Below, piece after piece: positions 1 to 47,950 of a DNA stretch of 47,950 bases. Below the pieces are notes generated by a model. It was not told where the DNA came from. It did not search any database and saw only the letters and a program-made list of their open reading frames with translations. Made by a program: the position numbers and the translations under genes. Numbering within the stretch: position 1 is the first letter of the stretch; every line of letters begins with the position of its first letter. The DNA lies in NCBI GenBank assembly GCA_902551895.1, contig CACDEU010000004.1, forward strand, positions 1-47,950, given 5' to 3'. The DNA comes from an uncultured Pelagibacteraceae bacterium. Its GTDB lineage: Bacteria > Pseudomonadota > Alphaproteobacteria > Pelagibacterales > Pelagibacteraceae.

Positions 1-81
1 TTCAGTTACTTCTGCCTTATCTCCAAATTTTTTAATCTGCTCTTTTAATATTTTTGTTACTTCTGAAGGATTTATTTCCAT
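1..81 (-). CDS. atpA: ATP synthase F1 subunit alpha, N-terminal fragment
   Basis: The 27 codons visible begin MEINPSEVTKILKEQIKKF, the usual opening of the F1 alpha subunit; the rest lies beyond the left edge of the window. The alpha subunit forms the catalytic hexamer with beta and carries the non-catalytic nucleotide sites, none of which are in this fragment. The ATG at 81-79 sits directly after the atpH stop codon (84-82) with no gap, so translation is probably coupled. The order atpH-atpA is the standard F1 operon order. Identification rests on the N-terminus and the position behind atpH. Confidence 0.9.
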   Translation of the reverse strand, partial: MEINPSEVTKILKEQIKKFGDKAEVTE

Positions 82-639
82 TTAAGCCTCTATCATTTTA
101 TTTTCAATTTTTTGTAATTTATTTTTGATAGATGTATCAATCATAACACTCTCTACTTGCATTATTAATCCACCTATTAAATCTGGATCACAACTATAAT
201 TTAATTTTACATTTGATCCAAAATTTTGTGACAACTCATCTTTTATTTTATTTATTTCATTGTCGTTTAGATTTTTAGCTACTGTTAATTTTGCAGAAAT
301 TTCTCCACGATTTTTTGAACAAATCATTACAAAATCTTTTAGAATTTTTTCAACGTAAAAAAATCTTCTTTTAATAACTAAAAAATTCAAAAATTTTTTT
401 AATAAACTGTTTAAACTAAATTTTTCAAAAATTAAATTTATAACATTTAGCTGATCTTCTTGTTTATTTGTTGGATCCTTAATTAGTGAATTGAAATCTT
501 CACTTTGAGAGATAAGTTTAATAATAGAAATTGTATGTTCCTCAACATCATTTAGTTTTTTTTCTTCAGATGCAAGTTCATAAAGAGCTTGGGAATAGCT
601 TTTTGCAGAAGAGTCTGAAAATCTATTTTTGTCGCTCAA
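82..639 (-). CDS. atpH: ATP synthase F1 subunit delta
   Basis: This 185-residue protein is the delta (OSCP-like) subunit, which links the F1 head to the peripheral stalk. It has the family length, an N-terminal helical half and the typical C-terminal region ending in GGLIMQVESVMIDTSIKNKL, where the glycine pair and the D-x-S segment are conserved. The start codon is TTG at 639-637. It is supported by an AAGGA ribosome binding site six bases upstream and by the absence of an in-frame ATG near it. It is the first gene of the atp operon here, directly followed by atpA, and lies just after the terminator of the priA series. Confidence 0.93.
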   Translation of the reverse strand: MSDKNRFSDSSAKSYSQALYELASEEKKLNDVEEHTISIIKLISQSEDFNSLIKDPTNKQEDQLNVINLIFEKFSLNSLLKKFLNFLVIKRRFFYVEKILKDFVMICSKNRGEISAKLTVAKNLNDNEINKIKDELSQNFGSNVKLNYSCDPDLIGGLIMQVESVMIDTSIKNKLQKIENKMIEA

Positions 640-722
640 TTTTTGTCCTTATTAGTTATGAGATTTTAAAAAAGTTAATTTAATTAACATATGAAATTAA
701 TCTCTTCAAGCGACACATTTGC

Positions 723-757
723 AAAAAAGCTTAATTAAAGGGCTTTAATTAAAGCTT
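723..757 (-). terminator. Rho-independent terminator at the end of priA
   Basis: On the minus strand, AGCTTTAATTAAAG pairs with CTTTAATTAAGCT (one T unpaired) around a small GGG/CCC centre, and six T residues follow (A run at 723-728 on the plus strand). The priA stop codon (747-745) lies inside the stem, so the terminator overlaps the last codons of the gene. It should end the long minus-strand series before the atp operon. Confidence 0.75.
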
Positions 758-2703
758 ATTGGGTCAACATCAACCGCAAGTTTTATTTCTTTGTTATTTT
801 TGAAATTACTTAAAATATTTGAGAGATATTTTTGTATTTTATGTGTTTTCTTGGATCTAATCAGAATTCTATACCTAAAATTTTTTTTAATTTTAAATAT
901 TGGGGCAACCACAGGTCCTAATATTTTTGCATTTAAATTTTTTTCTAACTTATCTTTTAATTTGTAAGCAAATGTTTCAATTTTTTTTTCATTTTTTCCA
1001 CTTAATATAATAGATATAAATCTTTCAAATGGAGGTAAATTATTTTTTTTTCTCAGTATCAATTCTTTTTCTAAAAATATATCAGGATTTACATTTGTAA
1101 TTTGTGATATTATATTTGATTTAATATTATAAGTTTGAAAGTATACTGTAGCTGGTTTTCCTGTTCTTCCAGCTCTGCCAGATAGCTGATGGTATAATTG
1201 TAAATTTTTTTCTGCAGCTTTTAAGTCATATCCTTTTAAAGTTAAATCTATATCAATAACAACTATGCAATTTAAGTTTGGAAAATGAAATCCTTTTGAA
1301 ATAAGCTGGGTACCAATTAAAATTTGAATTTTATTATTTTTTATTTTTTCTAGAATTTCTGAAGAAGATTTTTTATTCATAGTATCGCTTGAAAAGATAG
1401 TAATTATTTTGTCTGGAAAAATTTTTTTTATTTCATCATAAATTCTTTCAACTCCAGGTCCACTGAACGAATATTCACAAATTTTATTATCATTACATTT
1501 TCTAATTAATTTTGTTTTATAACCACAGTAATGACAAAGTAGATTTTCTTTTTTTTTATGATAAACCAAATTTATAGAGCAATTGGGACATGTATGTACC
1601 TTTAAACATTTTTTACATAAAACAAATGGAGCAAATCCCCTTCTATTAACAAAAAAAAGTACTTGGTCATTTTTATCTAAATGTTCTTTTACTTTTTCAA
1701 TTGTTTTATCAGATATCCATAAACTATTTTTCAAATTATTTTTATTTAAATTAATTGTTTCATGATTTGGAAGCTTGGCGTCCAAATATCTTTTATATAA
1801 TCTTGAATGTAAATATTTTCCTTTTTTTATATTATCAAAAGTTTCTAGAGAAGGAACAGCTGTAACTAAATTAATTGGAATATTAGCAAAAGAAGCTCTT
1901 GAGATAGCCATATCTCTAGCGTTATAAATGATCCCTTCATCTTGCTTATAAGATTGGTCGTGTTCTTCATCTACAATAATAATTCCAAGATTAGAAAATG
2001 GAAGAAATAATGATGATCTTGCTCCAATTAATACTTTAATTCTTCCAGTTGCAATACCATTCCAAATAATTTTTTTATTTTTTTTGGTTATTGATGAATG
2101 CCAGATTGCAGCATTAAAGCCAAAAAATTCTTTAAATTTTTTTTGAAATTCTCCTGTTAATCCTATTTCAGGTAACAAAATTAAACCCTGAAAGCCTTTG
2201 TTTATCTTTTTTTTTAAACTATTAAAATATACAATTGTTTTCCCTGACCCAGTTGTTCCTTGAATTACATGTACTCTAAATTTATTATCATTTTTTGTTA
2301 TATCTTTTACTGAGTTTAATTGTTCATTGGAAAGCCTTATTTCATTGGGTTTTTTATATGTATTATATTTTTCTAAATCTTTATTATTTTGTATCTCAAT
2401 CGCTTCATTACTCAATAAATGTAATTTTAATGACATTCCTATAGGAACTATGTTGTATTCTGAAAACCATTTTAGAAAATTAATTGTTTCTACGTTAAGG
2501 GGTGGAATATCCAATTTTTTAATTACATTTTTTATTAAATATTTTTTATTTTTATTTTTTTCAAATTCATCCCAAACAATTCCAATTTTTTTATTTTTTC
2601 CAAATGGTACTTCAACATAATCTCCTAATTTTAGATTTATCTTAGAAGACTTATATGTAAATGGATGGTCGAATATATTTGGTAATAAAATTGGAATTTT
2701 CAT
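745..2703 (-). CDS. priA: Primosomal replication restart helicase PriA
   Basis: PriA is a superfamily 2 DNA helicase that recognises stalled forks and reloads the replisome. Visible features are the Walker A motif GTTGSGKT at residues 149-156, the Walker B box DEEH at 245-248, and a zinc-binding region near 365-410 with C-x2-C pairs (CKKC, CPNC, CHYC). The GSGRAGR-type motif VI appears as LSGRAGRTGKP. At 652 residues it is shorter than the Escherichia coli protein (about 730), mostly through a compact N-terminal DNA-binding part, as expected in a streamlined genome. It is the last gene of the minus-strand series, 19 bases after lpdA, and sits upstream of atpH as in many alphaproteobacteria. 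Confidence 0.95.
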   Translation of the reverse strand: MKIPILLPNIFDHPFTYKSSKINLKLGDYVEVPFGKNKKIGIVWDEFEKNKNKKYLIKNVIKKLDIPPLNVETINFLKWFSEYNIVPIGMSLKLHLLSNEAIEIQNNKDLEKYNTYKKPNEIRLSNEQLNSVKDITKNDNKFRVHVIQGTTGSGKTIVYFNSLKKKINKGFQGLILLPEIGLTGEFQKKFKEFFGFNAAIWHSSITKKNKKIIWNGIATGRIKVLIGARSSLFLPFSNLGIIIVDEEHDQSYKQDEGIIYNARDMAISRASFANIPINLVTAVPSLETFDNIKKGKYLHSRLYKRYLDAKLPNHETINLNKNNLKNSLWISDKTIEKVKEHLDKNDQVLFFVNRRGFAPFVLCKKCLKVHTCPNCSINLVYHKKKENLLCHYCGYKTKLIRKCNDNKICEYSFSGPGVERIYDEIKKIFPDKIITIFSSDTMNKKSSSEILEKIKNNKIQILIGTQLISKGFHFPNLNCIVVIDIDLTLKGYDLKAAEKNLQLYHQLSGRAGRTGKPATVYFQTYNIKSNIISQITNVNPDIFLEKELILRKKNNLPPFERFISIILSGKNEKKIETFAYKLKDKLEKNLNAKILGPVVAPIFKIKKNFRYRILIRSKKTHKIQKYLSNILSNFKNNKEIKLAVDVDPISFN

Positions 2704-2722
2704 ATTTTCATATGAAAATATA

Positions 2723-4123
2723 CTACGAGTGAATTTGTCTTTTTTCTACTGATAAAGCTGCTTCTTTCACAGCCTCAGAAAAAGTAGGATGAGCGTGGCA
2801 AGTTCTAGCAATATCTTCTGAACTAGCTCCAAATTCCATTGCTATAGCCATTTCTGCAATTAATTCTCCAGCGTGTGGACCTATCAAATGAACACCTAAT
2901 ACTTTATCTGTGGTTGCATCAGCTAAAATTTTTACAAATCCATCTGGTTCATCAATTACTTTTGCTCTAGAATTAGCCATAAAAGGAAACTTTCCAATTT
3001 TATATTTTTGATTTTTTTCTTTAAGCTGTTCTTCAGTTTTGCCAATTGAGGCTACTTCTGGTGTCGTATAAATAACACCAGGTATAACTTCATAATTAAC
3101 ATGACCAGATTGACCTGAAATTAATTCTGCAACAGCTATTCCTTCTTCTTCGGCTTTGTGAGCTAACATTGGGCCCTCAATAACATCGCCGATGGCATAA
3201 ATATTTTTTATATTTGTTTGATAGTTCTTACTGACTTTAATTCTTTTTTTTTCATCTAACTCTATTCCTACTTTTTCTAAATTCAAATTTTTTGTATATG
3301 GCTTTCTGCCCACAGAAATTAAAACTACATCACTTTCAAATTTTATTTTTTTTCCTTCTTTATCTGAAGTTTCAATTATAACCCCATTTTTAGATTTTGA
3401 TATTTTTTCAACTTTTGTTTCTAAGTGAAAATTTAATCCTTGCTTCTTCAAAATTTTCATAAATTCATTTGAAATTTCTTTATCCATACCTGGTGTAATA
3501 TGATCTAAAAATTCAACAATATGCACTTCTGAGCCTAACCGTGACCAAACAGATCCCATTTCTAAACCTATATAACCACCACCCACGACTAGCATTTTTT
3601 TTGGTACAGATTTTAACGATAGCGCACCAGTAGAAGATATTATTCTTTCTTCATCAAATTCTATTCCTGGAAGAGGCATAGGTTCAGAGCCAGTACTTAT
3701 AATTATATTATCAGATTGAATATTTGTTTCTTTATTGTTTTTATCTACAATTGTTATTTCAGTTGGCGATTTTAATTTACCAATCCCTTTAAAATAAGTT
3801 ACCTTATTTTTTTTGAACAAGAATTCTACGCCTTTTGTCAAAGTAATTACCGCTTTATCCTTATTTTCCATCATTTTTTGAAGATTTAACTTAACTTCAC
3901 CTACTTCAATTCCAATTTTTGAGAAATTTTTGGCTTTATAAAAATTTTCTGAAAGATTTAGCAAATTTTTTGACGGTATACATCCAATATTTAAACAAGT
4001 CCCTCCCAGAGTTCCTCTTGATTCAATGCACGCAGTTTTGATACCTAATTGGGCTAGCCTTATTGCACAAACATAACCTCCTGGACCACCTCCAATTATA
4101 GTTGCTTGAAATTTATCTGCCAT
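2723..4123 (-). CDS. lpdA: Dihydrolipoamide dehydrogenase (E3)
   Basis: This FAD enzyme reoxidises the dihydrolipoyl groups of 2-oxoacid dehydrogenase complexes and passes electrons to NAD+. The FAD-binding GGGPGG motif lies at residues 11-16, the redox-active disulfide is C43/C48 in GGTCLNIGCIPSK, the NAD-binding VVGGGYIGLE is near 180, and the catalytic dyad H445/E450 sits in the C-terminal HPTFSE. Length (466) is standard. It starts one base after the sucB stop and completes the sucA-sucB-lpdA set, so it most likely serves the 2-oxoglutarate dehydrogenase complex, possibly others as well. Confidence 0.96.
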   Translation of the reverse strand: MADKFQATIIGGGPGGYVCAIRLAQLGIKTACIESRGTLGGTCLNIGCIPSKNLLNLSENFYKAKNFSKIGIEVGEVKLNLQKMMENKDKAVITLTKGVEFLFKKNKVTYFKGIGKLKSPTEITIVDKNNKETNIQSDNIIISTGSEPMPLPGIEFDEERIISSTGALSLKSVPKKMLVVGGGYIGLEMGSVWSRLGSEVHIVEFLDHITPGMDKEISNEFMKILKKQGLNFHLETKVEKISKSKNGVIIETSDKEGKKIKFESDVVLISVGRKPYTKNLNLEKVGIELDEKKRIKVSKNYQTNIKNIYAIGDVIEGPMLAHKAEEEGIAVAELISGQSGHVNYEVIPGVIYTTPEVASIGKTEEQLKEKNQKYKIGKFPFMANSRAKVIDEPDGFVKILADATTDKVLGVHLIGPHAGELIAEMAIAMEFGASSEDIARTCHAHPTFSEAVKEAALSVEKRQIHS

Positions 4124-4124
4124 T

Positions 4125-5456
4125 TTAAAGGTCTAAAAATAACTTTCCTGGATCCTCAAGACTTTCTTTTATTAACTTTAAGAAAGAAACTGAGTCTTTT
4201 CCATCTATTATTCTATGGTCATACGATAAAGCCAAATACATAACTGGTCTTATTTCAATTTCTCCATCTATAGCAATTGGTCTTTCAACAATATTATGCA
4301 TTCCAAGAACCCCAGACTGTGGTGGATTAAGAATTGGAGTTGAAAGCATAGATCCATATACACCTCCATTACTTATAGTAAATGTTCCACCTTGTAAGTC
4401 ATCAATAGTTAGTTTGCCCTCTCTAGCTTTTTCAGAAATTGTTTTTATATTTTTTTCTATTTCAGCGAATGATAATTCGTCAGCATTTCTTATTACTGGA
4501 ACTACTAAACCCTTTTCAGTTCCAACTGCAAAACTTATATTATAATAATTTTTATATATAATTTCTTGACCTTCTATTTCGGCATTGATTGCTGGAAACG
4601 TTTTTAATCCAAGTACACAAGCTTTAACAAAAAAAGACATAAAACCAAGTTTTATTCCAAATCTTTTTTGAAAATCTTCTTGGTTATTTTTTCTCATTTC
4701 AATAATATTTGTCATATCAACTTCATTAAATGTCGTTAACATGGCCGCATTTTCTTGCGCTTCTTTTAATCTTTTTGCTATGGTTTGTCTCAGTCTACTC
4801 ATTTTAATTCTTTCTTCTTCACCATATTTTAATTTTCTTTCAGATGGCTGCGGCGCTAATCCCATTAAACTAATTAAATCACCTTTCAAAATTTGACCAG
4901 ACTTACCCGTTCCTTTAATTGATTGTACATCGATCTTGTTTTCTTCTACAATTTTTCTTACTGCGGGAGATAATACTTTTTCACTAATTATTTTTTGTTT
5001 AACAGGTATCTCTTTACTTAAAACTAATGGTACTTCCTTATTTGAAACGAATGGTTTTTCTTCAGTTAAAACTAATGGTTCTTCCTTATCTTCATTTTCT
5101 TCATTTTCAAAAATTTTCGGATTTTGTTTTTTTTCTTTATCAAAATTAATTACATTATCTGATGTTTTATTTTTAGGCTTTTCAACATTTTTATTATCTT
5201 CTTGTTTTTGATCTCTAGCTTCTTCTGATATTTCTCCCAAAACAGCACCAACTTCTACTGTGTCACCATCTTTAAAATTAACTGAAGTTAGCGTTCCATT
5301 AATAGGAGATGGAACCTCCAGATTAACTTTATCTGTTTCTAGTTCTACAATTGGTTCATCGGCGTTAATATTATCACCTTTACTTTTCAACCACTTAGAA
5401 ACAGTTGCTTCAGTAATACTCTCTCCAAGAACAGGTACTAAAATTTTTTCTGTCAT
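4125..5456 (-). CDS. sucB: 2-Oxoglutarate dehydrogenase E2, dihydrolipoyl succinyltransferase
   Basis: This is the core of the 2-oxoglutarate dehydrogenase complex; it moves the succinyl group from the lipoyl arm to CoA. Domains in order are one lipoyl domain (about 2-77, lipoylated lysine K43 in ETDKVNLE), a long acidic/basic linker, a peripheral subunit-binding domain (about 162-196, [11 protein letters not shown]) and the catalytic domain (about 210-443) with H414 and D418 in [10 protein letters not shown]. The linker carries three eight-residue near-repeats (126-149). It lies three bases after sucA and one base before lpdA. E2 of succinyl rather than acetyl type is supported by the sucA neighbour. 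Confidence 0.96.
5010..5081 (-). repeat. 24-bp tandem repeat in the SucB linker
   Basis: Three consecutive eight-codon units encode [16 protein letters not shown] and VPLVLSKE (SucB residues 126-149), followed by the beginning of a fourth (IP). The DNA units are diverged but share the ACTAATGG-type core. The repeat lies in the flexible linker between the lipoyl and subunit-binding domains. Confidence 0.7.
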
Positions 5457-5459
5457 TTT

Positions 5460-8372
5460 TTAATTAAAAACTATATCAATTATTTCTTTTTGTTCAGCTA
5501 AATGTCTTTTCGCATAACCTGTAGCTGGTGTTGCATCAGGATTTCTCCCAATATAAGAAATTTGCCTATTTTTAGCTTTTATATAATCTAATGTCCATTG
5601 TATATAATCTCTTACTAGCAACCATGCACCCATATTTTTTGGCTCTTCCTGGCACCAATAAAATTTGGCATTTTGTGCAAATGGTTTAATTTCTTTTACT
5701 AAGCTTTTTGCAGGAAAAGGATAAAGTTGTTCAATTCTAAATAAAATAACATCATCTTTTTTTAGTTTTTCTCTAGCTGATAAAAGATCAAAATATATTT
5801 TTCCAGAACACAATATTACTTTTTTTATTTCATTATTTTTTTTTAATTTAATAAATCCCTTTGTTTTTGGATCTATTGAATGGTCCCATAAAACTCTATG
5901 AAAAGAATTTTTTTTACTAAAATCATCAATTTGTGAAACGCAATATTTATTTCTTAGTAAAGATTTTGGTGTCATAATAATTAACGGCTTTCTAAAATCT
6001 CTATGCATTTGTCTTCTTAAAGCATGAAAATAATTTGCAGGAGTAGTGCAATTCATTACTTGCATATTATCATTTGAACACAACTGCAAAAATCTTTCTA
6101 ATCTTGCAGAAGAATGTTCTGGGCCTTGACCTTCAAAACCGTGTGGTAACAATAATACTAAACCAGACGCTCTTAACCATTTTCTTTCTCCTGAAGAAAT
6201 AAATTGATCAATTATAACTTGAGCTCCATTTGCAAAATCACCAAATTGGGCTTCCCAAATAGTTAATGTGTTAGGTTCAACTAAACTATAGCCATATTCA
6301 AAACCTAAAACTGCTAATTCAGATAAAAAGCTATCAACTATTTCAAAATTTTTTTGCTTTTCTGAAATATTATTTAATGGAATATATCTTGAATTATCAA
6401 TTTGATTTCTTAATACTGAATGCCTCTGACTAAAAGTTCCTCTTCCAGAATCTTGTCCAACGAGTCTTACTGGATATCCTTCTTCTAATAATGAACCAAA
6501 TGCAAGAGCCTCAGCTGTAGACCAATCAATTTCTTTACCTTTATTCATAGAATTTTTTCTAGCTTCAAAAATTTTAACTATAGTTTTGTGGATATTTAAC
6601 TCAGATGAAAGCGAGTGTATTTTATCTGAAATTTCTAAAAGTTTAGTAGTTGAATAGCCTGTATCTCCTCTTTTGTCTTGTCCTCTTCTTGGTTTATATC
6701 TTGACCATGTTCCTTCAAACCACTCAATTTTTGGCTTATAATTTTTTGCATTTTTATATTGATCATCAAGAAGATCTTTAAATTTTTTAATCTGATTGTT
6801 TAATTCTTCAGATGAAATAGTTTTTTCATTAACTAATTTATTTCCATAAATTTTTACTGTGGATAGATGAGATTTAATTTTTTTATACATTAATGGTTGA
6901 GTAAATGAAGGTTCATCTCCTTCGTTATGACCAAACCTTCTATAACAAACTAAATCAACTACTACGTCTCTATTAAATTTAAGCCTAAACTCAGCAGCTA
7001 TTCTAGCTGCATATACAACTGATTCTGGATCATCGCCGTTAGCGTGTATAATTGGTGAGTCCACCATTTTTGCTATGTCAGAAGGATGTGGAGATGAACG
7101 GGCAAATCTTGGACTTGTTGTAAATCCTATTTGATTATTAATTATAAAATGAATCGTCCCACCAGTATTATGGCCAGGCAAACCAGACATCGCAAAGCAC
7201 TCAGCAACAATACCCTGACCAGCAAATGAAGCATCCCCATGAATTAGTATAGGAATTACTTTTTTTCTCTCTTTATCGTTATGGAAAAATTGCTTTGCTC
7301 TTGTTTGTCCCAAAACTACAGGATTTACAGCTTCCAAATGAGATGGATTATCTGTAAGACTTACATGAACTGAATTGCCATCAAATACCCTGTCTGATGA
7401 AGCTCCTAAATGGTATTTAACATCACCAGCACTATCATCATCTGAAGAAGAGTCTATTTCTCCAGCGAACTCATTAAATATTCTTTTATATGATTTTTGT
7501 AAAACATTTGCCAAAACATTCAGTCTTCCTCTATGAGACATTCCAATTTTGACTTCTTTTACTTTATTTTGACCACCAATTTTTATTATTTGCTCTAATG
7601 CAGGAATTAAGCTTTCTGCCCCATCTAAACCAAATCTTTTGGTTCCAACATATTTTGTATTTAAAAATTTTTCAAATCCTTCAGCTTGAATGATTTTATT
7701 TAAAATAGCTTCCTTACCATTTTTCGTAAATTGTAAAGCATTCTCATCTTTTTCCACTCTATCTCTAAACCATTTTCTTTCTGTTGGATTTGAAATATGC
7801 ATATATTCATAGCCAATTTTTCCACAATAAGTTTTTCTTAAGAAAGATAAAATTTCTTTTATAGTTGAATAATTTCTATTTGCTATTCCGTCTAAGTAAA
7901 TTTTTTTATTATAGTCTGATTTAATAAATCCATAACTTTCTGGATGTAATTCATCTAAATATTCAATTTTTCTTAATTCTAATGGATCAAGATTTGCGAT
8001 TAAATGTCCTCTTTGTCTATAAGATCTGACTAGAGAAACTGCTCTAATTGATCTCCTATTCTCTTCAGAAAGTTCTTTTTTATTAATTGTACTTTTTATA
8101 TTACCTTTAAGTAAATTATTTTGATCTTTATCAAAATTTGCTTGCATTATATCTAAATTAACTTTTTTCTTAATTGGATTCCAAGAAGGTCCATTTATTT
8201 CTTTTGCAACAACTTCAAATTCTTCTCCAATTTCTATAAAATATTTTTTCCAACTTTCTGGTAAATCAGAATCTTTATTGATAAATTTTAGATACATCTG
8301 TTCTATGAAAGCACTATTGCTTTTAGATAAAAAAGACGTTTTTTTATACTCTAAATTTTTTGATGATGACAT
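5460..8372 (-). CDS. sucA: 2-Oxoglutarate dehydrogenase E1 component
   Basis: SucA is the thiamine-diphosphate-dependent decarboxylase that converts 2-oxoglutarate to a succinyl group on the lipoyl arm of SucB. The N-terminus has the typical SAFIEQMYLKF segment that docks to the complex. Conserved blocks include KRFGLDGAESLIP (245-257), GMSHRGRLNVLANV (277-290) and GDASFAGQG (379-387). The C-terminal transketolase-like part contains HGFEGQGPEHSSARLERFLQ. Length (970) is normal for the family. It is separated from sucD by 34 bases, the largest gap in the whole 23-gene series, and overlaps no neighbour. Confidence 0.97.
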   Translation of the reverse strand: MSSSKNLEYKKTSFLSKSNSAFIEQMYLKFINKDSDLPESWKKYFIEIGEEFEVVAKEINGPSWNPIKKKVNLDIMQANFDKDQNNLLKGNIKSTINKKELSEENRRSIRAVSLVRSYRQRGHLIANLDPLELRKIEYLDELHPESYGFIKSDYNKKIYLDGIANRNYSTIKEILSFLRKTYCGKIGYEYMHISNPTERKWFRDRVEKDENALQFTKNGKEAILNKIIQAEGFEKFLNTKYVGTKRFGLDGAESLIPALEQIIKIGGQNKVKEVKIGMSHRGRLNVLANVLQKSYKRIFNEFAGEIDSSSDDDSAGDVKYHLGASSDRVFDGNSVHVSLTDNPSHLEAVNPVVLGQTRAKQFFHNDKERKKVIPILIHGDASFAGQGIVAECFAMSGLPGHNTGGTIHFIINNQIGFTTSPRFARSSPHPSDIAKMVDSPIIHANGDDPESVVYAARIAAEFRLKFNRDVVVDLVCYRRFGHNEGDEPSFTQPLMYKKIKSHLSTVKIYGNKLVNEKTISSEELNNQIKKFKDLLDDQYKNAKNYKPKIEWFEGTWSRYKPRRGQDKRGDTGYSTTKLLEISDKIHSLSSELNIHKTIVKIFEARKNSMNKGKEIDWSTAEALAFGSLLEEGYPVRLVGQDSGRGTFSQRHSVLRNQIDNSRYIPLNNISEKQKNFEIVDSFLSELAVLGFEYGYSLVEPNTLTIWEAQFGDFANGAQVIIDQFISSGERKWLRASGLVLLLPHGFEGQGPEHSSARLERFLQLCSNDNMQVMNCTTPANYFHALRRQMHRDFRKPLIIMTPKSLLRNKYCVSQIDDFSKKNSFHRVLWDHSIDPKTKGFIKLKKNNEIKKVILCSGKIYFDLLSAREKLKKDDVILFRIEQLYPFPAKSLVKEIKPFAQNAKFYWCQEEPKNMGAWLLVRDYIQWTLDYIKAKNRQISYIGRNPDATPATGYAKRHLAEQKEIIDIVFN

Positions 8373-8406
8373 TTAATAATTTAGTATAGTACTTAAAGAG
8401 TATATT

Positions 8407-9282
8407 TCAATTAGACAATTTATTTAATAGTGTTTTGCCAATTTCTGCAGGTGATTTTGCAATCGTTATGCCACAATCTTCCATTTTTTTTATTTTGTCA
8501 TCTGCTCCACCTTTTCCTCCAGAAATTATAGCTCCTGCATGGCCCATTCTTCTTCCTGGTGGAGCTGTAATTCCAGCTATAAATCCAACAGTTGGTTTTT
8601 TTATTTTATGGTTTTTAAAAAATTCTGATGCTTCCTCCTCTGCTGTTCCACCTATTTCACCTATAATTAATATAGATTTTGTTTCTTCATCATTTAAAAA
8701 TAAATCTAAACAATCTATAAAGTTTGTCCCATTTATAGGATCCCCACCTATCCCAATACAAGTTGACTGGCCTAATCCATTATCTGTAGTTTGTGCCACA
8801 GCTTCATAAGTTAAGGTTCCAGATCTCGATACAATTCCAACTGAACCTTTTTTATGAATATTTCCTGGCATTATTCCAATTTTACACTCTCCTGGAGTGA
8901 TAATTCCGGGGCAATTTGGGCCAATTAGTCTTGAATTAGAATTACTTAATTTTTTTTTAACTTTTAACATGTCTAAAACTGGTATTCCTTCAGTAATACA
9001 TGTTATTAATTCTATAGAAGCATCTATAGCTTCTATAATAGCAGAAGCTGCAAACTTAGCAGGAACATAAATCATAGAAGCATTTGCACCAGTTTTTTCT
9101 TTAGCTTCTTTAACAGAGTTAAAAACTGGTTTTGATAGATGCATTTGACCACCTTTTTTGGGTGTTACTCCTCCAACTAAATTAGTTCCATATTTAATTG
9201 CTTGTTCAGAGTGAAACGTACCATGTTTTCCTGTAAAACCCTGGCATATTACTTTTGTATTTTTATTAACTAAAATTGACAT
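8407..9282 (-). CDS. sucD: Succinyl-CoA synthetase alpha subunit
   Basis: The alpha subunit binds CoA and carries the histidine that is phosphorylated while succinyl-CoA is converted to succinate with formation of a nucleoside triphosphate. The protein is 291 residues from the ATG at 9282, beginning [18 protein letters not shown]. The active-site histidine is H248 in RRMGHAGAI, and the CoA-binding [12 protein letters not shown] is near the N-terminus. An in-frame extension up to 9384 exists but runs back into sucC in another frame and does not resemble the family, so the shorter start is used. It lies one base after the sucC stop. Confidence 0.96.
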
Positions 9283-9283
9283 T

Positions 9284-10444
9284 TTATTTAATCGAATTAA
9301 CCACTTTTTTTGCTGCATCAGATAAATCCGATGCAGATATAATTTCCAAACCTGAATTATCCAATATTTTTTTTCCTTCCTCAAATTTTGTTCCTGCTAA
9401 TCTTACAACTAAAGGAACTTCAATTTTAATTTCTTTAGCAGCATCCACAACCCCTTGTGCAAGAACATCACATCTCATTATACCACCAAAAATATTTATC
9501 AAAATTCCTTTTACATTTTTATCAGATAATATTATTTTAAACGCTGCTGAAACTTTTTCTTTGGATGCTCCTCCCCCAACATCTAAAAAATTTGCTGGCT
9601 CTTCTCCATGTAATTTAATTATATCCATTGTTGCCATTGCTAAACCTGCACCATTAACCATACACCCTATGCTGCCTTCTAATTTTATATAAGATAAACC
9701 ATGTTTACTTGCTTCTATCTCAATCTCTTCTTCCTCATTTAAGTCTCTTAAATTTAAAATTTCTGGATTTCTAAATAATGCATTGTCATCGAAGCTCATT
9801 TTTGCATCCAGACAAATAATTTTATTTTCTTTAGTTAAAATCAATGGGTTTATTTCAACAAGATTAGCATCTACATCAATAAACATTTTGTATATTGATT
9901 TAATCAAATTTATAGCTTGCTTTTTTTGATCTAGACTTAAATTAAATATTTCTACAATTTTTTCGCAATCTTGATCTGATATTTTGTCGTCTAAATTAAT
10001 TTTTGTGGTTATAATTTTTTTTGGGTTATTTTTTGCAACATCCTCAATATTCATTCCACCTTGATCGCTTGAAATAAATGCTATCTTAGAACTTGTCCTA
10101 TCAACTAAACATGAAAGATAAAATTCTTTTTCAATTTCAGAAGATGATTCAACATATAATCTTTTAATTTCTCTTCCTTGAGGTCCTGTCTGGTGAGTTA
10201 TCAATTTTTTTCCTAACATTTCTTTAGCTGCTGAATTTAACTCTTCTATTGTATTTACAATCTTTATCCCTCCTGCCTTTCCACGTCCGCCAGCGTGAAT
10301 CTGTGCTTTTAAAACAAACTTTTCCGTTTTTAATGATTTTGCCTTTTGTAATAATTCTTCAACTGAGTGTGAAAAAACACCTTCAGGTACAATTGCACCA
10401 TATTTTTTTAAAATTTCTTTAGCTTGATGCTCGTGAATATTCAT
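9284..10444 (-). CDS. sucC: Succinyl-CoA synthetase beta subunit
   Basis: The beta subunit supplies the ATP-grasp nucleotide site and the succinate site of succinyl-CoA synthetase. The 386 residues begin [16 protein letters not shown], typical of the family, followed by AGGRGKAGG (51-59) in the ATP-grasp fold, and the C-terminal half holds [12 protein letters not shown] and [10 protein letters not shown]. It precedes sucD by one base and follows mdh by two, giving the common alphaproteobacterial order mdh-sucC-sucD-sucA-sucB-lpdA. Confidence 0.97.
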
Positions 10445-10446
10445 TA

Positions 10447-11412
10447 TTATTTAGAAAGATCTTCATCTATTGCCGAAGCTGATTCCCATAATTTTTTAAC
10501 TGCATCTATTGAATGCATAAATTGACTTTTTTCTTTTTCATCTAAATTTATTTCTTCAATCTTCTCCACACCATTCTTTCCAATTATGACCGGAACTCCT
10601 GCAAAAATATTTTTAACACCATACTCTCCATTAAGCTGTACAGCACAAGGAAGTAATTTTTTTTCATCTTTTAAATATGCTTCAGCCATTTGAGCTCCTG
10701 ATGCTGCTGGAGCATAAAATGCTGAGCCTTTTTCTAAATATTTAACAATTTCAGCACCACCGTCTCTGGTTCTTTGATTGATTTCCTCTAATCTTTCTAA
10801 TGATAATTTTCCCTCTTTAACTAAATCCAACAAAGGTTTACCTGAAACTTTTGTAAATCTTGGTAATGGAACCATTGTATCCCCATGGCCGCCCATAACC
10901 ATTGCTTCTATTTCTTTTACTGGAGTTTTAAGTTCAAGTGACAAAAACAATTTGAATCTTGAGCTGTCTAATATTCCTGCCATACCAACGACTTTATTTG
11001 CTGGAAGTCCTGAGTATTTTTGAAACGCCATCACCATAACATCTAATGGATTAGTAATACATATTACAAATGCATTAGGTGAATTTTTTTTTATACCTTC
11101 TGCTACCTGTTTTATAATTTTTAAATTTATTCCTAATAAATCATCTCTACTCATGCCTGGTTTTCTTGGAACTCCTGCAGTTATAATAATTACATCTGAG
11201 TCTTTAATATCTTCGTAATTATCTGTTCCAGATAATTTAACATTAAAACCATCGACCGATGATGATTGGGCTATATCTAATGCTTTCCCTTTAGCAATAC
11301 CACTTGCAACATCAAACATTACCACTTCATCTACTAGTTCTTTTAAGCCAATTAAGTGTGCGAGTGTTCCACCAATTTGTCCAGCACCAATTAATGATAT
11401 TTTTTTTGACAT
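10447..11412 (-). CDS. mdh: Malate dehydrogenase (NAD-dependent, LDH-like type)
   Basis: The enzyme oxidises malate to oxaloacetate with NAD+. The Rossmann motif [11 protein letters not shown] is at residues 9-19. The substrate arginines lie in [15 protein letters not shown] (R83, R89), where VPRKPG marks malate rather than lactate specificity. D149 and R152 occur in ILDSSR, and the catalytic histidine is H176 in GGHGDTMVP. At 321 residues it belongs to the lactate-dehydrogenase-like MDH group usual in alphaproteobacteria. It follows mmsA by four bases. Confidence 0.96.
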
Positions 11413-11416
11413 ATTA

Positions 11417-12910
11417 TTACTTCATTGTTGGCATAACAAACTCAGGATCTGATCTTAAACCAGAAGGCCATCTCGAAGTTATAGTTTTAAGTTTTGTATA
11501 GAATCTCACACCTTCTGCTCCATGCATATGTTGATCTCCAAATAAAGATCGTTTCCAACCACCAAAACTATGGAATGCCACTGGCACAGGTATAGGTATA
11601 TTTATACCAACCATTCCAATTTTAATATTGCTGGCAAAAGTTCTTCCAACATCTCCATCTCTAGTATAAATACTCGTTCCATTACCAAACTCATGATCAT
11701 TAATTAGCTGAGTAGCTTCATCAAAATCTTTTACCCTAACCACAGAAAGTACAGGACCAAAAATTTCTTCTTTATAAATTCTCATATCTTTTTTAACATG
11801 GTCAAACAAACATCCACCTATATAGTAACCGTTTTCATAGCCTTGTAGTTTTAGATTTCTTCCATCAACTACTAATTTTGCTCCTTCTTTAACCCCTAGG
11901 TCAACGTAACCCTTAACCTTTTCTAAATGCTCTTTTGTAACCAAGGGTCCCATTTCAGATTTTTTATCCATACCTGGTCCAACTTTTAATGCTTCAACTT
12001 TTTTTGATAATTCATTAACTAGATTATCTCCAATATTTCCAACTGCGACTGCAACAGATTGAGCCATACATCTTTCACCAGCAGATCCATAAGCTGCTCC
12101 CATCAGACCATTAACAGCCTGATCTAAATCACAATCAGGCATTACAACACAGTGATTTTTTGCTCCTCCTAAAGCTTGAACTCTTTTTTCATTTTTGGCT
12201 GCATTCTCATAAATATATTTTGCAATTGGAGTTGATCCTACAAAACTTACAGCTTTAATATCTTTGTTAGTTAATATTGCATCAACAACTTCCTTGTCAC
12301 CATTTATGACATTAAATACTCCATCTGGTAGACCAGCTTCTTGAAACAACTGCGCTAATTTAATTGAAATAGAAGGATCTTTTTCTGATGGTTTTAATAT
12401 AAAAGTATTTCCGCAAGCAATGGCCATTGGAAACATCCACATTGGAACCATTGCGGGAAAATTAAATGGTGTTATACCTGCACAAACACCAAGTGGTTGC
12501 CTAATTGACCAACTATCAATATCTGTTCCAACGTTTTCTGTAAATTCTCCTTTTAAAACTTGAGGAATTCCACATGTAAATTCTACTACCTCGAGTCCTC
12601 TTATTAAGGAACCTTTTGCATCTTCATATACCTTACCATGCTCAGAGACTATCATTTTGGTTAATTCATCAGAATTTTTTTCAATTAATTCTTTAAATTT
12701 AAACATAATTCTTGCTCTTTGAATTGGTGGTTTTAATGACCATGTCTCAAAAGCTTTTTTTGCTACATCAACAGCTTGATCTAAATCTGATTTTAAACCT
12801 AATATTACTTCTGACTCTTGTTCTCCAATTGCTGGATTAAATACTTTTCCTCTTCTATCTGATTTTCCTGGAATTATTTTCCCATTTACGAAATGTTGAA
12901 TTAAATTCAT
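11417..12910 (-). CDS. mmsA: Methylmalonate-semialdehyde dehydrogenase (CoA-acylating)
   Basis: MmsA converts methylmalonate semialdehyde to propionyl-CoA, and malonate semialdehyde to acetyl-CoA, with NAD+ and CoA. The sequence shows the aldehyde dehydrogenase fold with the [14 protein letters not shown] segment typical of Mms[11 protein letters not shown], and the catalytic cysteine C281 in GERCMAQS. The start chosen is ATG at 12910 (497 residues); a TTG two codons upstream is possible but has no better ribosome binding site. It sits between sdhB and mdh, an unusual place for this gene. Substrates could come from valine, beta-alanine or acrylate-type routes, which this window does not settle. 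Confidence 0.92.
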
Positions 12911-12934
12911 GGCCAAAATTATTTAATTAAGTAA

Positions 12935-13708
12935 TTAACTTGTTGCAAGCATTTTCTTTATAGACGCTATTGCTTTTGCAGGATTTAAGCCTTTTGGGCA
13001 TGCATTAGTACAATTCATAATAGTATGGCATCTATAAAGCTTAAGTTCATCAGCAACTTTCTTTAATCTCTCTTTTCTATCTTCATCTCTGCTATCTATA
13101 ATCCATCTATAAGCTTGCAATAAAACTGCCGGACCTAAATATTTATCTCCATTCCACCAATAACTTGGGCAAGAAGTAGAGCAGCATGCACACATTATAC
13201 ATTCATAAAGACCATCTAATTTCGATCTATCTTCTATAGATTGTAAGTTTTCTTTATTTTCATCTTTTTTTGAAACTTTCAACCATGGCTCAACTGACTC
13301 GTATTGTTTATATAATGTGCTCAAATCTCCAATTAAATCTTTTTGAACTTTTAAATGCGGTAAAGGATAAATATTAATATCACCTTTAATTTCTTTATGA
13401 GGTTTTGTGCACGCTAAACCATTTTTTCCATCCATATTCATTGCACAAGAACCGCAGACACCATGAGCACAAGATCTTCTGTAAGCAATCGATGGATCTA
13501 TTTCATTTTTAATTTTATTTAAAAGATCTAATACTTTTGATGGACAATTATCCATATCAACTTCGTATGTATCTATACGAGGATTTTCACCGCTAGATGG
13601 ATCCCATCTATAAATATTTACATTTCTAATATTTTTTGAACCTGTTTTATCTTTATAAAATTTACCTTTTTGAACTTTAGAATTTTTGGGTAAGTTTATT
13701 TGTACCAT
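12935..13708 (-). CDS. sdhB: Succinate dehydrogenase iron-sulfur subunit
   Basis: SdhB carries the three iron-sulfur clusters that pass electrons from the SdhA flavin to the membrane quinone site. The [2Fe-2S] ligands are C80, C85, C88 and C100 in [12 protein letters not shown] and the following loop. The [4Fe-4S] and [3Fe-4S] ligands are in [16 protein letters not shown] and [17 protein letters not shown]. Length (257) is normal for the alphaproteobacterial form. Its ATG overlaps the sdhA stop by one base (TAATG), suggesting coupled translation. Confidence 0.97.
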
Positions 13709-15483
13709 TAGTAAACTCTTTCTTGAGGTGGAAAATATTGTACATCATTTGTTAACGTTGATCTATGTACATCTCTATAAGAAATTTTTGTTTCGCTCCC
13801 TTTACACCAAGATAATGTGTGTTTCATAAAGTTATTATCATCTCTTTTAGGGTGATCTTCTCTTGCATGAGCTCCTCTGCTTTCTTTTCTTTCATATGCA
13901 GAGTCTAGTGTAACTATTGCCTGTCTTATTAAGTTATCAAATTCTAAAGTTTCAACTAAATCAGTATTAAAAACTAAAGATTTATCTTTTACTGATATTG
14001 AATCCATTCCTTCAAATGGTTTTCTTATTTCATCCACTCCTTCTTTTAAAGTTTTTTCAGTTCTAAAAACCGCACACTTTGATTGCATAGTTTTTTGCAT
14101 AGCCAATCTTAGATCAGCAGTTCTATTTGTTCCATTTCCATTTCTCAATTTTTCAAATCTATCTAAACTTTTTTCAGTTTCTGAATCTGAGATTTTCTCA
14201 TGTGGAGTTCCCGGTTTAACTAGTTCTGCAGCCCTTTTTGCAGCAGCTCTTCCAAATACTACTAAATCAATTAATGAATTTGATCCTAGTCTGTTAGCTC
14301 CATGAACTGAAACGCATGCTGCTTCACCAATTGCCATAAGACCAGGTACAATTTTTTCTGAACCGTTTACTGTTAAAACTTCAGCTTTATAATTTGTTGG
14401 AATACCACCCATATTATAATGAACTGTGGGAACAACAGGTATTGGTTCTTTGGTAACATCAACGTCAGCAAATAGTCTTGAAGACTCTGAAATTCCTGGA
14501 AGTCTTTTCTCAATTACTTCTGGATCTAAATGATCCAAATGAAGATGGACATGATCTTTTTCTTTTCCAACTCCTCTTCCTTCATTAATTTCAACCGCTA
14601 TTGATCTACTTACAACATCTCTAGATGCAAGATCTTTAGCTTTTGGAGCATATCTTTCCATAAATCTTTCACCTTTTGAATTCAATAAGTATCCTCCTTC
14701 TCCTCGAACTCCTTCGGATATTAAAGTTCCATGACCATAGATTCCTGTAGGATGAAATTGTACAAATTCCATATCTTGTAAAGGTAAACCAGCTCTTAAA
14801 ACCATAGCATTCCCATCACCTGTGCAAGTATGAGCAGATGTAGATGAATAGTATGTTTTTCCATATCCACCAGTTGCTATAATTGTTATATGAGATCTAA
14901 ATCTATGAATAGTTCCATCATTTAAATTCCAAGCTATTAAACCTTTGCACTCTCCATCTTTCATTAATAAATCTAAAGCAAAGTATTCAATAAAAAATTC
15001 TGTATTATGTTTTAATGCTTGGCCATACATGGTGTGTAAAATAGCATGACCAGTTCTATCTGCTGCTGCACAAGTCCTTTGAACAGTTTCATTTCCATAA
15101 TTTTTGGTCATTCCACCAAAAGGTCTTTGGTATATTTTTCCGTCCTCTGTACGGCTAAATGGAACTCCATACCTTTCTAATTCTAAGACTGCTCGTGGAG
15201 CTTCTTTGCATAAATACTCAATGCTATCTTGGTCACCCAACCAATCAGATCCTTTGACAGTATCATACATATGCCATCTCCAGTCATCTTCTCCCATATT
15301 TCCAAGAGCAGCCGAAATACCTCCTTGTGCTGCTGAAGTGTGGCTTCTAGTAGGAAAAACTTTTGATATACAGGCTGTTTTTAATCCAGCCTCACTAAGG
15401 CCAACTGCAGCTCTCAAGCCTGCACCTCCGGCTCCAAGGACAACTACATCATATTCGTGTTCTATAATTTTATATGAACTCAT
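13708..15483 (-). CDS. sdhA: Succinate dehydrogenase flavoprotein subunit
   Basis: SdhA oxidises succinate to fumarate on covalently bound FAD. The FAD-binding [10 protein letters not shown] is near residues 17-26. The flavin-linking histidine is H48 in [12 protein letters not shown], and the substrate region includes the conserved QFHPTGIYG and [11 protein letters not shown]. The C-terminus holds [18 protein letters not shown]. Length (591) matches the family. It overlaps sdhD by four bases (ATGA) and sdhB by one. Confidence 0.98.
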
Positions 15484-15809
15484 AAACCTAATCTAAATAA
15501 TATAAATAATGTTGATATAGGAATTACTATAGCAGACAAATATAGTAATTTATTTGCGACATTTTTTAATTTTTCATTCTCAATATAGTCCTCAAAAACC
15601 TCACTAATACTTAGTGCAGAATAAAAATAAGCAAAAATGATAAATAATGAGAAAATAAATTTTGTTGGCTGGCTGGTAAAAAATAATAATACTTCATCAT
15701 AGGACTTGTCATAAAAAGAAACTAGATTAAATAAAAACCATAACATTAAAGGAACTAATACAACCGAACTTACCTTTAAAAAAATCCATTTTTTTGTAGC
15801 ACTAATCAT
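15480..15809 (-). CDS. sdhD: Succinate dehydrogenase membrane anchor subunit D
   Basis: This 109-residue protein has three membrane segments (about 11-30, 50-70 and 85-107) and lies between sdhC and sdhA with four-base overlaps at both ends, so it is the second membrane anchor. The quinone-site pair D74-Y75 of the family is present in FEDYIENE. The residue 12 positions before the tyrosine, histidine in the Escherichia coli protein (H71, axial haem b ligand), is Y63 here. The haem therefore probably has a different second ligand or is absent. The assignment is by position, size and topology; overall similarity to known SdhD is weak. Confidence 0.88.
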
Positions 15810-16186
15810 AAAATTATATTTTTTCCTAAAATTAAAATTGTTAAAACAACTGATCCAAATATAGCTATTAAACCTGTTATATTTGAAGTTTTTAGTTCAA
15901 AACCATATCCTAAATCCCAAAATAAATGTCTAATTTCACATAAAACTTGAAAAGAAAAAGACCAAACTGTTCCAACAATAAAAAATTTACCTAAATATGT
16001 TTCAAAGAATTTTTGAATTAAATCATAATTTGTATTACCTAAAAGCAATAATGCCGTCCAAAAACAAATTAAGGTTATAAGAATTATATTTATAATTCCA
16101 GTTATTCTGTGAGAAATAGAAACTAAAGATGATATATGCCAATTGTAAATTTGGATATGTGGCGATAAAGGATTATCATTTTTCAT
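15806..16186 (-). CDS. sdhC: Succinate dehydrogenase cytochrome b556 subunit C
   Basis: SdhC is one of two membrane anchors that hold the quinone site and haem b. The 126 residues contain the family signature SLVSISHRITGI (20-31), where S24 and R28 correspond to quinone-site residues, three membrane segments, and H87 in EIRHLFWDLGYG, which matches the axial haem histidine (H84 of Escherichia coli). It opens the sdhCDAB block and overlaps the asd stop by one base (TAATG). Confidence 0.94.
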   Translation of the reverse strand: MKNDNPLSPHIQIYNWHISSLVSISHRITGIINIILITLICFWTALLLLGNTNYDLIQKFFETYLGKFFIVGTVWSFSFQVLCEIRHLFWDLGYGFELKTSNITGLIAIFGSVVLTILILGKNIIL

Positions 16187-17181
16187 TATTTATTTTTAAT
16201 ATATGCTTCAGCTATTTCAACTGCATTTAATGCTGCACCTCTCAATAAATTATCAGATACACACCAAAGATTAACAGCTTTATTATTGCTATTATCTTTT
16301 CTTATTCTTGAAATGAAAGTTTCATTTTTTCCTTCTGCTTCTAATGGTGTTATATATCCTCCATCTTTTCTTTCATCAATAACCGCACAACCTTCTGCAT
16401 TGTTTAAAGCATTACGAATTTTTTCAATAGTAAATTCATTTTCAAATTCTATATTAATTGACTCTGCATGAGAAACTAGCACTGGAATTCTTACGCACGT
16501 AGCAGTTATTTCTATATTTTTATCTAAAATCTTTTTTGTTTCATTTACCATTTTTAATTCTTCTTTTGTATAACCTTCGTCTGCAAATGTATCAATATGT
16601 GGAATTGCATTAAATGCTATTTGCTTAGTAAAATTTTTTGAAACAATTTTTTTATTTTCTAACGAAAATTTAGTTTGCTCAAGTAATTCATCCATTGGAG
16701 CTTTTCCTGCACCAGATGTAGACTGGTATGTAGAAATTATTACTCTTTTAATTTTAAATAAATCATGCAATGGTTTCAAAATTATAACAAGTTGAGCTGT
16801 CGAACAATTTGGATTTGCAATTATATTTTTTTTCATATTTTTTATATCATTTGAATTAACCTGGGGAACTATTAAAGGAACATCAGGATCCATTCTAAAA
16901 AAACTCGAGTTATCAATAACAATAGATTCTTGTGCGGCAGTAGGAACATATTGTTCAGAGATTTTTCCTCCTGCTGAAAAAAAAGTAATATTAGCTTTTG
17001 AAAAATCGAAATTTTCTAGATTTTTAACTTCAATTTCATTGCCTTTAAATTTTAATTTTGATCCTGCACTTTTAGAAGATGCTACAAAGTACAGATTATC
17101 TATTGGAAAGTTCTTTTTTTCTAGAACCTCTAATATTTTTCTTCCAACATTTCCTGTTGCACCAACAATTGCTATATTCAT
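16186..17181 (-). CDS. asd: Aspartate-semialdehyde dehydrogenase
   Basis: Asd reduces aspartyl phosphate to aspartate semialdehyde with NADPH, the branch point to lysine/diaminopimelate, threonine and methionine. The N-terminal GATGNVGRKILEVL binds NADP. The catalytic cysteine is C126 in ANPNCSTAQ. STSGAGKAPMDEL and SHAESINIE follow, the latter contributing the substrate region. Length (331) is typical. It lies between dmdA (15 bases upstream) and sdhC (one-base overlap), so it is embedded in an otherwise catabolic stretch. Its product pathway also uses dapF, found at 28025. Confidence 0.95.
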   Translation of the reverse strand: MNIAIVGATGNVGRKILEVLEKKNFPIDNLYFVASSKSAGSKLKFKGNEIEVKNLENFDFSKANITFFSAGGKISEQYVPTAAQESIVIDNSSFFRMDPDVPLIVPQVNSNDIKNMKKNIIANPNCSTAQLVIILKPLHDLFKIKRVIISTYQSTSGAGKAPMDELLEQTKFSLENKKIVSKNFTKQIAFNAIPHIDTFADEGYTKEELKMVNETKKILDKNIEITATCVRIPVLVSHAESINIEFENEFTIEKIRNALNNAEGCAVIDERKDGGYITPLEAEGKNETFISRIRKDNSNNKAVNLWCVSDNLLRGAALNAVEIAEAYIKNK

Positions 17182-17196
17182 GATGATTTAGTTATA

Positions 17197-18306
17197 CTAA
17201 ATGAAAGGTAAATCGCAAACTTTTCCCTCAAAAGTACTACCATTTATTGATATTTTAAATGCCTGAGAAACTTCGTAGTAGGGCTTATCTATCATTGCAA
17301 TTCCTATTACTTTTTTAAAATGTGGAGAGTATACACCGGACCTAAGTTCTCCTATTTTTGAAGCTTTGTCATCAAAAAGATCTATAGATTTTGATACATT
17401 TATTTCTTTTGTATCAATTATTACACCCATCAGCTTTTTACTAATGCCTGTTTGTTTAGCTTCTTTTAATTTTTCTTTTCCAAGAAAATTAACTTCGGTA
17501 TCTAAATTTACATATTTATCTAAGCCACACTCAAGTGGGTTATCGTTATTATCCATGTCGTTACCATACGATAGTAAAGCACTTTCAATTCTCTCAATTA
17601 AATTTGGACATCCTGGTTTGACATTAAATTCTTTTCCAACTTCAAATAATTTATCATATAAATCTAGACCAGATTTTGTATGTTCAACATAAATCTCGTA
17701 GCCACCTTGTTTTGACCAGCCTGATCTTGCAATCAAATGTTTTGATCCAGAAAATTCAAAATAATCAAAGCCAAAGAATTTCATTTCAGTAATTTTTTTT
17801 CCAAATATTTTTTCCATAAGCTTAAATGATTTTGGTCCTTGTACTGCTAAAATATCAACATTTGGTTCAAATATTTTAACATCAAATTTATTTCCAATTG
17901 CTAGTCCTTTTGCAAATAAAATTACATCCGAATCCGCAATTGAAATCCACCATCTTTCTTCACCAAGTTTTAGAATTACTGGATCATTTATCAAACCTGC
18001 ATTATCATCTATAATTGGACAATAATAGCATCTTCCTATTTTAGATTTTGATAGATCTCTGCAAGTCATTAATTGTACTAACTTTCCTGAATCTTTCCCA
18101 GAAATTTCGACTTGTCTTTCTCCAGCGACATCCCAGACTTGTACATTTTCTTTTAGATGATGATAGGAGTCTTCTAAAGATCCAAATGCTGCTGGCAAAA
18201 GCATATGATTATAAGATGTATAAGCAGTCACACCTTGCTTTTCAATTCTTGAAGTGTAAGGCGTGCTTCTGAGTCTTCTAGATCTTGCTATAGAATAATT
18301 TTTCAT
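17197..18306 (-). CDS. dmdA: Dimethylsulfoniopropionate (DMSP) demethylase
   Basis: DmdA moves a methyl group from DMSP to tetrahydrofolate, giving methylmercaptopropionate and 5-methyl-THF. The 369 residues match the Pelagibacter enzyme closely by memory: the N-terminal [69 protein letters not shown] and the C-terminal VCDLPFI. It has the aminomethyltransferase (GcvT) fold but differs from true GcvT, which usually sits beside gcvH and gcvP, both absent here. It lies 14 bases after dmdB and 15 before asd, in a row with the two enzymes that process its product. Confidence 0.95.
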
Positions 18307-18320
18307 ATTTTTAATATTTA

Positions 18321-19943
18321 TTATTCTTTAGCCTTTTTTCTTAGTTCAAATTTCTGAATTTTACCTGTTGATGTTTTTGGAAGTTCACAAAACTCAATGT
18401 TTTTAGGGACTTTAAATCCTGCTAAAGTTTCCTTGCAAAAACTTATTAGCTCTTCTTCAGTAACATTTTTATCTTTAACTTTTTCAATAAATGCACAAGG
18501 AACTTCTCCCCATTTTTCATCTGGTTTTGCAACAACTGCGGCAATTGAGACACCCGGATGTTTAGCTAAAGTATTTTCAATTTCGATTGAAGAAATATTT
18601 TCACCACCAGATATTATTATATCTTTTGATCTATCTTTTATTTTAATGTAACCATCTGGATTAGTAACTGCCAAGTCACCGGAATGAAACCAACCATTAG
18701 ACATTGCTTTATCTGTCGCTTCTTTGTCTTTAAAATAGCCCTTCATTACAATATTGCCCCTTATCATGATTTCTCCGATTGTTTTTCCATCCATTGGAAC
18801 AGGTTTCATTGTCTCGGGATCCATAACCATGGCATCTTCCGTATTTGGATACCTTACTCCTTGTCGGGCTTTTATTTCATTTTTTTTATCTTCATCAAAA
18901 GAATTCCATTCATCATTCCAAGCACACTGTAGAATATGCCCATAGGTTTCTGTAAGTCCATAAACATGCATTACTTCAAAACCTAAAGCTTCCATTTTTT
19001 TGAATATTACACTTGGTGGAGGGGCGCCTGCTGTTAAAACATGAACTTTATGATTTAATTTTTTTCTATCAGACTCGGCAGCTCCTGTTATCATATTTAA
19101 AACAATTGGTGCTCCACCAAAATGGGTAATTTCATGTTTTTCTATTAATTCGAATATTTTTTTTATATCTATAGCTCTTAAGCATATTGTTTTTCCATTC
19201 AACATTGGGATTGTCCATGGATAACACCAACCATTACAATGAAACATCGGTACAACTGTTAAAAAATTTAATCTATTTGGCATATTCCATGCAACAGCAC
19301 TACCAGTTGACATTAAATATGAACCTCTATGATGATAAACAACTCCTTTAGGATTTCCGGTTGTTCCAGATGTATAACTTAGTGAGATTGCTTGCCATTC
19401 ATCTTTTGGCCTTTTCCAAATGTAATTATCATCTCCTGAATTTAAAAAATCTTCATACTCCTTGTCTCCAATTTTTTTTAATAAAGATTGGTCTGCAAAA
19501 TTATCTTGAATATCTATAATTATTGGTTTTGATTTAATTTGACTTAATGCTTTATCAATAACTAAGTGAAGCTGTCTATCAACAATTAATACTTTTGCTT
19601 CGCTATGTTCTAAAATATATGCAACAGTTTTTGCATCTACTCTACTATTAATCGTATTTAGAACTGCTCCTGTCATTGGAACTGAATAATGAGCTTCAAA
19701 AATTTCAGGAGTATTAAATGCCATTACAGATACTGTATCACCTTCACCAATACCAATTTTTTCTAAAGCGCTAGCAAACTTTGTACATCTTTTGTATACT
19801 TCAGTCCAAGTGTAACTTCTACTTTCATATACCAAAGCTTCATAGTTTGGATAAATATCTTTTGCTCTTTCTAAAAAACTTAATGGTGTTAGTGGAACAA
19901 AATTTGCATTATTTTTATTAAGATTTGTTTCGTAATGATTCAT
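18321..19943 (-). CDS. dmdB: 3-Methylmercaptopropionyl-CoA ligase (acyl-CoA synthetase)
   Basis: This AMP-forming ligase should activate methylmercaptopropionate, the DmdA product, with CoA. Adenylate-forming motifs are [11 protein letters not shown] (190-200), YGLTET (328-333) and GWFHSGD (417-423), with the catalytic lysine K528 in TSTGKIQK. The 540-residue length equals that of characterised DmdB proteins. Position between dmdC and dmdA (1 and 14 bases) is the main reason for the specific call; by sequence alone it is a medium-chain fatty acyl-CoA ligase. I infer it can also act on other short or medium acids. Confidence 0.87.
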
Positions 19944-19944
19944 A

Positions 19945-21708
19945 TTATTTAAAATTAAAATTCATTATGTATTCACTTCCTGTAGCGGCAGTTTTAAAAT
20001 GATTTTCCATTCTTGGCAATACTCTTTTAAAATAAAATTTCGCAGTTTGAATTTTGTCTTCATAAAATCCTTTATTACTATCATAATCTCTAAAGCTAAC
20101 CTCTAAAACTTTTATCCATGCATGCGCTATAGAAACAAATCCCAATGCTTTCAAATAATCATTACATGCGGCACTGGCATCATCTTTGGAGTTTTGTAAT
20201 TTTTCTTTGATCCATAATGTAAAATTATTTAGTATTTCTATATGAAGGTTTAAATCTTTAAGAAAAGGTTTAATTTTTTCGTCTTCAATATTGCAGTCAT
20301 TTTGAATCATATTCAAATATTTATCAATTATATCGCCATTTTTATTAACTAATTTTCTAAATACCAAATCTGCAGCCTGAACAGAATTTGTTCCTTCATA
20401 AATTGGTGTGATTCTATTGTCTCTATATAATTGTTCAATACCTTGATCTTTTGTATAACCATAACCTCCATAAACTTGCATTGCATCACTTGTTATTTCC
20501 ATTCCTAAATCTGTAAACATTGTTTTAACCACAGGTGTCATTAAAGAAACAAAATCAGATGCCTCTTGTCTGACTTTTTCATCATTATGATTAAGGCTAA
20601 CTTCTGTTTGTTGTGACAGCCAAAAACAAAGTGCTCTTTCTCCTTCGATTATAGATTTCATATTTAGTAAAGTTTTTCTAATGTCAGCATGATCAATTAT
20701 ATAATCAGCACCATTAGTAGACTTACTATTATTTGTTTTTCCTTGTTTTCTTTCTTTGGCATAACTTACTGAATTTTGATAAGCAATTTCAGAAATACCT
20801 AGTCCTTGAATTCCAACAACAATCCTTTCTAAATTCATCATTGTAAACATAGCATTAAGTCCTTTATTTTTTGGTCCAATCATATAACCAACTGCATCAT
20901 CAAAGTTTAATACACATGTAGCAGAGCCCTTAATTCCCATTTTGCTTTCTATTGATCCTGTAGAAATTCCATTTCTTGATCCTATTGATCCATCATCGTT
21001 GACTTTAAACTTTGGAACTAAAAATAAACTTATTCCTTTGGTGCCTTTTGGAGAATCAGTTGCTCTTGCTATAACTAAATGAATAATATTTTCTGTTAAG
21101 TCATGATCTCCTGAAGTAATAAATATTTTTTGCCCATTTAACTTAAAAGTTCCATCAGGTTGTTCTTCTGCTTTTGTTTTTAATAATCCCAAATCTGTTC
21201 CACAAACTGGTTCGGTTAAACACATTGTTCCACTCCATTTTCCTTCAACCATTTTTGGCAAATATTTATTTTTTATTTCTTCAGTTGCGTGATGATGTAT
21301 ACAATTGTATGCACCAATGCTTAATTCACTATATAATTTAAATGATAAGCTTGCAGATGAAAGCATTTCATCAAAAAAAGCACTTACAGTTTTTGGCATT
21401 CCTTGTCCTCCATATTTAGGATCACATGAGAGTGACGTCCACCCATCTTCAATAAATTTAGTATATGCCTGTTTATATCCAGGTGGAGTTCTTACAACTC
21501 CATTTTCTAAAATAGTTGGATTTTCATCTCCAGACTTGGCAAGTGGTAAGATTATATTTTGATTAATTTTTGCTGCTTCATCTAATATATTTTTTACTAG
21601 TTCAGAATTAACTTCTTTATATTTTTCAATTTCATTATACTTTTTATTATTTCTTAACTTTTCGAAAAGAAACATCATATCTTCTATTGGAGCATTATAA
21701 ATTGGCAT
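19945..21708 (-). CDS. dmdC: 3-Methylmercaptopropionyl-CoA dehydrogenase
   Basis: DmdC oxidises methylmercaptopropionyl-CoA to methylthioacryloyl-CoA on FAD. It is a long-form acyl-CoA dehydrogenase (587 residues): N-terminal helical domain, FAD-contact MCLTEPVCGTDL (162-173), ITSGDHDL (197-204), catalytic glutamate E438 in IYEGTNSVQ, and an extra C-terminal helical domain of about 130 residues. The long form and the dmdB-dmdA neighbours support DmdC over a general FadE. No dmdD-like hydratase is next to it; the last step must be encoded elsewhere. Confidence 0.87.
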   Translation of the reverse strand: MPIYNAPIEDMMFLFEKLRNNKKYNEIEKYKEVNSELVKNILDEAAKINQNIILPLAKSGDENPTILENGVVRTPPGYKQAYTKFIEDGWTSLSCDPKYGGQGMPKTVSAFFDEMLSSASLSFKLYSELSIGAYNCIHHHATEEIKNKYLPKMVEGKWSGTMCLTEPVCGTDLGLLKTKAEEQPDGTFKLNGQKIFITSGDHDLTENIIHLVIARATDSPKGTKGISLFLVPKFKVNDDGSIGSRNGISTGSIESKMGIKGSATCVLNFDDAVGYMIGPKNKGLNAMFTMMNLERIVVGIQGLGISEIAYQNSVSYAKERKQGKTNNSKSTNGADYIIDHADIRKTLLNMKSIIEGERALCFWLSQQTEVSLNHNDEKVRQEASDFVSLMTPVVKTMFTDLGMEITSDAMQVYGGYGYTKDQGIEQLYRDNRITPIYEGTNSVQAADLVFRKLVNKNGDIIDKYLNMIQNDCNIEDEKIKPFLKDLNLHIEILNNFTLWIKEKLQNSKDDASAACNDYLKALGFVSIAHAWIKVLEVSFRDYDSNKGFYEDKIQTAKFYFKRVLPRMENHFKTAATGSEYIMNFNFK

Positions 21709-21734
21709 TATATAAGTTTAGAATAATTGGTTAG

Positions 21735-22841
21735 TTATTGCAATTTTGAAATTATCGCATCACCCATTTCAGATGTTGATACTTGTTTCATTCCTTTGGA
21801 TAAAATATCTTTAGTTCTAAGTCCTTCATCTAAAACGTGTTGAACAGCTTTTTCTAAAGCATCTGCTTCCTTATCTAAATCAAGTGAATACCTTAAAGCC
21901 ATTGCAAAACTTAATATTGTTGCAATAGGATTAGCCACACCTTGTCCAGCTATATCGGGTGCTGAACCATGTATAGGTTCGTACATTGCTCTTATTTTAC
22001 CATCTTTGTTTTTTGCTCCTAAAGATGCGGAAGGTAACAATCCTAAAGAACCTGTTAACATAGATGCTTGGTCAGATAGCATATCTCCAAATAAATTGTC
22101 CGTAACTATAACATCAAACTGTTTTGGGTTTCTAAGCAGTTGCATAGAACAGTTATCTGCTAGCATATGATTCAATTCAACATCTTTAAATTCCTTTTCA
22201 TGAAGTTCTTGCACTTCTTCTTTCCAAAGTAAACCTGCCTCCATTACATTAGATTTTTCACATGATGTAACTTTATTTTTTCTTTTTTTTGCTAAATCGA
22301 AAGCAACTCTTGCTACTCTTTTTATTTCACTTGAAGTATAAGTATGCGTATTAATCCCTTTTCTTTCACCATTATCAATTGGCTTAATTCCTCTTGGCTC
22401 ACCAAAATAAATTCCTCCAGTAAGTTCTCTAACAATCATAATATCTAGTCCTGAAACAATTTCAGGTTTAAGAGTTGAAGCATCTACTAATTGTTTAAAA
22501 CATATTGCCGGTCTTAAATTAGCAAATAGTTTTAGTTCCTTTCTTAACTTTAATAATGCTCTCTCAGGTTTTTTTGAAAATTCTACGTCATCCCACTTAG
22601 GACCTCCTACAGCTCCTAAAATTACAGCTTCACATTCCAAAGCCTTATAAAAAACTTCATCAGTTATGGGGGTTCCATGCTTATCATACGAAGCTCCTCC
22701 AGCTAAATCTTCATCTATTTCAAAATCTAATGATTTATTTTTATTAAACCATTTAATAATTTTTTTAACCTCTCCAACAACCTCTGGTCCAATTCCATCA
22801 CCAGGTAATAATAAAAATTTTCTTTTTTTAACTTTAATCAT
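21735..22841 (-). CDS. leuB: 3-Isopropylmalate dehydrogenase
   Basis: LeuB oxidises and decarboxylates 3-isopropylmalate in leucine synthesis. The N-terminal [11 protein letters not shown], the substrate-loop arginines in [28 protein letters not shown] and the metal-binding [12 protein letters not shown] are all present, with the nucleotide-binding [15 protein letters not shown]. Length (368) is standard. It overlaps leuD by eight bases. The gap to dmdC is 26 bases, so leucine and DMSP genes appear to share a transcript. Confidence 0.97.
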
Positions 22842-23439
22842 TGAATATCCATGGTTTAGATATTTCTAATTTTTTTTCAAATGATTCAATTTTTTCAGAT
22901 TTTTCTAATGATAATGCAATATCATCTAACCCTTCAATTAAACATTTTTTTTTAAATTGATCTAATTCAAACTTAATTTCATTGTTCCCAAAAATGATTT
23001 TTTGCTCATTCAAATCTATTTTAATTTCTTCTTTTCTTATAGAGTACTCAGAAATTTGCTTTATTTTATCTTCATCAATTTTAATTGGCAGTATCCCATT
23101 TTTAAAACAATTATTATAAAAAATGTCTGCATAACTTGAACTAATTACACATGTAATACCAAAATCAAGCAATGCCCAAGGTGCATGTTCTCTAGAAGAG
23201 CCACATCCAAAGTTTTTTCCCGCAATTAAAATTTTAGACTGGCTAAATGGTTTCTGGTTTAAAACAAAATCTTTTATCTCATTTCCTTGGTCATCATACC
23301 TCATTTCAAAAAACAAATTTTTTCCAAGACCGGTTCTTTTTATTGTTTTTAAAAATTGTTTAGGGATTATCATATCTGTATCAATATTAACTATAGGTAG
23401 ATATGCGGGTATGCTTTTAAGTTTATTAAATTTTTGCAT
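22834..23439 (-). CDS. leuD: 3-Isopropylmalate dehydratase small subunit
   Basis: LeuD is the swivelling small subunit of isopropylmalate isomerase and works with LeuC. The signature [17 protein letters not shown] lies at about residues 73-89, preceded by [14 protein letters not shown]. The 201-residue length fits the bacterial form. Its ATG overlaps the leuC stop by one base (TAATG), and its end overlaps leuB by eight bases. Confidence 0.97.
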
Positions 23440-24842
23440 TAATTTTCATACTTTCTTACATCATCTAAATTTCCAGAAATTGCAGCTGCTGCTGCCATAC
23501 CTGGGCTAACCAAATGTGTTCTTCCACCTCTTCCTTGTCTTCCCTCAAAGTTTCTATTTGAGGTAGAGGCACATCTTTCACCTGGCTTTAATTTATCTGC
23601 ATTCATTGCTAAACACATAGAACATCCTGGTTCTCGCCACTCAAAACCTGAATTTATAAAAATTTTGTCTAGACCTTCTTGTTCAGCTTTTTCCTTAACT
23701 AATCCTGATCCTGGAACAACCATTGCATTAACGTGGCTCGCAATTTTTTTATCTTTTAATATTTTTGCTGCTTCTCTTAAATCTTCAATTCTACCATTTG
23801 TACAACTACCAATAAAAACCTTATCAATTTTAATATCTTGAACTGGAATATCAGAATTTAAACCCATATATTTTAATGATCTTTCTATTGAGTTTTTTTT
23901 ATCTGGGTCAGGTTCATTTTTTGGATTTGGAACTTTTCCATCAATTGTAACTACATCTTGGGGTGAAGTTCCCCAAGTAACCATTGGTTTAATATCTTTT
24001 CCATTCAAATTTATTTCTTTATCAAAATGTGCTCCTTCATCGGATTTAAGATTACTCCAATATTCTAAAGCTTTTCCCCAGTTGTCATTTTTAGGTGACA
24101 TTGGTTTGTCTTTTAAATAATCAAAAATTTTTTGGTCAGGTTGAATTAAACCTGCTCTTGCTCCACCTTCTATTGTCATATTGCAAATTGTCATTCTATT
24201 TTCCACACTAAGATTTGAAATTAATTCACCTGCGTATTCAATCACATAACCTGTTCCTCCGGCTGTTCCAATTTTTCCTATAATTTGTAAGATCACATCT
24301 TTTGAAGTTACACCAATTGGCAAACTACCATTAACATTAATTCTAAAATTTTTAGATTTTTTTTGGACTAAAGTTTGTGTAGCTAACACATGCTCAACTT
24401 CTGAAGTTCCAATTCCAAAAGCTAAAGCACCAAATGCACCATGAGTTGCAGTATGACTATCACCACAAACAATAATGGTTCCTGGTTGAGTAAAACCTTG
24501 CTCTGGACCAATTATATGAACTATACCTTGTCTTTTATCGTTCATATCAAAAATCTGAATTCCAAATTCTTTACAATTAAATTCTAATGTGTCGACTTGT
24601 ATTTTTGACTCTTGATCAGAAATTCCTTTTGTTCTATCAGTTGTCGGGACATTATGGTCAGCTACAGCTAAAGTAAGTTTTGGCTGTCTAACTTTTCTGT
24701 TTGAATTTCTTAGCCCTTCAAATGCTTGGGGACTTGTTACTTCATGAATTAAATGTCTATCAACAAAAAGTAATGAAGTTCCATCTTCTTGTTCGTGAAC
24801 AAGATGCTCGTTCCAAATTTTATCGTAAATTGTATATGGCAT
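23439..24842 (-). CDS. leuC: 3-Isopropylmalate dehydratase large subunit
   Basis: LeuC carries the [4Fe-4S] cluster of isopropylmalate isomerase, which interconverts 2- and 3-isopropylmalate. The cluster ligands are C347 (GSCTNGR), C407 and C410 ([10 protein letters not shown]). [20 protein letters not shown] (126-145) and [10 protein letters not shown] (61-70) are also conserved. Length (467) is normal. It starts 11 bases after rplS, so the leucine genes are attached to the ribosomal protein operon. Confidence 0.97.
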
Positions 24843-24853
24843 TTAGAAAAAAA

Positions 24854-25390
24854 TTATTTTTTTTCTTCAGGAGTATCTTTTTTAATTTCTTCTTTTTTTG
24901 TTTCAGCCTTAGGGGCTTCGGTTTTGTCTTCTGAAGCTTTTGATTTATCTGTTGCTTTTACCTCAATAACTGGAGCTAAATTTTCCTCGGTAACTTCTTC
25001 TGGTTTTGTCTCAACATCAATCCCTATTTTCTTTTTTATTTTCTCAGTAATTCTAGCTGATTTACCCGTTCTATCTCTTAAATAATATAGCTTAGCTCTT
25101 CTGACTTTTCCAGATCTAATGACTTTTATTGAATTTACAATTGGACTGTATAAAGCAAAAGTTCTTTCAACTCCCTCTCCAAAGGATATTTTTCTTACTG
25201 TAAATGACGAATTTAAATCTCTATTTTTTTTTGCTATACAAACTCCTTCAAAGTATTGGATTCTATCTCTTTTTCCTTCGGTAATTTTTACACCCACTTT
25301 AATAATGTCTCCAGGAAAAAAATCTGGAAGTTTTTTTTCTGCAGAAATTTTCTTTACATTAGCTATGTTTATTTCTTCAATAGTTTTCAT
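24854..25390 (-). CDS. rplS: Ribosomal protein L19 with long charged tail
   Basis: L19 lies at the subunit interface of the large ribosomal subunit. Residues 1 to about 120 (from ATG at 25390) are the normal protein, with [20 protein letters not shown] and [19 protein letters not shown]. Residues 125-178 form an extra tail rich in E, K, T and A ([20 protein letters not shown] and on). Typical L19 ends at about 115-125 residues. A TTG five codons upstream (25405) would give 183 residues, but the ATG fits the family start better. It follows trmD by 16 bases. Confidence 0.95.
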
Positions 25391-25406
25391 GTTTAAGTTT
25401 ATCAAA

Positions 25407-26093
25407 TTAATTCTTTTTATATTTTTGCCACAAATCTGGTCTTCGGTCGCGAGTTATAGCCTCAGATTGAGATAAACGCCAGTCTTTAATTTTGGCATGA
25501 TCTCCTGATAATAGTACATCTGGTACTGATTTTTCTTCCCAAATTTGAGGTTTTGTATATTGAGGATACTCTAAAAGTCCATTCTCAAAGCTTTCCTCTT
25601 CTGCAGAAGTTTCGTTTCCAAGTACCCCTGGCAATAATCTTATAATTGAGTCTAACATTACAAATGCAGCACTTTCTCCACCAGACAAAACAAAGTCACC
25701 TATACTAACTTCTTCTATATTTCTGGACTCTATTACTCTTTGATCAACACCTTCAAAATGTCCACATATCAAATTAATAGATCTCTCTTTAGAAAGTTCT
25801 TTCGCTAATTTTTGATTAAATAATTTTCCCTTTGGGCTTAAATAAATTATTCTTTCTTTAGAATTTAAATTTTTATCTAAAGAATTTGCAAGAATGTCAG
25901 GTTTAATTAACATTCCAGAACCTCCACCATAAGTAGTATCATCAACAGTCTTATGTTTATCAGTTGCATAGTTTCTAATATTTACTGTCTCTAACTCCCA
26001 AATATTTGCAGCTAAAGCCTTTCCGTACAAACCTTTTCCAAGTGGTCCTGGAAAAAATTCAGGATAAAGTGTAAATATTCGAGCTAACATCAT
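25407..26093 (-). CDS. trmD: tRNA (guanine-37-N1)-methyltransferase
   Basis: TrmD methylates G37 of tRNAs using S-adenosylmethionine and prevents +1 frameshifting. The 228 residues start [19 protein letters not shown] and contain the knot-region motifs [29 protein letters not shown] and [11 protein letters not shown], with the conserved DGLLEYP-type segment seen as [12 protein letters not shown]. It begins two bases after the rpsP stop; the rimM gene that normally lies between rpsP and trmD is absent. Confidence 0.97.
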
Positions 26094-26095
26094 TT

Positions 26096-26494
26096 TTATT
26101 TTTTCTCTTCTGCTTTTGGAGCATCAGCTTTTTTCTCTTCTGCTTTTGGAGCATCTGCTGAAGCTTCACTTTTTGCTTCTTCTCCTTCTTTTTTTCTATC
26201 TTTTTTTGGTATAGCTTTTTGAGGATTATTTCCTTTTGCAGGCATTTCCATCATTTTGTTTTCACCAAGAATTCTTGCTACTCTTGTTGTGGGTTGGGCA
26301 CCCTGACTTAACCAATATTTAATTCTTTCCTCTTCCAATCCTACTCTTTCTTTTTTTTCTTTTGGTAGTAAGGGGTTAAAAAAACCAAGTTTTTCAATAA
26401 ATCTTCCATCTCTTGCAAAACGGCTATCCGCTACTACAATTTTATATACAGGTCTTTTTTTTGTTCCTCCCATAGATAATCTAAGTTTTAACAT
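26096..26494 (-). CDS. rpsP: Ribosomal protein S16 with repeat-bearing charged tail
   Basis: S16 is an assembly protein of the small ribosomal subunit. Residues 1 to about 85 are the normal protein ([47 protein letters not shown]). Residues 90-132 form an extra lysine/glutamate/alanine tail ending in two copies of [10 protein letters not shown], encoded by a 30-bp tandem repeat. S16 is normally 80-90 residues, sometimes with a tail in alphaproteobacteria. A strong AAAGGAG site lies five bases before the ATG at 26494. It starts 14 bases after ffh. Confidence 0.96.
26101..26160 (-). repeat. 30-bp direct tandem repeat in rpsP
   Basis: Two adjacent 30-bp units (26101-26130 and 26131-26160) differ at very few bases and encode the [10 protein letters not shown] decapeptide twice at the S16 C-terminus. 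The near identity at DNA level points to a recent duplication by slippage. Confidence 0.85.
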
Positions 26495-26508
26495 TCATTC
26501 TCCTTTTA

Positions 26509-27867
26509 TTATTTTAGTTGATTAAAAAGCTCTGGAGGTATTCCTTTGTCTGTCATACCTTTCAAGTTTCCTTTTGACATCTTTTTCATCATTTCAGACA
26601 TCATTTTAAATTGTTTTAACAATTTATTGATAGTGGCTACATCTGTTCCAGAGCCATTAGCAATTCTTTTTCTTCTAGAACCATCAATAATTTTTGGGTT
26701 TTCTCTTTCTTTTTTTGTCATTGATAAAATTATTGCTTCGTTTTGAGAAATAATTGATTCATCAATTCCAGCTTGGTCCATTTGAGATTTTATTTTTGAA
26801 ACTCCAGGAAGAAAAGACATAACACCTTCGATTCCGCCCATCTTTTTCATTTGTCTTAACTGAGTTAGATAATCTTCCATTGAAAAACTACCTTTTTTTA
26901 AATTTTCCTCTGTTTTCTTTAAATTTTCTTCACCTAAATCTTGAGATGCTTTTTCTACAAGAGAAACAATATCTCCCATGCCTAGAATTCTATTTGCAAT
27001 TCTATCAGGATGAAAAACTTCTAGATTTTCGACTTTTTCTCCAATACCTAAAAATTTAATAGGAACATTTGAAACATATTTCATGCTTACTGCCGCTCCT
27101 CCTCTGGCATCTCCATCTGCTCTTGTTAAAACTATACCTGTGAGGTTTACAGTATTTTTAAATTCTTTTGCTACTTCAGCAGCAACTTGTCCTGTTAAAG
27201 AGTCTGCAACAAGAAATGTTTCTGTCGGTTTTATTATGCTTTCTATTTGCTTTATCTCGCTCATCATTTGAAGATCAATTTGAGTTCGTCCTGCAGTATC
27301 AAATAAAATTATCTCTGCTCCATTTAGATTTGCTGCGCTAATTGCTCTTCTACAAATATCTGCTGGCACTTGTCCTTCAATAATTGGCAATGTTAAAATA
27401 TTATTTTGTTCACCAAGAGATTTGAGTTGTTCTTGAGCAGCTGGTCTATAAACGTCAAGACTAACCATCATAATTTTCTTTTTTTTATTTTTTTCTAAAA
27501 ATTTTGCTAATTTTGCAGTTGTTGTTGTTTTTCCTGAACCCTGAAGTCCAACTAACATCATTGGAACAGGTGGAACAGCATTTAAATTTATATCTTCGTT
27601 TTTTTCACCCAACAGTTTTACTAATTCGTCATAAACTATTTTAACCACCATTTGCCCTGGTGAAGTAGATCTAATTATTTCTTGACCTAAAGCTTTTGGT
27701 TTAACATTTTCAATAAATTGTTTAGCAACATCTAAGGTTACATCTGCTTCTAATAAAGCTTGCCTTATACCTCTAAGTCCTTCATCAACTTGCTTTTCAT
27801 CAAGTGATGGTGCTTTTTTTAGAGAAGAAAAAACTTCTTCAAATTTATTTGTCAAATTTTCAAACAT
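26509..27867 (-). CDS. ffh: Signal recognition particle protein Ffh
   Basis: Ffh is the GTPase that binds signal sequences and 4.5S RNA and delivers ribosomes to FtsY. Domains in order are the helical N domain (1-85), the G domain with GLQGSGKT (107-114), DTAGR and TRADGDARGGAA, and the methionine-rich M domain (about 300-452) with MEDYLTQLRQMKKMGGIEGV and SRRKRIANGSG. Length (452) is normal. It heads the long minus-strand series. Its 5' side is the GC-rich structured spacer described at 27868-27975, shared with the divergent dapF-ftsY pair. Confidence 0.97.
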   Translation of the reverse strand: MFENLTNKFEEVFSSLKKAPSLDEKQVDEGLRGIRQALLEADVTLDVAKQFIENVKPKALGQEIIRSTSPGQMVVKIVYDELVKLLGEKNEDINLNAVPPVPMMLVGLQGSGKTTTTAKLAKFLEKNKKKKIMMVSLDVYRPAAQEQLKSLGEQNNILTLPIIEGQVPADICRRAISAANLNGAEIILFDTAGRTQIDLQMMSEIKQIESIIKPTETFLVADSLTGQVAAEVAKEFKNTVNLTGIVLTRADGDARGGAAVSMKYVSNVPIKFLGIGEKVENLEVFHPDRIANRILGMGDIVSLVEKASQDLGEENLKKTEENLKKGSFSMEDYLTQLRQMKKMGGIEGVMSFLPGVSKIKSQMDQAGIDESIISQNEAIILSMTKKERENPKIIDGSRRKRIANGSGTDVATINKLLKQFKMMSEMMKKMSKGNLKGMTDKGIPPELFNQLK

Positions 27868-27875
27868 ATTTTCAT

Positions 27876-27975
27876 CCAGCAGCTATCGCACCAGTGGGCG
27901 AACCCTCGCAGACTGGTGTCGATCTCTTTGTTGCCAAAGACACCGCAAATTGCTTATTTTGCGGAAACTGCGATA
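27876..27975 (-). ncRNA. Candidate structured RNA: ffh leader or small RNA
   Basis: About 98 bases here are roughly 53% GC (52 of 98 counted), far above the window. On the minus strand the RNA can form an outer stem TATCGCA/TGCGATA (27975-27969 with 27890-27884), hairpin CCGCAAA/TTTGCGG (27964-27943), hairpin TCTTTG-GCAA-CAAAGA (27940-27925) whose loop is a GNRA tetraloop, and CACCAGT/ACTGGTG (27918-27889) enclosing GGG-TTCG-CCC. Both special tetraloops appear only on the minus strand. GGTGTC/GACACC and CACCAGT/ACTGGTG share bases, so two folds may compete. There is no T-run after it, so a leader of ffh mRNA is likelier than a free RNA. I see no 4.5S signature (GGAAGCAG) in it. Function unknown. 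Confidence 0.6.
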
Positions 27976-28002
27976 AACTATAATAGAGGTTCAAAAAGTC
28001 AA
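27975..28002 (-). promoter_or_regulatory. Candidate promoter for the ffh series
   Basis: On the minus strand TTGACT (28002-27997) matches the -35 consensus at five of six positions. Sixteen bases later lies TAGTTT (27980-27975); an overlapping TATAGT (27982-27977) is a better -10 but at only 14 bases. Transcription would start near 27968-27971, at or just inside the structured region. Confidence 0.45.
27979..27984 (+). promoter_or_regulatory. Candidate -10 element for dapF-ftsY
   Basis: A perfect TATAAT lies on the plus strand about 40 bases before the dapF ATG. The -35 region (around 27956-27962, ATTTTGC) is poor. It overlaps the minus-strand -10 of ffh, so the two divergent transcripts would start from nearly the same site. 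Confidence 0.45.
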
Positions 28003-28024
28003 TAAATAAGTTAAATATTATTAT

Positions 28025-28849
28025 ATGGAATTCAAAGCATTTAAAATGGACGGTCTAGGAAATGATTTTGTAATCATTGATCAAAGATATGATCATATTG
28101 AATTAACAAATGATCAAATAAAAAAAATATGCAATAGAAATTTTATTGGTTGTGATCAACTTATATATATTAAGAAAAATGAAAAAATTGATGCTGATAT
28201 GAAATTTTATAATTCAGATGGAAGCGTTTCAGGAGCTTGTGGTAATGGAACCAGGTGTGTGGCTTATTTATTGTCAAAGGAAATTAATAAAAATAAAATT
28301 GTACTAGGTACTGAATCTGGAAATTTAGAATCAAAAATTTTAGAAGAAAAATTAGTAGAAACAAAAATTGGCTTGGCAAAAACTAATTGGGATGAAATTC
28401 CTTTGGCAAAAGAGTTAGATACTATTAATTTAGAATATAAAATTATTGATAATAATAATAAAGAACATTTTGGTGGTACAGCAGTAAATGTTGGAAATCC
28501 ACATATTATTTTTTTTGTAAATAACATAGAAGATTTTAATTTAGAAAAAATTGGACCAGAAATCGAAAATAATAAATTATTCCCTGAAAAATGTAATGTT
28601 ACTTTGGCAAAAATAATTAATGAAAATCTTATTAAAGTTAAAGTGTGGGAAAGAGGTGCTGGGCTAACAAAAGCTTGTGGCACTGCTGCGTGTGCAACAG
28701 CTTTTGCTGCAAAAATTAATGGTAAAATTAAAAATAAAACTGAAATAGAATTTGAACTAGGAAAACTATCAATTTTTATAGATGATAATGGGAATATTTT
28801 TATGACTGGACCTGTTTCAAATATAGATCAAATTCAAATAAAAATTTAA
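28025..28849 (+). CDS. dapF: Diaminopimelate epimerase
   Basis: DapF interconverts LL- and meso-diaminopimelate for lysine and peptidoglycan. The two catalytic cysteines are C72 (SGACGNGTRC) and C218 (TKACGTAA), and the substrate region MDGLGNDFV is at 8-16. The 274 residues fit the family. It is the first gene of a two-gene plus-strand unit. Its stop overlaps the ftsY start (TAATG), so the pair is translationally coupled. In many alphaproteobacteria a tRNA-thiotransferase gene lies between dapF and ftsY; it is absent here. Confidence 0.96.
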   Translation: MEFKAFKMDGLGNDFVIIDQRYDHIELTNDQIKKICNRNFIGCDQLIYIKKNEKIDADMKFYNSDGSVSGACGNGTRCVAYLLSKEINKNKIVLGTESGNLESKILEEKLVETKIGLAKTNWDEIPLAKELDTINLEYKIIDNNNKEHFGGTAVNVGNPHIIFFVNNIEDFNLEKIGPEIENNKLFPEKCNVTLAKIINENLIKVKVWERGAGLTKACGTAACATAFAAKINGKIKNKTEIEFELGKLSIFIDDNGNIFMTGPVSNIDQIQIKI

Positions 28850-29766
28850 TGGGAATTTTTGAAAAATTTAAATTAGGCTTTAAAAAAAGTGCGTCTACTT
28901 TTACATCTGGCCTTAAAGAAATAATTATAAAAAAAGAAATTGATGATAGGACACTTAATGAAATAGAAGATTTTTTAATTCAATCTGATGTTGGTGTAGC
29001 AGCAGCTGAAGAAATCAGAAATATAATTTCTGGAAAAAAAATTGATCCAAACAAAAATCAAGTTGATGAAATTAATTTAATTCTTAAAAATTATATAATT
29101 GATTTAATGTCTCCATTAGAAAATGAAAATTTTTTTAAAAATACAAATAATTTAAATGCTATTCTTGTTTCAGGAGTTAATGGAGTTGGAAAAACAACTA
29201 CAATAGGTAAAATGGGTAAAATATTAAAATCTAATAATAACAAAGTTATTTTTTCAGCATCAGATACTTTTAGAGCCGCAGCAATAGAACAATTAGAAAA
29301 TTGGGCAAAAAAAATAGATGTAGAAATCATCAAATCTTCTCAAGGTTCTGACCCTGCATCTGTTGCATATAAAGCAGTTGATGAAGCACTAAAAAATCAA
29401 TTTACACATGTCTTAATAGACACCGCAGGAAGACTACAAAATAAAAAAAATTTAATGGAAGAATATAAAAAAATTGCAAATGTAACAAAAAAAATTGATC
29501 CAAATGCTCCTCACGAAGTTTTATTAGTTTTAGATGCAACTTCTGGACAAAATGTAATTAATCAAGTCGAAGAATTTAATAAGATAATTCCAATAACAGG
29601 ATTAATTATGACTAAACTAGATGGAACTGCAAAGGGTGGTATTTTAATTGCAATTGCAAAAAAATATAAATTACCAATTATTGCTTTAGGTTTGGGAGAA
29701 AAAGAAGATGATCTACAAATTTTTAAAGCAGAACAATTTGCTGAAGCTTTTATTACAACTAATTAA
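28849..29766 (+). CDS. ftsY: Signal recognition particle receptor FtsY
   Basis: FtsY docks the SRP-ribosome complex at the membrane and forms a GTPase heterodimer with Ffh. It has the NG domain only: SGVNGVGKTTTIGK around residues 108-121, DTFRAAAIEQLENWA, DTAGRLQNKKNLMEE and TKLDGTAKGGI. At 305 residues it lacks the long acidic A domain of enteric FtsY. It overlaps dapF by one base at its start and the convergent secreted-protein gene by eight bases at its end. No terminator is visible between the two convergent genes. Confidence 0.97.
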   Translation: MGIFEKFKLGFKKSASTFTSGLKEIIIKKEIDDRTLNEIEDFLIQSDVGVAAAEEIRNIISGKKIDPNKNQVDEINLILKNYIIDLMSPLENENFFKNTNNLNAILVSGVNGVGKTTTIGKMGKILKSNNNKVIFSASDTFRAAAIEQLENWAKKIDVEIIKSSQGSDPASVAYKAVDEALKNQFTHVLIDTAGRLQNKKNLMEEYKKIANVTKKIDPNAPHEVLLVLDATSGQNVINQVEEFNKIIPITGLIMTKLDGTAKGGILIAIAKKYKLPIIALGLGEKEDDLQIFKAEQFAEAFITTN

Positions 29767-30319
29767 TTAAATTATTTGAAATTAAAGGTTTATAATAATT
29801 ACAATTATATTTTTCCTCTAAACTTAAGTATCCACATTTCTTTGCAACTGATGAAATTATAAACTCTAATCTATTTTTTTTATCATATCTTTTTAAATTT
29901 CTTTTAGAAATATCAAAAACTAAGTTAGCGTTAATATTTTTAATGGCACTTACCATTATTAAAGTATTATTATCGTTTAATAAATAATATGCGAAATCTT
30001 CTGGAAATACTGGAAAATCATAATTTTCTATTATTTGTTTTGCTTTTGATGGAAACCAATCATAAGAAATTAATGACTCGTCAGATTTAGTATGATTATT
30101 ATAAATATATAAGTCTTGAGGATAATCGGTTATATAATTAAATTCCTCGCCTCTAGCTAGTACAGCTTTACTTCTGGTTTTAAAATAAAGTGTAAAATCA
30201 TTATTATAAGATTGCATTTTTCCTATATAAAAAAAATCTTCTTTTTCTAAATTATTAGGTTCGGCAAAAGAAATTTTACTGATTAAAAAAATAAATAAAA
30301 AAATTAATAATTTTCTCAC
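29759..30319 (-). CDS. Secreted protein of unknown function
   Basis: I do not recognise this 186-residue protein. It starts with a clear signal peptide (residues 1-19, hydrophobic core LLIFLFIFLI, probable cleavage after SFA), so it should be periplasmic or attached outside. The mature part is mixed, aromatic-rich (many Y and F) and has two cysteines, C162 and C173, that could form a disulfide. No membrane segment follows. The start codon is GTG at 30319; no ATG gives the signal peptide. It lies 49 bases after an alpha/beta hydrolase gene on the same strand and converges on ftsY with an eight-base overlap. Confidence 0.75.
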   Translation of the reverse strand: MRKLLIFLFIFLISKISFAEPNNLEKEDFFYIGKMQSYNNDFTLYFKTRSKAVLARGEEFNYITDYPQDLYIYNNHTKSDESLISYDWFPSKAKQIIENYDFPVFPEDFAYYLLNDNNTLIMVSAIKNINANLVFDISKRNLKRYDKKNRLEFIISSVAKKCGYLSLEEKYNCNYYKPLISNNLIN

Positions 30320-30368
30320 ATAAATTTTTTATTAATTAATTGAGAAAACTATTTGTTGAGATTGTGTC

Positions 30369-31184
30369 TTAATTTAAACTTTTAATAAATAAATTGATTG
30401 ATTTAATTAAGTCTTTATTAAATTCCATCATATGATCGTCATATTTAGGAAAATATGAATACTTGGGTTGATTTGCTAGCTCATATAATTTTTTTCCCAT
30501 CCAAAATGGAACTATTTTATCTACCTCACCGTGCATAATTAAAATGGGAGATTTTATATTTTTAATTTTTTTATCGCTTTCATATTTATCTTTAAGAAGC
30601 AACTTGATAGGAAATATTGGATACTTAGATTTAGCAGCAGCTATCATCGAAGTGAATGGTGATTCTAAAATTACTCCGGCAAAATTATTTTTTTGTGCAA
30701 TTTCAGTAGCCACACCTGTTCCTAACGACTCTCCATAAATAATAATATTTTCTTCATCAATTCCTTTGTTCTTTAGCCAATCAACCCCACTCTTTGCGTC
30801 TATATAAAGGCCATTTTCAGATGGTTTACCTTTATTGCCACTAAAACCTCTCCAAGAAATAATTAAAAAATTCACATCCATGTGATTAAAATGATTAATT
30901 TTGTGTATTCTATTTTCTAAAGATCCCGCATTACCGTGTAAAAAAAGAATAGTTTTATACTTTTCTATATTTTTTTCATGGTACCAAGCTTGTAGCTCAA
31001 TATTATCATCATTTTTAATTTTAATTTTTTCTATTGAAACCGTAAGCATATCTCCAGAATAATTATTTTCTGTAGGATGATATAATAAGCTTCTTTGAGA
31101 ATTATATAATATCAATGAAATAATTAAGTAAATTAAAACTGCTAAACCAACTATAGACAAAATATACATTTTTTTTTTATTCAT
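30369..31184 (-). CDS. Membrane-anchored alpha/beta hydrolase (BEM46/YfhR-like)
   Basis: The 271-residue protein has an N-terminal membrane segment (about 7-27) followed by an alpha/beta hydrolase domain. Visible catalytic elements are the oxyanion-loop HGNAG (83-87), the nucleophile S153 in YGESLGTG, the acid D222 in GEVDKIVP and H251 in the DDH motif. LLYHPTENN after the anchor is typical of the BEM46/YfhR group, whose substrates are not well known. Its start overlaps the MFS transporter gene by eight bases. A general esterase or peptidase-like role is as far as the sequence goes. Confidence 0.85.
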   Translation of the reverse strand: MNKKKMYILSIVGLAVLIYLIISLILYNSQRSLLYHPTENNYSGDMLTVSIEKIKIKNDDNIELQAWYHEKNIEKYKTILFLHGNAGSLENRIHKINHFNHMDVNFLIISWRGFSGNKGKPSENGLYIDAKSGVDWLKNKGIDEENIIIYGESLGTGVATEIAQKNNFAGVILESPFTSMIAAAKSKYPIFPIKLLLKDKYESDKKIKNIKSPILIMHGEVDKIVPFWMGKKLYELANQPKYSYFPKYDDHMMEFNKDLIKSINLFIKSLN

Positions 31185-32391
31185 TTTTATTTTTCATAAT
31201 AAAATATGAATAACTTAAAATACAAATGATTAAATAAACAGTAAAAGAAATTTGAAAACTTTGAATTTCTCCTTTCCCTAAAAATTGAGACAAATCAATC
31301 ACTAAACCAATTCCCCATTGCATTAAAAAAGTTCCTACAAAAATAAGCAAATTAAATGATGTAAGCGATTTTCCTGCTAGACTGGTTGGAAAAGATAAAG
31401 CTACAGCAGGCTGGGTAAGAGTTAGTACAATTGAAGTAAGTATATATAGTGTAAAATGTAATGCTCCTGCATTTTCTCCTGAAATAATTATAACAAGTAA
31501 TGATAAATAGCTAATTGGTAGTCCAAACTTCATTAGTCTCATAGACTCTAGGCCAAGTTTTGTAATTTTAGGCAAAATGTATCCAAAAATAAAAAAGGCA
31601 ATTAACATTGTTATATTTATCCAAAAAAGTCCTGTTGCGCTCTCTAATGGTGTATATCCCGTAACTCTAACCATCCAGGGCCCGGCCCATAAAGTTTGAA
31701 TTGCAACCATTCCTCCATAATTAAATAAGCCAAGAGGAATTGTACTTCTAAAAAATTTATTTTTCCAAACATCTGATAAAGATCCTGCATTCTCTACATC
31801 TTTACTATCTTCACTTTTCCATGAAGGAATAAATAGTAATGTTAAAATTATAATAAGAAGTATTACAACAGCTACAGAGCCAAATATCCATCTCCAACCA
31901 ATAACTGGTAATAAAATTTGAACAGGCAATGTTGAAAAAACAAAACCCATTGAAAGCACCATTAACATCCATGCATTAGCTCTTTGTTGGTATTCATCTG
32001 CAAACCAAATTCTATAACCAGTTAAAGGTCCCATTAAACATGCACTAACACCAACTCCAATTAAAATTCTTGATATCAGTAGACCAGAAAAACTTTGTGC
32101 TAAAGCAAAAGCAGTTGTTCCAATAATTGCAATTAATAAAAAAGATGAAACTACTTTTTTAGGTCCATGTTTATCAAGTAAATATCCAAGAGGTATTTGC
32201 ATAGATGCAAATCCTAAAAAATAACCACCAGCTAATAACCCTAGATCACCAGCATTTAAATTAAACTCTGAAGTTAATAAAGGAGATAAAGTTGCTGTAA
32301 TTGCTCTTAAAAGTGCAGATATAAAATATCCACAAGCAAATACAAAAAATATTAGAACCGCTTTTTTAATCGGCAAAATATTTTTTTCCAT
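31177..32391 (-). CDS. Major facilitator superfamily transporter
   Basis: This 404-residue protein shows about 12 hydrophobic segments and the MFS signature between segments 2 and 3, LLDKHGPKKVV, matching the G-x3-D-x2-G-R/K pattern. A charged central loop (SWKSEDSKDVENAGSLSD, about 199-216) separates the two halves. The substrate cannot be read from sequence. It starts nine bases after the TRAP large permease and overlaps the hydrolase, so it may belong to the same organic-acid unit, for example as an exporter or second importer (inference). Confidence 0.85.
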   Translation of the reverse strand: MEKNILPIKKAVLIFFVFACGYFISALLRAITATLSPLLTSEFNLNAGDLGLLAGGYFLGFASMQIPLGYLLDKHGPKKVVSSFLLIAIIGTTAFALAQSFSGLLISRILIGVGVSACLMGPLTGYRIWFADEYQQRANAWMLMVLSMGFVFSTLPVQILLPVIGWRWIFGSVAVVILLIIILTLLFIPSWKSEDSKDVENAGSLSDVWKNKFFRSTIPLGLFNYGGMVAIQTLWAGPWMVRVTGYTPLESATGLFWINITMLIAFFIFGYILPKITKLGLESMRLMKFGLPISYLSLLVIIISGENAGALHFTLYILTSIVLTLTQPAVALSFPTSLAGKSLTSFNLLIFVGTFLMQWGIGLVIDLSQFLGKGEIQSFQISFTVYLIICILSYSYFIMKNKNE

Positions 32392-32400
32392 TAATTTAAA

Positions 32401-35052
32401 TTAGAAATTTAAAGATATATCACGATGGATAGAGTTGCAACTTGCAACAAATTTCGCCTGTTCTTTTGTTAAACGAGATTGTAATCTTAAACCTATATTA
32501 TTTTTAATAACCTCATTATATTTTTCAAGTTCTGGCATTAAATTTTGAGCTGCATCTTTTCTCCAATTTACTTCCTTATCAAACAAAATAAATACTTCTG
32601 AGCTTGTATCTGAGATTTTATTTTCATCTATTTCTTCACTATCAACTAAAGAATATAGATCATCTAATCTATTGGCAAATTCCTCTGTACCTGAAATTTC
32701 ACTTAGTTTTTCAAATAGACTATCTATAATTGAAATTGAATTTTGATAGTTTTTATTATTAATTTCGTATTTTAAATTTTGAATTTCAGGTGAAAGTTTT
32801 TGTAAATTTTCATGATCTTTTATGAACATAGCAATTTGATCTAGATTATCATATGCTTCATCTACATTTTTTTTATATCTTTTTGTTTGTGTATTTTTAG
32901 CTTTCTGAATAATTTCAAATTCTTTATTTTTAGATGTCCAATTTTCTGGAATTTGTTTTGCTATTTCATCAATTTCTAACTTATAATCTTCAATTCTAAG
33001 TTCGATTTTATTTTTTTTAGATAAGTCATCTTTTTCCAAATTTCTAATTTCCGCTTTTGATTTTTCTATTTTTAATTCTATTTTTCTTATTTTCTTTTGT
33101 TTTTTTCTTACATTGAAATGAAGGTCTCTATAATCTTCAGCAAATAAGTTATAATCTTCCTCAGTTTTTTGAAGTTTTTTAACCAGCGCAAAAGTTCCAA
33201 GCGCGTTTTCAAAATGTTCCTCAAAAATATCTAATTTATCATTAGGAAGATCTGAAGGAACCAGTTGCTCAAAACTTTTTATAGCAGCTGTGATTTTTTG
33301 CTCATCATTGTTGTAAATATCAAATTTATATTCTTGTAAACAATGTTGAAGCTTAGGATTCATTGGAGGCGGGGCCACATGAGATGTTAAGTATGTTCTA
33401 GCAGGTAAATAGTTTACTAAACTTGGATAAAAACCTACAATCGCAAGTCCAATTAATTGTAATGCTATAAAAGGAACAACACCTTTCCAAATATTTAAGG
33501 TTGTAATAAATTTCGGTGCAACACCTTTTAAATAAAATAAAGCAAAACCAAAAGGGGGAGTTAAAAAAGAAGTTTGTAAATTTACCCCAATCATTACACC
33601 TAACCAAATTGCACTAACATTAGCTCCTGTTTCAGCTAATAATATTGGTGCAATAATAGGAACAACTACTACTGCAATTTCTATGAAATCAAGGAAAAAA
33701 CCTAAAAGAAAAATTACTATCATGACAACAATAAATTGAGTCCAAAATCCACCTGGCAAATCTTGTAAAAAATCTCTTACTAATTCTTCACCTCCAAAAG
33801 CCCTAAACCCTGAAGTTAACATTGCTGCACCTAAAAGAATTATGAATACCATCGAAGTAGTTACACAAGTTTCAGTAACAACTTCTTTTAAAACGTTATC
33901 AACTTTATAAGATCTCCAAAAGCTCCAAATTATACCTATTAAAAAGATTAAAGTAAAAAAACCTGTGATTAGAATTGCAGTTAAGTTTCTAGTTTCTATT
34001 GCTTTAATATTTAAATTATAATTATTTGAAATATAAAAAATTGGAATTAAAGCTACAACAGATATTAGTAATGGATAATATGCATCCTTTTTACCTTGAT
34101 GCAGACGATACCCAGCCATTATAGTCGCTCCTATTGCACCAATTGAACCAGCTTGGTTTACTGTTGCAATACCCATTAATATAGATCCAAGAACTGCAAA
34201 TATTAATGCAAGCGGTGGAATTATTACCATTATAACTTTCATCCAAAATTTAAAATCAAATTGACCTTTAAATGGAACTGGTGGAGCTGCTCTAGGATTT
34301 AATCTTGCATATACAAATACATACAACATATACAAACCAACTAATACTAATCCAGGTAATAATGCACCAAGAAACATATCACCAGCACTAGTAGAACCTA
34401 CTCTAAACTCACCAGGCATATTAAATTCACCTGTGATTAATTTATAGTCTGCCTGTCTCATTGTATTTGCTACATCAGCAGCACTAGCTAATTGGTCTGC
34501 AATAATAATTAAAACAATTGATGGAGGAATTATTTGCCCAAGTGTTCCAGATGAACAAACTATTCCACTTGCAAGACTTCTATCATATTTGTTATTTAAC
34601 ATAGTGGGCAATGAAATTAAGCCCATTGCAATGACAGTTGCTCCAACTATTCCTGTGGTTGCTGCAAGTAATGCTCCAACAAAAATTACTGAAATTCCAA
34701 GTCCTCCAGGGATAGGGCCAAACAATTGTCCCATAGTTACCAAAAGATCTTCAGCAATTTTAGATTTTTGTAACATGATACCCATGAAAATAAACAAAGG
34801 TATTGCTATTAAAGTATCAGTTTCTACATCCCAATAATTACTCCTGAAATTTGTAATCCCTGCTGTTAACCATTCTATTGGTCCATCAGTTGCATAATAT
34901 GCACCCACATCCCCTTCAAAAAGATATCCGAAGAAAGCTGCAGCACCTATTGAAATGATAGCTGAACCTGGTAATGCAAAAGCAACAGGAAAACCTGATG
35001 CCAATGCGACTATCATAATTAAAACAAGTAAAGATAAAAATAAATGTTCCAT
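32401..35052 (-). CDS. TRAP transporter large permease with C-terminal coiled-coil extension
   Basis: Residues 1-550 are a DctM-type TRAP large membrane subunit with many hydrophobic segments, including IPLFIFMGIMLQKS, SGTLGQIIPPSIVLIIIADQ and NLQTSFLTPPFGFALFYLKG, motifs of the TakM / mannitol-chloroaromatic-type group. A lysine/glutamate-rich soluble tail follows (about 560-883). The stretch 640-700 has heptad-like charged helices (KKQKKIRKIELKIEKSK) that suggest a coiled coil, and more helices run to the C-terminus. Such a tail is unusual for this family. It lies three bases after the small permease. The complex imports organic acids using a sodium gradient; a lactate-like substrate is inferred from neighbours. 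Confidence 0.93.
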   Translation of the reverse strand: MEHLFLSLLVLIMIVALASGFPVAFALPGSAIISIGAAAFFGYLFEGDVGAYYATDGPIEWLTAGITNFRSNYWDVETDTLIAIPLFIFMGIMLQKSKIAEDLLVTMGQLFGPIPGGLGISVIFVGALLAATTGIVGATVIAMGLISLPTMLNNKYDRSLASGIVCSSGTLGQIIPPSIVLIIIADQLASAADVANTMRQADYKLITGEFNMPGEFRVGSTSAGDMFLGALLPGLVLVGLYMLYVFVYARLNPRAAPPVPFKGQFDFKFWMKVIMVIIPPLALIFAVLGSILMGIATVNQAGSIGAIGATIMAGYRLHQGKKDAYYPLLISVVALIPIFYISNNYNLNIKAIETRNLTAILITGFFTLIFLIGIIWSFWRSYKVDNVLKEVVTETCVTTSMVFIILLGAAMLTSGFRAFGGEELVRDFLQDLPGGFWTQFIVVMIVIFLLGFFLDFIEIAVVVVPIIAPILLAETGANVSAIWLGVMIGVNLQTSFLTPPFGFALFYLKGVAPKFITTLNIWKGVVPFIALQLIGLAIVGFYPSLVNYLPARTYLTSHVAPPPMNPKLQHCLQEYKFDIYNNDEQKITAAIKSFEQLVPSDLPNDKLDIFEEHFENALGTFALVKKLQKTEEDYNLFAEDYRDLHFNVRKKQKKIRKIELKIEKSKAEIRNLEKDDLSKKNKIELRIEDYKLEIDEIAKQIPENWTSKNKEFEIIQKAKNTQTKRYKKNVDEAYDNLDQIAMFIKDHENLQKLSPEIQNLKYEINNKNYQNSISIIDSLFEKLSEISGTEEFANRLDDLYSLVDSEEIDENKISDTSSEVFILFDKEVNWRKDAAQNLMPELEKYNEVIKNNIGLRLQSRLTKEQAKFVASCNSIHRDISLNF

Positions 35053-35055
35053 AGT

Positions 35056-36039
35056 TTAACTTTTTAAAAGTTTATAACTGCTACTCATAAAATAGCTTGT
35101 AAATTGAATTAACATACTGACAGCAAATACAGCTAAATATACTGCCATTAGATAAAGTAAATATAATCCGTTTGATCCTTGTTGTGTAATTTCAAAAGAA
35201 ATAACAGGACCATTAATAATACTTGCTTTACCACCCATTCCTAAAAATAAAACGATAAGACATAGTGGAATTCCTAACAGCAAAGATCCCATTGAATTTG
35301 TCCAGGCTTTTTTTCGTTCACTAAAGCCAGTGTATAAAACATCAACTCTCACATGGCCTTCATGCATTAATGCATATGCACTAGCAAAAAGATAAAGGGC
35401 AGAGTACCAAAAACGAACTAAATCTCCCTGAAAAGCTTGTTCATACTCAAATATGAATCTTGATACTACAATAAAAAATTCACTAGCAACAACTAAAACA
35501 GCTAACCAAATAAAACCTACTGTTCTTGTAAAATAACCAATTACAAATGAAATTAATATTAAAGGAAAATGAACAAAAGTAATTCTAAAGGCTGGAATAA
35601 CTAATTTAACTTTTAAAGTTTCGCCAAAAATTGGTTCAACTAATTTCTCTACAACCATAAATGAAACTATTAAATCTGCGATTCCAACAATTAAAACTGC
35701 CCAAAAAGATGAACGAATAATATAAGCTGTGAATTTAGTAAGAATTTCTGAGTCAGTTTCTAAAGTTTGTTTAATAGATCTAAATACATAAAAAATTGCT
35801 AATAATATTGAAGCAAAATAAAAAAATAATTGTATGTAGGCTGTTGTTAATAATGAACCTTCCAAAGGGTTGCTTAATTTTTTAAATCCAAACAAACCAT
35901 AATGTGAAAATAATTTTTTAACACCAGGCCATTCGAACCATACTGTTAAAACATTGTTAATTAGGAAAATAAAAGTAATAGCTAATATTGAATAACTAAA
36001 TATTCTTATCAATATTGGTAAATTACTTTTTGAAATCAT
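35056..36039 (-). CDS. TRAP transporter small permease (DctQ), extended form
   Basis: The C-terminal half (about 170-327) is a DctQ domain with four membrane segments and the conserved ALMHEGHVRVDVLY motif. The N-terminal 160 residues add about four further membrane segments, making it nearly twice the usual 160-200 residues. It sits between the binding protein gene and the large permease gene (three bases apart). The 78-base gap on its upstream side holds a strong GGGCCC hairpin that may set its expression lower than that of the binding protein. Confidence 0.9.
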   Translation of the reverse strand: MISKSNLPILIRIFSYSILAITFIFLINNVLTVWFEWPGVKKLFSHYGLFGFKKLSNPLEGSLLTTAYIQLFFYFASILLAIFYVFRSIKQTLETDSEILTKFTAYIIRSSFWAVLIVGIADLIVSFMVVEKLVEPIFGETLKVKLVIPAFRITFVHFPLILISFVIGYFTRTVGFIWLAVLVVASEFFIVVSRFIFEYEQAFQGDLVRFWYSALYLFASAYALMHEGHVRVDVLYTGFSERKKAWTNSMGSLLLGIPLCLIVLFLGMGGKASIINGPVISFEITQQGSNGLYLLYLMAVYLAVFAVSMLIQFTSYFMSSSYKLLKS

Positions 36040-36063
36040 AAAATAAAAAATTTTTGTCTTATT

Positions 36064-36090
36064 AAAAAAGGGCCCTAAAAAGGGCCCTTA
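36064..36090 (-). terminator. Intercistronic terminator/attenuator hairpin after dctP
   Basis: AAGGGCCC (36068-36075) and GGGCCCTT (36082-36089) form a perfect eight-pair stem with a six-base loop. On the minus strand six T residues follow (36069-36064). This is a textbook Rho-independent terminator shape, but the TRAP permease genes continue downstream, so it probably acts as a partial terminator or a 3' stabiliser for the binding-protein mRNA. Confidence 0.85.
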
Positions 36091-36117
36091 ATTTTTAATA
36101 TTATCAAACTTTAAGTA

Positions 36118-37251
36118 TTATAGTCCTAAAGCTCTGTTTCTTTGTGCAATGTATGGTGAGTCTGATAAGTTTGTCCAAGCACCAATCTCTTTACGAGCTT
36201 TAACAAACGCTGCGTGCGTTCTAGCTGCAAGATCACTGTGTTGTTGAACTTCATCATAAACTTCAGCAGCACCTTTAGCAAAAGCATCATAGACTTTGTC
36301 ATTAAACTTCTCAAGTTTAACACCATGATCATTTATTAAACGACCTAATGCTGCACCATTTTTAGCATTGTACTCAGCCATAGTGATTTCATCAGCCCAA
36401 GCACAAGCAGTTTTAATAATCATTTGGTCTGATTTTGTTAAACCAGTAAACCAAGATTTATTAACACCACATGCTAACATCGAACCAGGTTCGTGCATAC
36501 CAGGATAGTAATAGTATTTAGCAGCTTCATGGAACTTCATAGCCTCGTCATTCCAAGGACCTACCCATTCAGTTGCATCGATTGCACCTGACACAAGGTT
36601 TTCATAAATTTGTCCACCAGGAAGTGAGATTGGAGAACCGCCAAGTTTTCCAAGTACTTGTCCACCTAATCCAGGCATACGCATTTTTAAACCTTTTAAG
36701 TCGTTAGCTGATCTAATTTTTTTGTTAAACCAACCACCCATTTGAACTCCAGTGTTACCAGCTATGAAACTTTGAGTACCAAAGTCATCAGTTAGCTCAT
36801 CCCAAAGAGCTTGTCCTCCACCATGGTGGATCCAAGCATTGATTTCAGAATATGTGAAACCAAATGGGCATGCTGTAAAATATCCAAATGCTGGGTGCTT
36901 TTTAACCCAATAGTAGTCTGCGCCGTGATACATTTGTGAGTTACCAGAGGCAACTTCATCAAATGAGTCAAATGCTTTAACTCTTTCATTTGCAGCGTAA
37001 TAAGTAACTTGTATTCTTCCGTCACTCATATCGCTTAGTCTTTTTGCAAGTCTTTGTGCACCAGTTCCTAGACCAGGAAAGTCTCTTGGCCAAGTAGCTA
37101 CCATTGCAGCTTCTACTCTTTCAGCAGCAACTGCTGGAGCAGCTAAAGATGATGCAGCGACAGCGGCAACACCAGTTGCAGCAGCAGCTTTAAAGAACTT
37201 ACGTCTTGAAGGTGATTTGTTTACCTTCAATGATTTTTTTTCTTTAATCAT
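36118..37251 (-). CDS. TRAP transporter substrate-binding protein (TakP/lactate-type)
   Basis: This periplasmic protein captures the substrate for the TRAP complex. It begins with a twin-arginine-type signal (SRRKFFKAAAATGVAAVAAS, about 15-34) ending near APAVAAE. Conserved stretches are MRMPGLGGQVLGKLGG, ISLPGGQIYENLVSGAIDA and EWVGPWNDEAMKFHEAA, which mark the family that includes the 2-oxoacid binder TakP and the Thermus calcium-lactate binder. Length (377) is usual. A strong AGAGGGA ribosome binding site precedes the ATG, and codons look richer in GC than neighbours, both fitting very high expression. The gene neighbourhood of lactate-type dehydrogenases supports a 2-hydroxyacid ligand (inference). 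Confidence 0.93.
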   Translation of the reverse strand: MIKEKKSLKVNKSPSRRKFFKAAAATGVAAVAASSLAAPAVAAERVEAAMVATWPRDFPGLGTGAQRLAKRLSDMSDGRIQVTYYAANERVKAFDSFDEVASGNSQMYHGADYYWVKKHPAFGYFTACPFGFTYSEINAWIHHGGGQALWDELTDDFGTQSFIAGNTGVQMGGWFNKKIRSANDLKGLKMRMPGLGGQVLGKLGGSPISLPGGQIYENLVSGAIDATEWVGPWNDEAMKFHEAAKYYYYPGMHEPGSMLACGVNKSWFTGLTKSDQMIIKTACAWADEITMAEYNAKNGAALGRLINDHGVKLEKFNDKVYDAFAKGAAEVYDEVQQHSDLAARTHAAFVKARKEIGAWTNLSDSPYIAQRNRALGL

Positions 37252-37259
37252 ATTTTTCC

Positions 37260-37310
37260 CTCTTATTAGTTAATTAACTAATTTTATTTAAGCATATAAC
37301 TAAGTAAGAG
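37260..37310 (-). promoter_or_regulatory. Palindrome and alternative hairpins ahead of the TRAP binding-protein gene
   Basis: A perfect 18-bp palindrome, ATTAGTTAATTAACTAAT, lies at 37265-37282, just upstream of the ribosome binding site. On the minus-strand RNA the upstream CTCTTACTTAGT (37310-37299) can instead pair with ACTAATAAGAG (37270-37260), eleven pairs with one bulge, covering part of the AAGAGGG ribosome binding site. The element could be a protein operator or a translational switch. The sequence is AT-rich, so chance pairing is possible. Confidence 0.4.
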
Positions 37311-37362
37311 TCTTAAAAAAAATACCCAATATGAACATAATTACAATTATAGATTGTATATT

Positions 37363-38736
37363 TTAATTTAGATCAAAAATTTTTCCCGGATTCATTATAT
37401 TATTTGGATCCATACTTCTTTTAATAGATTTCATTGCAGGCAAGTTGTCAGGATGTTGTTTCAATAAATAATGTTTTTTTTGCAAACCAATACCGTGTTC
37501 CCCTGTTATTGTTCCTTCTAACTCTAAAGCTTTTTGAATAAGTTTATCGCTATAGTCTCTTATTAGTTTTTGTTTTTCTTCATCTTTAGGATCATACAAA
37601 ATAATAGAGTGAAAATTACCATCACCAACATGACCAACCATTGGAGCAATTAGACCATTTTCTTTAACATGTTTTTCAGCCCAAGAAACACATTCTACTA
37701 ACTTTGAAATAGGAACACATATGTCTGTAGAATATACTTTCATATTATGACCTAAAGCTTTAACTGAATAATAAACATCATGTCTTGCCTTCCACAATTT
37801 ATTTCTTTCTTCAATAGACTCAGCCCATTTAAAATCACTTCCCCCATTATTTTTAGATAACTCTTCAACAAGTTTTATTGTTTCTTTGTTCGAAGTTTCA
37901 CTACCATGAAATTCAAAAAAAAGAGTTGGGGAAGCTTTTACATTTTCTAATTTTGAATATTTAATACTTATTTCCATTTGATCTTTGTTTAACATTTCAA
38001 TTCTTGCAACATTTAATCCATATTGGATTACTTCTTGAGAAGTTAAGACTGCTGAATCTAAATCAGGAAAATAACAAACTGCACTCATAATATTTTCTGG
38101 AATTGGAGACAATCTCAATTGTACTTCAGTTATAATTCCTAATGTTCCTTCAGAACCAATAAATAGATTGGTCAAATTATATCCTGCAGAAGATTTTTTT
38201 GCCCTGCCTCCTGTTTTAACAATATCTCCATTTGCTAAAACTACAGTTAAGCCTGATACCACTGTTCGCATTGTTCCATACTTAACTGCCATCGTACCAG
38301 ATGCTGAAGTGGAAGCCATTCCACCCAATGCAGCATCTGCACCTGGATCGATAGGAAAAAAAACTCCATCCTCTCTTAAATACTCATTTAGTTGTTTTCT
38401 TGTAACATTTGCTTGAACTCTACAATCAAAATCAGCTGCATTAACACTTAAAACTTTATTCATTTTTTCTAAAGAAATTGTAATTCCATTTTCATTGCCT
38501 ACTACATTTCCTTCAAGAGAAGTCCCTGTTCCAAAAGGCACAACGGGAATTTTATTTTCATTACATAATTTCAATATTTTTGAAACTTCATCATTTGTTT
38601 CTGGAAAAACTACTGCTTTAGATAAAACTGGATCATATGTATCTTCACCACGAGCATAATTTGCTCTTGTAGACTCAGAGATTGAAAATCTACCATTAAA
38701 TATACTTTTTAATTCTTTTTGTATCTGTTCGTTCAT
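37363..38736 (-). CDS. FAD-linked D-2-hydroxyacid dehydrogenase (D-lactate/glycolate type)
   Basis: The 457-residue protein has the FAD-binding PCMH domain (PFGTGTSLEGN at 67-77, FIGSEGTLGIITEVQLRL near 200) and the C-terminal FAD-linked oxidase domain with HVGDGNFH (369-376), which supplies metal or substrate ligands, and GEHGIG (412-417). This matches quinone- or cytochrome-linked D-lactate dehydrogenases and GlcD. No glcE or glcF is next to it, which favours a single-subunit D-lactate-type enzyme over glycolate oxidase. It lies between an aminotransferase gene (43 bases upstream) and the TRAP binding protein, so it probably oxidises the imported D-isomer. Confidence 0.87.
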   Translation of the reverse strand: MNEQIQKELKSIFNGRFSISESTRANYARGEDTYDPVLSKAVVFPETNDEVSKILKLCNENKIPVVPFGTGTSLEGNVVGNENGITISLEKMNKVLSVNAADFDCRVQANVTRKQLNEYLREDGVFFPIDPGADAALGGMASTSASGTMAVKYGTMRTVVSGLTVVLANGDIVKTGGRAKKSSAGYNLTNLFIGSEGTLGIITEVQLRLSPIPENIMSAVCYFPDLDSAVLTSQEVIQYGLNVARIEMLNKDQMEISIKYSKLENVKASPTLFFEFHGSETSNKETIKLVEELSKNNGGSDFKWAESIEERNKLWKARHDVYYSVKALGHNMKVYSTDICVPISKLVECVSWAEKHVKENGLIAPMVGHVGDGNFHSIILYDPKDEEKQKLIRDYSDKLIQKALELEGTITGEHGIGLQKKHYLLKQHPDNLPAMKSIKRSMDPNNIMNPGKIFDLN

Positions 38737-38779
38737 TTTTATTTAAATAATTTTAAATTATATAATAAATTTTACTATA

Positions 38780-39943
38780 TTAACTTAACATTTTTTTGAT
38801 ATTTTCTAGCGCCTTAGAAATATTATCTTGAGAGGCCGCAAAGCTAAATCGTACATAATTTACAGCTTTTTTCCCAAAAGATGTACCCGGCACAATTGCT
38901 ACACCTGCTTCATGCAGGCATTTTTTTGCAAATTCCAATCCATTCATTCCAGTTCCTATTACATTTGGAAAAGCATAAAATGCTCCACCTGGTAAGCTAC
39001 ATTCAATTCCCTTAATACTATTTAGTCCATCAAATATTAACTTTCTTCTTTTAGAAAACTTTTCCATCATAAAATTTATTGGTTCATCTGGACCATCAAG
39101 AGCAGCAATTCCCCCAAATTGAATAGCAGCATTTACACATGAATGATTATTTACACAAAACTTAATAACATGTTCTACCAATTTTTTTGGCCATACTGAC
39201 CAGCCTAATCTCCAACCGGTCATTGAATAAGCTTTACTCCATCCGTCGAGAACTATTAATCGATCGTATAATTCAGGATAATTAAAAAAAGTTGGCATTT
39301 TTTTTCCATCAAAAATTTGTCTGCTATAAATTTCATCACTTAAAATTGCAACATTAGGAAATTTTTTCAAACCTTCTGCTAATTTGTCTATATGTTTTTT
39401 TTCAGTGAATGCGCCTGTGGGATTGTTTGGATTATTTAAAATTATTAATCGAGTCTTTTCATTAATTAGTGACAATATTTTTTCTGGGTTAATTGAAAAA
39501 TCTTTGTTCTCAAGCATATTAATTGGTACTGTTTTTGCTCCAGTATAATTAATCATTGATTCGTAAATTGGAAAACCTGGATCTGGATAAATAATTTCAG
39601 CATCTTGTTCACCAAATAGTGTTATTGCGTAATACATAGTTGGTTTGCCACCAGGCATAATAACTACTCTTTCTGGATCAATATCTACGTTGTAAAGTTT
39701 TTTAATTTTTCTTGTAACAGCTTGTCTACATTCTATTATTCCATTGGGTAAAACATATCCATGATGACCGTCATCTAACGCTTTTTTTGCTGCATCCACT
39801 GCATGTTTTGGTGATTTAAAGTCTGGCTGACCTATACCTAAATTAATTATTTTCTTTCCTTCTAATTCTAATTTTTTTGCTTCTGCTAAAATTTTAAAAG
39901 CTGACTCTGTACCTAGTTTTTCAAGGTTTTTTGCTAGTTTCAT
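38780..39943 (-). CDS. Class I pyridoxal-phosphate aminotransferase
   Basis: The fold type I aminotransferase motifs are clear: NNPNNPTG (170-177), DEIY (203-206), the PLP lysine K237 in SKAYSMTGWRLGW and the carboxylate-binding arginine R365 in NYVRFSF. Length (387) is standard. It resembles aspartate/alanine-type AspC-like enzymes of alphaproteobacteria; the amino acid substrate cannot be fixed. It lies five bases after the first 2-hydroxyacid dehydrogenase gene and before the FAD-linked one, so it may aminate the 2-oxoacid products such as pyruvate (inference). Confidence 0.9.
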   Translation of the reverse strand: MKLAKNLEKLGTESAFKILAEAKKLELEGKKIINLGIGQPDFKSPKHAVDAAKKALDDGHHGYVLPNGIIECRQAVTRKIKKLYNVDIDPERVVIMPGGKPTMYYAITLFGEQDAEIIYPDPGFPIYESMINYTGAKTVPINMLENKDFSINPEKILSLINEKTRLIILNNPNNPTGAFTEKKHIDKLAEGLKKFPNVAILSDEIYSRQIFDGKKMPTFFNYPELYDRLIVLDGWSKAYSMTGWRLGWSVWPKKLVEHVIKFCVNNHSCVNAAIQFGGIAALDGPDEPINFMMEKFSKRRKLIFDGLNSIKGIECSLPGGAFYAFPNVIGTGMNGLEFAKKCLHEAGVAIVPGTSFGKKAVNYVRFSFAASQDNISKALENIKKMLS

Positions 39944-39948
39944 AATTA

Positions 39949-41100
39949 TTATTTTTTAAAAATAATTTTTGAACTATTTAATTCTTTTAAACTTTTACAG
40001 CCCATTAATAACATATTTCTCTCAATTTCTTTTTGCATATTTTGTAATGCACGTTCCACGCCTGCTTGACCTCCAGATGCAAGAGAAAATAAAAACATTT
40101 TTCCAAAACTACAAGCTTTAGCCCCTGCTGCAATTGCTTTTAAAACATGAGTTCCTCTTCTTACTCCACCATCTAATATAATTTCTAATTTATCGCCAAC
40201 TGCATCTGAAATTTCTTTAAGTTGATCAAATGGAGATCGTGATCCATCTAATTGTCTTCCACCATGGTTTGAAAGAAATATTGCAGTACAACCAATATCG
40301 ATTGCTTTTTTTGCATCCTCAACTGACATTACTCCTTTTAATGCAAATGGACCATTCCATTTTTTTATACAATATTCTGCATCTTGCCAATTCATTCCTG
40401 GATCATACTGTTCGTTAACATATTCTATTACTGATTTTGTTATATTAGTTCCTTTATCAGTTTTATGTTTAACATTTGAAAGCTCAAATTTTTTATTTGT
40501 TAAATAATTAAACACCCAACCTGGTCTTACTGCAAATTCAAATAAACTTTTTATCGTAAGTTTTGGGGGAGTAGTAAAACCCGTTCTATGATCTCTCTCT
40601 CTGTTACCGGCTACTATTGTATCAACTGTTAAACACAAACCATCAAAGTTTGCTTTTTTACATCTATCAATCAAATCATCTGTAATAGATTTATCTTTAT
40701 GAATATAAAGTTGAAATAGTTTTGGACCACTTGAAACATTTGCAATCTCTTCAATGGATGATGTAGCCATTGTAGACATGCCATACATTGTTCCTAATTT
40801 TTCAGCTGCTCTTGCAGAAGCTCTATCTCCTTCTGGGTCATACAATCTTTGCATAGCTGTAGGAGATAAAAAAATTGGCATACTTATTTTTCTGCCAAAA
40901 ATTTCTGTTGAAATATCTGGTTTTCCACCTCCAGCTAAAACATTTGGAATTAAATCACATTGACTAAAAGACTCAGTATTTCTTTTTAAGGTTGTTTCAT
41001 CATCTGAGCCTCCATCAATATAATGAAAAATTGGAGATGGTAATTTTTTTTTTGCTAATTTTCTAAAATCATCAAAATTGTGACAATCATTTAGATTCAT
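39949..41100 (-). CDS. lldD: FMN-dependent L-2-hydroxyacid dehydrogenase, paralogue 1
   Basis: This 383-residue flavoprotein oxidises L-lactate or a related L-2-hydroxyacid to the 2-oxoacid. It has the TIM-barrel family features: N-terminal HYIDGGSDDETTL, FLSPTAMQRL, LTVDTIVAGNRERD, the lysine in FALKGVMSVEDAKKA, and the catalytic H279 and substrate R282 in SNHGGRQLDGSR. Its start overlaps the end of a close paralogue by four bases. The two are similar over their whole length and begin almost identically (MNLNDCHNFDDFRKLAKKKL against MNLKDCHNFSDFRKLAKKKL). The exact acid (lactate, glycolate, other) is not determined by sequence. Confidence 0.9.
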   Translation of the reverse strand: MNLNDCHNFDDFRKLAKKKLPSPIFHYIDGGSDDETTLKRNTESFSQCDLIPNVLAGGGKPDISTEIFGRKISMPIFLSPTAMQRLYDPEGDRASARAAEKLGTMYGMSTMATSSIEEIANVSSGPKLFQLYIHKDKSITDDLIDRCKKANFDGLCLTVDTIVAGNRERDHRTGFTTPPKLTIKSLFEFAVRPGWVFNYLTNKKFELSNVKHKTDKGTNITKSVIEYVNEQYDPGMNWQDAEYCIKKWNGPFALKGVMSVEDAKKAIDIGCTAIFLSNHGGRQLDGSRSPFDQLKEISDAVGDKLEIILDGGVRRGTHVLKAIAAGAKACSFGKMFLFSLASGGQAGVERALQNMQKEIERNMLLMGCKSLKELNSSKIIFKK

Positions 41101-42251
41101 GCTTTTCTAAACCTTAAATTGTTTCTATTTAAATCACTTATCTTTTTACAGCCCATAAGTTTCATATCTCTCTCGAGTTCGGCCTTATACTGTCCCAAAG
41201 CTCTTTCAACACCAGCTTGACCAGCTGCTGCTAATGCATAAAGATAGAGTCTTCCACCAGAACACGCTTTAGCGCCAATAGATAATGCTTTAAGCATATG
41301 AGTACCTCTTTGGAATCCTCCTTCACAAATAACATCTATCTTATCTCCAACTGCATCTACAATTTCTGCTAATTGATCAAATGGTGATCTTGATCCATCA
41401 AGTTGTCTTCCTCCATGATTTGAAACCATTATTCCTGAACATCCAATATCAACTGCTTTTTTAGCATCTTCAACACTCATCACTCCTTTAAGTGCAAAAT
41501 GACCTCCCCATTGTGAACATAATTTTTCAGCATCATTCCAATTCATAGATTGATCCAGCATAGTAGAAAAATAATTACCAATAGAAGTGTTCGTGCTAGT
41601 ACCTTCTTTTACATATTCTTGAAGATGTGGCAATTCGAACTTACCCTTTGTTAAATAGTTTATTCCCCACATTGGTTTTGTAGCAAAGCTATACAAACTT
41701 GATAATGTAAGTTTAGGAGGAGAAGTAAACCCAGTCCTAAGATCTCTTTCACGATTTCCTCCTGTAATTGTGTCTACTGTTAAAGCTAAAACATCAAACT
41801 TTGCTGCCTTTGCTCTTTCTAAACAAGAATCATTTAAACCTCTGTCTTTATGAAAATAAAACTGAAACATTTTTGGTGTATCAATTAATGAAGCTATTTC
41901 TTCAACACTTACAGTAGCTAAAGCTGAAACTCCAAACATTGTATTAAATTTCTGAGCTGCTTTTCCTACTGCTCTTTCTCCATCGTAATGAAAAAGTCTT
42001 TGTAAAGCTGTCGGTGCACAATAGAAAGGAAGATCTAATTTTTTTCCAAATATAGTAGTTGATAAATCAATATTTTCTACACCTCTTAATACATTTGGAA
42101 CTAAATCTACATCGTCAAATGAACTTGTATTTCTTCGGTAAGTAATTTCATCATCAGCAGCACCATCGATATAGTGAAAGATTGGTGAAGGTAATTTTTT
42201 TTTAGCTAGTTTTCTAAAGTCACTAAAGTTGTGACAGTCTTTAAGATTCAT
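41097..42251 (-). CDS. lldD: FMN-dependent L-2-hydroxyacid dehydrogenase, paralogue 2
   Basis: The 384-residue product has the same motifs and numbering as its downstream neighbour: HYIDGAADDE, YCAPTALQRL, LTVDTITGGNRERD, FALKGVMSVEDAKKA and catalytic H279 in SNHGGRQLDGSR. Differences cluster in the barrel loop around residues 200-250, where substrate-specificity lids sit. This fits two enzymes for different hydroxyacids, or two subunits of one enzyme. It is ten bases after the PagL-like gene and overlaps paralogue 1 by four bases. Confidence 0.9.
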   Translation of the reverse strand: MNLKDCHNFSDFRKLAKKKLPSPIFHYIDGAADDEITYRRNTSSFDDVDLVPNVLRGVENIDLSTTIFGKKLDLPFYCAPTALQRLFHYDGERAVGKAAQKFNTMFGVSALATVSVEEIASLIDTPKMFQFYFHKDRGLNDSCLERAKAAKFDVLALTVDTITGGNRERDLRTGFTSPPKLTLSSLYSFATKPMWGINYLTKGKFELPHLQEYVKEGTSTNTSIGNYFSTMLDQSMNWNDAEKLCSQWGGHFALKGVMSVEDAKKAVDIGCSGIMVSNHGGRQLDGSRSPFDQLAEIVDAVGDKIDVICEGGFQRGTHMLKALSIGAKACSGGRLYLYALAAAGQAGVERALGQYKAELERDMKLMGCKKISDLNRNNLRFRKA

Positions 42252-42260
42252 ATTTATATT

Positions 42261-42779
42261 TTAAAATTGTTTAATAAAATTGAACATATAACTATTTGCC
42301 CCAGGATTTTTGTCTCCTAAACTAGCATTAGATATATGGTTATAGGAAAAACCTAATTCGCTGTTAGAAAAAACATCCATTGAAAATTGGAGTTCAGTTT
42401 TAAATTCAATTGCATGACCTAAATCCTTTCCATCACCCTGGCTATATATCCCTGGAGTAAAAGATGGAGTAAAATTTAATTTACCTAAATCATAAAATGC
42501 TTGAATCCCTGTATAACCATATAGAGCATTATTTTCAGTAATCATGAAACCTGTAACTGGAGATATATTGCCTAAAAAACTATCTCTAACTAAATTTTCA
42601 TTTTGGTGTTCTATTCCAAATAATGCTGCTCTTTGTCCATCATCACTAAAATCAAACATTCCACTATAAAAATTTATTTCATGCTCATTAAAATTTTCTT
42701 TCTTTTCTTCACCATATGAAGAAGTTAGCAAGGTAAATAAAAAAAATAGACTAAAAATTATTTTTAGTGATTGTTTCAT
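42261..42779 (-). CDS. PagL-like lipid A deacylase, outer-membrane protein
   Basis: The 172-residue product has a signal peptide (1 to about 23, LFFLFTLLTS) and a short beta-barrel with alternating polar/aromatic strands ending in a C-terminal phenylalanine, as outer-membrane proteins do. The C-terminal SYNHISNASLGDKNPGANS matches the PagL active-site region, with H148 and S150 in the H-x-S-N motif. PagL removes the 3-O acyl chain of lipid A. It is sandwiched between ccmH (ten bases) and the hydroxyacid dehydrogenases, with no obvious functional link. The rest of the barrel is weakly conserved. Confidence 0.8.
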   Translation of the reverse strand: MKQSLKIIFSLFFLFTLLTSSYGEEKKENFNEHEINFYSGMFDFSDDGQRAALFGIEHQNENLVRDSFLGNISPVTGFMITENNALYGYTGIQAFYDLGKLNFTPSFTPGIYSQGDGKDLGHAIEFKTELQFSMDVFSNSELGFSYNHISNASLGDKNPGANSYMFNFIKQF

Positions 42780-42789
42780 ATTTTTTTCT

Positions 42790-43158
42790 CTAATTAATAA
42801 ATACTTTTTTATAAATTAATATGCCTCCAAAAATAAATAAAAGCAACGGAAATGCCCACAATATTAAATTTTTTTTGTCAAACTCTGGGTCATAAACAAT
42901 CCATTCACCATATTGATTTTTTAAATAATCATATATTTGATCTTCAGATTCTCCATTTTCAATTTTATTTTTTATTAATAATTTCATACTTAGGGCAAAA
43001 TCTGATTGTGAATCATAAACTGATTGCCCTTGACAGATTAGACATCTAAGATTTTTAGAAATTTTATCAATTATCATGGAATTATCATTAGCTATTAATA
43101 ATTTTTGAAATGATAAAATTAAAAAAAATATTAATAAAATTATTTTTATTATTCTCAT
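42790..43158 (-). CDS. ccmH: Cytochrome c maturation protein CcmH (CcmL type)
   Basis: CcmH reduces apocytochrome c cysteines for haem attachment. The 122 residues have a signal/anchor segment (3-22), the redox motif LRCLICQ with C39 and C42, the conserved QSDFALSMKLLI and YLKNQYGEWIVYDP, and a C-terminal membrane segment (about 100-117). It is the short form, lacking the CcmI-like TPR domain found fused in some bacteria. Its ATG overlaps ccmG by four bases. Confidence 0.94.
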   Translation of the reverse strand: MRIIKIILLIFFLILSFQKLLIANDNSMIIDKISKNLRCLICQGQSVYDSQSDFALSMKLLIKNKIENGESEDQIYDYLKNQYGEWIVYDPEFDKKNLILWAFPLLLFIFGGILIYKKVFIN

Positions 43159-43679
43159 GATTTGATTAAATTTATAATTTCTAAGATATTATCATGGGTT
43201 AAAGGCCCAATATATTTCCTTATAACATTGGATTCATTGTTTATAAGAAAAGTTTCAGGAACTCCATAGGCTCCTAATGAGATAGATATAACGCCATCTG
43301 GATCTGTTAAAATTTTTGAAAAAGGATTGCCTAATTTATTTATGAAATTGATAGCATTGTTTTTTTTATCTTTGTAATTAAGACCTATAATATTTATATT
43401 TGTTTTTTCTTTTAAATCCATAAGCACTGAATGTTCTTGCTTGCAAGGAATACACCATGAAGACCATATATTTATAATGGTAAACTTATTAACCTTGATT
43501 ATATCATTTGAATCAAATTGTTCGTTTGAAAATAATTCTTTGCTAATGAAAGCAGATAAATTTTCATTCTTTATTTTTTCTGTAGTATAAATATTAGAAT
43601 TATCTAGACCTTTGTAGAATATAGAAAAAATAAATAAAAAAAACAAAAACAAAATTGAATAAAAAATATTTTTTTTCAT
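43155..43679 (-). CDS. ccmG: Cytochrome c maturation thioredoxin CcmG/DsbE
   Basis: CcmG is a membrane-anchored periplasmic thioredoxin that keeps apocytochrome cysteines reduced. The 174 residues carry an N-terminal anchor (about 5-22) and the active site WCIPC (C76, C79), with the GVPETFLIN cis-proline loop near 135. It lies three bases after ccmF and overlaps ccmH by four. The N-terminal linker is AT-biased and lysine-rich compared with better known homologues. Confidence 0.94.
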   Translation of the reverse strand: MKKNIFYSILFLFFLFIFSIFYKGLDNSNIYTTEKIKNENLSAFISKELFSNEQFDSNDIIKVNKFTIINIWSSWCIPCKQEHSVLMDLKEKTNINIIGLNYKDKKNNAINFINKLGNPFSKILTDPDGVISISLGAYGVPETFLINNESNVIRKYIGPLTHDNILEIINLIKS

Positions 43680-43682
43680 ATA

Positions 43683-45557
43683 TTACAATCTTTTAAATAT
43701 TCCTAAAATACCTCCAATTGAAATTAAACATGTTGATATCCATATCCAAATCATAAATTGTTTTGTTTGATATCTAACATTAAAAATTTCTTCTCCTTTT
43801 AATAAATTTATAACTAAAAATTTATCAAAAAAGATCGTCGACTTTATATCTGCTTCACTTGTCAATATATTGGGTTGATTATAAATTCTAATTTCAGGAT
43901 ACAAGTAAATTGAATTCTTTTTTTTATCTATTATTTCAAAATTTGCTATAACAGATTTATAATTTTCTTTCTTATGTGTTTCTAAACTCAAAAACTTTAT
44001 TTGTTCTTTTTTATAAATTACTTCTTGCCCTATTTTCATATTTGCTGAAATTTCACTTGAAAATAAACTATTTAATAAAATGCTTAATACAAACAAACTA
44101 AATCCAAAATGTGAGATTGTCTGTGAAATATTGTGCTTATTTACTAAAAATTCTCTTATAGTCGTTAATAACAAATATAAAGCAGCTCCGCCCAAAATAG
44201 ATGTAAATAAAATTTCTGTTGATGTGTTTTTTATTAAATAAAAAGATATTAATATACATATTAAAAATAAACCAATTCTTGAATATTTTATATTTTTATA
44301 ATTATCTTTAATCCAATTAAGCTTTGGCCCTAATGACATAAAAATTAAAAAAAATGTCAAAAAAGGAATAAGTAATTTATTAAAAAATGGTGGACCTATA
44401 GAAATTTTTTCATCTACCATAACTTCTAAAAATATTGGATAGGTAGTTCCTATTAAAACTACAGATAAAAAATACATCATAAACCAATTATTAACTAAAA
44501 TTGAAGTTTCTTTGCTAACTAAAAAGAATTTTTTCTGCGGTGTGGCTTCTTTTTCTTGGTAAATAAAAAATAAAATTAAAGATAAAATAATTAAAAAAAA
44601 TAAAAATAATAAAATAAATACTCCTCTTGCTGGATCATTTGCAAATGTATGAACTGAATTTAATATGCCAGACCTGACTAAAAAAGTCCCACTCATGCTG
44701 AGTGTAAATGTTGCAATAGATAATATTAAAGTCCATGACTTAAGCAGTTGCCTTTTTTCTAGTACTATAATTGTATGAAGAAGTGCAGTTAAACACAGCC
44801 ATGGCATTAAAGAAACATTTTCTACAGGATCCCAAAACCAAAAACCTCCCCAACCAAGTTCATAATAAGCCCAAATTGACCCCAGCAAAATTCCTATGGT
44901 TAAAAAAAACCATGCTGTTTGAATCCATTTTTTTATGTGCTTTGCCCATTTACTATTAATGTTATTTTGAATCAATGATGCTAAAGATGCAGAAAAAATT
45001 ATTGATGATCCAACATAACCTAAATATAAAATTGGAGGATGAATTGCTAGGGCAGGATCTTGTAGAATTGGATTTAAACCAAGACCCTCTTTTGGAGCAG
45101 GAAATAATAAGTTAAATGGATTTGAAGTTGAAAGTAAAAATAAAAAAAACCCACAAATAATAATTTGTTGAAAAAAAACTGATAGCAATCTGTATTTTGT
45201 AGGTTGTTTTTTTGAAAAAATAATAAATAAAAAAATAAATAAAGTTAAAACAAGTAACCAAAGTAACAAACTGCCTTCATGATTACCCCAGGTTCCTGTA
45301 ATTTTATAAAATAATGGTTTAGTTGTATGAGAATTATTATAAACAGTTTCATTAGTAAAATCTGAAACAATAAAAGAATAAATTAGAGAAATAAAACTTA
45401 ATACAACAGTAAAAAACTGCAAAAATAAAATTGAAAAAATATTTTGGTTTATTTTTTTGTTATTTTTTTTAAAACAAAAAATCGAATAAATAAGTAAAAT
45501 AATCGAAAGTATAAATCCCAATATAAGTGAATAATATCCTATGTAACTGGAAATCAC
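43683..45557 (-). CDS. ccmF: Cytochrome c haem lyase subunit CcmF
   Basis: CcmF takes haem from CcmE and attaches it to apocytochrome c. The 624-residue membrane protein has the haem-handling WWD-type motif [12 protein letters not shown] (236-247), [11 protein letters not shown] near 90-100 and HPPILYLGY (173-181), and many membrane segments. The start codon is GTG at 45557, overlapping the ccmE stop (GTGA). It is slightly shorter than the usual 640-660 residues. Confidence 0.96.
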
Positions 45558-45979
45558 TTATTTTTCTCCAGAGCCTCTTTGACTTCAGGTGGCATATAAT
45601 TTTCATCATGTTTTGCTAATATTTTGTCGGCATTAAAAAAACTGCGGTCTTTTAAATAGCCCTCAGCAACTACACCTTTTTCTTCGGAAAATAAATTAGG
45701 AACGGCACCAGAATAAATAACATTTATATCGTTTTTAAAATCAGTTATAACAAAACTAATTTCATTCTGATTTAATTTAATTGTATCTTTTTTTACCATT
45801 CCTCCAACTCTAACTTTTTCTTTGCTATCGATTTCAGATAAATTTTTTATTTCTGTAGGAGAAATAAAATATACTACGTTCTCTTCTAAGGATTTAAGAA
45901 TTAAAAAAACAGTTAGTACTAGAATTAAAAAAATAAATGATAAAAACAATAACCTTAATTTAACTTTTTTACCAAACAT
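45554..45979 (-). CDS. ccmE: Haem chaperone CcmE
   Basis: CcmE covalently holds haem and passes it to CcmF. The 141 residues have an N-terminal anchor (about 9-29), a beta-barrel OB-fold with [12 protein letters not shown] and VAEGYL, and the haem-binding H124 with Y128 in [10 protein letters not shown]. Length and order (after ccmD by 12 bases, overlapping ccmF by 4) are as expected. Confidence 0.96.
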
Positions 45980-45991
45980 GACTTAATAAAG

Positions 45992-46225
45992 TTAAATTTT
46001 TGAAACTAAATTACTTGCTAAAATTCCTTTATATGTTTTTTGTGTTCTAACAGTATTTTTTTTATCAGAGGTTAAAGTTAAATATTTAGCATCAAATTTG
46101 TTTTTTTCTTTAACGAGCTGAAATTTAATTACTGTGTATAGAACTCCGAAACTTATCAATGTAAACGAAAATGCAGACCAAACGTAAATCCCATAACCAT
46201 TCATCGAAATAACTTCATTAATCAT
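45992..46225 (-). CDS. ccmD: Haem exporter protein CcmD
   Basis: CcmD is a small single-span protein that helps release haem-loaded CcmE from the CcmABC complex. The 77 residues have one membrane segment (about 13-33) with the family-like NGYGIYVWSAFSFTL just before it, then a lysine-rich cytoplasmic tail. Its ATG overlaps the ccmC stop (ATGA), which favours this start over M8. It is longer than usual CcmD (50-60). The call rests mainly on position between ccmC and ccmE. Confidence 0.85.
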   Translation of the reverse strand: MINEVISMNGYGIYVWSAFSFTLISFGVLYTVIKFQLVKEKNKFDAKYLTLTSDKKNTVRTQKTYKGILASNLVSKI

Positions 46226-46929
46226 AATCTATCTAACCCTTTATTTTTAATTTTTATCAGTTCTGTATTATATTTCATCAAAAAAATCATGATAGAAAAT
46301 AGTGCAAATGCCGCAGTCATTAAGGCCAAAGGAATAATCATAGATGAGTGTATCGAAGTTCCTGAAAATATATTTACTGAAGCAGGCTGATGCAATGTTG
46401 ACCACCAATCAACAGAGTATTTTATGATTGGAACATTAATTACTCCCAATATTGCAATGAATGCTGTTATTTTATGAATTTTTTCTTTATCTTCATAAAT
46501 TCTCCATGCTAAAATATAAATTATATAAAACAAAGCTAATATTAACATCGATGTAATTCTTGCATCCCAAGCCCACCAGGTTCCCCAAGTTGGTTTGCCC
46601 CAAATAGATCCAGTTACAAGAGCAATGATATTAAATACTAAACCTGCTGGCGCCAAACTTTTTGCAATTAAAATAAAAGATTTAATTTTAAAAATTATTA
46701 TTAGAAAAGATAAAATTGCAATTGTTGAAAAAGTACCTAAAGCTATCCAGGCAGATGGCACATGTACATACATTATTCTTACTGAATGGCCTTGTATATA
46801 ATCTTCAGGAGAAAGAATTAACGCTTCAATTAACCCAATGGAAATTATAATTATAAAAAGAAATAAAACGTATTTTGGAGCTCTAGATGTTATTAAAAAA
46901 ATCTTATTTGGCTCAAAATTTTTTAACAT
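46222..46929 (-). CDS. ccmC: Haem exporter/handling protein CcmC
   Basis: CcmC presents haem to CcmE in the periplasm. It has the WWD-type motif WGTWWAWDARIT (115-126), the haem-ligand histidines H56 (YVHVPSAW) and H180 (STLHQPAS), and six membrane segments in 235 residues. It heads the ccmCDEFGH order. ccmA and ccmB, which usually precede it, are not in this window; the 181-base upstream spacer instead holds a long inverted repeat and then hspQ. Confidence 0.96.
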   Translation of the reverse strand: MLKNFEPNKIFLITSRAPKYVLFLFIIIISIGLIEALILSPEDYIQGHSVRIMYVHVPSAWIALGTFSTIAILSFLIIIFKIKSFILIAKSLAPAGLVFNIIALVTGSIWGKPTWGTWWAWDARITSMLILALFYIIYILAWRIYEDKEKIHKITAFIAILGVINVPIIKYSVDWWSTLHQPASVNIFSGTSIHSSMIIPLALMTAAFALFSIMIFLMKYNTELIKIKNKGLDRL

Positions 46930-46978
46930 TTAAGACTTATATCTTTAAAAATTTATTTTGTTGATTAATTTTTTAGAT

Positions 46979-47044
46979 TATTCCGATCAAGAATACTATA
47001 GAGGGAGATAAATAAAGGATAAAAAAGTATCCTTGATCAGAATA
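46979..47044 (-). promoter_or_regulatory. Long inverted repeat between hspQ and ccmC
   Basis: The arms at 46979-46997 and 47026-47044 form a 19-pair stem. On the plus strand it has two mismatches (C/A and A/C); on the minus strand both become G-U wobbles, so the uninterrupted fold exists only in RNA made toward ccmC. The loop is 28 bases. A shorter hairpin, AAGGATA/TATCCTT with a six-base loop (47015-47034), shares bases with one arm and would compete. No T-run follows, so it is not a standard terminator. It is probably a leader structure of the ccm series; the rest of 46930-47110 shows no gene. Confidence 0.55.
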
Positions 47045-47110
47045 TTACTCTTTATAAACCTAAGTTATGTCCAAGTTTTGAGTTAATTGTGTTTGAATAT
47101 TGTCTATTTA

Positions 47111-47431
47111 TTAATTTGAAGGTTTAAAATAGGTTGAGCCCTTTTTGCCAGAAAATATCTCATTTATTAGAGGATGCTTTATAGGCTCTTCAGACTCATC
47201 GACTAATAAGTTCTGCTCAGATACGTAAGCTTCATAAGTAACATCGTCATTTTCAGCTAGAAGGTGATAAAAAGGCTGGTCTTTTCTTGGTCTAACATTT
47301 TTTGGTATTGATTGATACCACTCTTCTGAATTATTAAATTCAAAATCAACATCATAAATAACACCCCTAAAGTCGAAGTGCTTATGCTTTACTATATCAC
47401 CAATAGAAAATTTCGCTTTTTGAATACTCAC
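47111..47431 (-). CDS. hspQ: Heat shock protein HspQ (YccV-like)
   Basis: The 106-residue protein is HspQ, a small beta-rich protein also described as hemimethylated-DNA-binding YccV and as a specificity enhancer of Lon protease in Yersinia. Visible family features are AKFSIGDIVKHKHFDFRGVI, YDVDFEF, RPRKDQPFYHLLAEN and YVSEQNL. The start codon is GTG at 47431; no ATG lies in a suitable place. It is divergent from the yciB-like gene across 69 bases, and the ccm series follows it on the same strand after 181 bases. Confidence 0.92.
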   Translation of the reverse strand: MSIQKAKFSIGDIVKHKHFDFRGVIYDVDFEFNNSEEWYQSIPKNVRPRKDQPFYHLLAENDDVTYEAYVSEQNLLVDESEEPIKHPLINEIFSGKKGSTYFKPSN

Positions 47432-47500
47432 GTGATTAAATATGGGGATTTAAATTAAAAAATCAATAAAAAAATTTTAAAGTTTTTTTATTCTGTTAAT

Positions 47501-47950
47501 ATGTTTTCTGTGAACAAATCATTTATCAAATTTATCACTGATTTTGGACCTTTATTGGTTTTTTTTAGTTTTTATTACAAAAGTGAAAAAAACTTAACTG
47601 TAGCAATTCCTCCATTTATAGTTGCAACTATCATCGCTTTAATTGTTGTTTGGATTTTAGAAAAAAAAATTCCAATGGTACCTTTACTTGGTGGAATATT
47701 TATTACTTTATTTGGAGGACTTACAATATACTTTGATAATCCTATTTTTATTTACATAAAGCCTACAATTATAAATATATTATTTGGTCTAGGACTTTTA
47801 TTTGGAAAATTTTTTACAAATGAACCAGTTTTAAAAAAAATGCTTGGTAAATCTATACAATTAACCGATAAAGGTTGGAAAATTTTAAACTTGCGATGGG
47901 TTTATTTCTTTTTTGGTTTAGCACTATTAAATGAAATTATTTGGAGAACA
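47501..47950 (+). CDS. Inner-membrane septation protein YciB-like, C-terminus cut
   Basis: The reading frame opens at ATG 47501 (MFSVNKSFIKFITDFGPLLV) and stays open for 150 codons to the window edge. The FITDFGPLLVFF opening, LEKKIPMVPLLGGIF, DNPIFIYIKPTIIN and LRWVYFFFGLALLNEIIWR are the signature of the YciB (IspZ/septation protein A) family. These are about 180-residue inner-membrane proteins with five membrane segments that affect cell envelope synthesis. About 30 residues should be missing. The gene is divergent from hspQ. No good ribosome binding site precedes the ATG. Confidence 0.9.
   Translation, partial: MFSVNKSFIKFITDFGPLLVFFSFYYKSEKNLTVAIPPFIVATIIALIVVWILEKKIPMVPLLGGIFITLFGGLTIYFDNPIFIYIKPTIINILFGLGLLFGKFFTNEPVLKKMLGKSIQLTDKGWKILNLRWVYFFFGLALLNEIIWRT

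Follow-up and report, generated by a model that had tools for sequence, protein, structure and literature searches.

Several alphaproteobacterial small RNAs carry C-rich loops. The name CcsR goes with SmelA075, SmelA099 and RS0680a. These are stress-linked sRNAs of Rhizobiales and Rhodobacter that carry CCUCCUCCC loops, as described in PMC3927594, while AbcR1 and AbcR2 bind mRNAs through a single-stranded CUCCCA of their first hairpin (PMC5461406). For Pelagibacter itself, the screen of Meyer et al. 2009 lists intergenic spacers of more than 26% GC (PMC2704228). The comparison presented here adds a hairpin located next to the heat-shock gene hspQ, which looks less like a switch for haem or cytochrome c than like a regulatory RNA not described before.

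The window, i.e. the whole stretch of 47,950 nucleotides that was analysed, is one contig of a Pelagibacteraceae genome of 1.03 Mb that is 81% complete. On its minus strand, hspQ is followed by a 181-nt spacer with a stem-loop and then by ccmC (Table 1). The spacer (46930-47110) is the longest of the window, as the preliminary description had it, the runner-up measuring 157 nt (27868-28024) when the ORF list is read by eye for the gaps that separate ORFs of 90 aa or more, plus ccmD. That description had also reported a 19-pair inverted repeat whose imperfect positions are G-U on the ccm strand, and folding of both strands confirms this: on the minus strand, all 19 positions of a 19-bp stem pair around a 28-nt loop, two of them as G-U, and the fold reaches -22.5 kcal/mol (z -6.8); on the plus strand, where these two positions are mismatched, it reaches -14.1 kcal/mol (z -3.1). 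For either strand, 0 of 200 shuffles folded as well. With a 9-base seed, a repeat finder misses this repeat, in which complementarity runs unbroken for 5, 7 and 5 bases. The competing inner hairpin that had been proposed can be drawn in the window, but at -6.0 versus -22.5 kcal/mol and with unclear comparative support: in the wider set, 82 of 178 sequences have a 5' half that by itself reaches a fold of at least -3 kcal/mol in stability, which gives the inner hairpin no clear backing. On the other side of hspQ, an A/T-only inverted repeat with 14-nt arms and zero spacer (47465-47492) lies before a divergent gene that starts at 47501. Just before the hspQ start, here (47432-47460) as in the upstream regions of other loci, a CCATAT-like stretch often follows T/A-rich sequence; we take it to resemble the -10 element of a heat-shock sigma factor, in which case the hspQ mRNA would be nearly leaderless.

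Table 1. Positions of the hspQ-adjacent RNA, its putative promoter elements and the flanking genes in the window.
Feature	Position	Strand	Basis or remark
hspQ (YccV-like, PF08755)	47111..47431	minus	precedes the RNA in every locus examined
CA block, predicted activator site	47066..47102	minus	CA at 47102, 47091, 47080, 47069: four 11-bp steps
-10-like hexamer TATAAA	47051..47056	minus	predicted from TA at fixed spacing
5' arm of stem	47026..47044	minus	folding and covariation
Conserved single-stranded loop motif UUAUCUCCCUC	47001..47011	minus	CTCCC in 181/181 unique spacers
3' arm of stem	46979..46997	minus	folding and covariation
ccmC (PF01578)	46222..46929	minus	next gene in the window; start 49 nt past the stem

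Both the conservation of the spacer and covariation within it had been named beforehand as checks on the proposed RNA; the spacer is conserved, and covariation supports the stem in the genus as well as in the family. Within the genus, 70 of 71 loci supplied spacers (65 unique, 151-201 nt); the one left out, L002, is a chance match that lies, as judged by eye, inside a coding region. Alignment A1 comprises 47 of the 49 non-redundant spacers (<93% identity) and was made without use of the structure; L005 and L006, which have an insertion before the stem, were set aside. Standard pairs occupy 99.3% of its 704 stem cells, 9 of 15 pairs show double-sided changes, and none of 500 shuffles reaches any of five measures, results that are not probabilities because the aligned sequences are related. 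RNAalifold recovers the same 15 pairs from the genus spacers unaided. In the genus stems, 106 G·U cells stand against a single A·C cell, which indicates that pairing is kept only on the hspQ/ccm strand and bears out the original strand call. The family alignment A3 (41 sequences, 21 of them from other genera) extends the double-sided changes to all 15 pairs (126 cells), with a covariation score of 0.673 compared with at most 0.179 in slid controls; A3 was made with a stricter inclusion cut-off, and it was fitted to the structure of the covariance model, which favours pairing. Between genera, the stem sequences differ wholly while the pairing is kept. The loop is the most conserved part: CUCCC occurs in all 181 unique spacers, as exact CUCCCU in 176 and with one or two extra C in the remaining five, and beyond the stem the sequence shows no conservation (mean top-base frequency 0.50). 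By comparison, then, the repeat is identified as the stem of a conserved RNA on the hspQ/ccm strand. The model match is about 20 nt longer than usual in L005, L006, L211, L212, L225 and L281; in the first two, the extra length comes from bases inserted after the -10-like box and before the stem.

Covariance models detect the RNA in all 14 sampled genera of Pelagibacteraceae. Model R1 finds it in 177 of the 247 genomes of the family sample, covering 11 of the 14 genera, and in 169 of 247 genomes of an order sample made up mostly of the same genus; model R2 adds g7, g9 and g12, with the RNA after hspQ in 7/7 loci. Among the best 80 named loci of at least 559 hspQ relatives, the RNA follows hspQ directly in 80/80, and the titles of these relatives are nearly all Pelagibacteraceae, the rest being Pelagibacterales or Candidatus Pelagibacter. 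Both hspQ and ccmC are present in 44/44 loci with R1 matches, and hspQ precedes the RNA in 30 of the 31 loci of another set, the chance match L002 being the exception. When 21 genomes without an R1 match were checked, seven had hspQ, all of them with the RNA, and 14 had neither hspQ nor ccmC, so that the region is missing from those assemblies. Some matches were discounted: in G308, G419 and G503, the second model match is the one hairpin read again on its other strand, and a search with spacer DNA, which hit 145 of 201 genomes, is unfit as a measure of prevalence owing to many weak, short A/T-rich matches lying elsewhere. In the class sample, matches occur in 4 of 385 genomes, three from the window's own genus and the fourth, G694, from another family; its hspQ, RNA and ccmC resemble those of the window's genus, and we read it as contamination. 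The 40 genomes of the sister family f2 gave nothing credible, with one match at E ≤0.1 (E 0.076) at a locus without hspQ or ccmC, and the exact pattern in eight stretches of viral contigs has no credible model support (best E 2.9). Absence of the RNA outside Pelagibacteraceae is thus provisional, as the broad searches use strict filters and the class search missed g9 genomes that carry the RNA. One g6 genome has a second, truncated hspQ-like frame (50% identity) at a contig end (L173, G206:C20:15-188).

Upstream of the stem lies a block that resembles a promoter. Direct repeats at 11-bp steps that replace the -35 box and end about 10 bp before the -10 box are typical of promoters activated by OmpR/PhoB-type regulators. 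Between the hspQ stop codon and the stem, 178 of the 181 unique spacers contain three CA in 11-bp steps and 141 contain four, where shuffled spacers average 2.9 and 0.1, respectively. TA follows the last CA by exactly 13 bp in 165/181 and TAnnnT stands there in 101/181, compared with 41 at the next-best offset. In the anchored count behind the TA distance, the anchor score included the CA at 0, +11 and +22, so the counts of those three lean on it; the CA at -11 and the TA are independent of it, and the numbers for CA steps given above come from a repeat of the test without an anchor. The last CAnA is separated from the TA by 9 bp, a spacing with the geometry of an OmpR/PhoB-type activated promoter, and by eye no -35 box was recognised in the block. 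The stem starts a median of 9 positions past the last base of the hexamer (162 sequences; 7 in the window). This arrangement suggests an activator-dependent promoter with a predicted transcription start at the base of the stem, near 47044, rather than downstream of the repeat, the case that the preliminary description had named as a refutation. A genome search for a second CA block gave 16 matches, the locus itself included, versus 13 in the control and none of them clear, so that the activator would be one without a visible regulon.

To which of its neighbours does the RNA belong? In the window, the ccm genes sit between the RNA and a group of a PagL-like, two FMN-dependent dehydrogenase-like and one aminotransferase-like gene. 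In genera g3 (3/3 loci), g6 (3/3) and g8 (1/1), the pagL-dehydrogenase-aminotransferase set comes immediately after hspQ and the RNA. The ccmC gene was traced in four genomes (G202, G206, G208, G216) to a contig other than that of the RNA, and at these relocated loci R2 finds no credible RNA (E 1.6 or worse). The RNA does not stay upstream of ccmC or other haem genes: in three genera ccm has its place elsewhere and the RNA remains beside hspQ, which makes a switch dedicated to ccmC or haem unlikely. Of the RNA that was proposed to fold on the way to ccmC and to act in haem handling or cytochrome c maturation, the folded structure survives and a role specific to ccmC finds no support: pagL is the next gene in 7/7 loci of the three genera, and haem or cytochrome c control by the RNA is not supported by the sequences compared. 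On gene order, ccm is best described as a movable operon in a syntenic stretch. The operon (42790-46929 in the window) is absent from its place in L116, L117, L123, L124, L125, L130 and L133. Next to it, the two adjacent FMN-dependent dehydrogenase-like genes that follow the PagL-like gene (39949-42251) share 72% and 62% identity with their one counterpart in L124.

A broader version of the same idea is that the RNA serves as the 5' leader of whichever operon lies downstream, mostly ccm and pagL in three genera, with a regulated promoter and a hairpin that sets read-through, stability or translation; we regard this as a tentative possibility that is doubtful on present evidence. In the loci examined, RNA and following gene share a strand, which leaves room for a leader, and no terminator is conserved: of the 178 of 181 sequences that could be anchored, 59 have a T4 run within 12 nt past the stem and 21 a T6 run, so a T run directly after the stem, as in an intrinsic terminator, is not the rule. 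A discrete sRNA end is consequently not evident and, together with the unconserved sequence after the stem, this makes read-through into the next gene possible. Genome G226, which we take to be strain HTCC1062, carries the RNA at 289545-289672, in a 182-nt spacer of 23.1% GC. In HTCC1062, ccmC (SAR11_0287) mRNA is listed at 10.35-fold (column LS) and 2.18-fold (column CS), and at 4.74-fold in sulphur-limited versus control stationary phase, with no peptide detected, in the data of PMC5069961. This rise keeps a link to ccm in play, and read-through from a putative promoter in the spacer into ccmC could explain the induction under sulphur limitation. However, the RNA holds its position behind hspQ where a different gene follows, and it was not found at relocated ccmC; the sequence from stem to start codon is not conserved, and around the ccmC start the loop lacks a partner, with GGAG or GGGA in 0 of 135 unique 30-nt upstream regions.

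An element of the hspQ mRNA 3' UTR, be it a hairpin for stabilisation or processing or an sRNA derived from the 3' UTR and lacking a promoter of its own, would fit the position of the RNA, which comes immediately after hspQ in each locus examined and is absent along with hspQ from the 14 hspQ-less assemblies checked. Yet a mere stabiliser would need neither an invariant loop nor a phased CA block with TA at fixed distance, and the loop lacks a partner in the hspQ start region as well (GGAG or GGGA in 0 of 164 unique 30-nt upstream regions), which makes this explanation quite improbable in our view. Least credible by far are two readings of the repeat, as a protein-binding DNA palindrome or as a plain intrinsic terminator that separates hspQ from the following operon: a long inverted repeat between genes and a T run soon after the stem in a few sequences (e.g. 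L015, L124) speak for them, but such a palindrome would not be expected to show the G·U excess, T6 runs are rare, the stem changes wholesale with pairing kept, and conservation is highest in the loop.

We therefore favour, with confidence and doubt in about equal parts, a single-copy regulatory RNA, probably an sRNA that acts in trans through an anti-Shine-Dalgarno-like loop and may also read on into the gene that follows. Comparison across genomes establishes on which strand the RNA lies, its stem, its conserved CUCCC loop and its place directly after hspQ whatever gene follows; what the RNA does is built on likeness. Its predicted structure presents a conserved C-rich loop, single-stranded on a varying stem, as in anti-Shine-Dalgarno sRNAs, and conserved C-rich loops on variable stems are the design of known sRNAs described in PMC3927594. 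Transcription would start at the base of the stem, from a promoter in which no -35 box can be recognised and under a predicted activator that binds the CA repeats at 11-bp steps in the manner of OmpR/PhoB-type response regulators. The long stem would then present CUCCCU as an anti-Shine-Dalgarno-like seed, which may pair in trans with the G-rich ribosome-binding regions of mRNAs and lower their translation or stability, and some transcripts probably read through into ccmC or pagL. A search for targets found none and gave no clear enrichment: AGGGAG-N3-9-ATG occurs 319 times in 15 genomes versus 289 in the control (summed). Exact GAGGGAG has 27 sites in the window's own genome, none of them a clear gene start, a count for which the reversed-word control is uninformative because the word reads the same backwards. 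Five of these sites with a possible start codon within 60 nt lie, by eye, inside longer reading frames. The tmRNA and RNase P stretches of G226 contain no AGGGAG.

SAR11 bacteria are very abundant in the ocean. Their cells are described as having very few regulators, with three complete two-component systems in a Pelagibacter genome (PMC6365647), and an RNA found in 14/14 sampled genera, its loop conserved and the sequence before it laid out like a specific promoter, would belong to the core of SAR11 regulation. In its boldest form, which we think unlikely but worth stating, this would be a family-wide core sRNA: one of the few response regulators that such streamlined cells possess switches on a single-copy anti-Shine-Dalgarno RNA, many mRNAs are repressed when growth stops, and read-through raises ccmC in sulphur limitation. 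If so, post-transcriptional control would do work that elsewhere falls to transcription factors. The RNA in any case offers a testable alternative reading of the reported ccmC induction in HTCC1062.

How could such an RNA have been overlooked? The G226 tmRNA (10241-10551) covers the HTCC1062 tmRNA spacer (10302-10518) of Table 1 in PMC2704228, a table in which the HTCC1062 hspQ-ccmC spacer does not appear. The GC content of that spacer lies below the 26% cut-off, which is how the 2009 screen could miss the RNA, and other low-GC RNAs may have escaped it likewise. In the available text of the literature, including PMC2864571, PMC2864753 and PMC6429828, we came across no account of an RNA at hspQ-ccmC; PMC6429828 covers SAR11 strain HIMB5 and has its motif list in the supplement, so an entry there is possible. 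Against Rfam 15, the window stretch gave six matches up to E 10, the best at E 0.4 and none near the gathering score, and seven loci of several genera (35,034 bases) gave none at E ≤1.

Finally, we would like to set the hspQ RNA beside the described systems. It shares with the candidates of Meyer et al. 2009 (rhtB, pntA, babIM, SAR11_0636; PMC2704228) that these are conserved intergenic RNA candidates of SAR11 and marine metagenomes, and in that account none is placed at hspQ-ccmC. Its loop shows CUCCCU in 176/181 spacers and CUCCC in 181/181 where AbcR1/AbcR2 have a single-stranded CUCCCA in the first hairpin, and the hspQ RNA differs from them in having no conserved second hairpin and other neighbouring genes; the second AbcR motif GUUCCC is absent (GTTCCC in 0/181 spacers, searched from base 41 on). 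With SmelA075, SmelA099 and RS0680a, as far as they are described in PMC3927594, it has in common a conserved C-rich anti-Shine-Dalgarno loop on variable stems in alphaproteobacteria, and it is by analogy with such sRNAs that we infer action in trans. Instead of CCUCCUCCC loops in at least two hairpins, it has one conserved hairpin, and CCTCCTCC occurs in 0/181. Judged by these motifs, the hspQ RNA belongs to neither the AbcR nor the CCUCCUCCC sRNA family: the SmelA075-type sRNAs combine two to four hairpins, several copies per genome and CCUCCUCCC, whereas the hspQ RNA combines one hairpin, one copy and CUCCCU.
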